Shown: in pieces, positions 1 to 64,000 of the stretch
Numbering within the stretch: the stretch's first letter is position 1
Layout of the letters: each line of letters opens with the position of its first letter
DNA from: Hyphomonas sp.
Lineage (GTDB): Bacteria; Pseudomonadota; Alphaproteobacteria; Caulobacterales; Hyphomonadaceae
Length of the DNA stretch: 64,000 nucleotides
Direction of reading: 5' to 3'
Assembly (NCBI GenBank): GCA_013791775.1
Contig: VMTE01000036.1
Span: 248,001-312,000 of the forward strand
Program-made: the position numbers and the translations under genes
The notes under the pieces: model-generated
The model's database searches: none
Told to the model about the DNA's origin: nothing
What the model saw: only the letters and a program-made list of their open reading frames with translations

Positions 1-185
1 CGGTGCGGCGGTGCGCGGTGCGGTCGATGGGCTTGGCGGCGAGGGGTATGTCGTTCGAGTTTGTCATGGGAAGCGGACTAATCCGGTTCGGCGCCGGAGG
101 GAACACGCGTCAGCCAACCGGGATTGCCTTTACTCCGCCCAAGTCTGGTGGCCTTACTTCGCGAAAGACAGGGAGGGGAGTTCCC

Positions 186-2363
186 ATGAGACTGGTCCAC
201 GCCGCGAGCCTCGCGGCTTTGATGATGGCGCTGACGGCGTGCACGTCGCTGTATCCCTGGGTGCACGAACCGCAGGCCGAGACACTGGTGGAGACGGCGC
301 CGGTGAACCGGTTTGAATCGGTTGAGCTTGCCGATGCGCAGACGCGCGTGCCGGCATATGCAGACCCCGCGTTGAACCCGTTGCGCTCGGCAACGCTGAC
401 GCGGTTCCGCAGCGAAAAGGAATTCCTCGACTGGTTGACCCTTGCGCGCGCCGCCGCGAAGGCGCGCGGCGTGTACGGCTGGCATGACGCGATGCCGATG
501 ATGGCCATGGCAGAGCCGGCAGAGGCCGAAGCGCCCGGAACAGAATCTGCGGCGCCGGTGGCAGACGGCGCGATGGAATCGGTCACCGTGACCGGCAGCG
601 CGGTCGGTGAAAGCGAGACCAATCCCGAGATCACCAACAACCAGAAGGCCGGCGTCGACGAAGGCGGGATCGTCAAGCAGATCGGCAACCATCTTGTCGT
701 GCTGCAGGACGGACGCCTGTTCGTCACCGACCTGATGCCGGGCGGAAAGCCGGGGCTGAAACTGGCCGACCGCGCGAATGTCTATCGCTCGAGCAACGAA
801 GACACCTGGTATGACGAGATGCTCGTCGCGGGCCGCACGATTCTCGTCACCGGTTATTCGTATGCCGAGAACGCCAGCGAGTTTTCCGTTCTGACGCTCG
901 GCGAAGACGGCAAGGTCACGCGCGATGCAACCTTCTACATCTCGTCGGATGACTACTATTCGGGCAGCAACTACGCCTCGCGGATGATCGACGGCAAGCT
1001 CGTCATCCACACGCCGATCTATACCTCCGGCCGGGGCTGGTGGGACACGTTCGATCCGCCGGAAATCCGCGAATGGCGCCGCGAAGGTCCGGACGGCGAG
1101 CGCGAGCATCTGCGCGGTCAACCGCTGTTTCGCGCCGAAGATATCTGGATGCCGGTCCAGCGCGTGCTCGAGCCGGTGATCCACACGGTGACCGTGTGTG
1201 ATATTTCCGGCGTGACGGATGCATCGGCGCCGGCCTGCAAATCGACCGCCATCGTGGGCAGCGAGGCGCACGAATTCCTGGTGACCAAGGATGCGTTCTG
1301 GCTGTGGCTGAGCCCGTCCTGGTCCGAGCGCGCCTTCGAAGTGGACGAGGCCGCCGAGGCCGTCTGCACGGCGCGCAAGAGCCATGCGCCGTTGCGCGAG
1401 GTTGCGCCGTCCACACTCGTCAAACTACCCATCGACGGCACGCAGCCTTCAGTGCTGGGCGTGCGCGGCATGCCGCAGAACCAGTTCTCGATGGACATGG
1501 ATGCCGGCACGTTCCGCGCCGTGGTCGATTGGCACTCGGACAATTGTGATGGACCCTACGGCGCGCCCGCGACCCTCACCTATTTCGACACGCCGCTGAC
1601 CGCCCTGTCGAATACCCTGAGCGACGACGCCGGCGGGCGCTATGTGCCGCTGCCATCGCCCGGCACGACGGACTACGAGGCGCGCTTCACCGAAGCGCAT
1701 CTCGTGTACGGCGCGCGCGAAGGCTGGGGCAGCTGGGCACCGGAAGAGGGCGAGGAACCGCGCGACGATGGCCGCGCGATTGTCGTACCGGTCGAGAATC
1801 CAACATGGCCCATCACGCTGACGGTGCCGCATGACGTGATCCGCGCTGAGCGCGCGGGACCCTACATGGCCCTCACCGGTTACCGTGACGCCAGAGGCCT
1901 GAGCGTGTCGCTGATCGACCTGCGCCTGCAGGAACCGAAAGTCTCGGGCACGTTCGTGATGGAGAACCGGTATGAGAGCGAGAACCGCAGCCACGCCTTC
2001 AACAGCCGGATCGGCGCGGACGGACAAGGCCTGATCGGCCTGCCGACGGTCAGCCGGTCGGAAGAGTCCGAGCGCTGGTGGTGGTGGTCGGCGAGTTCTG
2101 ACCTCAGCTACCTCCAGAGCGACGCAGACGGAACGCTGAGCAAGGCGGGCGATCTCATCGCCGCGCGCCGGGATCCGAACGAGGAGAGCCCGACGGGCTA
2201 CGAATGCGAAGTGTCGTGCGTGGACTGGTACGGCAATGCGCGGCCGATCTTCACCGGCGGACGCGTGCTGGCGCTGGTCAATTCAGAGCTGATCGAGGGC
2301 GAACTGAAGAACGGCACGGTGCAGGAAGTGCGCCGGATCGACCTGACGGCCAAGCCGGACTAG
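186..2363 (+). CDS. Beta-propeller domain lipoprotein, exported
   Basis: A 725-residue exported protein of unknown function. The start at 186 is preceded by a GGGAGGGGAG ribosome binding site and opens a lipoprotein signal peptide ending in LTAC, with lipidated Cys19. The reading frame is open further upstream, but that part has no signal-like sequence. Around residue 155 the motif GVDEGGIVKQIGNHLVVL matches the opening of the secreted C-terminal beta-propeller family (Pfam Beta_propel, from memory), and the following residues alternate short beta strands with WSD and YRD turns. Several Cys residues suggest disulphides outside the cytoplasm. The gene stands alone, convergent with the next gene. 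The family assignment is good, but no substrate or partner can be read. Confidence 0.8.
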   Translation: MRLVHAASLAALMMALTACTSLYPWVHEPQAETLVETAPVNRFESVELADAQTRVPAYADPALNPLRSATLTRFRSEKEFLDWLTLARAAAKARGVYGWHDAMPMMAMAEPAEAEAPGTESAAPVADGAMESVTVTGSAVGESETNPEITNNQKAGVDEGGIVKQIGNHLVVLQDGRLFVTDLMPGGKPGLKLADRANVYRSSNEDTWYDEMLVAGRTILVTGYSYAENASEFSVLTLGEDGKVTRDATFYISSDDYYSGSNYASRMIDGKLVIHTPIYTSGRGWWDTFDPPEIREWRREGPDGEREHLRGQPLFRAEDIWMPVQRVLEPVIHTVTVCDISGVTDASAPACKSTAIVGSEAHEFLVTKDAFWLWLSPSWSERAFEVDEAAEAVCTARKSHAPLREVAPSTLVKLPIDGTQPSVLGVRGMPQNQFSMDMDAGTFRAVVDWHSDNCDGPYGAPATLTYFDTPLTALSNTLSDDAGGRYVPLPSPGTTDYEARFTEAHLVYGAREGWGSWAPEEGEEPRDDGRAIVVPVENPTWPITLTVPHDVIRAERAGPYMALTGYRDARGLSVSLIDLRLQEPKVSGTFVMENRYESENRSHAFNSRIGADGQGLIGLPTVSRSEESERWWWWSASSDLSYLQSDADGTLSKAGDLIAARRDPNEESPTGYECEVSCVDWYGNARPIFTGGRVLALVNSELIEGELKNGTVQEVRRIDLTAKPD

Positions 2364-2553
2364 AGTCCCGGGCGTTTAATTTGCGTCAGCTGACGGGGCT
2401 GTATCGTGGGGTCTGGCCAGGCGCGACAGGAGCCTGATGTAGTCATCAGGCGAGGATCGGGGCGCCGCCAGGCCGCGCGAGACGGCCAAGCCTGCCGCCA
2501 CCCTTCGGGCCACCGTCTTTTCAGCCGTGGCCGCGTTGCTGTCCCTGACCGGG

Positions 2554-5500
2554 CTAGCTGCGGCGCGAACCGGCGGCCCGGGCGTTGAGATGGTCGACCA
2601 GTTGCGGCGTGATCGTGCCGGTGATTTCGAGGCCTTCCATGCCCTGGTAGTCGCGGATCGCATCGGCGGTTTTCGGGCCGAGCACACCGTCGGGCGTGCC
2701 GGCGCCGAAGCCGAGACGGCCGAGCGCCGTCTGCACGGCCTGGACCTGGAGCGGGTTGCCCGTGTTCCAGCGCTGGGCGCCGAAACGTCCGTTGGCCAGC
2801 GCGTTCGGCGCCGAGGCTTTCCAGGCATCCGCTTGTTCGCGTGCGTCCATCGCGTCTGACATCGAGAGGCGCGTACGCAGGTTTGCGACTTCCTGTTCGG
2901 CGCCGGTGTCACCCGCCTTCGCGGCGACTTCGAACCAGTACAGCGCCCTGACGAGATCCTTCGGCACACCGATGCCTTCGGCATTGATGACGCCAAGATT
3001 GTACTGCGCATCGATGACACCGAGTTCGGCGGCTTGGGTGAACCAATCAACCGCTCCGATCTCGGACTTCTCGCCACCTTCGCCTTCGGCGAGGAAGAGC
3101 GCATAGTCGTACATCGCAATGATGTGTCCGGCTTCGGCGGCCTTCTGGATCAGGTTGCGCGCTTCGATGATGTCCCGGTCGACACCCTGACCGCGCTCAT
3201 ACAGCTTGCCGAGTTCATACTGGGCGGGGGCGATACCTTTCTGGGCCGCGCGCCGCAGGAAGGCGGCGGCCGTTTCCAGATCGCCCTCGGTCAGCTTCAC
3301 CTGCGCGTACTGGTATTGGGCAACGGCGTTGCCGGCATTGGCTTCGGCTTCGACGGTGACGACGACCGGGATGGCCGGGAAGCTCGTGTCGCCGCGCGTC
3401 GCCAGCCGGACGGGTTCTGCGGCCGGCTGCGGGGCAAGGGTCGCCAAGTCCGGCTTGATCGACGGCGGCTCGGCCGCCTCGATCGCTTCTGCGGCCGTCA
3501 CGATGGACTTGATCGCCGCTTGCTCGGGCGTCAGTTGCACCGCAGGCTTGATCTCCGGCTTCGGCGGCATGCGGCTGGCAGGTTTTGCTTCCGGCGGCGC
3601 GGGGCGCACCGATGCGATCACGGGAATGGGTTCGGCGACGGCCGGCGGCGCTTCTGCGGCGGCTGATTCAGCGAGCGCGAGGATGTCGCTGGCCGGGCCG
3701 TCCGGGCTGGCCGTCTCGGCGACCTCGGCGGCTTCGAACAGGTCAGCGGCGACGAGCGCGGTTTCATCTTCGAACAGCATCTGCTCGGCATCGGCGGGAA
3801 CGGGGCGCTCGGCGGCGGCGGTGACGGTGGTGGCGGTGGGCACGCCGGTTTCCGGATCGACATAGGTATCGACAGGACCGGAGAGCGCCGGGGTCACCGG
3901 CTGCTTGCCGCGCAGGTAGAGAAAGCCGCCCACGCCGGCGCCGGTGATCGCCACGGCGGAGGCGGCGAGATACAGGGGAAGGCGCGAGCCGCCGCTGGCT
4001 TTTTCCGTGGCGGTTCTGGGCAGCGGCGCGGCGCGCGGCTTGGTGCGCGATGTGTTGGATGCCGCCGCCAGTGCGGCGCGGCGGGCGCGCGCGAGGTAGT
4101 CTGCCGTTTCTTCATCCTCGGCGGCGTTTGATGGCGCGCCGGGGAGCGTATCGGCGAGGGTGCGGGCGAAGTCCGGCTCGTCGTCGAAGATGTCGGATTC
4201 GCGGGTCTCGGTGTGGCTGCCTTCAAGGCTGTCGTCGAGATCGTTGAAGGCGTCGAGCTCCGAGATCGGATCAAAGCCGCGCGCGTCGTCGTCCGCGAAG
4301 TCGTCGGCCGGGATGTCGGCGATGTAGTTGTGCGTCCCGGCGGCGTCTGCGTGGGCGTGCACCTCGGGTGCGGACTCCGGCTCGGCATTGTCTTGCGTCA
4401 TGCGCAGCGCCGCTTCGCGCAGCTGATCGAAGTCAGACTGGTAGGGGCTCTCGACCTTCGGGGTGTCCACGACATCCCAGCCGGAGAAGCCGGCTTCAAA
4501 GTCAGCCTCAAGATTGATTTCGGGCTCGGGACCGGCTTCGGTCTGCGATTGTTCGGCGGCCTCGAAGATCGGGGCCGGCTCCTGCTTGGCGGGCGCGGCA
4601 GGTGTGTGCACTCCGGCGGCCGGTGCGGCGAAGTCCGGTTGCAGGACCGGGGGTGGCACGGGAACGTGCGGCGGTGTCGTGAAGGCTTCGAGGCTTTCCA
4701 GGCGCGTGGCCAGCGCGACGATGGCGCGTTGCACGGGCGACAGCGACTCGGAGGATTGCGACTGGATCTGCTCGAGGCGTTCCGACACACCGGAGAGCGC
4801 GTCCGACAGGCGGGCGTCGGAGGCCTTGCGCATGCCGTCGAGATCCTGGGCGAGCGCCGTGATGGCTTCGTCCTGGCGCTTCTGCAGACGCACGGCGGCC
4901 ACGGTGACTTGTTCGCCGACCTGTTCGATCGCTTCGGCGCTGCGCATTTCGCTTTCTTCGAGGCGGTCTTCGACATGCGCCGCGAGAGCGTCGATACGTT
5001 CGGCGACATTGGCGCCGAGGCGGCCGATCTCTTCCTGCACGGTTGCGGTCAGGTCGGTCGGCTCGCGCGCTTCGACTTCGGCGAGGCGGGCCCTCAGTTC
5101 ACTGACTTCTGCCTTCAGGCGCTCTTCGAGTTTCTCGTCCTGGCCGGCGGCGGCCGCAGTGATCTCGTTGGCGAGTTCGAGGCGGGCATTGTCCACCGCG
5201 CTTCGCACGGAGCGGGTGAGATCTTCGAAGCGCTGCTCGAATTCCTGCTTCAGCCGTTCGGCCTGTTCGGGGTCGATCTGGCTGGCGACGGCTTCGATAC
5301 GTTCGTCGAGATGCGCAAAAGTGGATTCGAGGCTCTTGAGCGCGGAGTCGGTGCTGGTCTCCGCGCGGTTGAGGCGCTCCTGAATCCGCAGCAGCGTCGA
5401 TTCCATCGAATCGAGGGCGCCGGATACGTCCGCTTCGACGGCGCTGAGGCGTTCTTCGGACGGGGCCGCCTGGCTGAGCTTCTCCTCGAGCGTCGACATG

Positions 5501-6222
5501 CGTTCGGCGAGGCCGCGGGCGGTGCCCTCGGCGCGAAGTTCGGCCTGCTCGACGGCGCGTTCGACGCGGGCGGCAGCGTCCGACAGCGTCCGGTCAACGC
5601 GCGTTTCAATGCCTTCGACCCGGTCGGTGAGATCGGCAAACCCGGATTCGATGCGGCCCTTGATGGCGGCGGTTTCGTTCTGGGTCAGCTCGCCTTCTTC
5701 GTAGACATGGGTGGCGAGCTTGCCGAGAGCGCCTTCGAGCGCCCTCAGCGCTTCGATATTGCCCTGGCCGCTGTCGTCTGATTCGAGGCGGCGGACTTTC
5801 GATTGCAGCGCCTCATGCGTGGCGCGCATTTCGTCGATCAGGCCTTCGACATGGCCGGCGACGGCCACGGTGGTCTGTTCGGCATTCTCAAGGCGCGCGA
5901 CGAGACCGAGAACCGTGTGGTCGATGCCGTTGATGGCGAGGGTGGAGCGCGCTTCGGTGGCCTCGATGCGGCGGGCCAGGCGGTCGAGCGTCGTGGCCGA
6001 ATCCTGTTGCGGAGGCTGCGGGTGCAGCGACTGCTGCGATGGTGCGCCGGTACGGCGGGAGTAGGAGTAGGGCGTTTCGCTGGGTTGCGGCTCTTCCACC
6101 ATGGTGAGAAGGCGGTTGAGGTATTCGCCGAGCGTGATGCCCTCGGCCATGGCGGCTTCGCGCGCGGCTTCGCGGGCCCGCCGGTCATTGCTGAACTTGT
6201 TCCACTGTCCAGTCTGGCTCAT
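2554..6222 (-). CDS. PodJ-like polar localization factor (coiled coil, TM, SEL1 repeats, peptidoglycan-binding domain)
   Basis: A 1222-residue single-span membrane protein. The start at 6222 (MSQTGQWNKF) has GGAG about 8 bases upstream. Residues 60-520 are long Glu/Ala/Arg coiled coil, followed by an acidic Pro-rich linker. One transmembrane helix lies near residues 745-768 (LPLYLAASAVAITGAG). The periplasmic part has an Ala/Pro/Glu linker, about four SEL1 repeats (roughly 957-1114; AQYELGKLYERGQGV, AQYNLGVINAEGIGV) and a peptidoglycan-binding domain near 1154-1217 (LGRLGFGAGTPDGVLGPKT). This order is that of Caulobacter PodJ, which organises the new cell pole. The upstream region carries a perfect CtrA box, which fits cell-cycle control. 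PodJ orthology is an inference; SEL1/peptidoglycan-binding membrane protein is the safe call. Confidence 0.8.
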   Translation of the reverse strand: MSQTGQWNKFSNDRRAREAAREAAMAEGITLGEYLNRLLTMVEEPQPSETPYSYSRRTGAPSQQSLHPQPPQQDSATTLDRLARRIEATEARSTLAINGIDHTVLGLVARLENAEQTTVAVAGHVEGLIDEMRATHEALQSKVRRLESDDSGQGNIEALRALEGALGKLATHVYEEGELTQNETAAIKGRIESGFADLTDRVEGIETRVDRTLSDAAARVERAVEQAELRAEGTARGLAERMSTLEEKLSQAAPSEERLSAVEADVSGALDSMESTLLRIQERLNRAETSTDSALKSLESTFAHLDERIEAVASQIDPEQAERLKQEFEQRFEDLTRSVRSAVDNARLELANEITAAAAGQDEKLEERLKAEVSELRARLAEVEAREPTDLTATVQEEIGRLGANVAERIDALAAHVEDRLEESEMRSAEAIEQVGEQVTVAAVRLQKRQDEAITALAQDLDGMRKASDARLSDALSGVSERLEQIQSQSSESLSPVQRAIVALATRLESLEAFTTPPHVPVPPPVLQPDFAAPAAGVHTPAAPAKQEPAPIFEAAEQSQTEAGPEPEINLEADFEAGFSGWDVVDTPKVESPYQSDFDQLREAALRMTQDNAEPESAPEVHAHADAAGTHNYIADIPADDFADDDARGFDPISELDAFNDLDDSLEGSHTETRESDIFDDEPDFARTLADTLPGAPSNAAEDEETADYLARARRAALAAASNTSRTKPRAAPLPRTATEKASGGSRLPLYLAASAVAITGAGVGGFLYLRGKQPVTPALSGPVDTYVDPETGVPTATTVTAAAERPVPADAEQMLFEDETALVAADLFEAAEVAETASPDGPASDILALAESAAAEAPPAVAEPIPVIASVRPAPPEAKPASRMPPKPEIKPAVQLTPEQAAIKSIVTAAEAIEAAEPPSIKPDLATLAPQPAAEPVRLATRGDTSFPAIPVVVTVEAEANAGNAVAQYQYAQVKLTEGDLETAAAFLRRAAQKGIAPAQYELGKLYERGQGVDRDIIEARNLIQKAAEAGHIIAMYDYALFLAEGEGGEKSEIGAVDWFTQAAELGVIDAQYNLGVINAEGIGVPKDLVRALYWFEVAAKAGDTGAEQEVANLRTRLSMSDAMDAREQADAWKASAPNALANGRFGAQRWNTGNPLQVQAVQTALGRLGFGAGTPDGVLGPKTADAIRDYQGMEGLEITGTITPQLVDHLNARAAGSRRS

Positions 6223-6310
6223 CTGCCGCTCCTCACGCCCGCTCTGCCTCCGCATGGTTAAGGAGAGCGGCTCATTTGTTTACACCCGACCAGAAATGAC
6301 CCGGTGTCCG

Positions 6311-6325
6311 TTAAGGTCGGGTTAA
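6311..6325. promoter_or_regulatory. Perfect CtrA box (TTAA-N7-TTAA)
   Basis: TTAAGGTCGGGTTAA lies 89 bases upstream of the PodJ-like start, in the divergent region shared with the MerR gene. TTAA-N7-TTAA is the consensus for the alphaproteobacterial cell-cycle regulator CtrA. A GATTC (GANTC) sequence, the CcrM methylation site, follows at 6332-6336. I found no other perfect copy in the window. Binding is inferred. Confidence 0.6.
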
Positions 6326-6396
6326 AGGTAAGATTCCGCGCGAGTTTCGCGTGTCCGGAGTCCGGGAGCGCGCCTTTCCCTTCGCGTAAGCGGAAA

Positions 6397-6418
6397 TTTA
6401 CGTTGACGTTCGCGTAAG
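6397..6418. promoter_or_regulatory. Candidate MerR-family operator (LiuR-like box)
   Basis: The dyad TTACG-N10-CGTAA (6398-6417), read TTTACGTTGACGTTCGCGTA and on, sits about 58 bases upstream of the MerR start. The 10-mer TTCGCGTAAG also occurs twice directly (6381-6390 and 6409-6418). TTACGTTSACGT recurs upstream of the second acyl-CoA dehydrogenase. It resembles, from memory, sites of LiuR-type MerR regulators of acyl-CoA catabolism. Confidence 0.5.
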
Positions 6419-6475
6419 GGCAGGCTTACAAAGTCCATATAAGAAGTCTGCAGACTCGAACGGAGGATCCACGTC

Positions 6476-6958
6476 ATGCAACATCGTACAATTTCGTCCA
6501 TTTCCGCCGCCGATTCCCGTACCTACACGATTTCCGAGCTCGCCCGGGAATTCGGGGTCACGCCGCGCGCTTTGCGCTTCTATGAAGACAAGGACATGCT
6601 GCATCCGGCCCGCGACGGTATGATGCGCCTGTATTCCAACCGCGACCGTGCCCGGCTGACGATCATCGTCCGCCTCAAGCGCCTCGGCCTGCCATTGGCC
6701 GATATCCGCGAGATTCTCGACCTGTACGCCCTGAATGACGGCAAACGGGCCCAGACCCGCATGATGCTGGAGAAGTTCCGCAAGCAGGCCGCCGAGCTGG
6801 AAGTCCAGCGCGGCGACATCGAAACGGCGCTGACGGAACTCTATAAGGGCATCGAATGGCTCGAGGACCTGGTCGCCAATAATGGCCAGTCCGAAGAGAC
6901 CAAGCGCCAGGCCGCCGCCTATGAACAGGTCGCGCGCAAGCAGCTCGACGAAGTTTGA
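6476..6958 (+). CDS. MerR-family transcriptional regulator of the acyl-CoA degradation block
   Basis: A 160-residue DNA-binding regulator. Residues 18-85 form the MerR winged helix-turn-helix (YTISELAREFGVTPRALRFY, then LKRLGLPLADIREIL). A long dimerisation helix follows (residues 95-145). No Cys-rich metal site is visible at the C terminus, which argues against a metal sensor and for the LiuR/acyl-CoA group. GGAGG lies 11 bases before the ATG. It precedes two acyl-CoA dehydrogenases, a thioesterase, a thiolase and a FadB-like enzyme, and a matching candidate box lies upstream of both itself and the second dehydrogenase, so it probably controls this block and itself. The inducer is unknown. 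Confidence 0.85.
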   Translation: MQHRTISSISAADSRTYTISELAREFGVTPRALRFYEDKDMLHPARDGMMRLYSNRDRARLTIIVRLKRLGLPLADIREILDLYALNDGKRAQTRMMLEKFRKQAAELEVQRGDIETALTELYKGIEWLEDLVANNGQSEETKRQAAAYEQVARKQLDEV

Positions 6959-6991
6959 GACGCGGCTACTGATAAAATTGTAGATAAACGG

Positions 6992-7022
6992 GCGTGTTGG
7001 AATGACTTTTCCAACACGCTTT
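6992..7022 (+). terminator. Rho-independent terminator after the MerR gene
   Basis: An 11-bp perfect stem, GCGTGTTGGAA (6992-7002) with TTCCAACACGC (7009-7019), has a 6-base loop and is followed by TTT. It begins 33 bases after the MerR stop codon. It separates the regulator from the dehydrogenase gene, although the T-run is short. Confidence 0.6.
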
Positions 7023-7068
7023 GCCATTCAGGCTATCAAACTTTCCGTTTGCCAGGAGCCTATTGCCC

Positions 7069-8853
7069 ATGCCCCGCTACGATGCCCCGGTCCGTGACAT
7101 GCAGTTCGTGCTGCACGAGCTGCTGCAGCTGCAGAACTATTCGAACCTTCCCGGCTTTGCCGATGCCACGCCCGATGTGATCGACCAGATCCTCGAGGAA
7201 GGCGCGAAGTTCGCCAAGAATGTGCTGTTCCCGCTGAACGCTGTGGGCGACCGGCAGGGCTGCAAGCGCAGCGATGACGCCAGCGTGAAGACGCCGGACG
7301 GCTTCCCGGAGGCTTACCGGCAGCTGGTCGAAAACGGCTGGCCGCTGCTGGCCGCGCACCCGGAAATGGGCGGGCAAGGCCTGCCGCATGCGGTGAACAT
7401 CGCCTGGACCGAAATGGTGTCGGCCTCGAACATGGCCTTCGGCATGTATCCCGGCCTGACGCACGGCGCCTACCAGGCGCTGATGGCCGGCGGTTCGGAC
7501 GAACTCAAGGCCAAGTACGGCCCCAGGATGGCCTCGGCCGAATGGGCCGGCACGATGAACCTGACCGAGCCGCATTGCGGCACCGATCTCGGCCTGATGA
7601 AAACGAAAGCCGTTCCGAACGGCGATGGCAGCTACAAGATCACCGGCCAGAAGATCTGGATCTCCGGCGGCGAGCAGGACCTGACCGAGAACATCATTCA
7701 CCTTGTGCTCGCCCGGATCGAGGGCGCGCCGGAAGGTATCAAGGGCGTGTCGCTCTTTGTCGTGCCGAAATACCTGGTAAACGCGGATGGCTCGCTCGGC
7801 GCGCGCAACGCGGCCAGCTGCGGCGGCCTGGAAGAGAAGATGGGCATCCACGGCAACGCGACCTGCGTGATGAACTATGACGGCGCCACCGGCTGGCTGG
7901 TCGGCGAAGAGCACAAGGGCATGCGCACCATGTTCGTGATGATGAACGAGGCGCGCCTCGGCGTTGGCCTGCAAGGCCTGTCGCAAGCGGAAGTCGCCTA
8001 CCAGAACGCGCTCGATTTCGCGAAGGACCGCGTGCAGGGCCGTTCGCTGACCGGCACACAGGCGCCCGACAAGCCGGCCGATCCGATCATCGTGCATCCG
8101 GACGTGCGCCGCATGTTGCTCGACCAGAAAGCCTTCATCGAAGGCGCCCGCGCGTTCGCCTACTGGGCGGCGTTCCAGGGCGACCTGCAGCACAAGTCGC
8201 CTGACGAAGCGGTGCGCGAGAAGGCGGGCGACTACATGGCGCTGCTGACGCCGGTGGTGAAAGCCTACCTGACCCACAAGGGCTACGAGTGCGCAAACCT
8301 CGGCCTTCAGGTGCACGGCGGCTCGGGCTTCACGCGCGAGTGGGGTCTCGAACAGGTCGTCCGCGATTGCCGCATCACGCTGATCTATGAAGGCACCAAC
8401 GGCGTGCAGGCGCTCGATCTGGTCGGTCGCAAGCTCGGCGCCAATGGTGGCCGGGCGGTGTTCAGCTTCTTCTCCGAAATCGACGAGTTCGTCGCGTCGG
8501 CGGAAGGCGTACCGGGGCTGGAGCCCTTCCTCGAAGGCCTGAAATCCGTGCGCGCCGAAATGCAGGACGGCACGATGTGGCTGATGCAGAACGGCATGAG
8601 CGACTTCAACAATGCCGGCGCCTCCAGCCACGACTACCTGCACCTCGTGGGCCTGACGGCGCTTGCCTACATGTGGGCGCGGATGGCGAAGATCGCCCTG
8701 GAGCAGAAGGGATCAGGCGATCCGTTCTACGCCGCCAAGCTCGCGACGGGGCGCTATTTCGTGGAACGGATGTTGCCGGACGCTGGTGCGCACCTCGCGA
8801 AACTGAAAACCGGGGCCGCAGCGATGATGGCAGTCAGCGAAGCGCAGTTCTGA
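7069..8853 (+). CDS. Acyl-CoA dehydrogenase with extended C-terminal domain (FadE-like)
   Basis: A 594-residue FAD enzyme that makes the first double bond in beta-oxidation. The ATG at 7069 (MPRYDAPVRDMQFVLHELL) has CAGGAGCC upstream; a TTG at 7021 lies inside the terminator. The flavin/substrate loop MNLTEPHCGTDLGLMKTKA is near residue 165. The helical domain contains LQVHGGSGFTREWGLEQV and the catalytic glutamate motif LIYEGTNGVQALDL (about residue 440). The last 130 residues match the extra C-terminal domain of the roughly 590-residue class of acyl-CoA dehydrogenases. It is the first structural gene of the block. Chain-length preference cannot be read. Confidence 0.9.
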   Translation: MPRYDAPVRDMQFVLHELLQLQNYSNLPGFADATPDVIDQILEEGAKFAKNVLFPLNAVGDRQGCKRSDDASVKTPDGFPEAYRQLVENGWPLLAAHPEMGGQGLPHAVNIAWTEMVSASNMAFGMYPGLTHGAYQALMAGGSDELKAKYGPRMASAEWAGTMNLTEPHCGTDLGLMKTKAVPNGDGSYKITGQKIWISGGEQDLTENIIHLVLARIEGAPEGIKGVSLFVVPKYLVNADGSLGARNAASCGGLEEKMGIHGNATCVMNYDGATGWLVGEEHKGMRTMFVMMNEARLGVGLQGLSQAEVAYQNALDFAKDRVQGRSLTGTQAPDKPADPIIVHPDVRRMLLDQKAFIEGARAFAYWAAFQGDLQHKSPDEAVREKAGDYMALLTPVVKAYLTHKGYECANLGLQVHGGSGFTREWGLEQVVRDCRITLIYEGTNGVQALDLVGRKLGANGGRAVFSFFSEIDEFVASAEGVPGLEPFLEGLKSVRAEMQDGTMWLMQNGMSDFNNAGASSHDYLHLVGLTALAYMWARMAKIALEQKGSGDPFYAAKLATGRYFVERMLPDAGAHLAKLKTGAAAMMAVSEAQF

Positions 8854-8908
8854 TAGGATCCTGACGCGGCGGCACGGCTGGAGAAACCGCGCTGCCGCGC
8901 GTACATGC

Positions 8909-8923
8909 TGACGTGAACGTAAG
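8909..8923. promoter_or_regulatory. Second candidate LiuR-like operator
   Basis: TGACGTGAACGTAAG, whose reverse complement is CTTACGTTCACGTCA, shares TTACGTTSACGT with the box upstream of the MerR gene. It lies 40 bases before the second acyl-CoA dehydrogenase, consistent with an internal promoter under the same regulator. Confidence 0.5.
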
Positions 8924-8962
8924 CGGCAACCCGCGTGCCGCGCCCGGCCTGGAGATTGCCTG

Positions 8963-10138
8963 ATGTTGGAAAGCCCCCTGAACGTGCCCAAAGCTGCCTG
9001 GCGGCGGGACGAGGAGCTGGACATCTTCGCGGATGCGGTCGGCCAGTTCTTCGAAAAGGAATGCGCGCCGCATGTGCCGGCCTGGCGCAAGGCTGGTGTC
9101 GTGCCGCGCGAGATCTGGAAGAAGGCGGGCGAAATGGGCCTGCTCGGTGCCTCGGTGCCGGAAGAGTATGGCGGCGCGGGCGGGGATTTCCGCCACGAGG
9201 CCATCATCATCGAACAGCAGCAATGGAAGGGCATCGACGGCTTCGGCATCACGCTGCACAACGCCATCATCGCGCCCTACATCACTGCCTATGGCACCGA
9301 GGAACAGAAGCGCCGCTGGTTGCCGAAGATCTGCTCGGGCGAAATCGTCACCGCCATCGCGATGACCGAGCCGGGCGCGGGATCGGACCTGCAGAACATC
9401 AAGACGACCGCGAAGCTCGACGGCAATGAATACGTCATCAACGGCTCGAAGACGTTCATCTCGAACGGCCAAACGGCGAACCTGATCCTCGTCTGCGCCA
9501 AGACCGATCCGACCAAGGGGGCCAAGGGCATCTCGATCGTCTGTGTCGAGACGGACGCCGTGGAAGGCGAGGGCGGTTTCCGCCGCGGGCGCAATCTCGA
9601 CAAGGTCGGCCAGCATGCGGCCGATACGTCGGAGCTTTTCTTCGACGAGGTCCGCGTGCCGGCCACGCACCTGCTCGGCGACGAGGCGGGCAAGGGCTTC
9701 ATCCAGCTGATGCAGAAACTGCCGCAGGAACGGCATGTCATCGGCCTGCAGGGCATCGGCATGATCGAGCGTGCGATCCACGAGACGGTCGCCTATGTGA
9801 AAAGCCGGAAGGCCTTCGGCGGCACGATCTTCGATTTCCAGAACACGCAGTTCAAGCTGGCCGAAGCGAAGACCGAGGCGACTGTCGCAAAAGTGTTCGC
9901 TGATCACTGTACGGAGCTTCTGCTCAAGGGCGAGCTGGACGCCGCAACCGCTTCGATGTCGAAATACTGGATCACTGACCTGCAGTGCAAGATCGTCGAC
10001 GAGTGCCTGCAGCTGCACGGCGGCTTCGGCTACATGGACGAGTACCCGATCGCGCAGATGTACGCCGATGCGCGCGTCCAGCGGATCTATGGCGGCGCGA
10101 ATGAAGTGATGAAAATGCTGATCGCGAGGACGCTTTAG
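8963..10138 (+). CDS. Acyl-CoA dehydrogenase (long-chain/isovaleryl-like class)
   Basis: A 391-residue flavoenzyme of the usual 380-400 length. N- and middle-domain motifs are AMTEPGAGSDLQNIKTTA and ISNGQTANLILVCAKTD; the C-terminal motif is LQLHGGFGYMDEYPIAQMY. At the place where medium-chain enzymes have the catalytic Glu, this protein reads RIYGGANEVM, with no Glu. A conserved Glu is in LPQERHVIGLQ (about residue 260), where long-chain and isovaleryl-CoA dehydrogenases keep their base. The gene begins 109 bases after the first dehydrogenase, with its own candidate operator. It may serve long-chain or branched-chain substrates. Confidence 0.9.
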   Translation: MLESPLNVPKAAWRRDEELDIFADAVGQFFEKECAPHVPAWRKAGVVPREIWKKAGEMGLLGASVPEEYGGAGGDFRHEAIIIEQQQWKGIDGFGITLHNAIIAPYITAYGTEEQKRRWLPKICSGEIVTAIAMTEPGAGSDLQNIKTTAKLDGNEYVINGSKTFISNGQTANLILVCAKTDPTKGAKGISIVCVETDAVEGEGGFRRGRNLDKVGQHAADTSELFFDEVRVPATHLLGDEAGKGFIQLMQKLPQERHVIGLQGIGMIERAIHETVAYVKSRKAFGGTIFDFQNTQFKLAEAKTEATVAKVFADHCTELLLKGELDAATASMSKYWITDLQCKIVDECLQLHGGFGYMDEYPIAQMYADARVQRIYGGANEVMKMLIARTL

Positions 10139-10139
10139 C

Positions 10140-10325
10140 GTGAAGTTGCGTTCGCCGCGATCAATGGCCCTGCTTGCCGCCCTGTGGCTGTTCTTGGGTG
10201 GCGTCTCGCAGTTTGTTATCAAGGCGCCACTTGAGAGAGCGCTATTCTTTTACGGGGTCGCATTGGTCTCGGCGATTATAGCTTTTGGCACATGGTATGG
10301 CAGCAGGGACAAGACCGATGCCTGA
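10140..10325 (+). CDS. Small membrane protein, function unknown
   Basis: A 61-residue protein starting with GTG one base after the preceding stop, so probably translationally coupled. Two hydrophobic segments (about residues 8-25 and 32-52) are separated by a short charged turn, with positive N and C ends. The stop overlaps the thioesterase start by 8 bases. I recognise no family. It could be a membrane tether or simply a coupling cistron in the operon. Confidence 0.55.
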   Translation: MKLRSPRSMALLAALWLFLGGVSQFVIKAPLERALFFYGVALVSAIIAFGTWYGSRDKTDA

Positions 10326-10752
10326 CCGCCAGCTCCTCCGTGAAGTGTTCCCCAATCCCGCGCGCAGTTCGGTGTCGCTCGGCTTTGAGCTTCTGGAGCT
10401 TGATGCCAAGGCAATGATCACGCGCGTCCGGTTCAACGGCAGTCCCGATTTCACCAATCCCGCCGGCTATATCCAGGGCGGCTATCTCGTCGCCATGATG
10501 GATGATGCCATCGGCATGCTGACGACCGTCAAGGCCGGCAACTCGAAATATCCGTCTACGGTGGACCTGCACACGCACTTCCTGCGCCCGGTCCGCGTCG
10601 GCGTCATCGAAGTCGCCGCGCGCCTGCGCAATGTCGGCCGCGCGATGATCTTCGCCGAGGCCGACCTGTTCGACGCGCGCGGCAAGGAAGCCGCTCGCGC
10701 CACCGCCTCGCTTACCCTCAATCCGGTGAAGGCACCGGCGACCTCATCCTGA
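10318..10752 (+). CDS. PaaI-type hotdog-fold acyl-CoA thioesterase
   Basis: A 144-residue hotdog thioesterase that would hydrolyse acyl-CoA to acid and CoA. The family signature [19 protein letters not shown] is near residues 47-65, with an acidic residue in the MDDAIG helix where PaaI enzymes hold the catalytic Asp. The strand [20 protein letters not shown] follows. The ATG at 10318 overlaps the previous small gene; no start further upstream fits the fold. In an acyl-CoA oxidation operon it may release CoA from dead-end intermediates. Confidence 0.85.
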
Positions 10753-10772
10753 TCCTCGAAAGGAGCTTTAAC

Positions 10773-11978
10773 ATGCACGAAGCCTATATCTACGACGCTG
10801 TGCGCACACCGCGCGGAAAAGGCAAGTCCAGCGGCGCGCTGCACGAGATCACCGCGCTGAGCCTCGGCACGCAGGTGCTGCAGGCCATCCGTGACCGGAA
10901 CAATCTCGACACGTCGAAGGTGGACGATGTCGTGTTCGGCTGCGTCTCTCCGGTTGGCGAACAGGGCGGCGACATTGCCCGCATCGCGGTGCTGAACGCC
11001 GACTATGCCGAGACGACCGCCGGTGTGCAGGTCGACCGCTTCTGTGCCTCGGGCCTCGAAGCCTGCAACATGGCCGCCTCGAAAGTGATGACCGGCGAGG
11101 CCGACATGGCGATCGGCGGCGGCGTCGAAAGCATGAGCCGCGTGCCGATGGGCGCCGCCGGCGGAGCCTGGTCGACCGATCCGCAGATCGCGCTGAAAAG
11201 CTACTTCACTCCGCAAGGCATCGGCGCCGACACGATTGCCACGAAGTACGGCTTCAGCCGCGACGACGTGGACGCCTTCGCCCTCGAGAGCCAGCGCCGC
11301 GCCGCGCAGGCCTGGAAGGAAGGCCGCTTCAGGAAATCGATCGTGCCGGTGCGCGACCAGATGGGCGGCATCCGCCTCGCCCATGACGAGCACATGCGCC
11401 CCGACACGACCATGCAGACCCTCGCCGCGCTTGACCCGTCCTTCGCGGGCATGGGCGCCATGGGCTTCGACGAGGTGATCAAGCAGCGCTATCCGGAAGT
11501 CGAAAAGATCAACCACGTGCACCATGCCGGTAACTCGTCGGGCATCGTGGACGGCGCGTCGGCCGTGCTCTTCGGGTCGAAGGAAATGGGCGAGGCGATG
11601 GGCCTGAAGCCGCGCGCGCGTGTGCGCGCCATGGCCTCCATCGGCTCCGAGCCGGGCATCATGCTGACCGGCCCGACCTATGTGACGCAGAAGGTCTTGA
11701 AGAAGGCTGGCATGAACGTGGGCGACATCGACATCTATGAACTGAACGAGGCTTTCGCATCGGTCGTCATGCTGATGATGAAGCTGCTCGGCATTCCGCA
11801 CGAGAAGATGAACGTCAACGGCGGCGCCATCGCGATGGGCCACCCGCTCGGCGCCACCGGCGGCATGCTGGTCGGAACGGTGCTCGATGAACTTGAGCGG
11901 ACCGACAAGGAAACCGGCCTGATGACGCTCTGCGTCGGCGCCGGCATGGGCACCGCCACGATCATCGAACGCGTTTGA
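10773..11978 (+). CDS. fadA: Acetyl-CoA acyltransferase (3-ketoacyl-CoA thiolase)
   Basis: A 401-residue thiolase that cleaves 3-ketoacyl-CoA with CoA in the last step of beta-oxidation. The nucleophilic Cys is in [15 protein letters not shown] (Cys91). The active-site His lies in [18 protein letters not shown] (about 356), and the second Cys is in [13 protein letters not shown] (Cys387). The N-terminal [19 protein letters not shown] is typical. The ATG has GAAAGGAG upstream. It is followed after 31 bases by the FadB/FadJ-like gene, and the two products usually form the fatty-acid oxidation complex. The symbol rests on this pairing; a biosynthetic thiolase is less likely here. Confidence 0.9.
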
Positions 11979-12009
11979 TCGCCATACTGATTGATTGGAA
12001 CCAAGACAC

Positions 12010-14244
12010 ATGAACCTCGAAACCTTCAAGTTTGACATCGACGCCGACGGCATCGCGCACGCGGTCTTCGACGTGCCGGGCCGCAGCATGAACACGCTGA
12101 CCGGCAAGGCGGTCGCCGACATCATCGCGATCACCCAGGAAGTTGCCACCAACGACGCCATCAAAGGCCTCGTCATTTCCTCCGGCAAGGCGAGCGGCTT
12201 CTGCGCCGGCGCCGACCTGGGCGAGATGGGCAGCCGCGCGGGTGCGGGCGGCGAGAAGAAGCAAAAGTCCGAGGACGAACTGAAAAAGGAACAGTTCGAG
12301 GCGGGTTTTTCGCTGAACGGCACGCTGCGCAAGCTGGAAACCTGCGGCAAGCCGGTTGCGGTGGCGCTGAACGGCCTCGCGCTCGGCGGCGGCCTCGAAG
12401 TGGCGCTCGCGTGCCACTACCGCGTTGCGGCGAATGACAATCCGAAGCTGCAGTTCGGCCTGCCGGAAGCCAAGATCGGCCTTCTGCCCGGCGCCGGCGG
12501 CACGCAGCGCCTACCACGCCTCGTTGGCGTTCAGGCGGCCTTGCCGCTGATCCTGCAGGGCGAGAGTTTCTCGGCCGAGCAGGCCAAGGCGATGGGCGTG
12601 GTGCAGGAGCTTGCGCCGTCTTCCGAAACGGTGGCCAAGGCGAAAGCCTGGGTGAAGGCGAATCCCAAGGCGAAAGCGCCGTGGGACGAGAAGGGCTTCA
12701 AGGTGCCGGGCGGCGTGCCGCACAAGTCACCGGGCGTAGGCCAGGTCGCGACAATGGCGAACATGATGCTGGCCTCCAAGACCTACGGCAACTATCCGGC
12801 CCAGAAGAATATCCTGTCCTGCATCTATGAAGGCATCCAGGTGCCGATCGATGCGGGCCTGCGCATCGAGACGCGCTACTTCATCAATACCCAGCAACGC
12901 CCCGAAGCCAAGGCGATGATCCGTTCCCTGTTCCTGTCGATGCAGGAACTCGGCAAGGGTGCGAACCGCCCCGCCGGTCATCCGAAGACGGAGTTCAAGA
13001 AAATCGCCGTTATCGGCGCCGGCCTGATGGGCGCCGGCATCGCCTATGTGCAGGCGAAGGCGGGTATTCCGACCGTACTGGTGGATGTGAGCAAAGAAGC
13101 GGCCGAGAAGGGCAAGCAATACTCCGTACGCCTCGTCGAGAAGGACATCTCGCGCGGCAAGCTGTCGAAGGAGAAGGGCGACGCGCTGCTCGCCCTGATC
13201 ACCCCGACCGACAATTATGACGACTTCAAGGGCGCCGACCTCGTGGTCGAAGCCGTGTTCGAGAATGAAGAGTTGAAGGCAAAGATCACGAAGGCCGCCG
13301 AAGCCGTGCTGGGCGAGGACGCTGTGTTCGGTTCCAACACCTCGACGCTGCCGATCACCGGGTTGGCCAAGGCTTCGGTGCGCCCAGCGAACTTCATCGG
13401 CATCCACTTCTTCTCGCCGGTAGAGCGCATGGGTCTCGTTGAGATCATCATGGGCAAGGAAACCAGCGAAGCGACGCTGGCAAAGTCGATCGACTATGTT
13501 CTGGCCATCCGCAAGACGCCGATTGTCGTGAACGACAGCCGCGGCTTCTACACCTCGCGCTGCTTCGGCACCTATACGCGCGAAGGCATGGAGATGCTGT
13601 CGGAAGGTATCGCGCCGGCGATCATCGAGAATGTGGGCCGCCAGGCCGGCATGCCGATGGGCGCGCTGGAAGTCTCCGACTCGGTCGGCCTCGACACCGC
13701 GCTGAAAGTGACGCGGGCGATGGCGGAAGCGACCGGTATTGATCTGCAGTCGGATGAACGCACGCAGTTCCTAGCCTGGCTGGTCGAAGACCAGGGCCGC
13801 GTCGGCCGCAAGGCCGGCAAGGGCTTCTACGACTATGACGAGAAGGGCAAGCCGGCGCGCCTCTGGCCGGACATCAACAAGCAGCTGACGCTGAAGGTTG
13901 AGGAATGTCCGCCCGCGCTGAAGAAGGAGCTGACGAACCGCTTCCTCGTGCGCCAGGCCGTCGAAGTGGCCCGCTGCTTCGAGGAAGGCGTGATCACCGA
14001 TGCGCGCGATGCCGATATCGGCTCGATCCTCGCCTGGGGCTTTGCGCCCTTCACCGGCGGGTGCTGCTCGTACATCGACCTGATCTGGGGCATCAAACCC
14101 TTCGTCGCCGAAGCCGACCGCCTGGCCGACGCTTACGGCGACCGGTTCCGTCCGAACGCCCTGCTGCGCGACATGGCCGCCAAGGGCGAAGGCTTCTACG
14201 ACCGCTTCCCGCCCGCCGGCACGAAAGCGAAAGTGGCGGCTTGA
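12010..14244 (+). CDS. fadJ: Enoyl-CoA hydratase / 3-hydroxyacyl-CoA dehydrogenase, FadB/FadJ-like
   Basis: A 744-residue bifunctional enzyme for the hydration and NAD-linked oxidation steps of beta-oxidation. Residues 1-250 are a crotonase domain ([44 protein letters not shown]). A Rossmann domain begins near 332 ([18 protein letters not shown]), with [11 protein letters not shown] and the catalytic His in [18 protein letters not shown]. Two C-terminal 3HCDH helical domains follow. The start at 12010 (MNLETFKFD) suits the fold, although its ribosome binding site is weak. It closes the operon and is followed by a terminator. Confidence 0.9.
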
Positions 14245-14272
14245 GTATCCGGGCGTAAATCGAAGCGAAGCA

Positions 14273-14318
14273 ACCGCCTCATGCCATCAACCAATTGGTG
14301 TGAGGCGGTCTTCTTTTT
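14273..14318 (+). terminator. Rho-independent terminator closing the beta-oxidation block
   Basis: The stem ACCGCCTCA (14273-14281) pairs with TGAGGCGGT (14301-14309) around a loop containing ACCAATTGGT, followed by CTTCTTTTT. It starts 28 bases after the FadJ-like stop. Confidence 0.75.
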
Positions 14319-14423
14319 GTGGAAATATGATCGGGTTTCCGAACTTTTAGGTTGCGCGGCCCTTGCAACTCTACTCAGGTAGATTTGCTCAAAAGGAGCA
14401 GCGTTCAAAACCGGGGGTTTACC

Positions 14424-14756
14424 TTGAAAATATTTGTGAAAGCGGCGGCCATCGCCGCTGGCGTCTATGCTTTGTCTGCGTGCACTTCAACCGAAAAAGT
14501 TGCGGTCGAGAAACCCAGCGATTTCAACTTGAGCTGCACTGAGATCGAGGGCGAATTCTCGGATCTCGACAAGATCATGGAAGACGCTTCAGACGACAAA
14601 GGCGTGAACACAGCCAACGTTGCGGCCGTTGTTTTCTTCTGGCCTGCGGCAGTGGGCAACTACATGAATGCCGCAGACGCTGAGAAGCTCGTCGAAAAGC
14701 GCCGGTCGCACCTGATGGATCTCTACGAGAAAAAGGGCTGCGTCGCGCCAGAATAG
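14424..14756 (+). CDS. Small lipoprotein, function unknown
   Basis: A protein of about 110 residues with a lipoprotein signal (KAAAIAAGVYALSAC, Cys about 18) and a short mature part with three further Cys. The likely start is TTG at 14424 with CGGGGGT six bases upstream; a GTG at 14436 would leave a very short signal peptide, and the frame is open upstream to 14352 without signal character. A hydrophobic segment (VAAVVFFWPAAVGNYM) sits in the middle of the mature protein. Base composition is visibly less GC-rich than its neighbours. It is a single-gene unit between two terminators. I recognise no family with confidence. Confidence 0.65.
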   Translation: MKIFVKAAAIAAGVYALSACTSTEKVAVEKPSDFNLSCTEIEGEFSDLDKIMEDASDDKGVNTANVAAVVFFWPAAVGNYMNAADAEKLVEKRRSHLMDLYEKKGCVAPE

Positions 14757-14784
14757 GTGCAGCAGACGTCTCAATTGCAAGGGG

Positions 14785-14811
14785 CCGGAGCATTTCTGCT
14801 CCGGTCTTTTT
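14785..14811 (+). terminator. Rho-independent terminator after the small lipoprotein
   Basis: CCGGAGCA (14785-14792) pairs with TGCTCCGG (14797-14804) around a 4-base loop, followed by TCTTTTT. It lies 29 bases after the stop codon. Confidence 0.8.
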
Positions 14812-14854
14812 GTTTGGGTGCGGACTATTCCGCCACTTACAGGCGCTCGTCCAA

Positions 14855-14934
14855 TTGCCGCTCACCCTGGTGGAAGCCCGGGACCCAGACTTTCGTTCCT
14901 GCGCTGGGTCCCGGTCTTCGCAGCAAGCTGCGAA
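14855..14934. repeat. Intergenic palindromic repeat with TTGCCGCTCA end
   Basis: It starts TTGCCGCTCACCC, the same end as the copies near 58.4 and 58.9 kb. It contains CCGGGACCCAG (14878-14888) pairing with CTGGGTCCCGG (14904-14914), then the adjoining perfect hairpin TTCGCAGC-aa-GCTGCGAA (14917-14934). It fills most of the gap between the lipoprotein and rne terminators; I see no gene there. Confidence 0.65.
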
Positions 14935-15020
14935 ACCGGGACGACGACACACTTGTAGTGCTCAATTGGGGCGTGTCGGTATTGAGCCCTAAAATGCGCT
15001 GCTTCCATCGAGCATGACGC

Positions 15021-15055
15021 AAAAAGAAAAAGGGGGCAACTTGCGCTGCCCCCTT
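15021..15055 (-). terminator. Rho-independent terminator of rne
   Basis: Read on the minus strand, AAGGGGGCA (from 15055) pairs with TGCCCCCTT (ending 15030) around an 8-base loop and runs into TTTTCTTTTT. It begins 28 bases downstream of the rne stop. Confidence 0.8.
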
Positions 15056-15082
15056 GTCAAAATCTGATCGTCCGCTGCCGGA

Positions 15083-17758
15083 TTACTTCTTGCTGCGGTT
15101 CCACCAGCCGGTTTTCTTAGGGCCTTCCGGTTGGGGCGGCGGCGGGGGTGCGGTCACGGCTTCCGGCGCTGGCGCTTCAGCTTCGGCCATCGCGGGTTCT
15201 GGCGCTGGAGGTTCGATCACGGGCGCAGCCTCGGCGACGGGCGCTTCGGCCTCGGCTACAGGCGCTTCGGTGGCGGCCTCGACCGGCGCAGCTTTCGCAC
15301 GGCTGCGGCGCGGGGCGCGCGCTTTCGGCGCGGGCGCTTCGACGACGGGCTCAGCCTCGGCTTCGACATCGGCAATCATCACGACCTCGACCGGGATTTC
15401 GGCAGTGAGGGCGGGCGGCGTATCGCCGGCGTCTTCATCCGACAACATCGCCTCGGCGCTGGCCGAAAGGCCATCGAGATAGGCGCCGCCATCAGCAATC
15501 GCTTCAATTTCGCTGCCTTCGGGGCGCGGCTCGCCCGAACGGCGGCGGCGGCGTCCGCCCCGGCGTCCACGGCGGCGGCGTTTGCGCGGGCCTTCCTCGC
15601 CATCGGCGCGCGGCGCAACGATCGAGCCGTCACCCTCCTCGTCCTCCAGATCGTCGTCATCCTCCTCGCCGGAAGCTGCGGCATCTGCCGGAACCGGCGC
15701 CTCGGCATCGACGACTTCGAGGCCGGTTTCGCGCGGTTCGCGGCCTTTTCCGCCCCGGCGGCGACGGCGGCGCTTGCTGCGCCCCCCGTTTGCGCCCTCT
15801 GCGCCTTCCGGCGCGGCGGCGCGCGGTTCGCCGGCATCGTCGTCTTCATCGTCGGCGGTGTCGATGATCTCTTCGTCGCCGTCGATCTCCTCGTCATCCT
15901 CGTCGCGGGCCGAGGCCGGTGTCGGCTTCATCAGCGAACGCGGCGTCGCGCGTTTCTTCGGCTTGGCGGCCGGGTCCCGCTCGGCATCGAGCTGGAAGTC
16001 ACCCGGCAGCATGTCTTCGGAGGAATGGATCGAGACGGCAAAGCCGGCGACCCGTTCGATCTCGATCAGCGCTTCGCGCTTGTTGTTGAGGATGTAGAGC
16101 GCCACGTCGGTCGGCGCTTTCACCGAGATGCCCTTGAGCGCGCCGATCGCGGCGCGGGCCTCGATGGCTCGGATAAGCTGCAGCGCAGCCGACGGAATCG
16201 AGCGGCGCCGGCCGGTGCCGTTGCACGCTTCGCACGGATCCGAGGTCGCCTGGAGCACGCCCTGGCGGCGGCGCTGGCGGGATATTTCCATCAGGCCGAA
16301 CTGCGAAATGCGGCCATGCTGTACGCGGGCGCGGTCAACCTTCAGGCATTCCTTCAGGCGTTTCTCGACGGCGCGGTTGTTCTTGTTCTCCTCCATGTCG
16401 ATGAAGTCGATCACGATCAGGCCGGCAAGGTCGCGCAGGCGCATCTGGCGGCAGGCCTCTTCGGCGGCTTCCAGGTTGGTGCGCACGGCGGTCTGTTCGA
16501 TATTGCGTTCGCGGGTCGATTTGCCGGAGTTCACGTCGATGGCGACGAGTGCTTCGGTCTGGTTGATCACCAGATAGCCGCCGGACTTCAGCTGGACGAC
16601 GGGCGAGTAGATCGAATCGAGCTGGCCTTCGACGGCTTCAGCCACGTAGAGCGGCTCATCCTCGCGCCATTGCTGAACCTTCTTGGCCTGGCTCGGCATG
16701 ATGATCTTGGCGAGGTCTTTCGCTTCGCGGTAGGCCTCGTCGCCCTGGACCCAGACTTCCTCGATTTCCTTGTCGAACATGTCGCGCATCGCCCGGTGAA
16801 CAAGGCCGCCTTCGGCATTGATCAGGGCGGGGGCATCGGAGGTCAGCGTCTTTTCGACGATCTGTTCCCACAGCTTGGAGAGATAATCATAGTCGCGCTT
16901 GATTTCGGCCTTGGTGCGCTTGGCGCCGGCCGTGCGCACGATCAGGCCCTGGCCCTCCGGCACGTCGAGTTCGGCGACAATGGATTTCAGGCGCTTGCGG
17001 TCGGCCGAGTTGGCGATCTTGCGGGAAATGCCGCCGCCGCGCGGGGTGTTCGGCATCAGGACCGAGTAACGCCCGGCGAGGGAGAGGTAGGTGGTCAGGG
17101 CGGCGCCCTTGTTGCCGCGCTCTTCCTTGACGACCTGGACCAGCATGACCTGCCGGCGGCGGATCACTTCCTGGATCTTGTACCGCTTGGAGATCGGCGT
17201 GCGGGTCGAAGCGGGCTTTGCGGACCGGGCGCTGCGGCCGCGCGGTTTGGCCGGGCGGGGCGCGGCGTCATCATCGCCGTTCTCGTCGCCGTCAAGATCG
17301 TCGCCTTCGCTGTCAGCGTCAGCTTCGGCGCCTTCGTTGTCCTCATCGCCATGATCGTGTTCGTGATCGTGGTGGGAATGGTGATCGCCGCCATGTTCGA
17401 GCTCGGCGGCAACCCCGTGCGGAACGTATGGGCCGTCATCATCGTCATCGTCTTCGATGGCGGCGGCGGCTTCCTCGGCCGCTTCGCGCAGCAGCGCTTC
17501 ACGGTCCTCCGCGGGCAGCTGGTAATAGTCCGGGTGGATTTCGCTGAAGGCGAGGAAGCCGTGACGGTTCCCGCCATACTCGACAAAGGCCGCCTGGAGC
17601 GAGGGCTCCACCCGGGTCACTTTGGCGAGATAGATGTTTCCGCGGAGTTGTTCGTTGCCGGTTGCCTCGAAGTCGAAATCGTCAACCTGGCCGTTGTTGA
17701 CGATGGCCACCCGCGTTTCTTCGGGATGGGCGGCGTCGATAAGCATCAATCTGCTCAT
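15083..17758 (-). CDS. rne: Ribonuclease E
   Basis: An 891-residue endoribonuclease that starts mRNA decay and rRNA processing. The N-terminal S1 domain (RGNIYLAKVTRVEPSLQAAF) is split by an acidic insert of roughly residues 90-200 that includes a His/Asp-rich run near 121-141. The DNase I-like catalytic domain has the metal ligands in VAIDVNSGKSTRER and LIVIDFIDMEENKN. The Zn-link is DPCEACNGTGRR. The C-terminal third is low-complexity, with Arg-rich blocks likely to bind RNA. The last residues (KKTGWWNRSKK) resemble the tail by which Caulobacter RNase E binds PNPase. The start at 17758 (MSRLMLIDAAH) is typical. Transcribed alone. Confidence 0.95.
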   Translation of the reverse strand: MSRLMLIDAAHPEETRVAIVNNGQVDDFDFEATGNEQLRGNIYLAKVTRVEPSLQAAFVEYGGNRHGFLAFSEIHPDYYQLPAEDREALLREAAEEAAAAIEDDDDDDGPYVPHGVAAELEHGGDHHSHHDHEHDHGDEDNEGAEADADSEGDDLDGDENGDDDAAPRPAKPRGRSARSAKPASTRTPISKRYKIQEVIRRRQVMLVQVVKEERGNKGAALTTYLSLAGRYSVLMPNTPRGGGISRKIANSADRKRLKSIVAELDVPEGQGLIVRTAGAKRTKAEIKRDYDYLSKLWEQIVEKTLTSDAPALINAEGGLVHRAMRDMFDKEIEEVWVQGDEAYREAKDLAKIIMPSQAKKVQQWREDEPLYVAEAVEGQLDSIYSPVVQLKSGGYLVINQTEALVAIDVNSGKSTRERNIEQTAVRTNLEAAEEACRQMRLRDLAGLIVIDFIDMEENKNNRAVEKRLKECLKVDRARVQHGRISQFGLMEISRQRRRQGVLQATSDPCEACNGTGRRRSIPSAALQLIRAIEARAAIGALKGISVKAPTDVALYILNNKREALIEIERVAGFAVSIHSSEDMLPGDFQLDAERDPAAKPKKRATPRSLMKPTPASARDEDDEEIDGDEEIIDTADDEDDDAGEPRAAAPEGAEGANGGRSKRRRRRRGGKGREPRETGLEVVDAEAPVPADAAASGEEDDDDLEDEEGDGSIVAPRADGEEGPRKRRRRGRRGGRRRRRSGEPRPEGSEIEAIADGGAYLDGLSASAEAMLSDEDAGDTPPALTAEIPVEVVMIADVEAEAEPVVEAPAPKARAPRRSRAKAAPVEAATEAPVAEAEAPVAEAAPVIEPPAPEPAMAEAEAPAPEAVTAPPPPPQPEGPKKTGWWNRSKK

Positions 17759-18183
17759 GTAACAGAACCTTTCGGTCCGGCGCAGCGGGCCAGGGCGCAA
17801 AGCGCCTCAGATGGCCCCGAAGGCCGGTATTTGGATTTGAGGGGAATGCCACGCCAGACGGCTCCGCCGATCGCGTGGGCGACCTAGCGAATCCTGTAAT
17901 GGCAGCAGCACTGTTGCGCATTGTTCCTTGCTTTCCGGAGCGCGCTACCCGCTTGCCTTTCCGGGGAAGCCGGGTCTGGTACGCGCTATTGGGAAACCTA
18001 TGGGCCAGCCCTTTCGGACGGTCACGAAGCGATAGTGCCCAATTTCGTCCGGAAATGAAAGTGCCAAATTCCGAACGTCAACAGCCGCGCGGCTAAGGCC
18101 CGGTCAAGCGGGGGTTAATCTTCGCATGTCTAAGAGGGCATCGCTCCTTTCTGCCACCGAATGTCAGGCCTTTGACTGCCCCG
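17759..18183. other. Divergent rne / amidase intergenic region
   Basis: No gene is seen in these 425 bases. Next to rne is a GC-rich hairpin (GGCGC at 17794-17798 with GCGCC at 17802-17806), a possible leader structure in the rne transcript. Nearer the amidase, AGTGCCCAATTTCG (18034-18047) and AGTGCCAAATTCCG (18060-18073) form a direct repeat matching at 12 of 14 positions, 26 bases apart. No convincing promoter hexamers stand out. Confidence 0.4.
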
Positions 18184-19377
18184 ATGCCCAGATTCCTGTC
18201 CATCCTGTTGATTGTATTGGGATTCGGCTGTCTCGCGCCGGCGGCAGCGGACGTCACGCAGGTGCGAATCGTGGGGGATGGGGCGCCGACCCGGATCACG
18301 ATCTGGACTGACGTAGCGGAAACTGCTGCGGCGTTGGCCACCGAAGGTCCCGGACAGCGCAAGGTTGTGCTGTTGCTCGCGCAGAACGGGTATTCTGCCG
18401 AGGGCGGCGGCGACGGTGGGGTCGAGACCTGGTCGCTGGAGCCAGGCCGCCTCGAATTCACGCTGGACCGGCCGATGGCGGTGACGCGCATGCTGCGCCT
18501 GCCGCCGACCGGCAAGGAACGCGCCTACCGGGTGATCCTCGACCTCGATACGATTTCGCCCACCCGCTACACGGTGGCGGCGCGCCGGGACACGAAAAAG
18601 CTCGCCAGGCTGGAAACCCAATACGCTGAAGCGCGCGCCGACGCGATGAAACTGGCCGGATCCGCCGCAGCCGCCCGCCGGCCGTCCGGCCCACGCAAAC
18701 ACGTTGTCGTGATCGATGCCGGCCATGGCGGCAAGGACCCCGGCGCCATGGCGCTGGCCGGCGGCAAGGAAAAGGACATCACGCTGAAGGCGGCGCTCGC
18801 CCTGAAAGACGCGCTCGACGCGTACGGCCGGTACGAGGTGCGCCTGACCCGGGATTCGGACGTCTATGTCGAGCATGAGGACCGGGTGACGCTGGCCCGG
18901 AACTGGGGGGCGGAGCTGTTCATCTCCCTGCATGCCGACGCCGCAGGCTCCACCAGTGTCTCCGGGGCGTCAGTCTATACGATCTCGGCGCGGGGCGAAA
19001 CGCGGATCGACCGGGAGGCGACCAAGAATGACTGGAAGATCGCCATCGAAGACGGCACGCCGGAGCGTTTGAACGGACTTCTGGAAGACCTCGTCAAACG
19101 CGAGACCAAGACAAGGTCAGCCGAGTTTGCCGAGCTTCTGCTGCCTGAACTCGCCAAGGCGGGCCCGGTGCTGCGCAACACGCACCGGAATGCGGGCTAT
19201 TACGTGCTGCTGGCGCCCGACGTGCCGGCGGTGCTGCTGGAACTCGGCTTCCTTACCAATGCGGAAGACGCCAGGCGGTTGCAGTCGGACAAAGGCCGCA
19301 AGGCGGCCGTGAATGCCGTGGCAGTCACCATCGACACCTATTTCGCGCAGCAGGACCTCCGCCTCGCATCGAACTGA
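18184..19377 (+). CDS. N-acetylmuramoyl-L-alanine amidase (AmiC-type)
   Basis: A 397-residue exported wall hydrolase that cuts the lactyl-amide bond of peptidoglycan, usually for daughter-cell separation. A signal peptide (MPRFLSILLIVLGFG, cut after AAA) leads into a beta-rich AMIN-type targeting region (about 25-130) and an Amidase_3 domain from about 178. Zinc and catalytic residues are visible in VVIDAGHGGKDPGAM, KEKDITLK, LFISLHADAAG and VLLELGFLTNAEDA. The ATG at 18184 is chosen because it opens the signal peptide; an in-frame TTG at 18172 is possible and neither site has a strong ribosome binding site. Divergent from rne, an arrangement I recall from other alphaproteobacteria. Confidence 0.9.
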   Translation: MPRFLSILLIVLGFGCLAPAAADVTQVRIVGDGAPTRITIWTDVAETAAALATEGPGQRKVVLLLAQNGYSAEGGGDGGVETWSLEPGRLEFTLDRPMAVTRMLRLPPTGKERAYRVILDLDTISPTRYTVAARRDTKKLARLETQYAEARADAMKLAGSAAAARRPSGPRKHVVVIDAGHGGKDPGAMALAGGKEKDITLKAALALKDALDAYGRYEVRLTRDSDVYVEHEDRVTLARNWGAELFISLHADAAGSTSVSGASVYTISARGETRIDREATKNDWKIAIEDGTPERLNGLLEDLVKRETKTRSAEFAELLLPELAKAGPVLRNTHRNAGYYVLLAPDVPAVLLELGFLTNAEDARRLQSDKGRKAAVNAVAVTIDTYFAQQDLRLASN

Positions 19378-19437
19378 CTGGCCCGCAGCGGCGCCCGGCC
19401 CCTTGCCGCGTCTGCCGGATGCTGCGAATTTCCCCGC

Positions 19438-21162
19438 ATGAAACGTTTCAGGGTTTTACTGGCGCTCGCGCCGCTGTGCTTGTCTGCGGCTTGCGCCACA
19501 GGAACCTATGGCCAGACTGCCTATCCGTCCGCCGACCGGCCGGACGAAGCGCGGGCCTACAGCGACTTCATGGTCGCGCGTTTCGCGGCGCTGACCAATG
19601 ATCCGGAAATGGCGGCCCGGCACTACGCCTCTGCCATTGCCACGGCGCCGGCGGAAATGGATGTGGCCGAGCGGGCTGTCTTCTCGGCCCTGCTGGCGGG
19701 AGACTACGGGCTGGCGGCGGGCATGTCGCGCCGGGCCAGCGATGCGGGCAGCGAAGCCGGCCTTGTGCGCCTGACCCTGATCTCGGACGCCATCGGCCGG
19801 GGCAAGACCAAGGCGGCCATCGACCTTGCCGAAGCCAGCGACCTGCGCGCCTTCAACCGGATGGTGGCCCGTAACCTCGAGGCCTGGAGCCTGCTGGACG
19901 CCGAAGGGGCAGATGCGGCCGAAGCCCTGTTGCAGAAGAACCTCACCGGCGATCCGCGTCTCGACAATGTCACGCTGCACATGATGGGGCTGGTCCAGGC
20001 AGCGGCGCACAAGGACGACGCCGCGATTTCTACATTCGACGCGATCTGGGCGTCCGGCGCGCGCCTGGCCGTTGGCGCGGAAACCTATGCCGCCCTGCTG
20101 GCCCAGAGGGGCGACCGGGCGCGGGCCCTCGACATCCTCAGCCAGTTCCGCGCCGATGTCGGATACAACGCCGCGCTGGAGGGCCTGAAGACCCGGATCG
20201 AAAGCGGCGAGCCGGTCAAGGCGCCGCGTCTGACCACGCGTCAGGGCGCGGCGCTGTCGCTGTTCCTTCCGGCCTCCGCCCTGATTTTTCAGACCGACGA
20301 CGATGTCGCTGCGGTGTATTTCGTGCTGGCCGTTGCGCTCGATCCCGGCCTGCACCAAGCCCGCACACTGTGGGCGCAATCGCTGATCCAGGCCGACCGG
20401 CGCGTTGAAGCGATCCGTATACTGAGCGAAGTGCCCGCAAGCTCGCCCTACTACGCCGCCGCGCGCAGCCAGATGGCCAGTTCGTTGCTGCAGGAAGGCC
20501 GCGCCGACGAAGCCTTGAAGGTCGCCGCCGAGGCGCTCGCCGCCAAGCCGGATCGAAGCCTGCGCTTGCAGCTCGCGGATCTCTACCGGGCGCTCGAACG
20601 CCAAAGCGAAGCCGAATCGATCCTCACTGAAGTCATCCTCGCGGACGAGGCCGAAGGGCGCAGCGACTGGCGCCCGATCTTCTCGCGCGGCGCAGCGCGT
20701 GAGCGCCAGGCCAAGTTTGACGGCGCCGAAGCGGACATGAAACGCGCGCTCGAGCTCAGCCCGGGCAATGCCACCGTGCTGAACTATCTCGGCTATTCCT
20801 GGATCGACCGGGGTATCAATCTCGCCGAGGGGTTTGACCTGATCCGGCAAGCGGTCGCATTGCAACCGAACTCGGCCCACATCGTCGACAGTCTCGGCTG
20901 GGCGCATTACAGGTTCGGGCAGTTCGACGAAGCGGTCGACTATCTCGAGCGCGCCGTCGAGCTGCTGCCCGGCGATTCCATCCTGAATGACCATCTGGGT
21001 GATGCCTACTGGAATGTGGGGCGCCGCAAGGAGGCCGGCTTCCAGTGGCGCCGCGCCCTGAAACTTGATCCGTCCCCGGAGGACAGGGTGAAGATCGAGC
21101 AGAAACTGATGACCGGCCCCGGAGCGCCGCTTCCGGCCTCCGGGGCGTCGATTGCGCGTTGA
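19438..21162 (+). CDS. TPR-repeat lipoprotein
   Basis: A 574-residue exported scaffold-type protein. The signal peptide ends in SAAC (Cys about 19), so it should be lipidated. The rest is helical repeats: TPR-like pairs near residues 40-130, degenerate repeats in the middle, and clearer TPRs near 415-555 (AEADMKRALELSPGNATVLN; AVDYLERAVELLPGDSILND; AGFQWRRALKLDPSPED). It lies directly upstream of ispE, 25 bases apart. I recall similar TPR proteins at this position in other alphaproteobacteria. The likely role is protein-protein contact at the outer membrane; no enzyme domain is visible. Confidence 0.85.
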   Translation: MKRFRVLLALAPLCLSAACATGTYGQTAYPSADRPDEARAYSDFMVARFAALTNDPEMAARHYASAIATAPAEMDVAERAVFSALLAGDYGLAAGMSRRASDAGSEAGLVRLTLISDAIGRGKTKAAIDLAEASDLRAFNRMVARNLEAWSLLDAEGADAAEALLQKNLTGDPRLDNVTLHMMGLVQAAAHKDDAAISTFDAIWASGARLAVGAETYAALLAQRGDRARALDILSQFRADVGYNAALEGLKTRIESGEPVKAPRLTTRQGAALSLFLPASALIFQTDDDVAAVYFVLAVALDPGLHQARTLWAQSLIQADRRVEAIRILSEVPASSPYYAAARSQMASSLLQEGRADEALKVAAEALAAKPDRSLRLQLADLYRALERQSEAESILTEVILADEAEGRSDWRPIFSRGAARERQAKFDGAEADMKRALELSPGNATVLNYLGYSWIDRGINLAEGFDLIRQAVALQPNSAHIVDSLGWAHYRFGQFDEAVDYLERAVELLPGDSILNDHLGDAYWNVGRRKEAGFQWRRALKLDPSPEDRVKIEQKLMTGPGAPLPASGASIAR

Positions 21163-21187
21163 CGGTCAACAAGAACGTGGCGGCGGC

Positions 21188-22066
21188 ATGACTTCTCTGA
21201 AAGCGCTGGCACCGGCCAAGGTGAACCTGTTCCTGCATGTCGGCGCGGTAAAGCCCAACGGCCGGCACGACCTCGATTCGCTCGTCGTATTCAGCGACGG
21301 GGGCGCCTGTGATCACCTGGCCGTCGAGGCCGCCGGCGACGTGTCGCTCACTGTTTCCGGCCCCGGCGCAGGCGCGGCTGGTCCGGAGGCGGACAATCTG
21401 GTTCTGCGCGCGGCGCGTGCCCTGCAGGTCGCCAGCGGCGCGGCAAAGGGCGCAAAGATTTCGCTCGGCAAATGGCTGCCGGTGGCAGCCGGCATCGGCG
21501 GCGGATCGTCGGACGCGGCGGCGGCGCTGCGCTTGCTGACGCGGCTGTGGGAGATTGATCCGGCGTACGCGGTTGCAGTTGCCCCGGGGCTGGGCGGCGA
21601 TGTGGCGGTGGCGCTTGCCGGTGTGCCGGCGCTGATGCGCGGTGAGGGCGAGCGCGTGACGCCCGTGCCGCTGCCGGGGCCGCTTCCGGCGCTGCTTGTC
21701 AATCCGGGCGTAGCTTGTCCCACCGGTCCGATCTTCAAGGCCTACGACGCGGCAGGCGGCGGCGCAGGCTTCTCGGAGATTGATCCGCTGCCGGAGTTTT
21801 CAGACGCCGCAGATCTTGCCCACTGGCTCGGACGCCAGCGCAATGACCTGGAAGCGCCGGCGGCTGCGCAAGTGCCGGAAATTGGCCGCGTGCTCGGCGT
21901 CCTTCGCGCGCAGCCCGGCGTACGGCTCGCGCGGATGAGCGGTTCGGGCGCCACCTGCTTTGCACTGTTTGACACAATCGCCTTTGCTGAGCGCACCGCA
22001 GTTGCGTTGAACGCCGAACATCCCGGATGGTGGAGCGCGCCCTGCCGGCTTGGAGCTGTCCCATGA
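21188..22066 (+). CDS. ispE: 4-diphosphocytidyl-2-C-methyl-D-erythritol kinase
   Basis: A 292-residue GHMP kinase of the non-mevalonate isoprenoid pathway; it phosphorylates CDP-methylerythritol at the 2-hydroxyl with ATP. Motif 1 is ALAPAKVNLFLHVG at the N terminus, motif 2 is LPVAAGIGGGSSDAAAALR (near residue 100) and motif 3 is ARMSGSGATCFALF near the C terminus. The ATG at 21188 is chosen because it immediately precedes motif 1. The stop overlaps the next start (ATGA). It is neighboured by a polyprenyl-phosphate sugar transferase and a polyprenyl synthase, so precursor supply and use of the lipid carrier are grouped. Confidence 0.95.
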   Translation: MTSLKALAPAKVNLFLHVGAVKPNGRHDLDSLVVFSDGGACDHLAVEAAGDVSLTVSGPGAGAAGPEADNLVLRAARALQVASGAAKGAKISLGKWLPVAAGIGGGSSDAAAALRLLTRLWEIDPAYAVAVAPGLGGDVAVALAGVPALMRGEGERVTPVPLPGPLPALLVNPGVACPTGPIFKAYDAAGGGAGFSEIDPLPEFSDAADLAHWLGRQRNDLEAPAAAQVPEIGRVLGVLRAQPGVRLARMSGSGATCFALFDTIAFAERTAVALNAEHPGWWSAPCRLGAVP

Positions 22067-23148
22067 GCCTGGTTGCCCTTTTCGTTGTGCCGTTTGCCGT
22101 CAGCGCAGTCGTCTGCTGGCTGATGATCCGCTTCGGGCCGAAGGATGCCCCGGACGGCGCGCGCAAGGTGCAGGCCGCGCCCGTGCCGAGTTCCGGCGGC
22201 ATCGGGGTCCTGTCCGGCGTGGTCGCCGCCGCCGGTGTCCTGTCGCTCTTTGGCGCGCCTGTCTCCGGCCTGCTGCAAACGGCCCCTCTGGCCGGCATAG
22301 CGGCGTACACGGTGTTTGCCGCGCTCGTCGGTTGGGCGGATGACGTGTACGGACTGCCGGCCACCGCCAAGCTGGTTGCGCTGCTCGGCGGCGCAGTCAT
22401 GGCCGCCCTGATCGGGCCTCAGCCAGTGTTGCTCTGGATCGGCGGCGGCAGCATTGCCATTCCCTGGATGCTTGGCGCGCTCGGCGCGGCGGTCTTCATG
22501 TTCGTGATGGCCAACGCCGTGAATTTCATGGACGGCGCCAACGGCATCGCCATGGGCACGGCGCTGATCATCCTGCTCGTGCTGGCCATGATGCTGGTGC
22601 CGGGCACCGTGTTCTCGCCCGGCGAACCTGCGCCGTCCCTGTTGATGGCCTTGCTGTTTGCCGCCGCGTCGGCGCTTGCGGGCTTTCTGGTCTGGAATCT
22701 GCCGGGAAAACTCTATGCCGGCGACGCGGGCGCACTGTCCACCGGCGGCCTGATCGGCGGCGCTTCGGTCCTGTTCGCGCTGCACGGGCCCGCACTGGCG
22801 CCGCTGACGCTCTGCCTGCCGATCCTCGTGGATGTGTTCATGACCCTTGCCTGGCGCGCGCGGCATGGACGCCCCTTGATGCACGCCCACCGCGACCATG
22901 CCTACCAGCTGTTGCTGCGGTCCGGCTGGGACCATGGGCGGGTGGCCCGGCTCTGGTGGGGCATGACGGCCGTGTGCGCCGGCGCCGTGATCGCAGGTCC
23001 GTTTGCAGGAGCAATCGGTGCCCATGGTCTCGGCGGGTTGCCCCTCGACGTGATCGTGTTTGTAGCCCTGCTGTCGGCCGGCATCTGGTTATGGGTGCGC
23101 CAGCGCCTCACGCTGGGCCGGCAGCTCGAAGCCGCAACGGATCAGTAG
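22063..23148 (+). CDS. Glycosyltransferase family 4 (WecA/MraY-like polyprenyl-phosphate sugar-1-phosphate transferase)
   Basis: A 361-residue polytopic membrane enzyme with about ten transmembrane helices. It should transfer an N-acetylhexosamine-1-phosphate from a UDP-sugar to polyprenyl phosphate, starting a surface polysaccharide. Superfamily motifs are present: GWADDVYGLPATAKL (catalytic Asp pair), NAVNFMDGANGIAMGTA, LYAGDAGALSTGGLIG and MHAHRDHAYQLL, whose His-rich cytosolic loop is more WecA/WbpL-like than MraY-like. The start at 22063 overlaps the ispE stop (ATGA) with GGAG upstream. It converges with the polyprenyl synthase gene, overlapping by 7 bases. The sugar cannot be read. Confidence 0.85.
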   Translation: MSLVALFVVPFAVSAVVCWLMIRFGPKDAPDGARKVQAAPVPSSGGIGVLSGVVAAAGVLSLFGAPVSGLLQTAPLAGIAAYTVFAALVGWADDVYGLPATAKLVALLGGAVMAALIGPQPVLLWIGGGSIAIPWMLGALGAAVFMFVMANAVNFMDGANGIAMGTALIILLVLAMMLVPGTVFSPGEPAPSLLMALLFAAASALAGFLVWNLPGKLYAGDAGALSTGGLIGGASVLFALHGPALAPLTLCLPILVDVFMTLAWRARHGRPLMHAHRDHAYQLLLRSGWDHGRVARLWWGMTAVCAGAVIAGPFAGAIGAHGLGGLPLDVIVFVALLSAGIWLWVRQRLTLGRQLEAATDQ

Positions 23149-24155
23149 GCGCGGCTCACGCAGAAGTCGGCCAAGTCTTCCAGCGCGTCGCGGTAGGGCG
23201 ACGCGGGAAGGGTGCGCAGCGCGCCCTTGGCGAGCGCGGCATAGGCTTCGGCCTCCTGCACGGTGGCTTCGGCGGCCCCGGTCGCGCGGATCAGGTGGAC
23301 GGCATGGGCGAGGTCTGAATCTTCCTGCGTTTCGGTATTCAGCGCGCGGTCCCAGAAGGCGCGGTCGTCATCGGACCCGCGGCGGCGCGCGATGATCACC
23401 GGCAGTGTGATCTTGCCTTCCCGGAAATCGTCGCCGACCGATTTGCCGATCACGGAGGTCGTGCCGCCATAGTCGAGTGCGTCGTCAATGATCTGGAAAG
23501 CGAGGCCGAGATTCTTGCCATAGGTGGCCAGGGCGGCGGCATGGGCGTCGCCGCCGCCGGACAGTGCGCCGGTCTCTGCGGCGGCTTCAAAGAGGGCGCC
23601 GGTCTTGGCTTCGACGATAGCGAGGTATTCCTCGGTCGGCAGGTCGCGGGCCGCCATGGCCGCGAGCTGGCGCACTTCGCCCTCCGCGATCACCGTGGAA
23701 GCGGTTGCCAGCCGGTTGAGGATCGTCAGGCTGTTGGTTTCGACCAGCAGGTTGAAGGCGCGGGCGAACAGGAAGTCGCCAACCAGGATCGAGGCCTTGT
23801 TGCCCCACACCGTCTTCGCCGCCGGTTTGCCCCGGCGGATCTCGCTTTCGTCCACGACGTCGTCATGCAGCAGCGTGGCCGTGTGGATGAACTCGACCGC
23901 CGCCGCCAGGGCGTGCGTCGAGGCGCCGGACGTGCCGACCGCATTGGCGGCAATCAGCGTGATCAGGGGGCGCAGGCGCTTGCCGCCCGCCGAAACGATA
24001 TAGCCCGACAGGTCCGGGATGATGGCGACCGGGCTGGCGGCGCGTTCGGCCAGCAGGCGTTCGACTTCCGCCAGGTCGCGGGAGACAAGCGCCTGCATCC
24101 GGTCGAGTACAGACGCCAACGCCGCCTTGCTTTTGGGTTTGGGCGCGAGGGTCAA
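23142..24155 (-). CDS. ispB: Polyprenyl diphosphate synthase (octaprenyl-type)
   Basis: A 337-residue trans-prenyltransferase that extends farnesyl diphosphate to a long chain, most likely the quinone side chain. The first Asp-rich motif is ATLLHDDVVDESEIRRG and the second is FQIIDDALDYGG; the substrate-binding region has GKRLRPLITLIAANAVG. A small residue-rich segment precedes the first motif, as in long-chain enzymes. It stands alone on the minus strand. Chain length (C40 or C50) cannot be judged by eye, so the symbol is used in the general octaprenyl/decaprenyl sense. Confidence 0.9.
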   Translation of the reverse strand: MTLAPKPKSKAALASVLDRMQALVSRDLAEVERLLAERAASPVAIIPDLSGYIVSAGGKRLRPLITLIAANAVGTSGASTHALAAAVEFIHTATLLHDDVVDESEIRRGKPAAKTVWGNKASILVGDFLFARAFNLLVETNSLTILNRLATASTVIAEGEVRQLAAMAARDLPTEEYLAIVEAKTGALFEAAAETGALSGGGDAHAAALATYGKNLGLAFQIIDDALDYGGTTSVIGKSVGDDFREGKITLPVIIARRRGSDDDRAFWDRALNTETQEDSDLAHAVHLIRATGAAEATVQEAEAYAALAKGALRTLPASPYRDALEDLADFCVSRAY

Positions 24156-24321
24156 GCAGCTCTCCGGGGCGGGATATCAGTATTAAGTAATTCTACGTGA
24201 GCGGCGGGACAACGCGACGTGGCACCCAGCCGCACGTATTCACCGCAGGAAAGGGCATTCATCAACCTTGTTTTGTCGTCAATGGCTGACACAACGTCCC
24301 TATTTGCGCTAAATGTGGCCC

Positions 24322-24813
24322 ATGAAACACGCAATCTTGATCCCAGCTCTCGCCCTGATGGCCGCCTGTGCGACCACACCGTCCTATGGACCTGCCAAGT
24401 CGGATCGCGGGGAAGGTTATCTTTCGCAGCAGATCGAAGCCGGCCGCTACCGCGTCTCCTATACCGACAGGGACCCGGTCCGGGCCCGCAACATGGCGCT
24501 GCTCCGGGCGTCCGAAATCACCCTCGCCGATGGCAAGGACTGGTTCGAGATCACCCATGAGGGGGCGGATTCCGAGCTGTCCGGCCGTTCCGGCGGTGGC
24601 ACGTCGGTCAGCATCGGCGGCAGCGCCGGCTCGGGCGGCTATTCCGGCGTCGGTGTCGGCATCGGCATCGGCCTCCCGCTCGGCGGCAGTGGCAGCGCCG
24701 GCATGACGACCCACACGATGGAAATCGTCACCGGCGCCGGCCCCAAGCCGGACAAGGGCGAGGCCTATGATGCCCGGTCGGTCGACATGAACCTGCGGGT
24801 CACGTCCGGCTGA
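24322..24813 (+). CDS. Small lipoprotein (CC0125/CC1285-like)
   Basis: A 163-residue lipoprotein. The signal peptide ends in MAAC (about Cys16-19). The mature part has RYRVSYTDRDPVRARNMALL, an Arg/Asp-rich motif I associate with a Caulobacter lipoprotein family (CC0125/CC1285), then a Gly/Ser-rich stretch (about 95-135) that looks flexible, and a final beta strand with TTHTMEIVTG. The ATG at 24322 opens the signal. Its stop overlaps the next start (TGATG). The family name is from memory; no function is known to me. Confidence 0.75.
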   Translation: MKHAILIPALALMAACATTPSYGPAKSDRGEGYLSQQIEAGRYRVSYTDRDPVRARNMALLRASEITLADGKDWFEITHEGADSELSGRSGGGTSVSIGGSAGSGGYSGVGVGIGIGLPLGGSGSAGMTTHTMEIVTGAGPKPDKGEAYDARSVDMNLRVTSG

Positions 24814-25019
24814 TGGACGAAGTGTTCCGGACCAACGATCCGGTAAAGCTCTCCTACGTCGAACACCTGCTCGCCGAGGCGGGCATCGCCTGTTTTGTGC
24901 TCGACCGGCATATTTCGGCCGTCGAGGGCAACATCGGCGCCTTTCCGCGCCGGGTTCTGGTGGAGGCGGGCGACCTTGCCCGGGCGCGCCTTGCCTTGGC
25001 CGGGGTCGAGCCCGGATGA
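24813..25019 (+). CDS. DUF2007-family small protein
   Basis: A 68-residue cytoplasmic protein. Its whole length (NDPVKLSYVEHLLAEAGI, then FPRRVLVEAGDLARARLAL) fits the DUF2007 domain, a ferredoxin-like fold of unknown role described as putative signal-transducing. It overlaps the upstream lipoprotein stop (TGATG) and the downstream methyltransferase start (ATGA), so the three are translated together. Confidence 0.8.
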   Translation: MDEVFRTNDPVKLSYVEHLLAEAGIACFVLDRHISAVEGNIGAFPRRVLVEAGDLARARLALAGVEPG

Positions 25020-25744
25020 GCGCCACGACGACCGATACCGTCTATCAGGGCCGCGTCACCCTGGTTCAGCCGGAACAGGGCTTCCGGGCAGGATTCGATT
25101 CTCTGGCGCTCGCGGCGGCCTTGCCGGCGCTGGACGCGGGCGCGGCGCTGGAACTCGGTTGCGGATGCGGCGGCGCGCTGCTGCCAGCGGCGTTCCGGCT
25201 GCCGGGGCTCTCGTTCACTGGCGTCGAGCAGGCGGCCGGCATGGCCGCACTGGCGCAGGACGGCGCCGGTCTCAACGGGTTCGGCGGGCGCGTGCAGATC
25301 GAGACCGGCGAAGCCTCGGACTGGGTCCGGGCGCACGAAAACCGCTTTGATCTGGTCTTTGCCAACCCGCCTTACTTCGAGCCCGGCAAGATTTCAGAGC
25401 CCGGCGCCGGCAAGGCCGGGGCCTATATCGAAAGCCTGTCGCTGGACGGCTGGATCAAGGCGATGCTGCACGCTGCCAAGCCTCGCGCGCCCGTCATCCT
25501 CATTCACCGCGCCGCCGAACTGGCCCGTCTTCTGGCCCAGCTCGACCGTCAGGCGGGGGAGATCACCGTGCTGCCCATCGCCTCGAAGGCGGGTGAACCC
25601 GCCCGGCGCATCCTGGTTCGTGGCCGGAAAGGCTTGAAGCGCGGCCCGCTGACCCTGCTGCCGCCGCTGGTCAGCCATGACGCGGACGGCGCCCGGACGC
25701 CAGCCGCGCAGGCCATTGTCGAAGGCCGGCCCATAGCCTGGTAG
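25016..25744 (+). CDS. TrmN6/YfiC-like tRNA (adenine-N6) methyltransferase
   Basis: A 242-residue SAM-dependent methyltransferase. Motif I is ALELGCGCGGALLPA (about residue 45), and the amino-methyltransferase motif IV is LVFANPPYFEPGK (about residue 115), which marks N6-adenine methylation. N-terminal YQGRVTLVQPEQGFRAGFDS matches the YfiC/TrmN6 family, which modifies A37 of tRNA-Val. The start overlaps the DUF2007 stop. The family call is good; the exact tRNA target is not shown. Confidence 0.85.
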   Translation: MSATTTDTVYQGRVTLVQPEQGFRAGFDSLALAAALPALDAGAALELGCGCGGALLPAAFRLPGLSFTGVEQAAGMAALAQDGAGLNGFGGRVQIETGEASDWVRAHENRFDLVFANPPYFEPGKISEPGAGKAGAYIESLSLDGWIKAMLHAAKPRAPVILIHRAAELARLLAQLDRQAGEITVLPIASKAGEPARRILVRGRKGLKRGPLTLLPPLVSHDADGARTPAAQAIVEGRPIAW

Positions 25745-25816
25745 CGGGTGAATTCGATTGCATTTCCGCCCGATGCGCCCATCCTGAGTTGAGGGGCGAT
25801 CTGGAAGGAACAGGCC

Positions 25817-25927
25817 ATGTTCTACATTCTTCTGCTTCTGAGCGCGGTGGCAGGCGTTGCGATTTCCTGGATCGGCTGGTTCGGTGCACGCGACCATGAC
25901 AATGGCCGGGGCCGGAACGACCGGTGA
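25817..25927 (+). CDS. Single-span membrane microprotein
   Basis: A 36-residue reading frame with a strong ribosome binding site (GGAAGGA, 8 bases before ATG). One hydrophobic helix (FYILLLLSAVAGVAISWIGW) is followed by a polar tail rich in Asp, Asn, Gly and Arg. It sits between the methyltransferase and glyQ with 62 bases to the glyQ start. The strong ribosome site and clean helix/tail layout argue for a real gene; the function is unknown. Confidence 0.5.
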   Translation: MFYILLLLSAVAGVAISWIGWFGARDHDNGRGRNDR

Positions 25928-25989
25928 GACCGGTTGCGCCAGGCCGGGCTTGGCGCTAGGCCGGATTTTCCCCTGCCGATGAGCCGACC

Positions 25990-26883
25990 ATGCCCGCCCC
26001 GAAAGCCCATGCCAAACCGAAATCCTTTCAGGACCTGATCCTGACGCTGCAGGCCTACTGGGCCGCGCAGGGCTGCGCGATCCTGCAGCCCTATGACATG
26101 GAAGTCGGCGCCGGCACGCTGCATCCCGCGACGGTTCTGCGCGCCCTCGGGCCGAAGGCCTGGCGCGCTGCCTATGTGCAGCCTTCGCGCCGTCCGAAGG
26201 ATGGCCGCTACGGCGAGAACCCCAACCGGCTGGGCCATTATTATCAGTTCCAGGTCATCCTGAAGCCGAACCCGGCAAACCTGCAGGATCTCTACCTCGA
26301 AAGCCTCTACCGGATCGGCATCGACCCTTCGGTGCACGACATCCGCTTCGTGGAAGACGACTGGGAAAACCCCACTGTCGGCGCCTGGGGCCTTGGCTGG
26401 GAAGTCTGGTGCGACGGGATGGAAGTCAGCCAGTACACCTATTTCCAGCAGGTCGGCGGCCTCGACGTGGCGCCGGTCTCGGGCGAGCTGACCTATGGGC
26501 TCGAACGCCTCGCCATGTATGTGTTCGGGGTCGATAACGTCTATGACCTTCCCTTCAACGACCCGGTCAGCGCGGTCCCGCTGACCTATGGCGATGTGTT
26601 CCTCGAGAACGAGCGCCAGCAGAGCGCGTTCAATTTCGAGCATTCGGACGTCGAGATGCTGAAGCGCTGGTTTGCCGATTGCGAAAACCAGTCGAACGCC
26701 CTGCGCGCCGCCGGCAAGCCGCTGCCGGCCTATGACTACGCCCTGAAAGCCAGCCACACGTTCAACCTGATCGACGCCCGCGGCGCCATCAGCCCGACCG
26801 AACGCCAGGCCTACATCGCCCGCGTCCGCGACCTCGCGCGCGGCGCGGCGGCGCAATGGGCGGAGAGCCAGGCCGGAGCCTGA
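25990..26883 (+). CDS. glyQ: Glycyl-tRNA synthetase alpha subunit
   Basis: A 297-residue class II catalytic subunit of the alpha2beta2 glycyl-tRNA synthetase; it activates glycine with ATP. N-terminal [20 protein letters not shown] and [18 protein letters not shown] are the family signature, and class II motif 2 is in [35 protein letters not shown] is also diagnostic. The ATG at 25990 is 62 bases after the microprotein. The beta subunit gene lies 706 bases downstream, separated by a secreted-protein gene and a palindromic repeat rather than being adjacent. Confidence 0.97.
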
Positions 26884-27015
26884 ACAGGTATTCATATAAA
26901 AACAGTGCGTTAAGCAAAGATTCTTGGGCCTTCCGGCGACGGATGGCCCTGGGGCGCGGCGTTGTATGCGCGTGATCCGAACGCGGGTCATATTGCTCAC
27001 AAGGAGGACTGCCCC

Positions 27016-27330
27016 ATGTTCAAACCCCTGATCGCTGCCGCCGTCATCGCCGCCTTTGCCGCTCCCGCCGCGCTCGCCGGACCTGCCGAACGCCTCGACC
27101 GGGCTGACCACCGCCTGACCGCCGCCGAAATTCGCGGCGACATCGCGCAAGGCAGCCGCGCCGACTTCGCCGAAGACCGACTCGACCGGTTCGAGAACAA
27201 GGTTGACCGCCGCGAGAGCCGCCGCGACGAAGCCGTCGATCACGGCCGCCGCGACGTGATCGAGGACCGCCTCGACCGCGCCGAAAACGTCGCCGACCGC
27301 CGCGAAGACCGGATCGACCGCCAGAACTAG
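27016..27330 (+). CDS. Secreted, highly charged repeat protein
   Basis: A 104-residue exported protein. AAGGAGG lies 9 bases before the ATG. The signal peptide (FKPLIAAAVIAAFAAPAAL) is cut near AGP. The mature part is almost entirely Asp/Arg/Glu/Ala with recurring 11-13-residue units such as RLDRADHRL, RLDRFENKV, RLDRAENVA and RREDRIDRQ, likely one long charged helix. Arg and Asp far outnumber Lys. It lies between glyQ and glyS but has its own ribosome site. I recognise no family. Confidence 0.7.
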   Translation: MFKPLIAAAVIAAFAAPAALAGPAERLDRADHRLTAAEIRGDIAQGSRADFAEDRLDRFENKVDRRESRRDEAVDHGRRDVIEDRLDRAENVADRREDRIDRQN

Positions 27331-27354
27331 GGGCTTTGAACGATTGCGGTTGAA

Positions 27355-27513
27355 CCCCTCTCCCCGCTCGCGGGGAGAGGGGCAGGGGTGAGGGGGCTGC
27401 GCTTCAAGCGCCGTGCTTCGGTGAGGGGTTGCGCCCCCTCATCCCCTCGCTCAGGCAATCGTATACGATTGCCTGTCTTCGCGAGCCCTTCTCCCCAAAA
27501 GGGAGAAGGGGCT
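27355..27513. repeat. Composite palindromic element A with CGTATACG palindrome
   Basis: In order: a perfect 12-bp hairpin (27355-27366 with 27371-27382), a G-rich then C-rich spacer (AGGGGTGAGGGGGC and GCGCCCCCTCATCCCC), a perfect 24-bp palindrome at 27452-27475 centred on CGTATACG and enclosed by CTCGC/GCGAG, and a terminal hairpin CCCTTCTCCC (27486-27495) with GGGAGAAGGG (27501-27510). It fills the gap before glyS. A close relative is at 43.6 kb. Confidence 0.8.
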
Positions 27514-27589
27514 TTGAATGGCAAGCCTTGACCCCGCCGCGCGCGCCTCTATGCCGTGACCCACGCGAAATCCTTGCCTGTGGGGCCCC

Positions 27590-29842
27590 ATGGCTGAACT
27601 CCTGCTCGAACTCTTTTCCGAGGAAATCCCCGCGCGCATGCAGGCGAAGGCGGAAGCCGACCTGCTGGCCGCGCTGACCCAGCGCCTGAAGGATGCCGGC
27701 CTCGGCTGGCAGACCGCCTTTGCCGTGTCCGGCCCGCGCCGCCTCACCGCCGTGATCGAAGGGCTCGACGCCCGCTCGGCCGATGTGCGCGAAGAGAAGA
27801 AGGGCCCGAAAGTCGGCGCGCCGGAGCAGGCGATTGCCGGCTTCCTGCGCGGGGCGGGACTGGATTCGATTGATCAGGCCACGATCATCTCCGACGCAAA
27901 GAAGGGCGACTTCTATGTCGCCTACATCTCCAGGCCGGGGCGCGATGCGGCGGACGTGATCGCCGAGGCCGTGCCCGAGATCATCAAGACCTTCCACTGG
28001 CCGAAATCCATGCGCACGGCAGACGGCGACCTGCGCTGGGTGCGCCCGCTGCAGCGCATCACCTGCGTGCTCGACGGCGCGGTTGTGCCGTTTGAGGTGG
28101 GCGGAATCCCGAGCGGCAATGTCACCGAAGGCCACCGCGTTCACGGGCGTGGTCCGTACACGGTCAAAGGCTGGAAGGACTACAAGAAGCAACTCGAAGG
28201 CAAGGGTCATGTGATCCTGTCACGGGAAGACCGGCGGGCGCGCATCCTTGAGGGCATCGCCGGCGTGTGCGGCAAGGCGGGGCTCGAGCTCGTGCCGGAC
28301 GAAGGCCTGCTGGAAGAAGTGACCGGGCTCGCCGAATGGCCGGTGGTCGTGTTCGGCGAGATGGAGCCCTCCTTCCTCGACCTGCCACCGGAAGTGATCA
28401 AGCTGTCGATGCGCACGCACCAGAAGTATTTCGCGGTGAAACGTCCGGGTACGGAAAGCCTCGCGCCGAACTTCATCGTGGTGGCGAACATCACAGCGAG
28501 TGATGGCGGCGTGAAGATCGCCGAGGGCAATGCGCGGGTTCTGTCGGCGCGCCTCTCGGATGCCCGCTTCTTCTGGGAGAAGGACAAGGCCACGCCGCTC
28601 GAAGTGATGGGCGAAAAGCTGAAGACTATCGCGTTCAAGGAAGAACTGGGCTCGCTGGGCGACAAGGTCGAACGCGTCGCGGCGCTGGCGCGGGAACTGG
28701 CGAAGCATGTTGGTGCGGAGCCTGATCTGGCGGAGCGCGCGGCGCGACTCGCGAAAGCGGACCTCGTCTCCGAAATGGTTGGCGAATTCCCGGAACTGCA
28801 GGGCGTGATGGGCCGGTACTATGCGCTGGCGGCGCAAAGTCCCTCACCTCCCACGCCTGACGGCGCGGGCCCCTCCTCTCCCGCAAGCGGGAGAGGGGTT
28901 GGCGCGCCTTCTGACCCCTCTCCCTCCGGGAGAGGAGGGGCCCATCGCGCAGCGATGGGAGGTGAGGGCCTTTTGGCAGGTCTTCCGGATACGGACATCC
29001 GCAAGATCGCCGACGCGATTCGCGACCATTACAAGCCGCAGGGGCCGAATGATGCCGTGCCCTCGGAGCCGGTGGCGGTGGCGGCCGCGCTGGCGGACAA
29101 GCTGGATACTTTGTTGGGATTTTGGCTGATCGATGAAAAGCCGACGGGATCGAAGGATCCGTTTGCGCTTCGTCGCGCGGCGCTCGGTGTCGTCCGCATT
29201 GAGTTGGAGAACTCTCTGCGAATGAACTGGCGCTACTATTTCGAGTGGTACTTCGCCAATGTCGTGAAGCGAGAATACCTCACTGTCGCGTCGTTGATCG
29301 ATAACCTGCAGAGCTTCCTTGAAGATCGGCTGTCTGTCGCTCTCCGAGACTCCGGAAAGCGCCATGACTTGGTTTCTGCAGCGCTGGAAGCAAATGCAGC
29401 TAACGAAGGAGGTGTGATACATTTCCTAGTTGTGAAGCGCGTCGAGGCGCTCGGTGCTTTCCTCGAAACGGAAGACGGCGCAACGCTGCTCGCCGGCTAC
29501 AAGCGCGCGGCGAATATCCTGAAGGCGGAAGAAAAGAAGGGCGCGCTGCCGGAGAACCTGTCGGTCGATGGCGCGCTGGTCGCCCAGGGGCCGGCGGTGG
29601 AGCAGGCACTCTGGGCCGCGCTGCAGGCCTGTGCCAAGGCGCTCGAAGCGCCGCTCAAGACGGAGAACTTCGCCGGCGCAATGACCGTTCTGTCCGGCCT
29701 GCGCGCCCCGGTGGATGCCTTCTTCGACGGCGTCATGGTTAACGACACCGACCCGGCAATCCGCGCCAACCGGCTGGCGCTGCTGGTGGCGGTGCGGGAC
29801 GCGCTGCATCAAGTCGCCGATTTCTCGAAGATCGAGGGGTAG
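27590..29842 (+). CDS. glyS: Glycyl-tRNA synthetase beta subunit, with an in-frame palindromic insert
   Basis: A 750-residue tRNA-binding subunit of glycyl-tRNA synthetase, longer than the usual roughly 690. The N terminus (ELLLELFSEEIPARMQ) and LRWVRPLQRITCVLDG are family signatures; KPTGSKDPFALRRAALGVVR is the conserved HD-like segment, and the C-terminal anticodon-binding region ends near VRDALHQVADFSKIEG. Residues about 418-460 are Pro/Ser/Gly-rich and encoded by a palindromic repeat that keeps the frame. After the insert normal sequence resumes with the family's IADAIRDHYKPQGP segment. A stretch at about 29,100-29,450 is less GC-rich. The insert looks tolerated, since the frame is open throughout. 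Confidence 0.95.
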   Translation: MAELLLELFSEEIPARMQAKAEADLLAALTQRLKDAGLGWQTAFAVSGPRRLTAVIEGLDARSADVREEKKGPKVGAPEQAIAGFLRGAGLDSIDQATIISDAKKGDFYVAYISRPGRDAADVIAEAVPEIIKTFHWPKSMRTADGDLRWVRPLQRITCVLDGAVVPFEVGGIPSGNVTEGHRVHGRGPYTVKGWKDYKKQLEGKGHVILSREDRRARILEGIAGVCGKAGLELVPDEGLLEEVTGLAEWPVVVFGEMEPSFLDLPPEVIKLSMRTHQKYFAVKRPGTESLAPNFIVVANITASDGGVKIAEGNARVLSARLSDARFFWEKDKATPLEVMGEKLKTIAFKEELGSLGDKVERVAALARELAKHVGAEPDLAERAARLAKADLVSEMVGEFPELQGVMGRYYALAAQSPSPPTPDGAGPSSPASGRGVGAPSDPSPSGRGGAHRAAMGGEGLLAGLPDTDIRKIADAIRDHYKPQGPNDAVPSEPVAVAAALADKLDTLLGFWLIDEKPTGSKDPFALRRAALGVVRIELENSLRMNWRYYFEWYFANVVKREYLTVASLIDNLQSFLEDRLSVALRDSGKRHDLVSAALEANAANEGGVIHFLVVKRVEALGAFLETEDGATLLAGYKRAANILKAEEKKGALPENLSVDGALVAQGPAVEQALWAALQACAKALEAPLKTENFAGAMTVLSGLRAPVDAFFDGVMVNDTDPAIRANRLALLVAVRDALHQVADFSKIEG
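28841..28968. repeat. 128-bp palindromic repeat inserted in frame in glyS
   Basis: Outer arms CCCTCACCTCCCA (28841-28853) and TGGGAGGTGAGGG (28956-28968) pair perfectly. Inner 17-bp arms 28867-28883 and 28927-28943 (GGGCCCCTCCTCTCCCG and its complement) also pair perfectly. Between outer and inner arms lie small hairpins CGCC-tga-GGCG and ATCGC-gca-GCGAT. The layout resembles the intergenic elements at 27.4, 43.6 and 60.0 kb. Confidence 0.85.
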
Positions 29843-29870
29843 GGCGCGGCTGATCGCCAAGCAGACAGAC

Positions 29871-29956
29871 GCTCATCCTTGAGCGAAGTCGAAGGATGGG
29901 CCAAGCCGAGCCGTCCCTCGCCCCGGCTCTATCCTTCGACTTCGCTCAGGATGAGC
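29871..29956. repeat. Inverted repeat, CATCCTTCGACTTCGCTCAGGATG type
   Basis: The left arm 29871-29897 (GCTCATCCTtGAGCGAAGTC then GAAGGAT) is complementary to 29931-29956 apart from one extra T. The rest of the 343-base glyS-ppdK gap holds further short hairpins, for example GTTCCG (29995-30000) with CGGAAC (30004-30009), and ACAACGTTGT near 30057. I see no gene there. Confidence 0.75.
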
Positions 29957-30185
29957 CGTTCGAGAGGTCGCCCCCGGGAAGGCGGGGGCAGGTTGTTCCG
30001 CTTCGGAACGCCAGACGCCCCAGAAGCGGCAATACCTTCCCCGGGAGGCGAATTAACAACGTTGTCAGTCGCCCCGGAGACGAAACGCGCACTTCTCATT
30101 CCGGGTGCGATGCAGCATAGGACTTGCAAACAATCAGGCCGACGAGAATTGAACGGCACACAAAGTAGACGGAAGGCGATTTCGC

Positions 30186-32903
<2,718 letters not shown>

Positions 32904-33257
32904 CCAAAAGCTGCCGATTCCGGAGGCGCTTGGTTGTTGTATTTCAGCAACACAGAGCCCTTCCGCGAATCGCTCTGGTTGCCAGCGAACTGGACTGAAA
33001 CCGCTTATATTTCAGTCCGTTATTCGCAATTTCCGTGAAATTGCATGAAGGCGCGCCCGCTACCGGCAGGCGACCCTTTCGACTTTGTCACTCAGAAGGT
33101 TGGCTGATTTATTGCTAGATAGGTACGGGTGGGCCAAATCCCGCGTGCCCCGAGGGGGCGATGCGGGACGCGTTCGGTCCTCGAAAGTGCGTACAACCCT
33201 GTAATGCCCGGGTCACAAAGCGGAACGATACCGCTGGCCGGGTAAAGAGGATCGGTG
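32904..33257. other. ppdK / wall-hydrolase intergenic region with two adjacent hairpins
   Basis: No gene is evident. GGACTGAAA (32992-33000) pairs with TTTCAGTCC (33010-33018), and directly after it GCAATTTC (33026-33033) pairs with GAAATTGC (33037-33044). Neither is followed by a T-run, so they are weak terminators at best and could be processing or regulatory structures. The wall-hydrolase ribosome site (AGAGG) lies at the right end. Confidence 0.4.
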
Positions 33258-34436
33258 ATGTTAAGGTTTCTTCAACCAAGCCAGACGAGTCTGGTCACCC
33301 TGAATGGGCTGCAAGAAAAGCTCAAACGGTGGTGGCTAGGTATGACTGACCAGGAACAACGCGAAGTGTTCATCCGCGGCGGCATGATTGCCGTCTGCGC
33401 CGTGACCGCAACCGTTTCGCTTCCGGTCATCTCGCACCAGCAAACCGGACTGCGCGCCGAAGCGGAATACCGCGCCGAAGCGGAACGCTTCGCGATGTAC
33501 CAGGATGCCGGCCTTGCCGTGCGCACCGGCGAACACACGCCGGCCCTGCTCGACACGCCCTGGCTGCGCACCGTCGAATACACGCTGAAGCGTGACACAG
33601 ATTCTTCCATGAGCCGCTATGCGATGCGCGACCGTGACGGCGCGGCGCTCGCTACGCTGGCCTCGTTCCGCACCGACCAGATCCAGCGCGCCGAGACGAT
33701 CGATTCCGAACTGATGTGCATGGCGCAAGCCGTCTACTACGAGTCGGCCCGCGAGCCGCTCGAAGGCCAGATGGCCGTTGCCGAAGTCATCGCCAACCGG
33801 ATGAAGGATCATCGCTATCCCGACACCGCCTGCGGTGTCGTTTTCCAGGGCGCCACGCGCACCACCGGCTGCCAGTTCACCTTCACCTGTGACGGCGCCA
33901 TGAAGACCAAGCCGAAAGGCGAGAACTGGGAGCGCGCCAAACGCATCGCGGCCCACGTCCTGATGGGTCTCAACGAAGAACGCACCGGCGGCGCCACCCA
34001 CTATCACGCCACCTATGTCGATCCGCTCTGGAACTCGGGCCTGATCCAGACCAACAAGGTCGGCCTGCACATCTTCTACCGCTTCCCGCGCGGTGCTGAA
34101 TGGGCCAGCGTCGAGCGCACCTTCGAGGCCCGCAAGCAGGCCGCCGCCGTGCAGCTTGCCGCCCTTGATGCCAGCACGTCCGGCGTTGATGCTGCGGACG
34201 AAACCCTGCTGTTCGCCGATGCCGGCACGGCCGGTGATGACGGCTACTATGCCATCACCCCGACGACGGCCCCGGCCGGCGTAACCACCTCGACCCGCAC
34301 GATATCGCCGGCCACACCGCGCCTGATGAGCATCCAGACAGTGCCGGCAGAAAAGACCGAAGTGCCGGCCGAGTCGGTCGCCGCATACACGGCCCGCCAG
34401 ATCAGCGCCGTCGAGCAGGTTGACACTTCGCTTTGA
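33258..34436 (+). CDS. SleB/CwlJ-type cell wall hydrolase, membrane anchored
   Basis: A protein of about 392 residues. An amphipathic N terminus leads to a transmembrane segment (GGMIAVCAVTATVSLPVIS, about residues 36-58). The Hydrolase_2 (SleB) domain spans about 150-270: LMCMAQAVYYESAREPLEGQ with the catalytic Glu, AVAEVIANRMKDHRYPDTAC, and a Gln/Cys-rich CGVVFQGATRTTGCQFTF. The Ala/Thr-rich C terminus looks disordered. In Bacillus the family cuts cortex peptidoglycan; in alphaproteobacteria its members are general wall hydrolases. ATG 33258 has AGAGG upstream; GTG 33255 and ATG 33342 are alternatives. Confidence 0.85.
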   Translation: MLRFLQPSQTSLVTLNGLQEKLKRWWLGMTDQEQREVFIRGGMIAVCAVTATVSLPVISHQQTGLRAEAEYRAEAERFAMYQDAGLAVRTGEHTPALLDTPWLRTVEYTLKRDTDSSMSRYAMRDRDGAALATLASFRTDQIQRAETIDSELMCMAQAVYYESAREPLEGQMAVAEVIANRMKDHRYPDTACGVVFQGATRTTGCQFTFTCDGAMKTKPKGENWERAKRIAAHVLMGLNEERTGGATHYHATYVDPLWNSGLIQTNKVGLHIFYRFPRGAEWASVERTFEARKQAAAVQLAALDASTSGVDAADETLLFADAGTAGDDGYYAITPTTAPAGVTTSTRTISPATPRLMSIQTVPAEKTEVPAESVAAYTARQISAVEQVDTSL

Positions 34437-34462
34437 TCTGAGGCCGCCGCGCCCGGGGGGCT

Positions 34463-35272
34463 CTACCCCCGCGGCGGAACGCGCGCCTTGATCTGCTTGC
34501 GCACAAGGCCGGGCAGCCAACGCGTCATGAAGCGCGCACGCTCTGCCTCGCCGCCCACCATGACCTGGATATCGTCGCCATGCGCGGCTTCCCAGGCCTT
34601 TTCGGCGGCGAGTGAGACCGGATAGATCGTCGCGCCGCCTGCTTTCATCTGGTCCGACATCTTCTCGTTCGAGCCGTCTGTCTTGCCCATGTCGAGAATG
34701 GGCGTGTCAACGAACCAAGGCATCAGGCTGGTCACCCGGATGCCAAGATCGCGGAACTCCGCATCGAGGGCTTCTGACAGGCCGCGCACGGCCCATTTGG
34801 ACGCCGAGTAGACGGCCAGTTGCGGCGCGCCGACGATCCCGGCGGTCGAGGCCGTGTTGACGATGCGCGCGCCGGGTGTCGCTTTCAGAAGTGGCAAGGC
34901 GGCATAGACGCCGTTGATCACGCCTTTGACGTTCACGTCGATCACGAGATCAGAGTCTTCCGGCGGAACCTCTTCGAACCAGCCATGCCGGCCGATGCCG
35001 GCATTGTTGAACAGCACATCCATCCGGCCGCCGGTCGCCGCGCCAAACCCTTCCACGGCTGCCGCCCAGTCGGCCCGCCTGGTCACGTCGAGACGGGCCA
35101 GGTGGCAGTTCTCGCTGCCCAGTTCGCCGGCCACCGCCTTGAGGCCCATTTCGTTCACGTCATAAAGGCCGCAGAACCAGCCGCGCTTCGAGAAATGCCG
35201 TGCCGTCTCCGCGCCGATGCCCGACGCGGCGCCCGTGATGAAAATGCTCTTGCGGCCGTTTGCGGAGGTCAT
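34463..35272 (-). CDS. Short-chain dehydrogenase/reductase
   Basis: A 269-residue Rossmann oxidoreductase. The cofactor motif is TGAASGIGAETAR near the N terminus, followed by NNAGIG; the catalytic Ser region is IVNTASTAG and the Tyr-Lys pair is in YSASKWAVRGL. The C terminus is longer than in minimal SDRs and positively charged. It lies 50 bases downstream of nadC in the same direction, so it may be read from the NAD operon, although nothing links it to NAD synthesis. Substrate unknown. Confidence 0.85.
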   Translation of the reverse strand: MTSANGRKSIFITGAASGIGAETARHFSKRGWFCGLYDVNEMGLKAVAGELGSENCHLARLDVTRRADWAAAVEGFGAATGGRMDVLFNNAGIGRHGWFEEVPPEDSDLVIDVNVKGVINGVYAALPLLKATPGARIVNTASTAGIVGAPQLAVYSASKWAVRGLSEALDAEFRDLGIRVTSLMPWFVDTPILDMGKTDGSNEKMSDQMKAGGATIYPVSLAAEKAWEAAHGDDIQVMVGGEAERARFMTRWLPGLVRKQIKARVPPRG

Positions 35273-35322
35273 CCGTCTCTCCCCGATCTGATGCGCCGGC
35301 TTGGGCGCTGCGGGGGTAACAG

Positions 35323-36180
35323 TCAGACCACATCCAGCCCGAGGTCAAGGTTGGGGGCCGAATGGGTGAGGGCGCCGGACGAAATGAAGTTGACGCCGGT
35401 TTCTGCAATTGCCGCAACGGAATTCAGCGTCACACCGCCCGAAGCCTCCAGCGGCACACGGCCAGCGGTGAGCTTGACTGCCTCGCGCAGCGTGACGAGG
35501 TCCATGTTGTCGAGCAGCACCGCGTGCGGCCCGTGCTTCAGCGCCTCTTCGAGCTGGGCGAGTGTATCGACTTCGATCTCGATCATGCGCAGGTGTCCGG
35601 CATAGGCCTTGGCGCGCGTCAGGGCATCGGCAATCGAGCCACCGCAGGCGGCGATGTGATTGTCTTTGATCAGGATCGCGTCATCCAGGCCGTAGCGGTG
35701 GACCGTGCCGCCGCCGCACCGCACGGCGCGCTTCTCGAGGGCGCGGTGTCCCGGCGTTGTTTTCCGTGTGCAGACAATCTTCGCCGGAGTGTGGGCCGCC
35801 GCGTTTACATATTGACGCGTCAGGCTGGCGACGCCGGACAGCCGCCCGAGGAAGTTCAGCATCGTACGCTCGGCGATCAGGATGGAGCGGGCTTCGCCCT
35901 TCAGGTCCGCGATCACGTCGCCGGGCGTCAGGGCTGCGCCATCAGCCATCCTGACGTCCAGGCGCAGGTCCGGATCGACCAGCCTCAGGGCATGGGCGGC
36001 CACGTCGAGACCGGCCAGCACGCCGGGTTTGCGCGCCGCGATCACCGCGTGCATCTGCGTGCCCATCGGGATCGTCGCGTCCGTCGTCAGGTCGCCCGCC
36101 CGGCCAAGGTCTTCGGCTAGCGCCAGGCGCACGATGGGATCGAGGATGATCGCCGGCAGGGGCGGAATCTGGAGGGTCAT
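35323..36180 (-). CDS. nadC: Nicotinate-nucleotide diphosphorylase (carboxylating)
   Basis: A 285-residue quinolinate phosphoribosyltransferase: quinolinate plus PRPP gives nicotinate mononucleotide, CO2 and diphosphate. Signatures include LAEDLGRAGDLTTDATI, ERTMLNFLGRLSGVASLT, CTRKTTPGHRALEKRAVRCG (basic quinolinate pocket) and IEIEVDTLAQLEEAL, then LEASGGV. The start at 36180 overlaps the nadB stop (ATGA) with GGAGGGTC directly upstream. It is the third NAD gene of the operon. Confidence 0.95.
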   Translation of the reverse strand: MTLQIPPLPAIILDPIVRLALAEDLGRAGDLTTDATIPMGTQMHAVIAARKPGVLAGLDVAAHALRLVDPDLRLDVRMADGAALTPGDVIADLKGEARSILIAERTMLNFLGRLSGVASLTRQYVNAAAHTPAKIVCTRKTTPGHRALEKRAVRCGGGTVHRYGLDDAILIKDNHIAACGGSIADALTRAKAYAGHLRMIEIEVDTLAQLEEALKHGPHAVLLDNMDLVTLREAVKLTAGRVPLEASGGVTLNSVAAIAETGVNFISSGALTHSAPNLDLGLDVV

Positions 36181-37739
36181 GGCGTTACACGTTCGGTGGC
36201 GGGGTGGGCGATGAACTGGCGTTGCGGCCGGCCCGTGTGCGGATAGTCGGCGCGGAAATGGCCGCCCCGGCTTTCGGTGCGGGCCAGCGCGCCTTCGGCG
36301 ATGAGGCGCGCCGCCGTGAGCGCACGCGCGCCGGGCGCCTCGCGTTCGAGGTCTGCGCACAGGCCGAGCAGGTCGGTCAGTCCCGCCGCGTCGCGGATCA
36401 CGCCGCAATGGGCCGACATCGCCTCGCGCAGCTGCAGCAGCTGGCCGTCGTTCAGGCTCGTCGGGAGGCCTGCCTCGCTGGCGGCCGGCGCATCGAGCAC
36501 GGCGCCGTTCAGCCGCCGCGCAATCCGCTCCGAGAACACCACCGCTTCCAGCAGGGAGTTCGAGGCAAGCCGGTTGGCGCCGTGCGCCCCGGTGGAAGAG
36601 CACTCTCCGCACACGGACAGTCCTGCCAGCGTCGAGCGGCCCCAGAGGTCGGAGACAATGCCGCCCATGTGATAGTGCGCAGCCGGGGCCACGGGAATCA
36701 TCTGCGTGCGGGGATCTATCCCGGCGCTCATGCAGGCGCCGAACACGGTCGGGAAATGATCCGGGAAATGGTGCCCCACCGCCTGGCGGCAATCGAGGAA
36801 AGCGCCGCGCCCGGCCATCCGTTCGGCATGGATCGCGCGGGCCACCTCGTCGCGCGGGGCAAGCTCCGCCAGCGGATGATAATCCAGCATGAAGGCGCGC
36901 CCGTCGGCGTTGTGCAGCGTGGCGCCCTCACCGCGCAGCGCCTCGGTGGCCAGCGGGGCGGGGTCGCGGCCAATGTCGATACCGGTCGGGTGGAACTGCA
37001 CGAATTCGAGATCTGCCAGCAGCGCGCCGGCTTCGTGCGCCATCGCGATGGCGTCGCCCTGAGCTTCGCGCGGATTGGTGGTCACGCGGAACAGTCCGCC
37101 GGAGCCGCCCGTGCAGAGCGCCGTGGCGCGCGCCGTGCGCGGCGCCAGTTCGCCGGACGGGCCGCGCAAGACCACGCCCGCAACCCGGCCATTGGCATCC
37201 TGCAACAGCGAGACGGCGCGGGCGCCTTCGATCAGTTCGATGCTGGGCGTGGCCGCCACCGCCGCCACCAGCGCGTCCATGATCGCCTTGCCGGCCAGGT
37301 CACCGGAGACCCGGGCGACGCGCGGCCGCGAGTGCGCCGCTTCAAGCGACAGGGCGAGCGCGCCGTCCGGCGTCCGGTCGAATGGCACGCCCAGCGCCAG
37401 GAGGTCGCGCACCCGCGCCGGGCCGTCTTCGGCGATCAGGCGGGCGATGACGGGATCGACCAGGCCCGCCCCGGCGGCGATTGTATCGGCGGCGTGCTGG
37501 GCGGGACTGTCGAGCGGATCGAGCGCGGCAGCCAGTCCGCCCTGCGCCCAGGCCGAGGACGCCGCCTGACCCAAGGTCGACGGCGAAATCACGAGGCAAT
37601 GGCGCGGCGCCAGCTTCAGCGCCAGGAACAGGCCCGCAAGGCCTGCCCCGACGATCAGCACATCGACGCTCGCGCCGGCCTCGGCGCGGATCCGGTGAGC
37701 GGTCCCCTCGAACATCGGCGTATCAGGAGATCCCGTCAT
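36177..37739 (-). CDS. nadB: L-aspartate oxidase
   Basis: A 520-residue flavoenzyme oxidising L-aspartate to iminoaspartate. The FAD motif is VLIVGAGLAGLFLALKL; SSAWAQGGLAAALDPLDSP and the succinate-dehydrogenase-like active-site loop (HPTGID; MGGIVSDLWGRSTLAGL; GANRLASNSLLEAVVF) are clear. The start at 37739 overlaps the upstream gene by 17 bases; the Met codon at 37715 is a reasonable alternative. Its product is passed to quinolinate synthase encoded by nadA upstream. Confidence 0.95.
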   Translation of the reverse strand: MTGSPDTPMFEGTAHRIRAEAGASVDVLIVGAGLAGLFLALKLAPRHCLVISPSTLGQAASSAWAQGGLAAALDPLDSPAQHAADTIAAGAGLVDPVIARLIAEDGPARVRDLLALGVPFDRTPDGALALSLEAAHSRPRVARVSGDLAGKAIMDALVAAVAATPSIELIEGARAVSLLQDANGRVAGVVLRGPSGELAPRTARATALCTGGSGGLFRVTTNPREAQGDAIAMAHEAGALLADLEFVQFHPTGIDIGRDPAPLATEALRGEGATLHNADGRAFMLDYHPLAELAPRDEVARAIHAERMAGRGAFLDCRQAVGHHFPDHFPTVFGACMSAGIDPRTQMIPVAPAAHYHMGGIVSDLWGRSTLAGLSVCGECSSTGAHGANRLASNSLLEAVVFSERIARRLNGAVLDAPAASEAGLPTSLNDGQLLQLREAMSAHCGVIRDAAGLTDLLGLCADLEREAPGARALTAARLIAEGALARTESRGGHFRADYPHTGRPQRQFIAHPATERVTP

Positions 37740-38193
37740 TCGCGCGGCGGAATTCGACCGGCGCGGTCACGGCGGACACCAGCGCGCCGAACATGCGCTC
37801 GTGCGACTGGATCGTCAGGGTGAAATTGTCCGGCACATAGAGGAGGTCCGGCGCCTTGGACTCGATCATCTCCTCGATGGTGGAGCGGACCGACACCTGG
37901 TTGCCGAAACGGCGCGCATCGCAGGACTGGCGCACCACCGAACGGCCCCACATCGAGCACATCTCGACCGCCGTGATCTCGCAGTCATAACGCCCTTCCT
38001 CCGGGTGCGGAGAAAGGTTCATCGTGCCGGTCATCACGCATTGGCCTTCGCGGTAGGGACGGGTCTGGAAGCTCCAGCTTCCCAGCACGTCGGATTTGTC
38101 CGTGTCGGTCTTGCCCTTGACCGCCGAGGCCGGCAGGCCTGCGGCAAGCGCAAGGAAGAGCAGGCCGAGAGCCGGCTTCAGGTAGGTGGACAT
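37723..38193 (-). CDS. Secreted protein of unknown function within the nad operon
   Basis: A 156-residue protein with a clear signal peptide (YLKPALGLLFLALAAGLPAS). The mature part has GSWSFQTRPYREGQCVMTG, a small beta-rich layout and four Cys that could form disulphides in the periplasm. It lies 77 bases after nadA and overlaps nadB, so it is co-transcribed with three cytoplasmic NAD enzymes. I recognise no family, and a role in NAD metabolism is not shown. Confidence 0.75.
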   Translation of the reverse strand: MSTYLKPALGLLFLALAAGLPASAVKGKTDTDKSDVLGSWSFQTRPYREGQCVMTGTMNLSPHPEEGRYDCEITAVEMCSMWGRSVVRQSCDARRFGNQVSVRSTIEEMIESKAPDLLYVPDNFTLTIQSHERMFGALVSAVTAPVEFRRANDGIS

Positions 38194-38270
38194 GGACGCC
38201 TCCTCGATAGGGTCCGGTTGACTTCACTGCTTCGGGCTGCGCTTGGCAAGCCGTCTCGATCACACGCCGT

Positions 38271-39413
38271 TCAGATCACCATCTCGAGTTCGAGTGGTGT
38301 CTGGCCGGTCCGGAAGGCCAGCGGCCGCGCCATTTTCGGCAGCGCCAGCATCGCATCCAGCGCCGCCTTGGCGCGCACGCGGATGTCCTCCGGGATCGTC
38401 ACTTCATGTTTGCCGGTGACGAGGCAGTCATAGATGTTCTCCAGCGTGATGCGCTTCATGTGGGGACACAGGTTGCACGGACGGATGAAGTTCACCGCCG
38501 GGTTTTCGGCCGCCACATTGTCGCTCATCGAACATTCGGTCAGCAGCACAACCGTCTTCGGCTGGTGCTCGGACACATAGTTGGAGAGCGCCGAGGTCGA
38601 GCCGGCAAAGTCGGCTTCCTGCAGCACGTCCGGCGGGCATTCCGGGTGCGCCAGGACGATCACGCCCGGATGGGCCTCGCGCAGCTGTTTCACGTCCTCG
38701 CCGGAGAACTGCTCGTGCACTTCGCAGGCGCCCGGCCAGGTCAGGATGCGGATGCCGGTCTGCGCGGCAACGTTCTTCGCCAGGTACTGGTCCGGCACCA
38801 GGATCACGGTGTCGGTATTCCATGCCTTCGCGATGTGCTCCACCACCTGCGCCGCATTGGAGCTGGTGCAGGTGATGTGGCACTCGGCCTTCACCTCGGC
38901 GGTGCAGTTCACATAGGTCACGATGGGGTAGTCCGGATATTTCTGCTTGATCAGGCGCACATCGGCGCCGGTGATCGAGGCGGCGAGCGAGCAGCCGGCG
39001 CGCAGGTCCGGAATCAGCACGGTCTTTTCCGGCGCCAGGATTTTCGAAGTCTCGGCCATGAAATGCACGCCGGCCTGCACGATGATGTCGGCGTCCGTCG
39101 CGGCCGCCTCACGGGCGAGCTGCAACGAGTCGCCCCGGAAATCGCCGACGAGGCTGAAAATGTCGGGCGTCATGTAATTGTGGGCGAGGATGACGGCGTT
39201 CTTCGCTTTCTTCAGCCGGTTGATGCCGGCCACCAGCGGGGCGATCGCGGGCCATTCCATCGGCGTCACGAAATCGGCGACCAGCGGATAGAGCGCATCC
39301 GTCTCGGCCCTCACGGCGTCATCATAGACGAGGCCGCGCACTTCGGCGCCGGAGCGGCCGCGCAGCGGCGTGGGGGTCGGGCAACCCGGGCCGGAATCGA
39401 TCAGGCGTGCCAT
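38271..39413 (-). CDS. nadA: Quinolinate synthase A
   Basis: A 380-residue [4Fe-4S] enzyme condensing iminoaspartate with dihydroxyacetone phosphate to quinolinate. Motifs: AVILAHNYMTPDIFSLVGD, VHFMAETSKILAPEKTVLIP, and cluster ligands in LRAGCSLAASI, ECHITCTSSNAAQ and RPCNLCPHMKRITLENI. The start at 39413 has GGAGG five bases upstream; the Met codon at 39425 lacks such a site. It is the first gene of the operon, and a 21-bp imperfect palindrome sits 23-43 bases before the start. Confidence 0.95.
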   Translation of the reverse strand: MARLIDSGPGCPTPTPLRGRSGAEVRGLVYDDAVRAETDALYPLVADFVTPMEWPAIAPLVAGINRLKKAKNAVILAHNYMTPDIFSLVGDFRGDSLQLAREAAATDADIIVQAGVHFMAETSKILAPEKTVLIPDLRAGCSLAASITGADVRLIKQKYPDYPIVTYVNCTAEVKAECHITCTSSNAAQVVEHIAKAWNTDTVILVPDQYLAKNVAAQTGIRILTWPGACEVHEQFSGEDVKQLREAHPGVIVLAHPECPPDVLQEADFAGSTSALSNYVSEHQPKTVVLLTECSMSDNVAAENPAVNFIRPCNLCPHMKRITLENIYDCLVTGKHEVTIPEDIRVRAKAALDAMLALPKMARPLAFRTGQTPLELEMVI

Positions 39414-39435
39414 GGTATCCTCCATCCTCGAGCCG

Positions 39436-39456
39436 TTATGCTCGATTTGAGTATAA
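39436..39456. promoter_or_regulatory. Candidate operator of the nad operon
   Basis: TTATGCTC-N5-GAGTATAA matches its own complement at 7 of 8 arm positions. It lies 23-43 bases upstream of nadA, where a promoter would be, and contains TATACT on the minus strand. A NAD-responsive repressor such as NadQ or NrtR would be a reasonable binder, but no such gene is in the window. Confidence 0.4.
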
Positions 39457-39629
39457 GTTAGGCCTGATGGTCCGCGTTTCAAGGGCCAGCCTTCAAACGC
39501 TTTCGGGGATCAGGGCTCGTTCGTGACAGCCGGATTACTTTTGCGCAGTCTGAGCAAAAGCCTGTCTAGCGCACAACCCGCCCAGTGGCAACCCGCCGCC
39601 ACGGTTCCGCCATGATTGGGAAACGCGTG

Positions 39630-41975
39630 TCAGCTCTTGATGACGATGCCTGCGACGCTCGAATAGAGGCGCTTGAAGGTGTCCAGCTCTGCGGCGGTCA
39701 TTTTGGTACCCGCCCCCTTGCGCCGAAGTTGCGCCAGTCTCTTCTGATCGGCAACGGAGAGGCGTTTCTTGGAAGCGTCCTTCAAGAGTCGCGCATACGC
39801 CTCCTGATCGTCTGCCGTGGCGGGCTCGCTTGCCACAAAGATTCCAACCAGCTGCTCCAGCGCAGCGGTTCGGTCGATCTGGCGACCCTGCCTTTTGACA
39901 TACCAACTTTGAACTTCGTCTTCTGCAACGGACATGACGCCGGCAGCCTGAGCGCCATCAATTATGCGACCCGCAAGGACCCTCGCAGCATTCAGTTCGG
40001 CTTTGTCGCCAAGCATCCAGAATGCCCTGTTCCTCTGAACATCAAGGCCGCGATCTTTTTCGATCACGAACAACAGTTGAGACAACCGTTTGAAGGCCGC
40101 CTGAGTCAGCTTGTCAGACGGCATCTCCCGGAAATCAAAGATCAGGTCGTCTATGAAACGCTCGATGCGCCGGCGAAGAGACTGCGCGTCGGGATCTTCG
40201 CACCCTTCGCGTTCCTGCAGATCGCTGTACAGCTCAACGATCTTCTCCAGCCGCTCGCTGATAGAGCCGACGACAAGGTCTTCGGATAACCAGTCGACGA
40301 CGGCCTTTATCCGATGGTCCGATGTCGAGCGGGTCTCGGCGAAGTCTGCAGACAACTCGTTCAGCCTTCGCGGATTGTAGTAGAAATCGCCGCGATCCAG
40401 GTCCCGGCTCTTGTCCCGGTGAGCCTCAAAAAATTTGAGCCACTTCATTGTGAGCGGTGCGTCCCCCGCCTGCTTCGGCTTCTGGTAGGCGGCGCTCAGG
40501 ATTTTCTTCTCCATGAAGGGATCGAAGAAATCGACCTGGCCGGACTTGAACAGGTTCTCCTGGCCCTTGTTGCGTTGCATGATCCCGATCGCCTGCAGCA
40601 GCGCCGCGATGATCACGATGTCGATCATCAGCCGGGAGGCAAAGATGACGTGCCGGCCGCTCGCATCCTTGGGCTCGAACGGGCGCTCCTGCTGGATGTC
40701 GTAGATGTCGAACCAGTCGACGATGGGCACGCCCTTGGCGAGTTCGCCGCCGAAGAAGTTCAGCCAGTCGATGATGCTGGCCGAGCTTGCGGCTGCGCGG
40801 GCGGCTGCCAGCTGGTGGGGCGCGAAGAATTCGAAGTGCAGCTGGATCTGGCGCAGGCCGAGCGGAACGAGCACGAACAGGAACGCATAGCCGAGCAGCG
40901 CCTCGTCGCGCATGTCATTGTTGAACCCGATCCGGAACTTGTCAGAGCGCGTCGTCTGCAGCCGCAGCGCCTTTTCGCGGTCGTCTTCGACCCACGACCA
41001 CCGCCGCCCGATGGACAGGATCAGAAGGATCGCAAAGCCAATCGGAAACAGGCCGACCGGCGCGGGCAAGGCGAATCCCAGCGCCGACAGCGGCAGCAGG
41101 ACACAGACGATGGCGATCTTGCCGCTGACGGTGCCGGGCAACGTGGCGCCGGACAGGGGCGCCACCAGCCGCACCAGCGCCGCATCGAGCGCCACGACCA
41201 TCTCGCTGGCCGACTGCGTCATGCCGCCCGCCGCCGCCTTGCGGGGCGCGTCGCCGGTCTGGCGCGGCTCCCTGAAGCCGAGAATGTTGGCGGCCACGAT
41301 GAACAGAAGGAAACTGGCGACCACCGCGCCGACCGCCATCAGCCCGAAATTGTCGGACATCGTGAACAGGCGCTGGCCGGCCGCCCAGGCGCCAATCCCG
41401 ACCAGCAGGCAGACGCCGAATGTCAGGGTAAGCGTCAGCCAGCTGACTTCCTCGTCCGGATCACTGAGATAGTTTTTGCGTCCGGTATTCTCGGTCGCTT
41501 CCACGGCGACGAGATGAAAGCCGAACAGGAGCGGGATGAAGCCGGCGGCGAGCAGGGCGCCGAACAGCATCTGGTGCTGCGGGTTCCCGGCCAGTGCAAA
41601 GTCCCAGGGGAAAGCGTTGACGGCGGTGTCATGGCCGAAGGCCGCCCAGGCGAGCACGGCCAGATAGCCGACCAGCCAGGCGAAGGCCGCCCGGTACCGG
41701 GGCTGTTCTTCCGTACCCGGATCGTGGTTCTTCGGCGTGGTCTCCCAGCTGCGCTGAACGAGGATGATGCCGGTCACGAGGTAGGCGAGAAGGAGCGTGC
41801 CGATGATACCGCCCCATTGAGCAGCGCCTTCAAGCACATCCGCGTTCTGCAGGTCATCAACCGCGATCAGGATCGCCGCGCCGCCCAGACCCAGGCAGGC
41901 CACGATGATTTCAAATCGCCAGTTGTAATGGCCGCGCTGCCGGGCATCGCCGCCCGCCTGATCCGTGTTGCCCAT
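39630..41975 (-). CDS. Large multi-span membrane protein of unknown function
   Basis: A 781-residue protein. The first 470 residues hold about ten hydrophobic helices (for example IVACLGLGGAAILIAVDD, MLFGALLAAGFIPLLFGF and VIFASRLMIDIVIIAALLQA). The last 300 residues are soluble, helical and charged, without a motif I recognise (NRAFWMLGDKAELNAARVLA; MKWLKFFEAHRDKSRDLDRG). No transporter, channel-filter, kinase or nucleotide-binding signature is visible. The C-terminal part is somewhat less GC-rich than the flanks. It is isolated: 216 bases downstream is the nadA start region, and upstream is an amidohydrolase gene in the same direction, 79 bases away. Confidence 0.75.
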   Translation of the reverse strand: MGNTDQAGGDARQRGHYNWRFEIIVACLGLGGAAILIAVDDLQNADVLEGAAQWGGIIGTLLLAYLVTGIILVQRSWETTPKNHDPGTEEQPRYRAAFAWLVGYLAVLAWAAFGHDTAVNAFPWDFALAGNPQHQMLFGALLAAGFIPLLFGFHLVAVEATENTGRKNYLSDPDEEVSWLTLTLTFGVCLLVGIGAWAAGQRLFTMSDNFGLMAVGAVVASFLLFIVAANILGFREPRQTGDAPRKAAAGGMTQSASEMVVALDAALVRLVAPLSGATLPGTVSGKIAIVCVLLPLSALGFALPAPVGLFPIGFAILLILSIGRRWSWVEDDREKALRLQTTRSDKFRIGFNNDMRDEALLGYAFLFVLVPLGLRQIQLHFEFFAPHQLAAARAAASSASIIDWLNFFGGELAKGVPIVDWFDIYDIQQERPFEPKDASGRHVIFASRLMIDIVIIAALLQAIGIMQRNKGQENLFKSGQVDFFDPFMEKKILSAAYQKPKQAGDAPLTMKWLKFFEAHRDKSRDLDRGDFYYNPRRLNELSADFAETRSTSDHRIKAVVDWLSEDLVVGSISERLEKIVELYSDLQEREGCEDPDAQSLRRRIERFIDDLIFDFREMPSDKLTQAAFKRLSQLLFVIEKDRGLDVQRNRAFWMLGDKAELNAARVLAGRIIDGAQAAGVMSVAEDEVQSWYVKRQGRQIDRTAALEQLVGIFVASEPATADDQEAYARLLKDASKKRLSVADQKRLAQLRRKGAGTKMTAAELDTFKRLYSSVAGIVIKS

Positions 41976-42054
41976 CCCCGCACCTTCACCTTTTGCGGGA
42001 AACTAATCACCGACAGGCAAACTTGGGAAGGGCGCTTCGCCGGATTTCTCGAAT

Positions 42055-43491
42055 CTACTTCTTCAGCAGCGCTTCGACGGCCGCGGTCATCGCATCGACG
42101 CCAGTGGCGATGGCGGGGTCGTAATCCGGGGCGAAGAGGGCGGAGTGGAGCGAGGGCAGCGGCATGCCGTCGGCCTGCGAGGCGGCATACCGGTCCGGCG
42201 GGACGGCGCCGAGCCAGAAGATCAGGCCGGGGATCTTCTCGTCGGTGCGGCCATACTGGCTGAAGTCTTCGCCGCCCATCACCGGCGGTACTGCGCGCAC
42301 GTTGCCGGCGCCGAGTTCGGCGCTGATCGCGGCCATCGCGCGGCTCGTCAGGTCCGGGTCGTTATAGGTGGCGGGCGTGAAGTCACTCTCCACCGAAATC
42401 TCGGGCGCCGGCGCGCCGAATGCGGCGGCCTGACCTTCCGCGATACGCTTGATGCCGTCGAGCAGCATCTGGCGCGTCTTGTCCTCATAGGAGCGCACGG
42501 TGATCAGCAGTTCGGCTTCGTCCGGGATGATGTTGTGCTTGGCGCCGGCCTTGAACGAGCCGACGGTCACCACGGCGGAATCAAGCGGATTGGTGCTGCG
42601 CGAGACGAGGCTCTGCAGCGCGACGACGATATGGCTGCCGATCAGTACGGGATCGACCGTGGTGTGCGGATAGGCGCCGTGACCGCCGATGCCCTTCACC
42701 TTGATGTCCACTGAGTCGACGTTGGCAAGCGCGTAGCCCGACGAATAATTGACCGTCCCCGCCGGCGCGCCCGCCGAGACATGCAGCGCGATGTTGTAGT
42801 CCGGCTTGGGAAAGCGCGTGTACAAACCGTCGGCCAGCATCGCCTCGGCGCCGAGACCGATTTCCTCGGCCGGCTGGGCAATCATCACGAGCGTTCCGGA
42901 CCAGTTTTCCTTCTCGGCGAGCAGGCGGCGGGCGGTGCCTACCCAGACGGTCATGTGAATGTCGTGGCCGCAGGCGTGCATGACGGGGCTGTCCACGCCG
43001 GTCCATGTTTGCGACATCACCTTCGAGGCGAAGGCGAAGCCGGTGTTTTCGGGGACGGGGAGCGCGTCCATGTCGGCGCGGATCAGCACGACCGGGCCGG
43101 GGCCGTTGTCCAGCACGCCGACCACGCCGTAGCCGCCGACATCCGGGCGCGCCTCGCCGTGATCGCGCACGGCCTTGTCTTTCACCCAGACATCGCCGAG
43201 GCCGGTCGTGACCGTAAAACCCAGTGTTTTCAGCTCGTTGGCGAGGAGGGCGGAGGTCGCGACCTCCTTGAACGACAGCTCGGGCGACTCGTGCAGCTGC
43301 TTGTAGAGGGCGACGAGGTTCTCGTCCGCCACCCGCACCGGCCCCTCGGGAATACCGGCAACCGCAGCGACGGCGGCGCCGTCCGGCGCGCTGCCTTCGG
43401 CATTGCCAGGCCCGGTTCCGGCCGCGTTCCCGCACGCCGCCAGAAGGGCAAGTCCGCCCGCGATGAGTGTTGCATAAGTTGCGCGTTTCAT
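42055..43491 (-). CDS. M20-family amidohydrolase lipoprotein
   Basis: A 478-residue exported metallohydrolase. The signal ends in LLAAC (Cys about 20), then a Gly/Ala linker. The M20 catalytic domain has RADMDALPVPENTG, MHACGHDIHMTVWVG (metal ligands), AQPAEEIGLGAEAML (the general-base Glu pair) and a dimerisation domain with GIGGHGAYPHTTVDPVLIG; PPVMGGEDFSQYG holds another ligand. It resembles N-acyl-amino-acid and hippurate amidohydrolases. Outer-membrane or periplasmic placement suggests peptide or acyl-amino-acid scavenging. The start at 43491 is chosen for the signal peptide. Confidence 0.9.
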   Translation of the reverse strand: MKRATYATLIAGGLALLAACGNAAGTGPGNAEGSAPDGAAVAAVAGIPEGPVRVADENLVALYKQLHESPELSFKEVATSALLANELKTLGFTVTTGLGDVWVKDKAVRDHGEARPDVGGYGVVGVLDNGPGPVVLIRADMDALPVPENTGFAFASKVMSQTWTGVDSPVMHACGHDIHMTVWVGTARRLLAEKENWSGTLVMIAQPAEEIGLGAEAMLADGLYTRFPKPDYNIALHVSAGAPAGTVNYSSGYALANVDSVDIKVKGIGGHGAYPHTTVDPVLIGSHIVVALQSLVSRSTNPLDSAVVTVGSFKAGAKHNIIPDEAELLITVRSYEDKTRQMLLDGIKRIAEGQAAAFGAPAPEISVESDFTPATYNDPDLTSRAMAAISAELGAGNVRAVPPVMGGEDFSQYGRTDEKIPGLIFWLGAVPPDRYAASQADGMPLPSLHSALFAPDYDPAIATGVDAMTAAVEALLKK

Positions 43492-43595
43492 GCCCGTTCC
43501 CCGTCCACAAACCGTCCACAAGCCCGTCCGACTTGTGGAGCATTCGAGGGGTCAGCCTAACGGCATGACGGGGTGGGGGGAAGGGGGTCCGTAGC

Positions 43596-43786
43596 TCCCC
43601 TCTTCCTTGGGAGAGGCTCGCGCGGGAAATCGTATACGATTTCTCGTCCACGCGAGGGGGTGAGGGGGACTGAGCTATCCGATTGGCGGAGCGTTTGAGG
43701 GAATGGTGCGCCCCCTCATCCCCGCGCTCGGACAATCGTATACGATTGCCCGTCCTCGCGCGCCCTTCTCCCGCAGGAGAAGGGGC
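43596..43786. repeat. Composite palindromic element B with two CGTATACG palindromes
   Basis: In order: hairpin CCTCTTCC/GGGAGAGG near 43599-43616; a module CTCGCG (43617-43622) to CGCGAG (43651-43656) enclosing the perfect 18-bp palindrome 43626-43643; spacer GGGGGTGAGGGGG; its complement-like partner CCCCCTCATCCCC; a second palindrome with perfect 16-bp core 43733-43748; and the hairpin CCCTTCTCC (43763-43771) with GGAGAAGGG (43776-43784). The two palindrome units face each other. It ends ten bases before the transglycosylase stop. Confidence 0.8.
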
Positions 43787-43795
43787 TAAGAAGGT

Positions 43796-45889
43796 TTATC
43801 TCCGCCCGCGCTTCAGGTCCTCGGTCAGGCGGATCTCTTCGGGTTGGCCGCTGAGGCGGTGGCGGTAGACTTGGATGTTTTCCATGACGCGCTGGACGTA
43901 GTTGCGGGTTTCCGAGAAGGGGATGAACTCGACCCAGTCGATGGGGTCGATCTGGCCGGTGCGGGGGTCGCCGTAATCGCGCACCCATTGGCCGGGGCGG
44001 GAGGGGCCGGCATTGTAGGCGGCGGCGGTCATGATGTAGCTGCCGCCGAACTGCTTGATCAGCGTGTCGAGGTGCAGCCCGCCGAGGGTGAAGTTGTAGC
44101 CGGGATCTTCGGTCAGCCAGGATTGCTGATAGGGCAGGCCGCGCAGGCGGGCTTCGCCTTTCGCTGTGGCCGGCATGATCTGCATCAGGCCGCGCGCGCC
44201 AACCTGGCTGACGGCTTTCGGATTGAACTCGCTCTCCTGGCGCGTGATGGCGAGCACGAAGGCGCGCTCGGTGTCCGGCTTGCGGCTGACCGCGGGGTTG
44301 AGCACCGGATAGGCCGCGCCCGGCGCCACCACGCCGCGCTGCAGCCCGGCCTTGCCGGTCCGCACACCGACATCAGGTGTCGCATACTCGTTCACCAGGA
44401 CGGACAGCATTTCATATTCGACCGGCGCGTCCAGCTCGTCGTCGAGATAGAAGGCGAATTCCTTGAAGCTGGTCATCTCGCCCGCCTCGCCCAGCACCCG
44501 CATCGCCTGGACGATCGGCCGGGCGTTGAACCGCGCGATGTCCTCCGTGGACGGAAGGGCCGGCGCGCCGAGGCTGACCGTCTTGTCGCCGAGGCGTTCG
44601 GAGGCGAGTTGGCCGTAATAGGTGTATTTGTGGGTGGCGGCGGCGGCATAGGCGGCGAGCGCCGGATCGCTCTGCCCGAGGGCGTCGCGGGCCCGGCCGG
44701 TCCAGTAATAGCCGCGCGCCAGGCTGACCGGGCTGGAGACGCCGGCGGTCATGGTTTCGAAATGGCCGACGCTGCGGGTCGCGTCGCCGTTGAGGCGCAG
44801 CGCGATCCAGCCGGCCAGCCATTCGGCCTCGGCAAAGTCGGCGCCGGCCGACATGCCATGCGGGGCGGTCAGCTGGTAGGCGCGGCTGTAATTGCGCAGT
44901 TTGAGTTCTTCGCGCACCGCGATGGCGCGTTCGTCCCAGAGGCGGCTGCGGCCGGCGGCGGGCACGTCCTTGCCGTCGATCTGGCGCAGCAGATCGGAGA
45001 CACCCTCCACCTTCTTCACGCGGCGCCACTTGGCGCGCTCATAGAGAAGGCCCGGATGGGATTGCAGATGGTCCGGCACGGCCTTGACCAGCGAATCGAC
45101 CGTCTTGGCCCGCTTGGCGAGCGCGATGCGGGCATCGGTCAGCTTGCGGTATTCGGCGGTCAGCTGGGGCTTCAGGGCCTCGGCGGCGCTGGCCTGGCCG
45201 GTCCAGAGCAGGAAATCGACCCGGGCGCGGTGGTCGTCTTGGCTGAGCGACTGGCCGTAACGGGCGAGGACGATGCGCTGCACGTCCGGCTCCAGCGTGT
45301 TGCTGCGCCAGGCGTCCTTGATGACCTCGTCGGAGCGGGCCCGTTCGCCGACATCGCGCAGGGCGTTGGCGAGGGCGACCTTGCCGGCGCCGGTCTGGGG
45401 CCCGGATTTCTCCAGCCAGGCAATGCGCGCGCGCGCGTCGAGCGCGGACAGCTCGATGATCTCCTCGGCGCGCCGGCGCATCCGGTCGGTTTCCGGCCAG
45501 TCGGGCAGCATCGTCAGCGCCAGGTCGATCTCGTCGAAGGACATGCCGGGCACGCCGCCGGCGGCGCGCTTCCACATGATCAGGTTCTTGAGGGCCGGCT
45601 CCGGCGCCTCGTATTGCAGGCGGGTGAGCTCCGACCACTGGCTGCGCTCGGCGGCCGAGAGCGCCCGGGCGAGATACAGCGCGGCGGAGGACTTCTGGGT
45701 GAGCACCGGGGCCGGCGTGGAGGGGCCGGCCGGGGTCGCCACATTAACCGACAGGACAGGCGCCTGCGCCGGGGGCAGCAGGTTCTTTCCGGGCTTCAGG
45801 CTGGGCGTTTCGGGAACGCCGGCCAGGGCCGCACCCGCCGCCAGCGCGGCGAGGGAGATAAAAACTGCAGTTTTCCGGGCAAGTGTCAT
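43796..45889 (-). CDS. Soluble lytic murein transglycosylase (Slt70-like)
   Basis: A 697-residue exported enzyme that cleaves peptidoglycan glycan strands to 1,6-anhydro muropeptides. A signal peptide (KTAVFISLAALAAGAALAG) is followed by about 500 residues of helical superhelix, as in Slt70. The SLT catalytic domain is near 543-660: AITRQESEFNPKAVS with the catalytic Glu, VGARGLMQIMPATAK, and AAAYNAGPSRPGQW. Divergent from dapA, 111 bases apart. With the amidase, SleB-type hydrolase and dapA it adds to the wall-related content of the window. Confidence 0.92.
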   Translation of the reverse strand: MTLARKTAVFISLAALAAGAALAGVPETPSLKPGKNLLPPAQAPVLSVNVATPAGPSTPAPVLTQKSSAALYLARALSAAERSQWSELTRLQYEAPEPALKNLIMWKRAAGGVPGMSFDEIDLALTMLPDWPETDRMRRRAEEIIELSALDARARIAWLEKSGPQTGAGKVALANALRDVGERARSDEVIKDAWRSNTLEPDVQRIVLARYGQSLSQDDHRARVDFLLWTGQASAAEALKPQLTAEYRKLTDARIALAKRAKTVDSLVKAVPDHLQSHPGLLYERAKWRRVKKVEGVSDLLRQIDGKDVPAAGRSRLWDERAIAVREELKLRNYSRAYQLTAPHGMSAGADFAEAEWLAGWIALRLNGDATRSVGHFETMTAGVSSPVSLARGYYWTGRARDALGQSDPALAAYAAAATHKYTYYGQLASERLGDKTVSLGAPALPSTEDIARFNARPIVQAMRVLGEAGEMTSFKEFAFYLDDELDAPVEYEMLSVLVNEYATPDVGVRTGKAGLQRGVVAPGAAYPVLNPAVSRKPDTERAFVLAITRQESEFNPKAVSQVGARGLMQIMPATAKGEARLRGLPYQQSWLTEDPGYNFTLGGLHLDTLIKQFGGSYIMTAAAYNAGPSRPGQWVRDYGDPRTGQIDPIDWVEFIPFSETRNYVQRVMENIQVYRHRLSGQPEEIRLTEDLKRGRR

Positions 45890-46000
45890 GGTGGCCTATG
45901 TTTATTTCTGTCCCGAAGCGTGACAATCCAAGCTCGGCAGCCTAGCACGCATATCCCACGAATTCCTGAAACGAATCCCTGAAAAACTGGCAATAATAAG

Positions 46001-46909
46001 ATGTCATCCGATCCGCTCTTTACCGGTTCCATCCCCGCCCTCGTGACCCCGTTCCGGAATGGCGCGGTGGACAAGCCGGCCTTCGCGGCCCTGGTCGAGC
46101 GCCAGATCGCGGGCGGCTCGGCCGCGCTGGTGCCGGTGGGCACGACCGGGGAGACGTCCACGCTCTCGACCGAAGAGCACAAGGCGGTGGTCTCGCTGTG
46201 TGTTGAAGTGGCAGCCGGCCGGGTGCCGGTGATCGCCGGGGCAGGCTCCAACGCGACCGAAGAGGCGATCGACCTCGTGGCCCATGCCAAGGCCGTCGGC
46301 GCCGACGCGGCGCTGGTCGTCTGCCCGTATTACAACAAGCCGAACCAGGCGGGCCTCTACGCGCACTTCAAGGCGATCAACGACGCCGTGGCCCTGCCGG
46401 TGTTTGTCTACAATGTGCCGGGCCGCACGATTGTCGACCTGATGCCGCCGACGGTGGCCGCGCTGGCGGCGCTGCCCAACATCATCGGCATCAAGGATGC
46501 GAGCGACGAGATGGAGCGCGTGGCGCTGCACAGCCATCTGATCGGCCAGAACAAAGGCGAGCACCAGCAGTTCATCCAGCTGTCGGGCGAGGATTCCAGC
46601 GCGCTGGCCCACCGGGCGATGGGCGGAGCGGGCTGCATCTCGGTGACCGCCAACGTGCTGCCGGAAGCCTGCGCGGCCATGCATGCCGCGTTCGATGACG
46701 GCGACCTGGAGACCGCTCGGGCGATCAACCAGCGGATTGTCCTCCTGCACCGCGCGATGTTCGCGTCGCCCTCGCCGGGCCCGGCGAAATATGCGCTGTC
46801 GCGGATGGGTCTGTGCACGGACGAAGTGCGCCTGCCGATCACGCCGCCGGACGCCGCCGCGCGTGAGCAGATTGATGCGGCATTGCGGCTGGCGGGGGTC
46901 AGTCTCTAG
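46001..46909 (+). CDS. dapA: 4-hydroxy-tetrahydrodipicolinate synthase
   Basis: A 302-residue TIM-barrel aldolase condensing pyruvate with aspartate semialdehyde, the first committed step to lysine and diaminopimelate. Signatures: GSIPALVTPFRNGAVDK at the N terminus, PVGTTGETSTLSTEEH, CPYYNKPNQAGLYAHF (catalytic Tyr) and the Schiff-base Lys in NIIGIKDASDE. It is followed after three bases by smpB, so the two are probably co-transcribed. Confidence 0.95.
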   Translation: MSSDPLFTGSIPALVTPFRNGAVDKPAFAALVERQIAGGSAALVPVGTTGETSTLSTEEHKAVVSLCVEVAAGRVPVIAGAGSNATEEAIDLVAHAKAVGADAALVVCPYYNKPNQAGLYAHFKAINDAVALPVFVYNVPGRTIVDLMPPTVAALAALPNIIGIKDASDEMERVALHSHLIGQNKGEHQQFIQLSGEDSSALAHRAMGGAGCISVTANVLPEACAAMHAAFDDGDLETARAINQRIVLLHRAMFASPSPGPAKYALSRMGLCTDEVRLPITPPDAAAREQIDAALRLAGVSL

Positions 46910-46912
46910 GTC

Positions 46913-47401
46913 ATGGCCACCAAGCCGAAGACCCCTGCCGTCAAGGGCCGCACCGACGGGATGGTCGCCGAGAACCGGCGCTCGCGCCGCGAGTATTCGG
47001 TCGAGGATACGCTGGAAGCGGGCGTTATGCTGGTCGGCTCGGAAGTGAAATCCCTGCGCGACGGCAAGGCGAACATCGCCGAGGCCTATGCCTCGGTGGA
47101 GCAGGGCGAGCTGTGGCTGATCAATGCCGAGATCCAGACCTATGGCGGCGCGAACCGGTTCAACCATGAGCCGCGCCGCAAGCGCAAGCTGCTGGTCTCG
47201 AAGCGGCAGCTGGCGAAGCTGGCGCAGGAAGTGGACCGGGCCGGGCGTACGATCGTACCGCTGAAGCTCTACTTCAACGACAAGGGCCGCGCCAAACTCC
47301 TGATCGGCGTCGCCACGGGCCGCAAGGCGCACGACAAGCGCGAGAACGAAGCCAAGCGCGACTGGGCGCGGGATAAAGCGCGGATCATGAAGGGCGGTTA
47401 G
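46913..47401 (+). CDS. smpB: SsrA-binding protein
   Basis: A 162-residue tmRNA partner needed for rescue of stalled ribosomes. The family features are [57 protein letters not shown] and a basic C-terminal tail ([20 protein letters not shown]) that enters the ribosomal mRNA channel. The tmRNA gene is not in the window. The 3' end overlaps the convergent glycosylase gene by 4 bases. Confidence 0.95.
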
Positions 47402-48057
47402 CCGAGCGCTTCCTTCGCCATAGAAAACACATCCTCGAACATCTCCGCCGTCAGGCGTCCGGTATTCGTGTTGTAGCGCGAGCAGTGATAGCTGGAGAGC
47501 AGGGTAACCGGCCGTCCGTTCACGGACACTTCATAGCGTGTGGCATGGCCGAAGGGATGCGCGGCGAGCTTGAGCCCGAGCGCGCGAATGGTGGAATCGT
47601 GGCTGATCTTGCCGAGGCAGATCATCACTTTCAGCTTTGGCAGCGCGGCGAGGCGGGACTTCAGGAACGGCCGGCAGGTATTGATCTCCTCGCCCACCGG
47701 CTTGTTCTCCGGCGGCACGCAGCGCACGGCGTTGGTGATCATCGCGCGGGTCAGCTGCAGCCCGTCGCCGGGGTCGGCGGCGTAGGTGCCTTTCGAGAAG
47801 CCGAACTTGTCCAGCGTGGCGTAGAGGAGATCGCCCGCCCAGTCGCCCGTGAACGGACGGCCGGTGCGGTTCGCCCCGGTGACGCCGGGTGCGAGGCCGA
47901 CGATGACGAGCTCGGCCGTGTCGCTGCCGAAGCTCGGCACGGCGCCGTTGAACCAGGTGGGCTCCTTCGCGCGCACGGCGTCTCGGTACGCCACAAGACG
48001 CGGGCAGAGGGGACAGTCGCGCGGGGCTTCGGGGGGCGTTTTCGTATCCGGTTTCAT
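47398..48057 (-). CDS. Uracil-DNA glycosylase, family 5 (UdgB-like)
   Basis: A 219-residue repair enzyme removing uracil and related deaminated bases from DNA. Motif A reads [19 protein letters not shown], the family-5 form that lacks the catalytic Asp/Asn of family 1. The C-terminal motif is [13 protein letters not shown]. Four Cys near the N terminus and middle ([16 protein letters not shown]) fit the [4Fe-4S] cluster of families 4 and 5. The start at 48057 ([12 protein letters not shown]) is chosen because upstream codons lie in repeat sequence. Confidence 0.85.
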
Positions 48058-48076
48058 GTTACTGCCCTCTCCGCAG

Positions 48077-48150
48077 ATGCCTGCGACGGCAGGCATCCAG
48101 CTTTCGAATCCAAACGGGTCGCGACTCTGGACCCCTGCCTTCGCAGGCGT
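48077..48150. repeat. Intergenic palindromic repeat pair
   Basis: ATGCCTGC (48077-48084) pairs with GCAGGCAT (48089-48096), directly followed by CCAG; then CTGGACC leads into CCTGC (48134-48138) pairing with GCAGG (48143-48147). The CCAG and CTGG ends face each other, as in the repeats at 58.4-58.9 kb. No gene lies in this gap between the glycosylase and the GGT stop. Confidence 0.6.
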
Positions 48151-48178
48151 CTACGGCGGAGCGCTTTGCAACGGAAGG

Positions 48179-50292
<2,114 letters not shown>

Positions 50293-50293
<1 letters not shown>

Positions 50294-50715
50294 CAGTCAA
50301 ATCCTTTGCCGGTTCGTTCCCGTTTCGGGAAATAATGGGTGGCGAGGCGTGTCGAGATTTCCTGACCGCGCTCGGCGTAGCGCGCTTCGGCCGCTACGGC
50401 GTCCGTGTCGCAGACGAGATAGACCCGGCTGACCTCGGAGAAGGCGTCGTTGAACTCGCGCACCAGCGAGGACCGCAACTCGCCGGGATCGGGCGCCTCG
50501 AAGGCCAGCATGTCGGTCATGTAGCGGCGCCAGTATTGGTCGTCGCGGCCATTGCAGCGCACCCGGATGGCGTGCGCCGAGCCGAGGACGCCGGCAAGGT
50601 CGGCCGCATCCCGGAAATAATCCGGTCCCCGGACGGGCAATCCGGACTGGGCGGCGCTTGTGCCCGCCACCAGGGCAAGGCTAAGCACGAGGGCATGAAA
50701 ACCTGTCTTCTTCAT
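50293..50715 (-). CDS. TIGR02301-type exported protein
   Basis: A 140-residue protein with a signal peptide (GFHALVLSLALVAGTSAAQ). The mature part (ADLAGVLGSAHAIRVRCNG; LVREFNDAFSEVSRVYLVCD; YAERGQEISTRLATHY) fits TIGR02301, a conserved alphaproteobacterial family of unknown role, recalled from memory. The stop overlaps the GGT start by one base, so the two are one operon. Its first 21 bases overlap, on the opposite strand, the start of the 2-hydroxyacid dehydrogenase gene. Confidence 0.8.
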
Positions 50716-51690
50716 GCGCGGACTTTCGCGCGCCTTCGCCCCCGGCTCAAGGGGCTGGACACCGCTGCCCGGTTTGTCACGATCGACGATGCCGGAAAGG
50801 CGCACGACGCCTGGACCAGCACGGCGTTGGACGCGCTGCCCCCGATCGACGCCGCGTTCGGCAATGCCGACGGGTTTTACTCGCCCGCCGCGCGCGAGTT
50901 TATGACCGCCATCCTCAAGAGTCCGTCGCTGGACTGGTTCCAGTCGGCGGCGGCGGGGGTCGAGAATCCGGCCCTGAGAATGATCGGGCAGAAGGCAAAT
51001 CTCTACACGACGAACCACACGCAGGCCGAATCGATGGCCGAATGGGCGCTCTGGCAGGCGCTGGACTTCCTGCGCGAAGGCCCCGCCCACCGGGCGTTGC
51101 AGGCCGAAGGCAAGTGGCGCCGCGTGAAGGCAGGCGAGATCCGCGGGTCGCGCTGGCTGGTGGTCGGTTACGGGTCCATCGGGCAGGCGGTCGGGCGGCG
51201 GGTCACCGCGCTCGGCGGCGAGGTCACCGGGGTGCGCCGCACGCCGGGCCCGGCCGAGGGCGCGGCACAGATTGCGGCGCCGGGCGCGCTGACGGCGCAG
51301 CTGCCGCGCGCCGACATCGTGCTGCTCTGCCCGCCGCACACGCCGGAGACGGAGAACATGGCCAACGCCGCCTTCTTCGCCGCCATGGCGCCGCACGCCC
51401 TGTTTATGAACCTCGGGCGCGGCGCGCTGGTCGATGAAGACGCGCTGGTCGCGGCGCTGGACGCCGGCCGGCCCGCTTTCGCCGCGCTGGATGTGACACG
51501 CACCGAGCCCTTGCCCGCCGACAGCCCGCTCTGGGCCCATCCCCGGATCGCGATTACCCCGCATGACAGTTCCGACACGCCGGGCACGGTGGACGGGGCG
51601 GACGAGACCTTCCTCGCCAATCTCGGGCGCTACCTCCGCGGCGAGCCGCTCAAACACCTGGTCGGCAAGGCGGCCTTTGCGGGCAGTTGA
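50695..51690 (+). CDS. D-2-hydroxyacid dehydrogenase family protein
   Basis: A 331-residue NAD(P)-dependent oxidoreductase. The nucleotide motif is LVVGYGSIGQAVGRRV. The catalytic residues are Arg in MNLGRGALVDEDALV, Glu in VTRTEPLPADSPLW and His in RIAITPHDSSDTP. The ATG at 50695 has CACGAGGGC upstream; the frame continues open upstream but that region belongs to the divergent gene. Start codons of the two divergent genes overlap by 21 bases. Glyoxylate/hydroxypyruvate reductase-like is a fair guess; the substrate is unknown. Confidence 0.87.
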   Translation: MKTCLLHARTFARLRPRLKGLDTAARFVTIDDAGKAHDAWTSTALDALPPIDAAFGNADGFYSPAAREFMTAILKSPSLDWFQSAAAGVENPALRMIGQKANLYTTNHTQAESMAEWALWQALDFLREGPAHRALQAEGKWRRVKAGEIRGSRWLVVGYGSIGQAVGRRVTALGGEVTGVRRTPGPAEGAAQIAAPGALTAQLPRADIVLLCPPHTPETENMANAAFFAAMAPHALFMNLGRGALVDEDALVAALDAGRPAFAALDVTRTEPLPADSPLWAHPRIAITPHDSSDTPGTVDGADETFLANLGRYLRGEPLKHLVGKAAFAGS

Positions 51691-51762
51691 AGACCCGCGA
51701 TTGCAAGCTAGGCCGACTTGCCGCAGACCAGCAGGTAACCCCATCGCCGCGCCGAGCCCGCC

Positions 51763-52770
51763 ATGATCCACACCTACGTCAACCAGTCCGGCCGGTTCGT
51801 GCTTGCGGGCGAAGATCTTGCCGGGCTCGCCGACGCCGTCTGGATCGACCTGCTGCGCCCGACAAAGGAAGAAGAGGCAGCGGTCGAACGCGCCTTCGGC
51901 ATCGACGTGCCGACGCGCGAGGAGACGAGCGAGATCGAGCTGTCGAGCCGACTTTATGCCGAGGACGACGCCCACTTCATGACCGCCATGATGCTGTCGC
52001 ACACGGACAGTGACAATGTGTTGCTGTCGCCGGCGACCTTCGTGCTCCTGGGCGACCAGCTGGTGACGGTGCGCTACGAGGAGCCGCGGGCCATCGACGT
52101 GTTCGTGGCGCGGTGCCAGAAGTCCGGCACGATGACGGCAGAGAGCCTGTTCGCCGGCTTGCTCGAAGCCTTGATCGAACGCGCAGGCGACGTGCTGGAA
52201 CGCGCCGGCCACGAGCTGGACGCGATTTCGCGCGAGGTCTTTTCCATCGAGCCGCCTGCGCCGAAGGCCAAGGGTGTCGCAAGGCTGCTGCCGGAGAAGC
52301 CAAAGCCCAAGCCGCGAGACTTTCAGTCCGTGCTCGAACGGGTCGGCCGGAAAGGTGATCTGATGTCGAAGGTCTACGAAAGCCTGAACTCCGTGCAGCG
52401 CCTCCTGACCTATGCGGCTGCCACCGTGCAGGCGCGCAAGGCGGACAAGAGCGCGTCAAGCCAGTTCAAGCTGCTCGGCCGGGACGTCCAGTCCCTGGTC
52501 GATCACGCTGCCTTCCTGACGCAGAAGATCAACTTCCTGCTCGATGCCACGCTCGGCATGATCAACATCCAGCAAACGTCGATCATCAAGATCTTCTCGG
52601 TGGCGGCCGTCGTGTTCCTGCCGCCGACCCTGATCGCCTCGATCTATGGCATGAACTTCAAGTTCATGCCCGAACTTGCCTGGCCCTCGGGCTACCCGTT
52701 CGCCATCGGCATGATGATCCTGTCGGCCATTGTGCCCTACCAGTTCTTCAAATGGCGCGGCTGGCTTTGA
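51763..52770 (+). CDS. corA: CorA-family magnesium transporter
   Basis: A 335-residue divalent-cation channel. A long cytoplasmic domain with stalk helix leads to two C-terminal transmembrane helices; the signature GMN is in LIASIYGMNFKFMPELAWP (about residue 297) at the end of the first, and a Lys/Arg-rich tail ends in FKWRGWL. About 20 residues of Lys/Pro-rich sequence (KPKPKPRDF) interrupt the middle. Mg2+ is the likely substrate; Co2+ or Ni2+ cannot be excluded. Confidence 0.92.
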   Translation: MIHTYVNQSGRFVLAGEDLAGLADAVWIDLLRPTKEEEAAVERAFGIDVPTREETSEIELSSRLYAEDDAHFMTAMMLSHTDSDNVLLSPATFVLLGDQLVTVRYEEPRAIDVFVARCQKSGTMTAESLFAGLLEALIERAGDVLERAGHELDAISREVFSIEPPAPKAKGVARLLPEKPKPKPRDFQSVLERVGRKGDLMSKVYESLNSVQRLLTYAAATVQARKADKSASSQFKLLGRDVQSLVDHAAFLTQKINFLLDATLGMINIQQTSIIKIFSVAAVVFLPPTLIASIYGMNFKFMPELAWPSGYPFAIGMMILSAIVPYQFFKWRGWL

Positions 52771-52794
52771 CAGCCAGCCGCAACGTGAACCCGG

Positions 52795-53781
52795 TCAGGC
52801 CTGTGCCTTCACCCGCAGCGCCGCCATCCGCTCGATCGCGCCTTCCGCATCGCGCATGATGTCGGCGACGATGGCGGCCACCGGCTTCACCTCGCGCACG
52901 CCGCCGGCAGACTGACCCATCGCAAAGCAGCTGGAGTCGGCGTTGAGTTTCGCCTCGTCGGTGATGCCGCCGATACCGCCGATCACGCCGGTCCGGGTCG
53001 AGTGGATCGCCTGGAACGGGAAGGGCTGGATGTCCTGCGGACGCTGTTCCCAGTCGTTGATATAGTCGTTGGTGCGGCAGCGCATCGGCTTGCCGGAATA
53101 GCAGCGCGTGCGGGTCGTGTCGGTATCGCCCGCCTCGACGACCGCGTTCTTGTACATGTTGGCGGCGTGGGCCTCGGCCGAGGCGATGAAGCGGGTGCCC
53201 ATCCAGACGCCCTCGGCGCCGAGCGCGAGGGCGGCGGCAAGGCCGCGCCCGTCATAGATGCCGCCGGCGGCGATCACCGGGATCTTCACTGCTTCCACGG
53301 CCTGCGCGACCAGCGGCATCGTGCCGACGAGGCCGGTATGCCCGCCGCCTTCGCCGCCCTGCAGGATCACCGCGTCGCAGCCCGCTTCCTCGGCCTTGAT
53401 GGCGTGCTTCACCGCGCCGCCGACCACCATGACCTTCACGCCGGCATCCTTGAGGCGTTTCATGATCGGCAGGGGCACGCCGAGACCGGCGACGAACGAA
53501 TCGGCGCCGCCCTTGATGATCACGTCCACGGATTCCTCGAGGCTTTCGGGACTGGCGGCCAGCAGGTCCACGCCAAACGGCTTGCCGGGCGCGAGTTCCT
53601 TCACCTTCTTCATCTGTCCGGCGATGAAGTCGGGGCCCGTGCCCGCCATGCCGAGCACGCCGTAACCGCCCGCATTGCACATCGCGGCGCAGACTTCGGC
53701 ATACGACACCCCGCCCATCCCGGCGAGCATGATCGGGTGTTGGATCTTCAGCATTTCGGTCAGGCGGGTCTTCAGTGCCAT
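52795..53781 (-). CDS. Nitronate monooxygenase family protein
   Basis: A 328-residue FMN-binding TIM barrel of the 2-nitropropane dioxygenase family, which oxidises alkyl nitronates. Motifs: QHPIMLAGMGGVSYAEVCAA at the N terminus, ILQGGEGGGHTGLVGTMPL with the active-site His, VIAAGGIYDGRGLAAALALG and GVWMGTRFIASAEA. NMO-family members often have other roles, so the substrate is uncertain. Single gene, with convergent CorA on one side. Confidence 0.88.
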   Translation of the reverse strand: MALKTRLTEMLKIQHPIMLAGMGGVSYAEVCAAMCNAGGYGVLGMAGTGPDFIAGQMKKVKELAPGKPFGVDLLAASPESLEESVDVIIKGGADSFVAGLGVPLPIMKRLKDAGVKVMVVGGAVKHAIKAEEAGCDAVILQGGEGGGHTGLVGTMPLVAQAVEAVKIPVIAAGGIYDGRGLAAALALGAEGVWMGTRFIASAEAHAANMYKNAVVEAGDTDTTRTRCYSGKPMRCRTNDYINDWEQRPQDIQPFPFQAIHSTRTGVIGGIGGITDEAKLNADSSCFAMGQSAGGVREVKPVAAIVADIMRDAEGAIERMAALRVKAQA

Positions 53782-53992
53782 GGGATACTCCTGTGCGATG
53801 GGGCGTTCTGATGGCCCGATGGCTAGGCTGCCGCCGCCACGTCAACGCAAGCATCTTCACCAAACTGCAGCGACTGCCGCATTTTCATCAGATTTGTCGT
53901 GTCTTTGCCGCAATCTGGCCCCGATCAGTGGGCTATAGCCGGGCGTCCGCGGATTTTCCGCCGGGCAGGGTGTCTAGAAGAGGGAAACTCCC

Positions 53993-54229
53993 ATGACGAA
54001 ACTCTTTGCTGGCGCTGCCGCTGCTATCCTTTTCGCGGGTGTCGCGTTTGCAGGTGAACCTGCGACCGAAACCGTAGTCGTCGAAGCCGAAGTCGCTGTT
54101 GAAGCGGTCGAAGTCGAAGCGACCGTTGAAGCCGAAGCCGTCGAAGCAACTGTCGAAGCAGAGGCCGAAGCGGCCCCGGCCGAAGCAGACGCCGAAGCGG
54201 CTGCTACCGAAGAAGCTGACGCAGAATAA
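53993..54229 (+). CDS. Exported Glu/Ala/Val low-complexity protein
   Basis: A 78-residue protein with a signal peptide (KLFAGAAAAILFAGVAFAG) and a mature part built almost only from Glu, Ala, Val and Thr, in units such as VEAEVAVEAVEVEATVEAEA. There is no aromatic residue or Cys after the signal. AGAAGAGGG lies before the ATG. The DNA repeats GAAGC/GTCGAAGC, so slippage could change its length. It is followed 161 bases later by a lipoprotein of the same composition. Function unknown; possibly a periplasmic acidic helix. Confidence 0.65.
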   Translation: MTKLFAGAAAAILFAGVAFAGEPATETVVVEAEVAVEAVEVEATVEAEAVEATVEAEAEAAPAEADAEAAATEEADAE

Positions 54230-54390
54230 TCTGCAACCAGCCGAGACTGATCCTTTGCTCATGCCGGGCAAGGGTTTTGTGCAACCAGACCGCGACGGTT
54301 CAAAATCGCTGAAAAATTAACTTTCAGCAACGTTGAAGGGGTGCTAGAGCCCCACCGTTCGCAAGAACACTCAACAGGGGTACTACCTAC

Positions 54391-54675
54391 ATGAAAAAGC
54401 TGATCCTCGCCGCCGCTGCCGCTTCGGCTCTCGTTCTCGCCGCTTGCGGCGCAACCGAAGAAGCTGCTCCGGCCGCTGAAGAAACCACCACCGAAGAAGT
54501 GGCTGCTGAAGCCGCTGCAACCACCGAAGCTGCTGTGATCGAAGCCGTCGAAGCGACGACCGAAGCCACCGACGCTGCTACGGACGCTGCTGTCGAAGCA
54601 ACCACCGAAGCTGTCGAAGAAGCTGTCGAAGCTGCTACCGAAGAAGCTCCGGCCACCGAAGCCGCTCCTCAGTAA
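54391..54675 (+). CDS. Acidic low-complexity lipoprotein
   Basis: A 94-residue protein with a signal ending in VLAAC (Cys about 19). The mature 75 residues are Glu/Ala/Thr with a little Val and Asp, in a quasi 4-7-residue rhythm (VEATTEATDAATDAAVEATT), predicted to be one acidic amphipathic helix held at the membrane by its lipid. It is close in composition to the preceding gene, suggesting a duplicated or functionally linked pair. A strong terminator follows 36 bases after the stop. Confidence 0.7.
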   Translation: MKKLILAAAAASALVLAACGATEEAAPAAEETTTEEVAAEAAATTEAAVIEAVEATTEATDAATDAAVEATTEAVEEAVEAATEEAPATEAAPQ

Positions 54676-54710
54676 TCTGAGCGCGGCCGGTTTACCGGTC
54701 CAAAAGATCA

Positions 54711-54739
54711 GGCCGCTTCCTTCGGGAAGCGGCCTTTTT
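54711..54739 (+). terminator. Rho-independent terminator with TTCG loop
   Basis: The perfect 10-bp stem GGCCGCTTCC (54711-54720) pairs with GGAAGCGGCC (54725-54734) around the stable tetraloop TTCG, followed by TTTTT. It ends the lipoprotein transcript and could also slow transcription from the convergent SDR gene. Confidence 0.9.
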
Positions 54740-54767
54740 CTTTGTCCGCACGTCTGGCGGCGGCGAA

Positions 54768-55553
54768 TCAGAACTTCGCGTAGCCGCCATCGATGACCAG
54801 CGTATCGCCGGAATGATATTTCGAGGCGTCCGAGGCCAGGTAGACGGCGATCCCGCCGAAGTCTGCCGGTTCACCCCAACGGCGGATCGGTACGCGGGTG
54901 ATCACCTTGGTGGCGAAGGCGTCATTGCCCTGCGCGCCCTCGGTCATGTCGGTCGCGATCCAGCCGGGCAGCACCGAGTTGGCGCGGATACCGTACCGGC
55001 CATACTCTACCGCGCAGGCATTCATCATGGCGATCAGGCCGCCCTTGGTGTGGGCATAGGCCTGGTTGCGGCCAGCGCCCTCGATGCCGGCCAGCGACGC
55101 CGTGCCGACCAGGCTGCCGCCCGGATCGCCCGCCTTGGCGCGCGCCACCATCGACTTCGCCGCCTCGCGCAGCGTGAAGAAGGCGCCCTCGGCGTTGATG
55201 CGCTGATTGTAGCGCCAGGTCTCCAGCGTCATCGTCTCGAACGAGGCCGCGCCGCGCCCCACGCCGGCATTCGCGATGCAGCAGTCGATTCGCTTGAACT
55301 CTTCCCCGGCCTCCTTCATGGCCTTCACGACTTGGTCTTCCTCGCCGACATCCACGGCCCAGGCCTTCACCGTGCCGGTGCCGAGGCTGGAGGCCTTCTT
55401 CACGGCGGCGGCGTTGTCATCGGCCTTGCGGCCCCAGATCACGACATTCGCGTTGGAGGCGGCCAGCGCCTCGACCATGCCGAGCCCGATGCCCTTGTTG
55501 CCGCCGGTCACGACGCAGACCTTTCCGCTGAGGTCGAAGGGTTTGTAGGTCAT
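54768..55553 (-). CDS. Short-chain dehydrogenase/reductase
   Basis: A 261-residue SDR. The cofactor motif is VTGGNKGIGLGMVEAL, then NAGVGRG, and the active-site Tyr/Lys are in YAHTKGGLIAMMNACAVEYG. PGWIATDMTEGAQG and SKYHSGDTLVIDGGYAKF are the classical C-terminal SDR motifs. A TetR-type dyad lies 32-49 bases upstream of the start, so it may be induced by its substrate. Substrate unknown. Confidence 0.88.
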   Translation of the reverse strand: MTYKPFDLSGKVCVVTGGNKGIGLGMVEALAASNANVVIWGRKADDNAAAVKKASSLGTGTVKAWAVDVGEEDQVVKAMKEAGEEFKRIDCCIANAGVGRGAASFETMTLETWRYNQRINAEGAFFTLREAAKSMVARAKAGDPGGSLVGTASLAGIEGAGRNQAYAHTKGGLIAMMNACAVEYGRYGIRANSVLPGWIATDMTEGAQGNDAFATKVITRVPIRRWGEPADFGGIAVYLASDASKYHSGDTLVIDGGYAKF

Positions 55554-55584
55554 GGCGAAAATTCCTCCCTGGAATGTGACTGCT

Positions 55585-55602
55585 TGTGTGAACGTCTACA
55601 CA
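55585..55602. promoter_or_regulatory. Candidate TetR-type operator
   Basis: TGTGTGAACGTCTACACA pairs with its own complement at 14 of 18 positions (TGTGT-N2-ACGT-N2-ACACA). It lies 32 bases before the SDR start on the minus strand. The size and symmetry fit a TetR-family site; no TetR gene is in the window. Confidence 0.4.
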
Positions 55603-55654
55603 GACCTGACGTCGGGGCGGGTCAAGAGCGGTTCTCGGCGTCTCCCTTGAACGG

Positions 55655-56077
55655 CTAAGAGCGCACCATCCCCCGCGCCGCCTCAATCACCCGCCGCGTG
55701 TCCGCCCACAGCGCCAGCTCCGCCAGCCGCCCCGGCGGGATCCATTCGGCGTGGCTGGCATCGTCGCCCGCCACCGGCTCGCCCGAGACCCAGACGGCGG
55801 CATAGTCGAACAGCAGGTAATGGCGGGTCACGTCTCCGCTCGTCCGCGACCGGAAGATCGCATCGACCACATCGACCAGGCCCACCAGCCGCGCGGTTAC
55901 CCCGGTCTCTTCCCTGAGCTCGCGCAAGGCGGCCGCTTCCGCCCGCTCGCCAAACTCGATCCGCCCGCCCGGCAGCGACCAGTCGCCCGCCAGCGGTTTC
56001 GTCCCCCGGCGGATCATCAGGACATCCTCGCCCCGGAAGCACACGGTGCCGACGGCGGGTTGCGGCTTGTCCGTCAT
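55655..56077 (-). CDS. NUDIX hydrolase
   Basis: A 140-residue protein. The Nudix box is complete: GGRIEFGERAEAAALRELRE followed by ETGV, with the REXXEE metal-binding residues. N-terminal PAVGTVCFRGEDVLMIRRGT is typical of ADP-ribose or nucleotide-sugar pyrophosphatases. The start overlaps the stop of the RNA methyltransferase gene (ATGA), so the two are translated together. Substrate not identifiable. Confidence 0.9.
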   Translation of the reverse strand: MTDKPQPAVGTVCFRGEDVLMIRRGTKPLAGDWSLPGGRIEFGERAEAAALRELREETGVTARLVGLVDVVDAIFRSRTSGDVTRHYLLFDYAAVWVSGEPVAGDDASHAEWIPPGRLAELALWADTRRVIEAARGMVRS

Positions 56078-57339
56078 GGCGTCTTCTCCAGCAGCGCCAC
56101 CGCCTCGACATGCGCCGACCAGAGGAACTGGTCGATAGGGTGGATACGGACGATCCTGTAACCGCCATCGACGAGCGTGCGCAGGTCGCGGGCCAGTGTC
56201 GCGGGATCGCAGGAAACATACGCCAGCCTCGACACGCGCGATTTCGCAATCTCCGCCACTTGAGCAGCCGCCCCAGCGCGCGGCGGGTCCAGCACGATGC
56301 CGTCAAACCGCGCAAGTTCGCGGGCGCCAAAGGGATTTCGGAACAGGTCCCTTACTTCGGCCGTCACGGGCTTCAGTCCGTGCGCGGCGCGCACCGAGGC
56401 CTTCAGCGCATCGATGGCCGCTGCATTGCCTTCCGCCGCCAGCACGCTGGATTCGGCCGCGAGGCGCAACGCGAATGTTCCGCACCCGGAGAACAGGTCT
56501 GCGACGCTGGTAGCGAACTTGAGATGTTCGCGCACGATCCGCTCCATCTCCACTTCGGCCTCGGCGCTGGCCTGCAGGAATCCGCCGGGCGGCGGATACA
56601 GGCTTGCCCCGCCGGCCGGCAGGCTCGGGCGCCGTTCGGTCAGCACATCCGCGCCTTCGATTGAGACGCGCGCAAAGCCCGCCCGCAGCGCGGCGCTGGC
56701 GGCCTCGGCCCGTGCCAGCGCCGTCACGCCGGGTGAAGCACCGGTGATGTGCAGGTCAAGGCCGGACGCCGTCTCGGTCACCAACAGTGCGATCTCGTCC
56801 TTCGCCGGCAGCAGGAACCCGGCGATCTCCCGGAGGCGCGGCAATGCCGCCGCGAGGGCGGGGCGAACGACCGGGCATTCTTCCAGCGCCACAAGCGCAT
56901 GGCTCCGGCGCGCATGAAAGCCGAACGCCACCTGCTTGCCGGTCTTCCTTGCCGCGAAGGTGGCCCGCCGCCGCGAGGCGGGCGGGGTGATCCAGGCCGG
57001 TGCGACCTCGGCCTCGAGTCCGCGCGATTTCAGTGCACGGACGACCAGGTCGCGCTTGAAGGCGGCGTAAGGCGCCGGGGCCATGTGCTGCAATGTGCAG
57101 CCGCCGCAGGTTCCGAAATGCCGGCACACGGGCACGGCGCGCTCGGGCGAAGGCTCCAGGATTTCCAGCAGCGTCAACCGCTCGCCGGCGCCTTCGACGC
57201 GCACCCTTTCCCCGGCCAGGGTAAACGGCACGCTGACCCAGATGTCGTTCTCCTTCGCGCGCCCGTCGCCCTGCGCCCCGACCGACTCGATGGTCAGGGT
57301 GCGCGCGCGGGAGGCAGCCGGGTCGTGCAAGGCAGGCAT
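56074..57339 (-). CDS. Class I SAM-dependent RNA methyltransferase (RumA/TrmA family)
   Basis: A 421-residue enzyme methylating C5 of uridine in rRNA or tRNA. A short N-terminal TRAM-like part is followed by an iron-sulfur motif (CRHFGTCGGCTLQHM plus ECPVV). The SAM domain has VADLFSGCGTFALRLA and DGIVLDPPRAG, and the catalytic Cys is in LAYVSCDPATLARDL. The start at 57339 (MPALHDPAASRART) gives the normal length; the frame is open upstream without conserved features. The iron-sulfur motif favours an RlmD/RumA-like 23S rRNA enzyme over TrmA. Confidence 0.9.
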   Translation of the reverse strand: MPALHDPAASRARTLTIESVGAQGDGRAKENDIWVSVPFTLAGERVRVEGAGERLTLLEILEPSPERAVPVCRHFGTCGGCTLQHMAPAPYAAFKRDLVVRALKSRGLEAEVAPAWITPPASRRRATFAARKTGKQVAFGFHARRSHALVALEECPVVRPALAAALPRLREIAGFLLPAKDEIALLVTETASGLDLHITGASPGVTALARAEAASAALRAGFARVSIEGADVLTERRPSLPAGGASLYPPPGGFLQASAEAEVEMERIVREHLKFATSVADLFSGCGTFALRLAAESSVLAAEGNAAAIDALKASVRAAHGLKPVTAEVRDLFRNPFGARELARFDGIVLDPPRAGAAAQVAEIAKSRVSRLAYVSCDPATLARDLRTLVDGGYRIVRIHPIDQFLWSAHVEAVALLEKTP

Positions 57340-57417
57340 GAAGCGCTCGGGGTCTGGCCGTCTGGGGTTTCCTCCGTTAGCAGGGGCGGGCTGCTGATGG
57401 AAGGAGCCTGCGCCCGC

Positions 57418-58419
57418 ATGGCCAAGGCAAACGGAAAACGACGCAAGATCAGCCTCGCCCTGCAGGGCGGCGGCGCGCACGGCGCCTATACCTGGGGCGT
57501 GCTGGACCGGCTGAGCGCGGAAGACAGCCTCGAGATCACGGCCATCTCGGCCACCTCGGCCGGCGCCCTCAACGCGGTCGCCTATGCCGCCGGTCTCAGT
57601 AAGGGCGGTCCGGAAGGCGCGCGCAAGGAACTCGCCTCCCTCTGGCGGCGCGTGTCCGATGCCGGCTCGGTTCTCGGCACGTTCGGGCCGGTGGGGTTCG
57701 CCATGGCTACGGCGATGCAATCCCTGGCCAGTCCGTATGATCTCAACCCCTTCAACTTCAATCCGCTGCGCCGGCTCGTCGAAGGCGAGATCGACTTCGG
57801 CGCCGTCCATGCTTCCGGGCTCACCCTGTTTGTCTCGGCCACCAATGTCGAAACCGGCAAGGTGCGCGTGTTTGCCCGCGACGAGATCAACGCCGACGCC
57901 GTGCTCGCATCGGCCTGTTTGCCGCAAGCCTTCCAGGCCGTCGAGATTGACGGCGCGCCGTATTGGGACGGCGGCTATATGGGCAACCCGAGCCTGTTTC
58001 CGCTGATCTATTCGGGCGCTCCGCAGGATGTGCTGCTCGTGCTGCTCAATCCGCTGGAGCGGCCCGGCACGCCGAAGCGCGCCGCCGATATCCAGGAACG
58101 CCTGAACGAGATCAGTTTCAACGCCTCGCTGATCGGCGAGCTGCGCGCCATCGCCTTCGTCCAGCGCCTGATCGACGAGGGCATGCTGAAGGAACCGGTC
58201 CTGAAGAAATACCGCAGGCTGAACATCCACGCCATCAAGGGCGGGCAGGACCTCATCGGCCTCGACCTCTCCTCGAAGTACGACACCCGCTGGCGCCTGC
58301 TGACCGACCTGCGCGACCGGGGCCACGAAGCCGCTGATCGCTGGATCGAAACCTGCGCCAAGGACGTCGGCACAAAAACGTCGAGCTTCGACATAAGGAA
58401 GGAATTTCTGGAGAACTAA
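57418..58419 (+). CDS. Patatin-like phospholipase
   Basis: A 333-residue lipid acyl hydrolase. The oxyanion loop is LALQGGGAHGAYTWGVLD, the nucleophile Ser is in ISATSAGALNAVAY (Ala replaces the usual first Gly of GXSXG) and the dyad Asp is in YWDGGYMGNPSL. It lacks a signal peptide and transmembrane helix, so it is cytoplasmic or peripheral. AAGGAG lies 11 bases before the ATG; ATG 57397 is an alternative adding 7 residues. Divergent from the RNA methyltransferase. Its lipid substrate is not known. Confidence 0.88.
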   Translation: MAKANGKRRKISLALQGGGAHGAYTWGVLDRLSAEDSLEITAISATSAGALNAVAYAAGLSKGGPEGARKELASLWRRVSDAGSVLGTFGPVGFAMATAMQSLASPYDLNPFNFNPLRRLVEGEIDFGAVHASGLTLFVSATNVETGKVRVFARDEINADAVLASACLPQAFQAVEIDGAPYWDGGYMGNPSLFPLIYSGAPQDVLLVLLNPLERPGTPKRAADIQERLNEISFNASLIGELRAIAFVQRLIDEGMLKEPVLKKYRRLNIHAIKGGQDLIGLDLSSKYDTRWRLLTDLRDRGHEAADRWIETCAKDVGTKTSSFDIRKEFLEN

Positions 58420-58442
58420 GTGATCTGCAAATGTGTCTCGAT

Positions 58443-58478
58443 TTGCCGCTCACCCCGTCGAAGGACGGGGTCCAGACT
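58443..58478. repeat. TTGCCGCTCA...TCCAG palindromic repeat, copy 1
   Basis: TTGCCGCTCA is followed by ACCCCGTC (58452-58459) pairing with GACGGGGT (58464-58471), then CCAGACT. It matches the copy at 58915-58950 at 34 of 36 bases in the same orientation. It overlaps the last codons and the stop of the GIY-YIG gene. Confidence 0.8.
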
Positions 58479-58803
58479 GCTGCCGCTGCCAACGCGTCAG
58501 ATCGGTCGCTTCAGGGACCCAGGCCAGCATCTCATCGAACACGTCCTGCCATTCTGGATTTTCCCGCTCGATCAGCGCAAGTTTCCAGGCGCGTTTCCAC
58601 GCCTTGATTTGCCGCTCTCGCCGGAATGCGGTCTCCCGTGATTCATGGCCCTCCATCCAGACGAGCCGGTTACAGCCATACTTTGCGGCAAAGCCTGGAA
58701 CATGCCCGCCGCGATGTTCCCAGATGCGCCGGTAAATATTGTCCGCATGCCCCGTATAGAGCGTTCCGTTGCGCTTGTTCGTGAGAATGTAGACATAGAA
58801 CAT
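58450..58803 (-). CDS. GIY-YIG endonuclease domain protein
   Basis: A 117-residue single-domain nuclease-like protein. The GIY-YIG motif reads YVYILTNKRNGTLYTGHADN, followed by the conserved Arg in IYRRIWEHRGG; FAAKYGCNRLVWMEGHES and AFRRERQIKAWKRAWKLALI complete the small-protein family that includes YhbQ. The start at 58803 gives the usual N terminus, although no ribosome binding site is visible. Its stop codon lies within a palindromic repeat, and repeat copies with matching ends lie on both sides. That suggests the gene may travel with, or act on, these repeats, as RAYT transposases do with REP elements. Confidence 0.85.
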   Translation of the reverse strand: MFYVYILTNKRNGTLYTGHADNIYRRIWEHRGGHVPGFAAKYGCNRLVWMEGHESRETAFRRERQIKAWKRAWKLALIERENPEWQDVFDEMLAWVPEATDLTRWQRQQSGPRPSTG

Positions 58804-58846
58804 GCAAAGGAACATAAAGTGAACATGCTTGGGTGTCCAGAAGATT

Positions 58847-58879
58847 CTGGATCCCGGCTGTCGCCGGGATGAGCGGCAG
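58847..58879. repeat. Inverted copy of the TTGCCGCTCA...TCCAG repeat
   Basis: CTGG leads into ATCCCGG (58851-58857) pairing with CCGGGAT (58864-58870), then TGAGCGGCAG. The end TGAGCGGCA is the exact complement of TGCCGCTCA in copy 1, so the two face each other across the GIY-YIG gene. The stem sequence differs but pairing is kept. Confidence 0.75.
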
Positions 58880-58914
58880 AAGGTGGGGTGGCGGATCAAC
58901 CGTTGCCTCTCACA

Positions 58915-58950
58915 TTGCCGCTCACCCCGTCGAAAGACGGGGTCCAGGCT
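58915..58950. repeat. TTGCCGCTCA...TCCAG palindromic repeat, copy 2
   Basis: TTGCCGCTCA is followed by ACCCCGTC (58924-58931) pairing with GACGGGGT (58936-58943), then CCAGGCT. It is a direct repeat of copy 1 and ends seven bases before the rsmD stop codon. Confidence 0.8.
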
Positions 58951-58956
58951 AACCCG

Positions 58957-59517
58957 TCACCCCTGCTTCAGAAAACTCACCCGCGCCGCGCCGTAGTCGC
59001 GTGTGTCGAGCACGCTCCAGCCGGGGAACATCAGCGCCTCGTCGGAGCCGGTCTCCGCGATCACCAGCGCGTCCTCGCCGATCCAGCTGCCTCTCACCAG
59101 GCAGTCCAGCGCCGGCTGCACCAGCCCCTTGTGGTAGGGCGGATCGAGGAAGGCGAGCGTGAACGGTGCGCCGACGCCGGCCGGCTTGTCGCCGAGGTCG
59201 GTCGCCGAGCGCCGGTGCAGGCGCGTGTTCCCGAACAGGCCCAGCGCCTCGATATTGTCGCGGATCGCCCCGCGCGCGCCGTGATCGGTTTCCACGAACA
59301 GGCAGAAGGCCGCGCCCCGGCTCATGGCTTCGAGCCCCAGCGCGCCGGACCCCGCAAACAGGTCGATCACCCGCGCGCCCTCCAGCGGCGGCGCCCACTC
59401 GGCATGGGCAATCACATTGAACAGGTTCTCGCGCGTGCGGTCACTGGTCGGCCGCGTGCCCATCCCCTTGGGGGCAATCAGGGCCCGGCCCTTGTGCTGT
59501 CCGGCGATGATGCGCAT
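58957..59517 (-). CDS. rsmD: 16S rRNA (guanine(966)-N(2))-methyltransferase
   Basis: A 186-residue SAM-dependent methyltransferase of 30S subunits. The N terminus MRIIAGQHKGRALIAP and TRPTSDRTRENLFNVIAH are the RsmD signature. The SAM motif is ARVIDLFAGSGALGLEA and the catalytic motif is LAFLDPPYHKGLVQ. Length is normal. It is divergent from tadA with 45 bases between starts, and its 3' end abuts a palindromic repeat. Confidence 0.93.
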   Translation of the reverse strand: MRIIAGQHKGRALIAPKGMGTRPTSDRTRENLFNVIAHAEWAPPLEGARVIDLFAGSGALGLEAMSRGAAFCLFVETDHGARGAIRDNIEALGLFGNTRLHRRSATDLGDKPAGVGAPFTLAFLDPPYHKGLVQPALDCLVRGSWIGEDALVIAETGSDEALMFPGWSVLDTRDYGAARVSFLKQG

Positions 59518-59562
59518 GGGGGCTCCCTTTACTTAGCCTGCGTCTAGAGCGATCCAGTGGCG

Positions 59563-60024
59563 ATGACAATTCTGACCAATCCCATGTCCCGCGCCCTGGA
59601 ACTCGCCCGCGCCGCGGCGGATGCCGGCGAAGTGCCGGTCGGCGCAGTGGTCGTGGATCCCGCCACCGGCGAGATCATCGGCGAGGGCGCCAACGCGCCG
59701 GTGATGGCGCATGACCCGACCGCCCATGCCGAGATCATCGCCCTGCGCTCGGCCGCCGCAAAGCTCGGCAACTACCGCCTCACGGGCCTCCACCTTTACG
59801 TCACGCTAGAGCCCTGCGCGATGTGCGCCGGCGCCATCAGCTTCGCCCGCATCGGCAAGCTCATCTTCGCCGCGAGCGACCCCAAGGGCGGCGCCATCCT
59901 CCACGGCCCGCGCTTCTTCGGGCAGCAGACCTGCCACTGGCGGCCGGAGGTGGAACAGGACGAGGCAAGCGATGTGGAGGCGGGCGACCTGCTGCGGGAG
60001 TTTTTCCGTACACGGAGGGGATGA
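59563..60024 (+). CDS. tadA: tRNA-specific adenosine deaminase
   Basis: A 153-residue zinc deaminase making inosine at the wobble position of tRNA-Arg(ACG). Zinc and proton-transfer residues are in DPTAHAEIIALRSAA and LEPCAMCAGAISFARI. The N-terminal AADAGEVPVGAVVVDP is typical. The start is uncertain: ATG 59563, ATG 59584 or GTG 59557, all with poor ribosome sites; 59563 is chosen. The C terminus runs into the repeat region at 60 kb. Confidence 0.92.
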   Translation: MTILTNPMSRALELARAAADAGEVPVGAVVVDPATGEIIGEGANAPVMAHDPTAHAEIIALRSAAAKLGNYRLTGLHLYVTLEPCAMCAGAISFARIGKLIFAASDPKGGAILHGPRFFGQQTCHWRPEVEQDEASDVEAGDLLREFFRTRRG

Positions 60025-60037
60025 GCGCCGGTAGTAT

Positions 60038-60154
60038 CCCCCTCCGCCCTTCGGGCACCTCCCTCGTAGACGGAGGAGGATGAGGGCGCATCTGGGCGCA
60101 AGGCCATCCTTCCCTGCGAAGCGGGGGGGGTGTCACCGAAGGTGACGGAGGGGG
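60038..60154. repeat. C/T-rich palindromic element with interchangeable hairpins
   Basis: Outer arms CCCCCTCCG (60038-60046) and CGGAGGGGG (60146-60154) are complementary. Just inside are hairpins CCC-tt-GGG (60047-60055) and TCACC-gaa-GGTGA (60133-60145). It fills the tadA-crotonase gap and follows the same plan as the elements at 27.4, 28.8 and 43.6 kb. Confidence 0.7.
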
Positions 60155-60209
60155 CCTTGCCTTCCCCTATGTCACGCGCTCCAATTCGTCCAAAGACACA
60201 GGAGCCCCC

Positions 60210-60878
60210 ATGACCGCCACGCTCAAGATCGAGAACGACATCGCCCTCATCACCCTGGATGACGGCAAGGCCAATGCCATCAGCCTCGTCATGCTGGAGG
60301 CGGTCAACGCCGCGCTCGACGAAGCGGAAAAGTCCGCCAGCGTCATCGTGCTCACCGGCCGGCCCGAACGTTTCTCCGCCGGCTTCGACCTGAAATTCCT
60401 CGCCTCCGCTGCGCCGGAAGATGTGCGCCGTCTCGTCAATGGCGGCGGCAAGCTCGCCTTCCGCCTGTTCACCTCGAAACAGCCGGTCATCATCGCCGCC
60501 ACCGGCCACGCCATCGCCATGGGCGCCTTCCTGCTGCTCGGCGCCGACACCCGCATCGGCGCGCGCGGCGCCTACAAGATCGGCGCCAACGAAACCGTCA
60601 ACGGCATGACGCTGCCCGGCTTCGGTGTCGAACTGCCGCGTGCCCGCCTCAACCCGGTGTTCCTCACCGAAGCACTGGTGCAGGCCCGCCTCTACACGCC
60701 GGACGAGGCCGTGCCCGTCGGCTGGCTCGACAAGGTCGTGGAGCCGGGCGACGTCCACGCCGCGGCGATGGCCGAGGCCGAACGCCTGAAGCCCATCGCC
60801 AACGGCGCCTACTGGCGCAACAAGATCCTCGCCCGCCAGCCCGCCATCGACGCCATCAAACCCACGTTGGCGGACTGA
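60210..60878 (+). CDS. Enoyl-CoA hydratase/isomerase (crotonase) family protein
   Basis: A 222-residue crotonase-fold protein, shorter than the usual 255-260. The CoA/oxyanion motifs are IVLTGRPERFSAGFDLKFLA and ATGHAIAMGAFLLLGADTRI. The region where hydratases carry the second catalytic Glu reads TLPGFGVELPRARLNPVFLT; an acid is present but the surroundings are unusual. CAGGAG lies before the ATG. It is not next to the main beta-oxidation block. A hydratase or isomerase acting on a specific acyl-CoA is likely. Confidence 0.85.
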   Translation: MTATLKIENDIALITLDDGKANAISLVMLEAVNAALDEAEKSASVIVLTGRPERFSAGFDLKFLASAAPEDVRRLVNGGGKLAFRLFTSKQPVIIAATGHAIAMGAFLLLGADTRIGARGAYKIGANETVNGMTLPGFGVELPRARLNPVFLTEALVQARLYTPDEAVPVGWLDKVVEPGDVHAAAMAEAERLKPIANGAYWRNKILARQPAIDAIKPTLAD

Positions 60879-60957
60879 CCCCCCAGTCCAAGCCGCCCGG
60901 CGCCGCCTGGAAATTGAAGTCGCGGATATCCGAGGGGATACCAGCACACGAAAAGAA

Positions 60958-60976
60958 ATTATTGCGTAGCGATAAT
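60958..60976. promoter_or_regulatory. Candidate operator of the DUF2975/XRE pair
   Basis: ATTATTGCGTAGCGATAAT is a near-perfect 19-bp palindrome about 40 bases upstream of the DUF2975 start, in an unusually AT-rich stretch. The XRE regulator encoded two genes on is a natural candidate to bind it. Confidence 0.5.
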
Positions 60977-61015
60977 TTATGCGCTAAGCAGGCCTCCAGA
61001 ATGGAGACCCCGCCC

Positions 61016-61534
61016 ATGCCCCGGCCTCAAACCCCAGACACGCCCGCGCCCCCCCTGCGCGAGACCAGCTGGCTGTCGGTGGCCGCCATCGTTCTGATCG
61101 TCGTGCTGCTGCTGTCGGTGCTGGCGGATATCGGCGCCCGGGTCAGCGGGTCGGTCGTGACCGGGCAGAACTGGACCGGCGTGCTGAACGCCTTCCTTCT
61201 GGCCCAGCTGGTCAACCTGCCCACCTTCATCTTCATCGGCGTCCTCGGCGACTTTGCGAGCCTGTTCGGCCGCACCGGCGAGGGCGAGGTGTTCACCGCG
61301 CGCAACCTGAAAACCCTCCGCAGCGCAGGCCACGGCCTCATCTGGGCCGCCGCCGCCAGCAGCCTGATCGTGCCGACCGTGCTCAGCTGGACGACCGGCG
61401 ACGGGCGCGGCTTCATCTGGGACGTCAACGACCTCGCCCTCGGTACCGGCGCCATGGGCTGCGCCCTCCTCGGTCTCGTGCATGTCTTCGCCGAAGGCAT
61501 CCGCCTGAAAGCCGACAGCGACCAGATCATCTGA
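61016..61534 (+). CDS. DUF2975-like membrane protein
   Basis: A 172-residue protein with four hydrophobic segments (LSVAAIVLIVVLLLSVLAD; LLAQLVNLPTFIFIGVLG; GLIWAAAASSLIVPTVLS; LGTGAMGCALLGLVHVFAEG) and a final HVFAEGIRLKADSD characteristic of DUF2975 proteins. The ATG at 61016 has GGAG 9 bases upstream. It overlaps the XRE regulator start (TGATG). Such membrane/XRE pairs are known in Firmicutes and Proteobacteria (the YoaS/YozG type), but their signal is unknown. Confidence 0.8.
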   Translation: MPRPQTPDTPAPPLRETSWLSVAAIVLIVVLLLSVLADIGARVSGSVVTGQNWTGVLNAFLLAQLVNLPTFIFIGVLGDFASLFGRTGEGEVFTARNLKTLRSAGHGLIWAAAASSLIVPTVLSWTTGDGRGFIWDVNDLALGTGAMGCALLGLVHVFAEGIRLKADSDQII

Positions 61535-61794
61535 TGGCCCGGGACATCATCGTCACGCTGGATGTGATGCTGGCCCGGCGCAAGATGAAGGCGAAGGATC
61601 TCGCCGCCGCCATCGGCATCACCGAGGCGAACCTCTCCCTGCTGAAATCCGGCAAGGTCAAGGGTGTGCGCTTCGAAACACTGGCCCGGCTCTGCGAGGC
61701 GCTGGACTGCAAGCCCGGCGACCTGCTCGATATCGGCGAAACCGTCTCCCCCTCCGGCCCGCCCCGCACTGCCGGAAGTGACGGCCTCGCCTGA
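61534..61794 (+). CDS. XRE-family transcriptional regulator
   Basis: An 86-residue Cro/C1-type helix-turn-helix protein. VMLARRKMKAKDLAAAIGIT, EANLSLLKSGKVKGVRFETL and CEALDCKPGDLLDI are the five helices of the YozG-like subfamily. The start overlaps the DUF2975 stop, so the two are coupled. The short tail is Pro/Ser-rich. It probably represses its own operon through the palindrome at 60.96 kb. Confidence 0.88.
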   Translation: MARDIIVTLDVMLARRKMKAKDLAAAIGITEANLSLLKSGKVKGVRFETLARLCEALDCKPGDLLDIGETVSPSGPPRTAGSDGLA

Positions 61795-61915
61795 CAATAT
61801 TTTGAGCATCGCGGACATTCGGCGCGCGCCTGTCTGCCGGATGTGAAATGACGGGGTGTCCGGCGAGTACGCGCTCGCGTAGGATCAGGGTTCAGGCTCA
61901 GGCAGGGGGGGCGGC

Positions 61916-63673
61916 GTGGAACAGGTCATCGAACAAGCCGCCGAGATCACCCGGCACGGGCCGAGCGATACGCTGATCAAGGACCTGCTCGTCTTCCTCA
62001 TCGCTGCGGGCATCCTGGTGCCGGCCATGCGGTTCGTCAAAGTCCCGACCGTCATCGCCTTCATGCTGGCCGGCCTCGCCCTCGGCCCGTTTGCGCTCGG
62101 CCGTCTGGCGCAGGAAACGCCGGTCCTCGAATATTTCTCGATCTCCTCGCCTGAGGCAGCGGCTCCGTTTGCCGAGCTGGGCGTGCTGTTCCTGCTGTTC
62201 CTGCTGGGCGTCGAGTTTTCGTTCGACCGGCTCTGGGCGCTGCGGCGCGTGGTGGTGGGCGCTGGGAGCCTGCAATCGCTCGGCAGCGCCCTCGCTATCG
62301 CCGGGGTGGGCCTTGCCTTTGGTCTTGAACTGCCGGTGGCGATCATCATCGGCCTCGCGCTGGCGCTCTCGTCCACCGCCATCGTCATGCAGGTGCTCGT
62401 CGAATCGAAGCGCGCCGCCCAGCCGGCCGGTCGCGCCACGCTCGGCGTGCTGCTCTTCCAGGACATCCTTGTCGCCCCGATCCTGATCTTCGTCGGCTTC
62501 GCCGCGATGAAGTCCGAGGCCAACATGGCCGGTGTACTGTTCGACGCGCTGGTGCGCGGCCTGATCGCCATCGGGGTCATCTATGTCATCGGACGGTTTC
62601 TGCTCGGCCGCGTCTTCCACCTCGCCGCCATCAGCGGCGGGCGGGATTTCCTGATGGCGCTGACGCTGCTCACCGTGGTGGGCGCCGCCGCCATCACCTA
62701 CAGCGCCGGCCTGTCGCTCGCCCTCGGCGCCTTCCTCGCGGGCCTGCTCGTCGGCGAGACCGAGTTCAAACACCAGACCGAGGTGGACCTCGAACCCTTC
62801 AAGGGCCTGCTGCTCGGCCTTTTCTTCATGACCGTCAGCATGAGCCTCAACCTGCCGGATATCGCCGCCAACATCGGCTGGATCCTGGCGGCGCTGGTCG
62901 CCCTCGTCGCGGTCAAGGTCGCCATCGCCTATGTCGCCGGCCGGCTTTTTGCCGGACCGCACCCGCTGGCCATCGAGGCCGCCCTGTTGCTCGCCCCGGC
63001 GGGCGAATTTGCCTTCGTCGTGCTCACCGCCGCGCAGGCGGGCAGGGCCGTACCGTCCGATGCCGCCACCTTCGCCGCCGCTGTCGCCGGTCTCTCGATG
63101 CTGCTCACGCCGCTGCTCGGCCATCTCGGCAAACGTCTGGCTACGCGCCCCAAGGCGGCGGCAGCGGGACTGCCGCCGCAGATGGATTTTTCAGAGCTCA
63201 CCGATCACATCATCCTCGCCGGCTATGGCCGGGTCGGCCAGTCGGTCGCCCGCCTGCTCGCCGAAGAAGAGGCCGCCTTGCTGGCGCTCGACCGCGAGCC
63301 GGACAAGATCCGCATGGCCCGCGAGGCCGGTATGCACGCCTATGTCGCCGACGCCGCCCGCCCGGAATTCCTGCGCGCCGCCGGGATCGACCGGGCCGCC
63401 ATGCTGATCGTCACGGTGGACGATGCCGCCCGCGCCGAACAGATGGTCCGCGCCGCGCTGGAGATACGTCCGGACCTCACGATCCTTGCCCGCGCCCACG
63501 ACGGCGACCACATGGTGCGCCTAAGCAATGCTGGCGCCGATTATGTCGTGCCGGAAGCCATCGAGTCCGGCCTGCAGATGGTGCGCATCGCGCTGGAAGT
63601 GTTCGGCTATGACACCGAAACAGTCCGTGCCCGGATTGCCCGCGCCCGCGACGAAGAATACCGCCGCGCCTGA
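61916..63673 (+). CDS. CPA2-family cation:proton antiporter with TrkA-N domain (KefB/KefC-like)
   Basis: A 585-residue transporter. Residues about 20-400 hold some 12 transmembrane helices of the Na+/H+ exchanger fold (VPTVIAFMLAGLALGPFALG; LGVLFLLFLLGVEFSFDRLW; LALALSSTAIVMQVLVES). A cytoplasmic TrkA-N (RCK) domain follows from about 425: DHIILAGYGRVGQSVARLLA binds a nucleotide. It probably exports K+ in exchange for protons. The GTG start at 61916 has GGCAGGGGGG upstream. No KefF/KefG ancillary gene is adjacent. Confidence 0.9.
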   Translation: MEQVIEQAAEITRHGPSDTLIKDLLVFLIAAGILVPAMRFVKVPTVIAFMLAGLALGPFALGRLAQETPVLEYFSISSPEAAAPFAELGVLFLLFLLGVEFSFDRLWALRRVVVGAGSLQSLGSALAIAGVGLAFGLELPVAIIIGLALALSSTAIVMQVLVESKRAAQPAGRATLGVLLFQDILVAPILIFVGFAAMKSEANMAGVLFDALVRGLIAIGVIYVIGRFLLGRVFHLAAISGGRDFLMALTLLTVVGAAAITYSAGLSLALGAFLAGLLVGETEFKHQTEVDLEPFKGLLLGLFFMTVSMSLNLPDIAANIGWILAALVALVAVKVAIAYVAGRLFAGPHPLAIEAALLLAPAGEFAFVVLTAAQAGRAVPSDAATFAAAVAGLSMLLTPLLGHLGKRLATRPKAAAAGLPPQMDFSELTDHIILAGYGRVGQSVARLLAEEEAALLALDREPDKIRMAREAGMHAYVADAARPEFLRAAGIDRAAMLIVTVDDAARAEQMVRAALEIRPDLTILARAHDGDHMVRLSNAGADYVVPEAIESGLQMVRIALEVFGYDTETVRARIARARDEEYRRA

Positions 63674-63683
63674 TGCCCGGATT

Positions 63684-64000
63684 TCATTCCACCGCGCAGA
63701 ACTTCGCCAGTGCGTCTTCCAGGGACAGGCCGATCGCCGCCAGCCCGCCTTCATCGACGGCCGTGCAGGTTTCGGTCTCGCCGTCCTCGGCCAGCGTGGT
63801 TTCCGCTGTCACGACCGGGGCCACCTTGTTGTCCGCGAAGACGTAATAGGTGGCGTACCAGCTGGCCGCGCTGCCCCGCGCCGGCGTCATGAAGATTCCG
63901 TCCTCATAGGCCGCCACATCAATGCCGCTCACTTCGCCGGCCCGTTCGAACTGCGGCTCGCCGTCCTTACCGCGCCACACCGCGAAGGTCGTGTTCACGT
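63684..64000 (-). CDS. Hypothetical protein, 5' end cut by the window edge
   Basis: At least 105 codons on the minus strand, open to the right edge; a GTG at 63998 could be internal, so the true start is probably outside. The visible part (GIFMTPARGSAASWYATYYV; ETTLAEDGETETCTAVDEGG) is acidic, beta-rich and ends FCAVE. It converges with the antiporter gene. I recognise no family. Confidence 0.55.
   Translation of the reverse strand, partial: VNTTFAVWRGKDGEPQFERAGEVSGIDVAAYEDGIFMTPARGSAASWYATYYVFADNKVAPVVTAETTLAEDGETETCTAVDEGGLAAIGLSLEDALAKFCAVE

What the first reader, a model, noticed from the sequence alone, without database searches (positions are those of the whole stretch)
28841..28968. 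Palindromic repeat inserted in frame inside glyS
Seen directly: 13-bp outer arms and 17-bp inner arms, both perfectly self-complementary, lie inside the coding sequence of the glycyl-tRNA synthetase beta subunit and encode about 43 Pro/Ser/Gly/Arg-rich residues, while conserved glyS sequence continues on both sides in the same frame. The layout matches intergenic elements elsewhere in the window. Known parallel: Rickettsia palindromic elements inside protein genes. Inference: an otherwise intergenic repeat spread into an essential gene and was kept as a tolerated surface loop, or is cut out of the RNA.
Basis: partly seen in the sequence, partly recalled or inferred. Interest (0 to 1): 0.82.

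Follow-up and report, generated by a model that had tools for sequence, protein, structure and literature searches.

The report
Swappable hairpin slot inside glycyl-tRNA synthetase
A hairpin-forming DNA repeat sits in frame inside the gene for one subunit of glycyl-tRNA synthetase, at a spot where many related bacteria carry different repeats of this type; it is likely mobile and is predicted to be translated into a floppy loop that the enzyme probably tolerates.

Summary
Confirmed: a 128-bp nested palindrome (28841-28968) lies in frame in glyS (27590-29842). It folds far better than shuffles (z -9.5), and other copies of its family lie elsewhere in the genome. Of 35 congeners read, 34 have a short, empty loop.

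The larger finding is that this loop is a recurrent slot. In an even sample of the order, 26 of 138 matched genomes are split there by a long insert; outside the order 0 of 115; the partner gene glyQ, 0 of 140. Forty-nine inserts form 27 to 37 DNA clusters; 46 of 49 are hairpin-prone against 4 of 49 control segments. The 26 genes keep open frames. In ten of ten genomes tested, the insert or part of it recurs elsewhere. Sister genomes with 83-91% identical genes hold different or part-replaced palindromes between the same flanks.

AlphaFold makes the insert a disordered loop between two helices. Best reading: likely mobile MITE-like palindromes, translated and tolerated, repeatedly replaced at one permissive loop. 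It works like Rickettsia palindromic elements but is not shown to be one. RNA excision is not supported.

The parts
27590..29842 (+). glyS, glycyl-tRNA synthetase beta subunit, 750 aa, open through the insert
28841..28968 (+). palindromic repeat core, 128 bp, read in frame
   Evidence: other copies in own genome
28841..28853 (+). outer arm, left (13 bp perfect; 18 nt at 94% from 28836)
28956..28968 (+). outer arm, right (13 bp perfect; to 28973 at 94%)
28867..28883 (+). inner arm, left (17 bp, perfect)
28927..28943 (+). inner arm, right (17 bp, perfect)
28889..28899 (+). innermost arm, left (11 bp)
28914..28924 (+). innermost arm, right (11 bp)
28823..29005 (+). whole variable loop S1 (residues 412-472; 9 residues in empty relatives), the recurrent slot
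28970..29005 (+). tail LLAGLPDTDIRK; similar tails follow palindromes of several families in related insert-type alleles and are missing from empty alleles

Best explanation
The 128-bp hairpin at 28841-28968 is a copy of a dispersed palindromic repeat that lies in frame in glyS, where it is predicted to be translated as a disordered loop that the enzyme likely tolerates, and the same loop of the gene holds different palindromic repeats in many relatives. Shown: the hairpin; its other copies in the genome; the empty loop in 34 of 35 congeners read; the recurrence at one loop in all five families of the order that were sampled; different palindromes between the same flanks in sister genomes; kept reading frames. 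Predicted: the loop is unstructured and lies between helices 406-414 and 467-479. Inferred: the elements move as non-autonomous MITE-like units by an enzyme not identified; they land at many places but survive inside GlyS almost only where a loop tolerates about 20 to 80 extra residues; once a loop is lengthened, new palindromes insert into or replace the old one, and the insert-type loop can also travel between lineages by recombination. The window's own insert probably arrived that way, because its 12-codon tail matches insert-type proteins such as P0007 and P0011 and not its closest empty relatives. There is no sign of a benefit from the peptide itself.
For: Own genome: three further matches over nearly the whole query (74-82% identity) and six shorter ones (42-80 nt) at five places with E below 1e-6. 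Order sample: 26 of 138 matched genomes split at S1, each loop then read; class sample outside the order: 0 of 115; GlyQ in the order: 0 of 140 with an insert, one genome having the gene over two contigs. 46 of 49 inserts have fold z of -2 or below against 4 of 49 same-length segments upstream in the same genes; 27/34/37 single-linkage DNA clusters at 50/70/90 bits. The insert or a part of it (37 nt or more) recurs in its own genome in 10 of 10 genomes tested (8, 2); a 109-nt element with sharp ends recurs outside glyS in G092. Gene tree without the variable columns: at least 26 empty/insert changes among 120 genomes, a sample enriched for inserts. Swaps between like flanks: G117/G153 89.8%, G244/G161 91.2%, G385/G043 86.2%, G385/G171 83.4% DNA identity outside the variable sites; G401 filled against G354 empty at 89.6%. 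Disordered loop: pLDDT below 50 at 420-457, model mean 88.9. Little amino-acid constraint: in each of nine pairs, insert third codon positions differ at most twice as often as second positions.
Against: No proteomics or RNA data, so translation and tolerance are inferred. No transposase was identified and target-site duplications were not established. Two of 49 long loops (G015, G116) are not palindromes and G323 is weak (-1.6, -2.4); G074 is borderline (-1.8), so the slot also takes other sequence. Insert DNA is less diverged than third codon positions beside it in eight of nine pairs (synonymous rate 0.13 against 2.78 for G050/G092), while stem pairs break more often than they are kept through a change in ten of ten pairs; simple neutral decay of one old insert does not explain that. 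Recurrence at one loop could mean target preference or selection and not tolerance alone. Only one control gene (GlyQ) was tested, and ThiC of G071 shows that other genes can be hosts.
Confidence: 0.72

Rival explanations
1. The element is removed from the mRNA (or the protein), as an intron or intein would be, so GlyS is normal.
For: The hairpin is very stable as RNA. G171 carries a long insert that looks nested, which removal would make harmless.
Against: The 26 insert-bearing genes in the order sample keep an open frame (714 aa or more, no stops), which excision would not require. No Rfam family reaches its gathering score. No intein domain in the Pfam scan.
Confidence: 0.03
2. The slot is a true insertion hot spot: a feature of the DNA at this place draws palindromic elements of many families, and tolerance only keeps what lands there.
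For: One position takes most long inserts of the gene (about 86 of 115 aligned proteins, a list biased towards the query), in all five families of the order sampled; filling in G401 beside empty sisters; inserts less diverged than the sites beside them in eight of nine pairs.
Against: The flanking protein sequence is also conserved in the 115 genomes outside the order that have no insert. A further GlyS site (S3) and ThiC of G071 also take palindromes, which fits tolerance.
Confidence: 0.2
3. GlyRS beta is under pressure to vary its surface, for instance to escape a phage or competitor factor that binds it; palindromes at S1 and S3 and the foreign-looking cassette at S2 are the raw material.
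For: S2 is hypervariable and of lower G+C than the 5' part of the gene in 77 of 77 genomes with S2 over 90 nt; [quoted passage not shown] swaps between sister genomes.
Against: No attacker is known to me; 112 of 138 matched genomes in the order have no long S1 insert (at least two of them, G070 and G089, hold shorter ones); S2 forms well-predicted helices in the window's protein, unlike S1.
Confidence: 0.1
4. The hairpin is kept for an RNA or DNA role (translation pausing, mRNA stability, methylation or supercoiling) in glyS.
For: Insert DNA is less diverged than neighbouring third positions in eight of nine pairs; insert synonymous rates are below those of the flanks in 15 of 15 pairs, which are not independent.
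Against: In ten of ten pairs more stem pairs were broken than kept through a change (for example 14 broken, 7 kept by a one-sided change, 1 compensated in G254/G161); most relatives do without; unrelated hairpins replace each other.
Confidence: 0.08

Closest known systems
Rickettsia palindromic elements (RPE; Ogata et al., described in passages of PMC2229807 and PMC10969869; the 2002 original was not held)
   Same: 105-146 bp hairpins, present between genes and in frame inside conserved protein genes, alphaproteobacterial, apparently tolerated.
   Different: Other order, GC-rich, different host gene. Here one loop of one gene is filled by 27 or more sequence clusters in different genomes and differs between sisters; sequence kinship to RPE was not tested.
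REP / REPIN repeats with RAYT transposases (passages of PMC3733652)
   Same: Palindromic, near gene 3' ends, sometimes inside genes; that paper reports REPs in unnamed tRNA synthetases of X. oryzae, E. litoralis and S. alaskensis.
   Different: No RAYT (PF01797) in 15 of 15 genomes here; no GTAG or CGTC tag at the ends; longer elements. Which synthetase that paper means was not seen.
CIR, methyltransferase-associated intergenic repeats of Caulobacter and Brucella (passages of PMC2229807)
   Same: About 110-bp hairpin repeats of alphaproteobacteria.
   Different: CIR carry GANTC, are described as not found inside genes and closed in all six frames; this insert has no GANTC and its core is open in four of six frames.
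Bacterial MITEs with in-frame fusions (ERIC, Correia; passages of PMC2229807, PMC10969869)
   Same: Small non-autonomous repeats with terminal inverted repeats that can fuse in frame.
   Different: No parent insertion sequence or target duplication shown here; recurrent replacement at one site of an essential enzyme is not in the passages read.

Membership tests
Rickettsia palindromic elements (RPE) | palindromic element of about 105-146 bp inserted in frame in a conserved protein gene | tested here: met
   128-bp core in glyS, open frame, domains on both sides
Rickettsia palindromic elements (RPE) | further copies between genes in the same genome | tested here: met
   nine own loci (eight places) with further copies were examined: five have a spanning ORF over 120 aa, four of those five were scanned and none has a recognised domain on both sides; the short one of L008 was not scanned. 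No gene calls were available
Rickettsia palindromic elements (RPE) | sequence membership in an RPE family | not tested
   no RPE sequences were fetched; the 2002 original is not held
Rickettsia palindromic elements (RPE) | insert is translated | not testable with these tools
   no proteome; open frame in the 26 insert genes is indirect support
REP / REPIN | RAYT tyrosine transposase in the genome | tested here: not met
   PF01797: 0 of 15 genomes (12 with and 3 without a long insert), control rings in Caulobacter vibrioides
REP / REPIN | GTAG or CGTC tag at one end | tested here: not met
   core ends are CCCTCACC and GGTGAGGG
CIR | GANTC motif in the repeat | tested here: not met
   absent from the window's insert; present in 13 of 49 inserts
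MITE | terminal inverted repeats | tested here: met
   13-bp perfect, 18-nt 94% arms
MITE | target-site duplication | tested here: inconclusive
   flanks of own copies compared by eye; no consistent duplication seen, empty sites of those copies not fetched
Self-splicing intron | match to an intron RNA family | tested here: not met
   no family over its gathering score in 27500-30200
Intein | splicing domain in the insert | tested here: not met
   only PF02092 and PF05746 found

The most novel reading that the evidence does not exclude
The bacterial GlyRS beta subunit of this order is a diversifying protein: one surface loop (S1) acts as a swap-in slot for whatever palindromic mobile element the genome carries, beside a hypervariable foreign-looking cassette (S2) and a third slot (S3), so that an essential housekeeping enzyme is being remodelled by mobile DNA, possibly to escape a factor that targets it.
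Probability: 0.12. Interest if true: 0.9.

Novelty: new variant of a known kind. Interest (0 to 1): 0.72.

Why it matters
Protein-coding palindromes are known best from Rickettsia, where they are spread over many genes. Here one loop of an essential enzyme appears to have been filled, emptied and refilled by many unrelated palindromes across an order, giving replicate natural experiments on how selfish DNA becomes protein, how insertion sites are chosen, and how much an aminoacyl-tRNA synthetase can be remodelled.

Tried and rejected
RNA excision or intein: rejected, see rivals. RAYT-mobilised REPs: rejected. CIR: rejected (no GANTC in the window's insert, open frames). A conserved added protein domain: rejected, because the inserts do not share a sequence and differences are not concentrated at third positions. 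Selection for the RNA hairpin: not supported by pair counts, although the low divergence of several inserts stays unexplained. Assembly error: unlikely, since independent genomes, some single-contig (for example G230, G244, G276), show it. Gene conversion from genomic copies as the cause of low insert divergence: not settled; in G050 the other copies match the slot element only over about 55-60 nt at 84-85%, less well than the glyS insert of G092 does. Promoter and terminator scan of 27400-30300 found nothing at the insert.

Literature: ten searches, the cap. Seven concerned palindromes, two GlyS variation (24, 83), one GlyRS structure (65). Judged by titles and abstract starts of the listed rows, several lists being capped, none was on palindromes at this GlyS site. 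Most subscription papers, the 2002 RPE and the CIR original and all supplements were out of reach, and PMC3733652 mentions REPs in unnamed tRNA synthetases. Papers were seen as passages only.

Full report
What is there. The window holds glyQ, glyS and, downstream, a 905-aa ORF that I read as pyruvate phosphate dikinase (name from recall, no call). It folds at -110 kcal/mol against a shuffle mean of -69 (z -9.5, 0 of 200). The Pfam GlyRS beta domain and solved GlyRS beta chains align on both sides.

It is a dispersed repeat. A search of the own genome (51 contigs, 3.93 Mb) with 146 bases around it finds three other near full-length matches (74-82% identity) and six shorter ones of 42-80 nt at five places with E below 1e-6, besides weaker short ones. 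Five copies read begin within about 15 bases of a stop-like triplet, judged by eye. Nine loci with other copies (eight places) were examined: five have an ORF over 120 aa spanning the element; four of those five were scanned (the short one of L008 was not) and none has a recognised domain on both sides. In the own genome glyS is thus the only copy seen inside a recognised protein.

Empty site. One search found glyS in 36 congeners. G026 was cut off before the site and was not read; of the other 35, 34 have a short loop between YY and ADAI. The exception is G015, whose insert is not palindromic and whose genome is 9% contaminated. Proteins P0002 and P0004, 91% and 89% identical to the window's protein, are empty too.

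A recurrent slot. Other families of the order carry long inserts at the same place. To avoid bias I searched even samples with a 133-aa query from an empty protein: a long insert splits the match in two. In the order, 138 of 140 genomes matched and 26 were split at the site, the window's own included: 5, 3, 10, 6 and 2 genomes in families f1 to f5; each of the 26 loops was then read. The other 112 were unsplit; at least two of them (G070, G089) hold shorter inserts. In the class, 117 of 134 matched; of the 115 outside the order none was split there, the largest excess length being about 15 residues. The same test with GlyQ gave no insert in 140 genomes; one genome had the gene over two contigs. 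GlyQ is the only control gene and is shorter than GlyS.

The inserts are palindromes of many kinds. Loops longer than 22 residues, flanking residues included, were read in 49 of 120 genomes of an enriched set. Of the 49, 46 fold with z of -2 or below (median -4.0) against 4 of 49 same-length segments 120 codons upstream (median -0.1). G015, G116 and G323 do not reach -2; G323 did, and G074 did not. All 26 members of the even sample are in the set, and 25 of those 26 are hairpin-prone. By DNA the 49 form 27, 34 or 37 clusters at 50, 70 or 90 bits. Ten inserts, joined as one query, were searched in their ten genomes: in eight the insert or part of it is seen elsewhere in the listed rows, which were capped, and in the remaining two (G047, G290) in a second search, over as little as 37 nt in G047. 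For one family the element has sharp ends (109 nt) and a further copy in G092 outside glyS.

Turnover. On a GlyS tree built without the three variable regions, the empty/filled state changes at least 26 times among 120 genomes (200 shuffles of the labels: mean 37.8, minimum 31). Sister genomes show swaps: G117 and G153 (89.8% DNA identity outside the variable sites) hold different palindromes between like flanks; so do G244 and G161 (91.2%) and G385 and G043 (86.2%). G171 shares the left part of the G385 palindrome and looks like a newer palindrome inside the remains of an older one. G401 is filled while G354, G132 and G366 are empty. Palindromes of several families in f1 and f4 are followed by a similar tail (GL..GL...DIR.IADAI), also in the window, which its empty relatives lack. 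I infer that the lengthened loop is inherited or exchanged as a unit while its palindrome is replaced. The inserts read in f2, f3 and f5, and that of G055 in f4, lack that tail, which points to separate events.

How it probably works. In the AlphaFold2 model (mean pLDDT 88.9, 61 sequences) only 138-144 and 420-457 fall below 50; the insert is a loop between helices 406-414 and 467-479. In one search it falls between residues 417 and 421 of chain 7yse_C, which I take from recall to be the E. coli protein; its HD domain is 341-540 in passages of PMC8464048, the domain that contacts the tRNA acceptor stem (passages of PMC9908026). The 26 filled genes are open (714 aa or more, no stops). Four of six frames of the core are stop-free, two or three of six in five other own copies, so in-frame survivors need not be rare. 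Within orthologous inserts, third codon positions differ at most twice as often as second positions in each of nine pairs, and stem pairs break more often than they are kept through a change in each of ten pairs. That fits a translated but unconstrained loop.

What does not fit. In eight of nine pairs the insert has diverged less than third codon positions right beside it; the exception is G254/G161. Its synonymous rate is lower than that of the flanks in 15 of 15 pairs, by a factor of three or more in 10 of 15, and hardly at all in G254/G161 (0.45 against 0.50); the pairs share genomes and are not independent. Either the inserts are younger than the genes, arriving again and again, or the DNA is held by something that the pair counts do not show. 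This is open.

Compared with what is known. The nearest kind is the Rickettsia palindromic element. The passages I read (PMC2229807, PMC10969869, PMC3733652) describe in-frame RPEs in many genes, and REPs in unnamed tRNA synthetases of three species. REPs proper are excluded by the absence of RAYTs (0 of 15), CIR by the lack of GANTC. I found no account of one site refilled by many families, within the ten searches listed under Tried and rejected.

Noticed in passing
window 29198-29314 (protein about 537-575): Second variable site S2: a cassette of 17-162 aa in 194 GlyS proteins (not freed of duplicates); 178 segments of 35 aa or more fall into 81 blastp clusters, 54 of them singletons, and some clusters span families; its G+C is lower than that of the 5' part of the gene in 77 of 77 genomes with S2 over 90 nt (0.517 against 0.646 on average). 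By eye, P0014/P0015 and P0008/P0010 differ mainly here.
   Followed up: partly
GlyS proteins P0079, P0084, P0085, P0109, P0112; G254 genome C20:38165-38279 (locus L229): Third site S3 (after AEEKKG): long inserts in several proteins; in G254 it is a palindrome of another family than the one in its S1, so that gene carries two.
   Followed up: partly
L237:1090-3108 (G071): A palindrome lies in frame in ThiC, between the ThiC-associated domain (29-100) and the radical SAM domain (184-631), so glyS is not the only host gene.
   Followed up: partly
loci L027 (G015) and L252 (G116): Two long S1 loops are not palindromes (z about 0, G+C 0.51-0.52), so the slot also takes other sequence.
   Followed up: no
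window 29880-29948; 27446-27485, 43617-43656, 43723-43762: Other palindromic repeat families: an 18-bp perfect inverted repeat just after the glyS stop, and three copies of a unit around AATCGTATACGATT.
   Followed up: no
GlyS inserts of G079, G046, G092, G050 and others: Insert DNA is less diverged than neighbouring third codon positions in eight of nine pairs although neither amino acids nor stems look constrained.
   Followed up: partly
loci of G038 and G054: Loops with four residues more than the usual empty state, beside filled sisters G079 and G092: possible scars of a lost insert.
   Followed up: no
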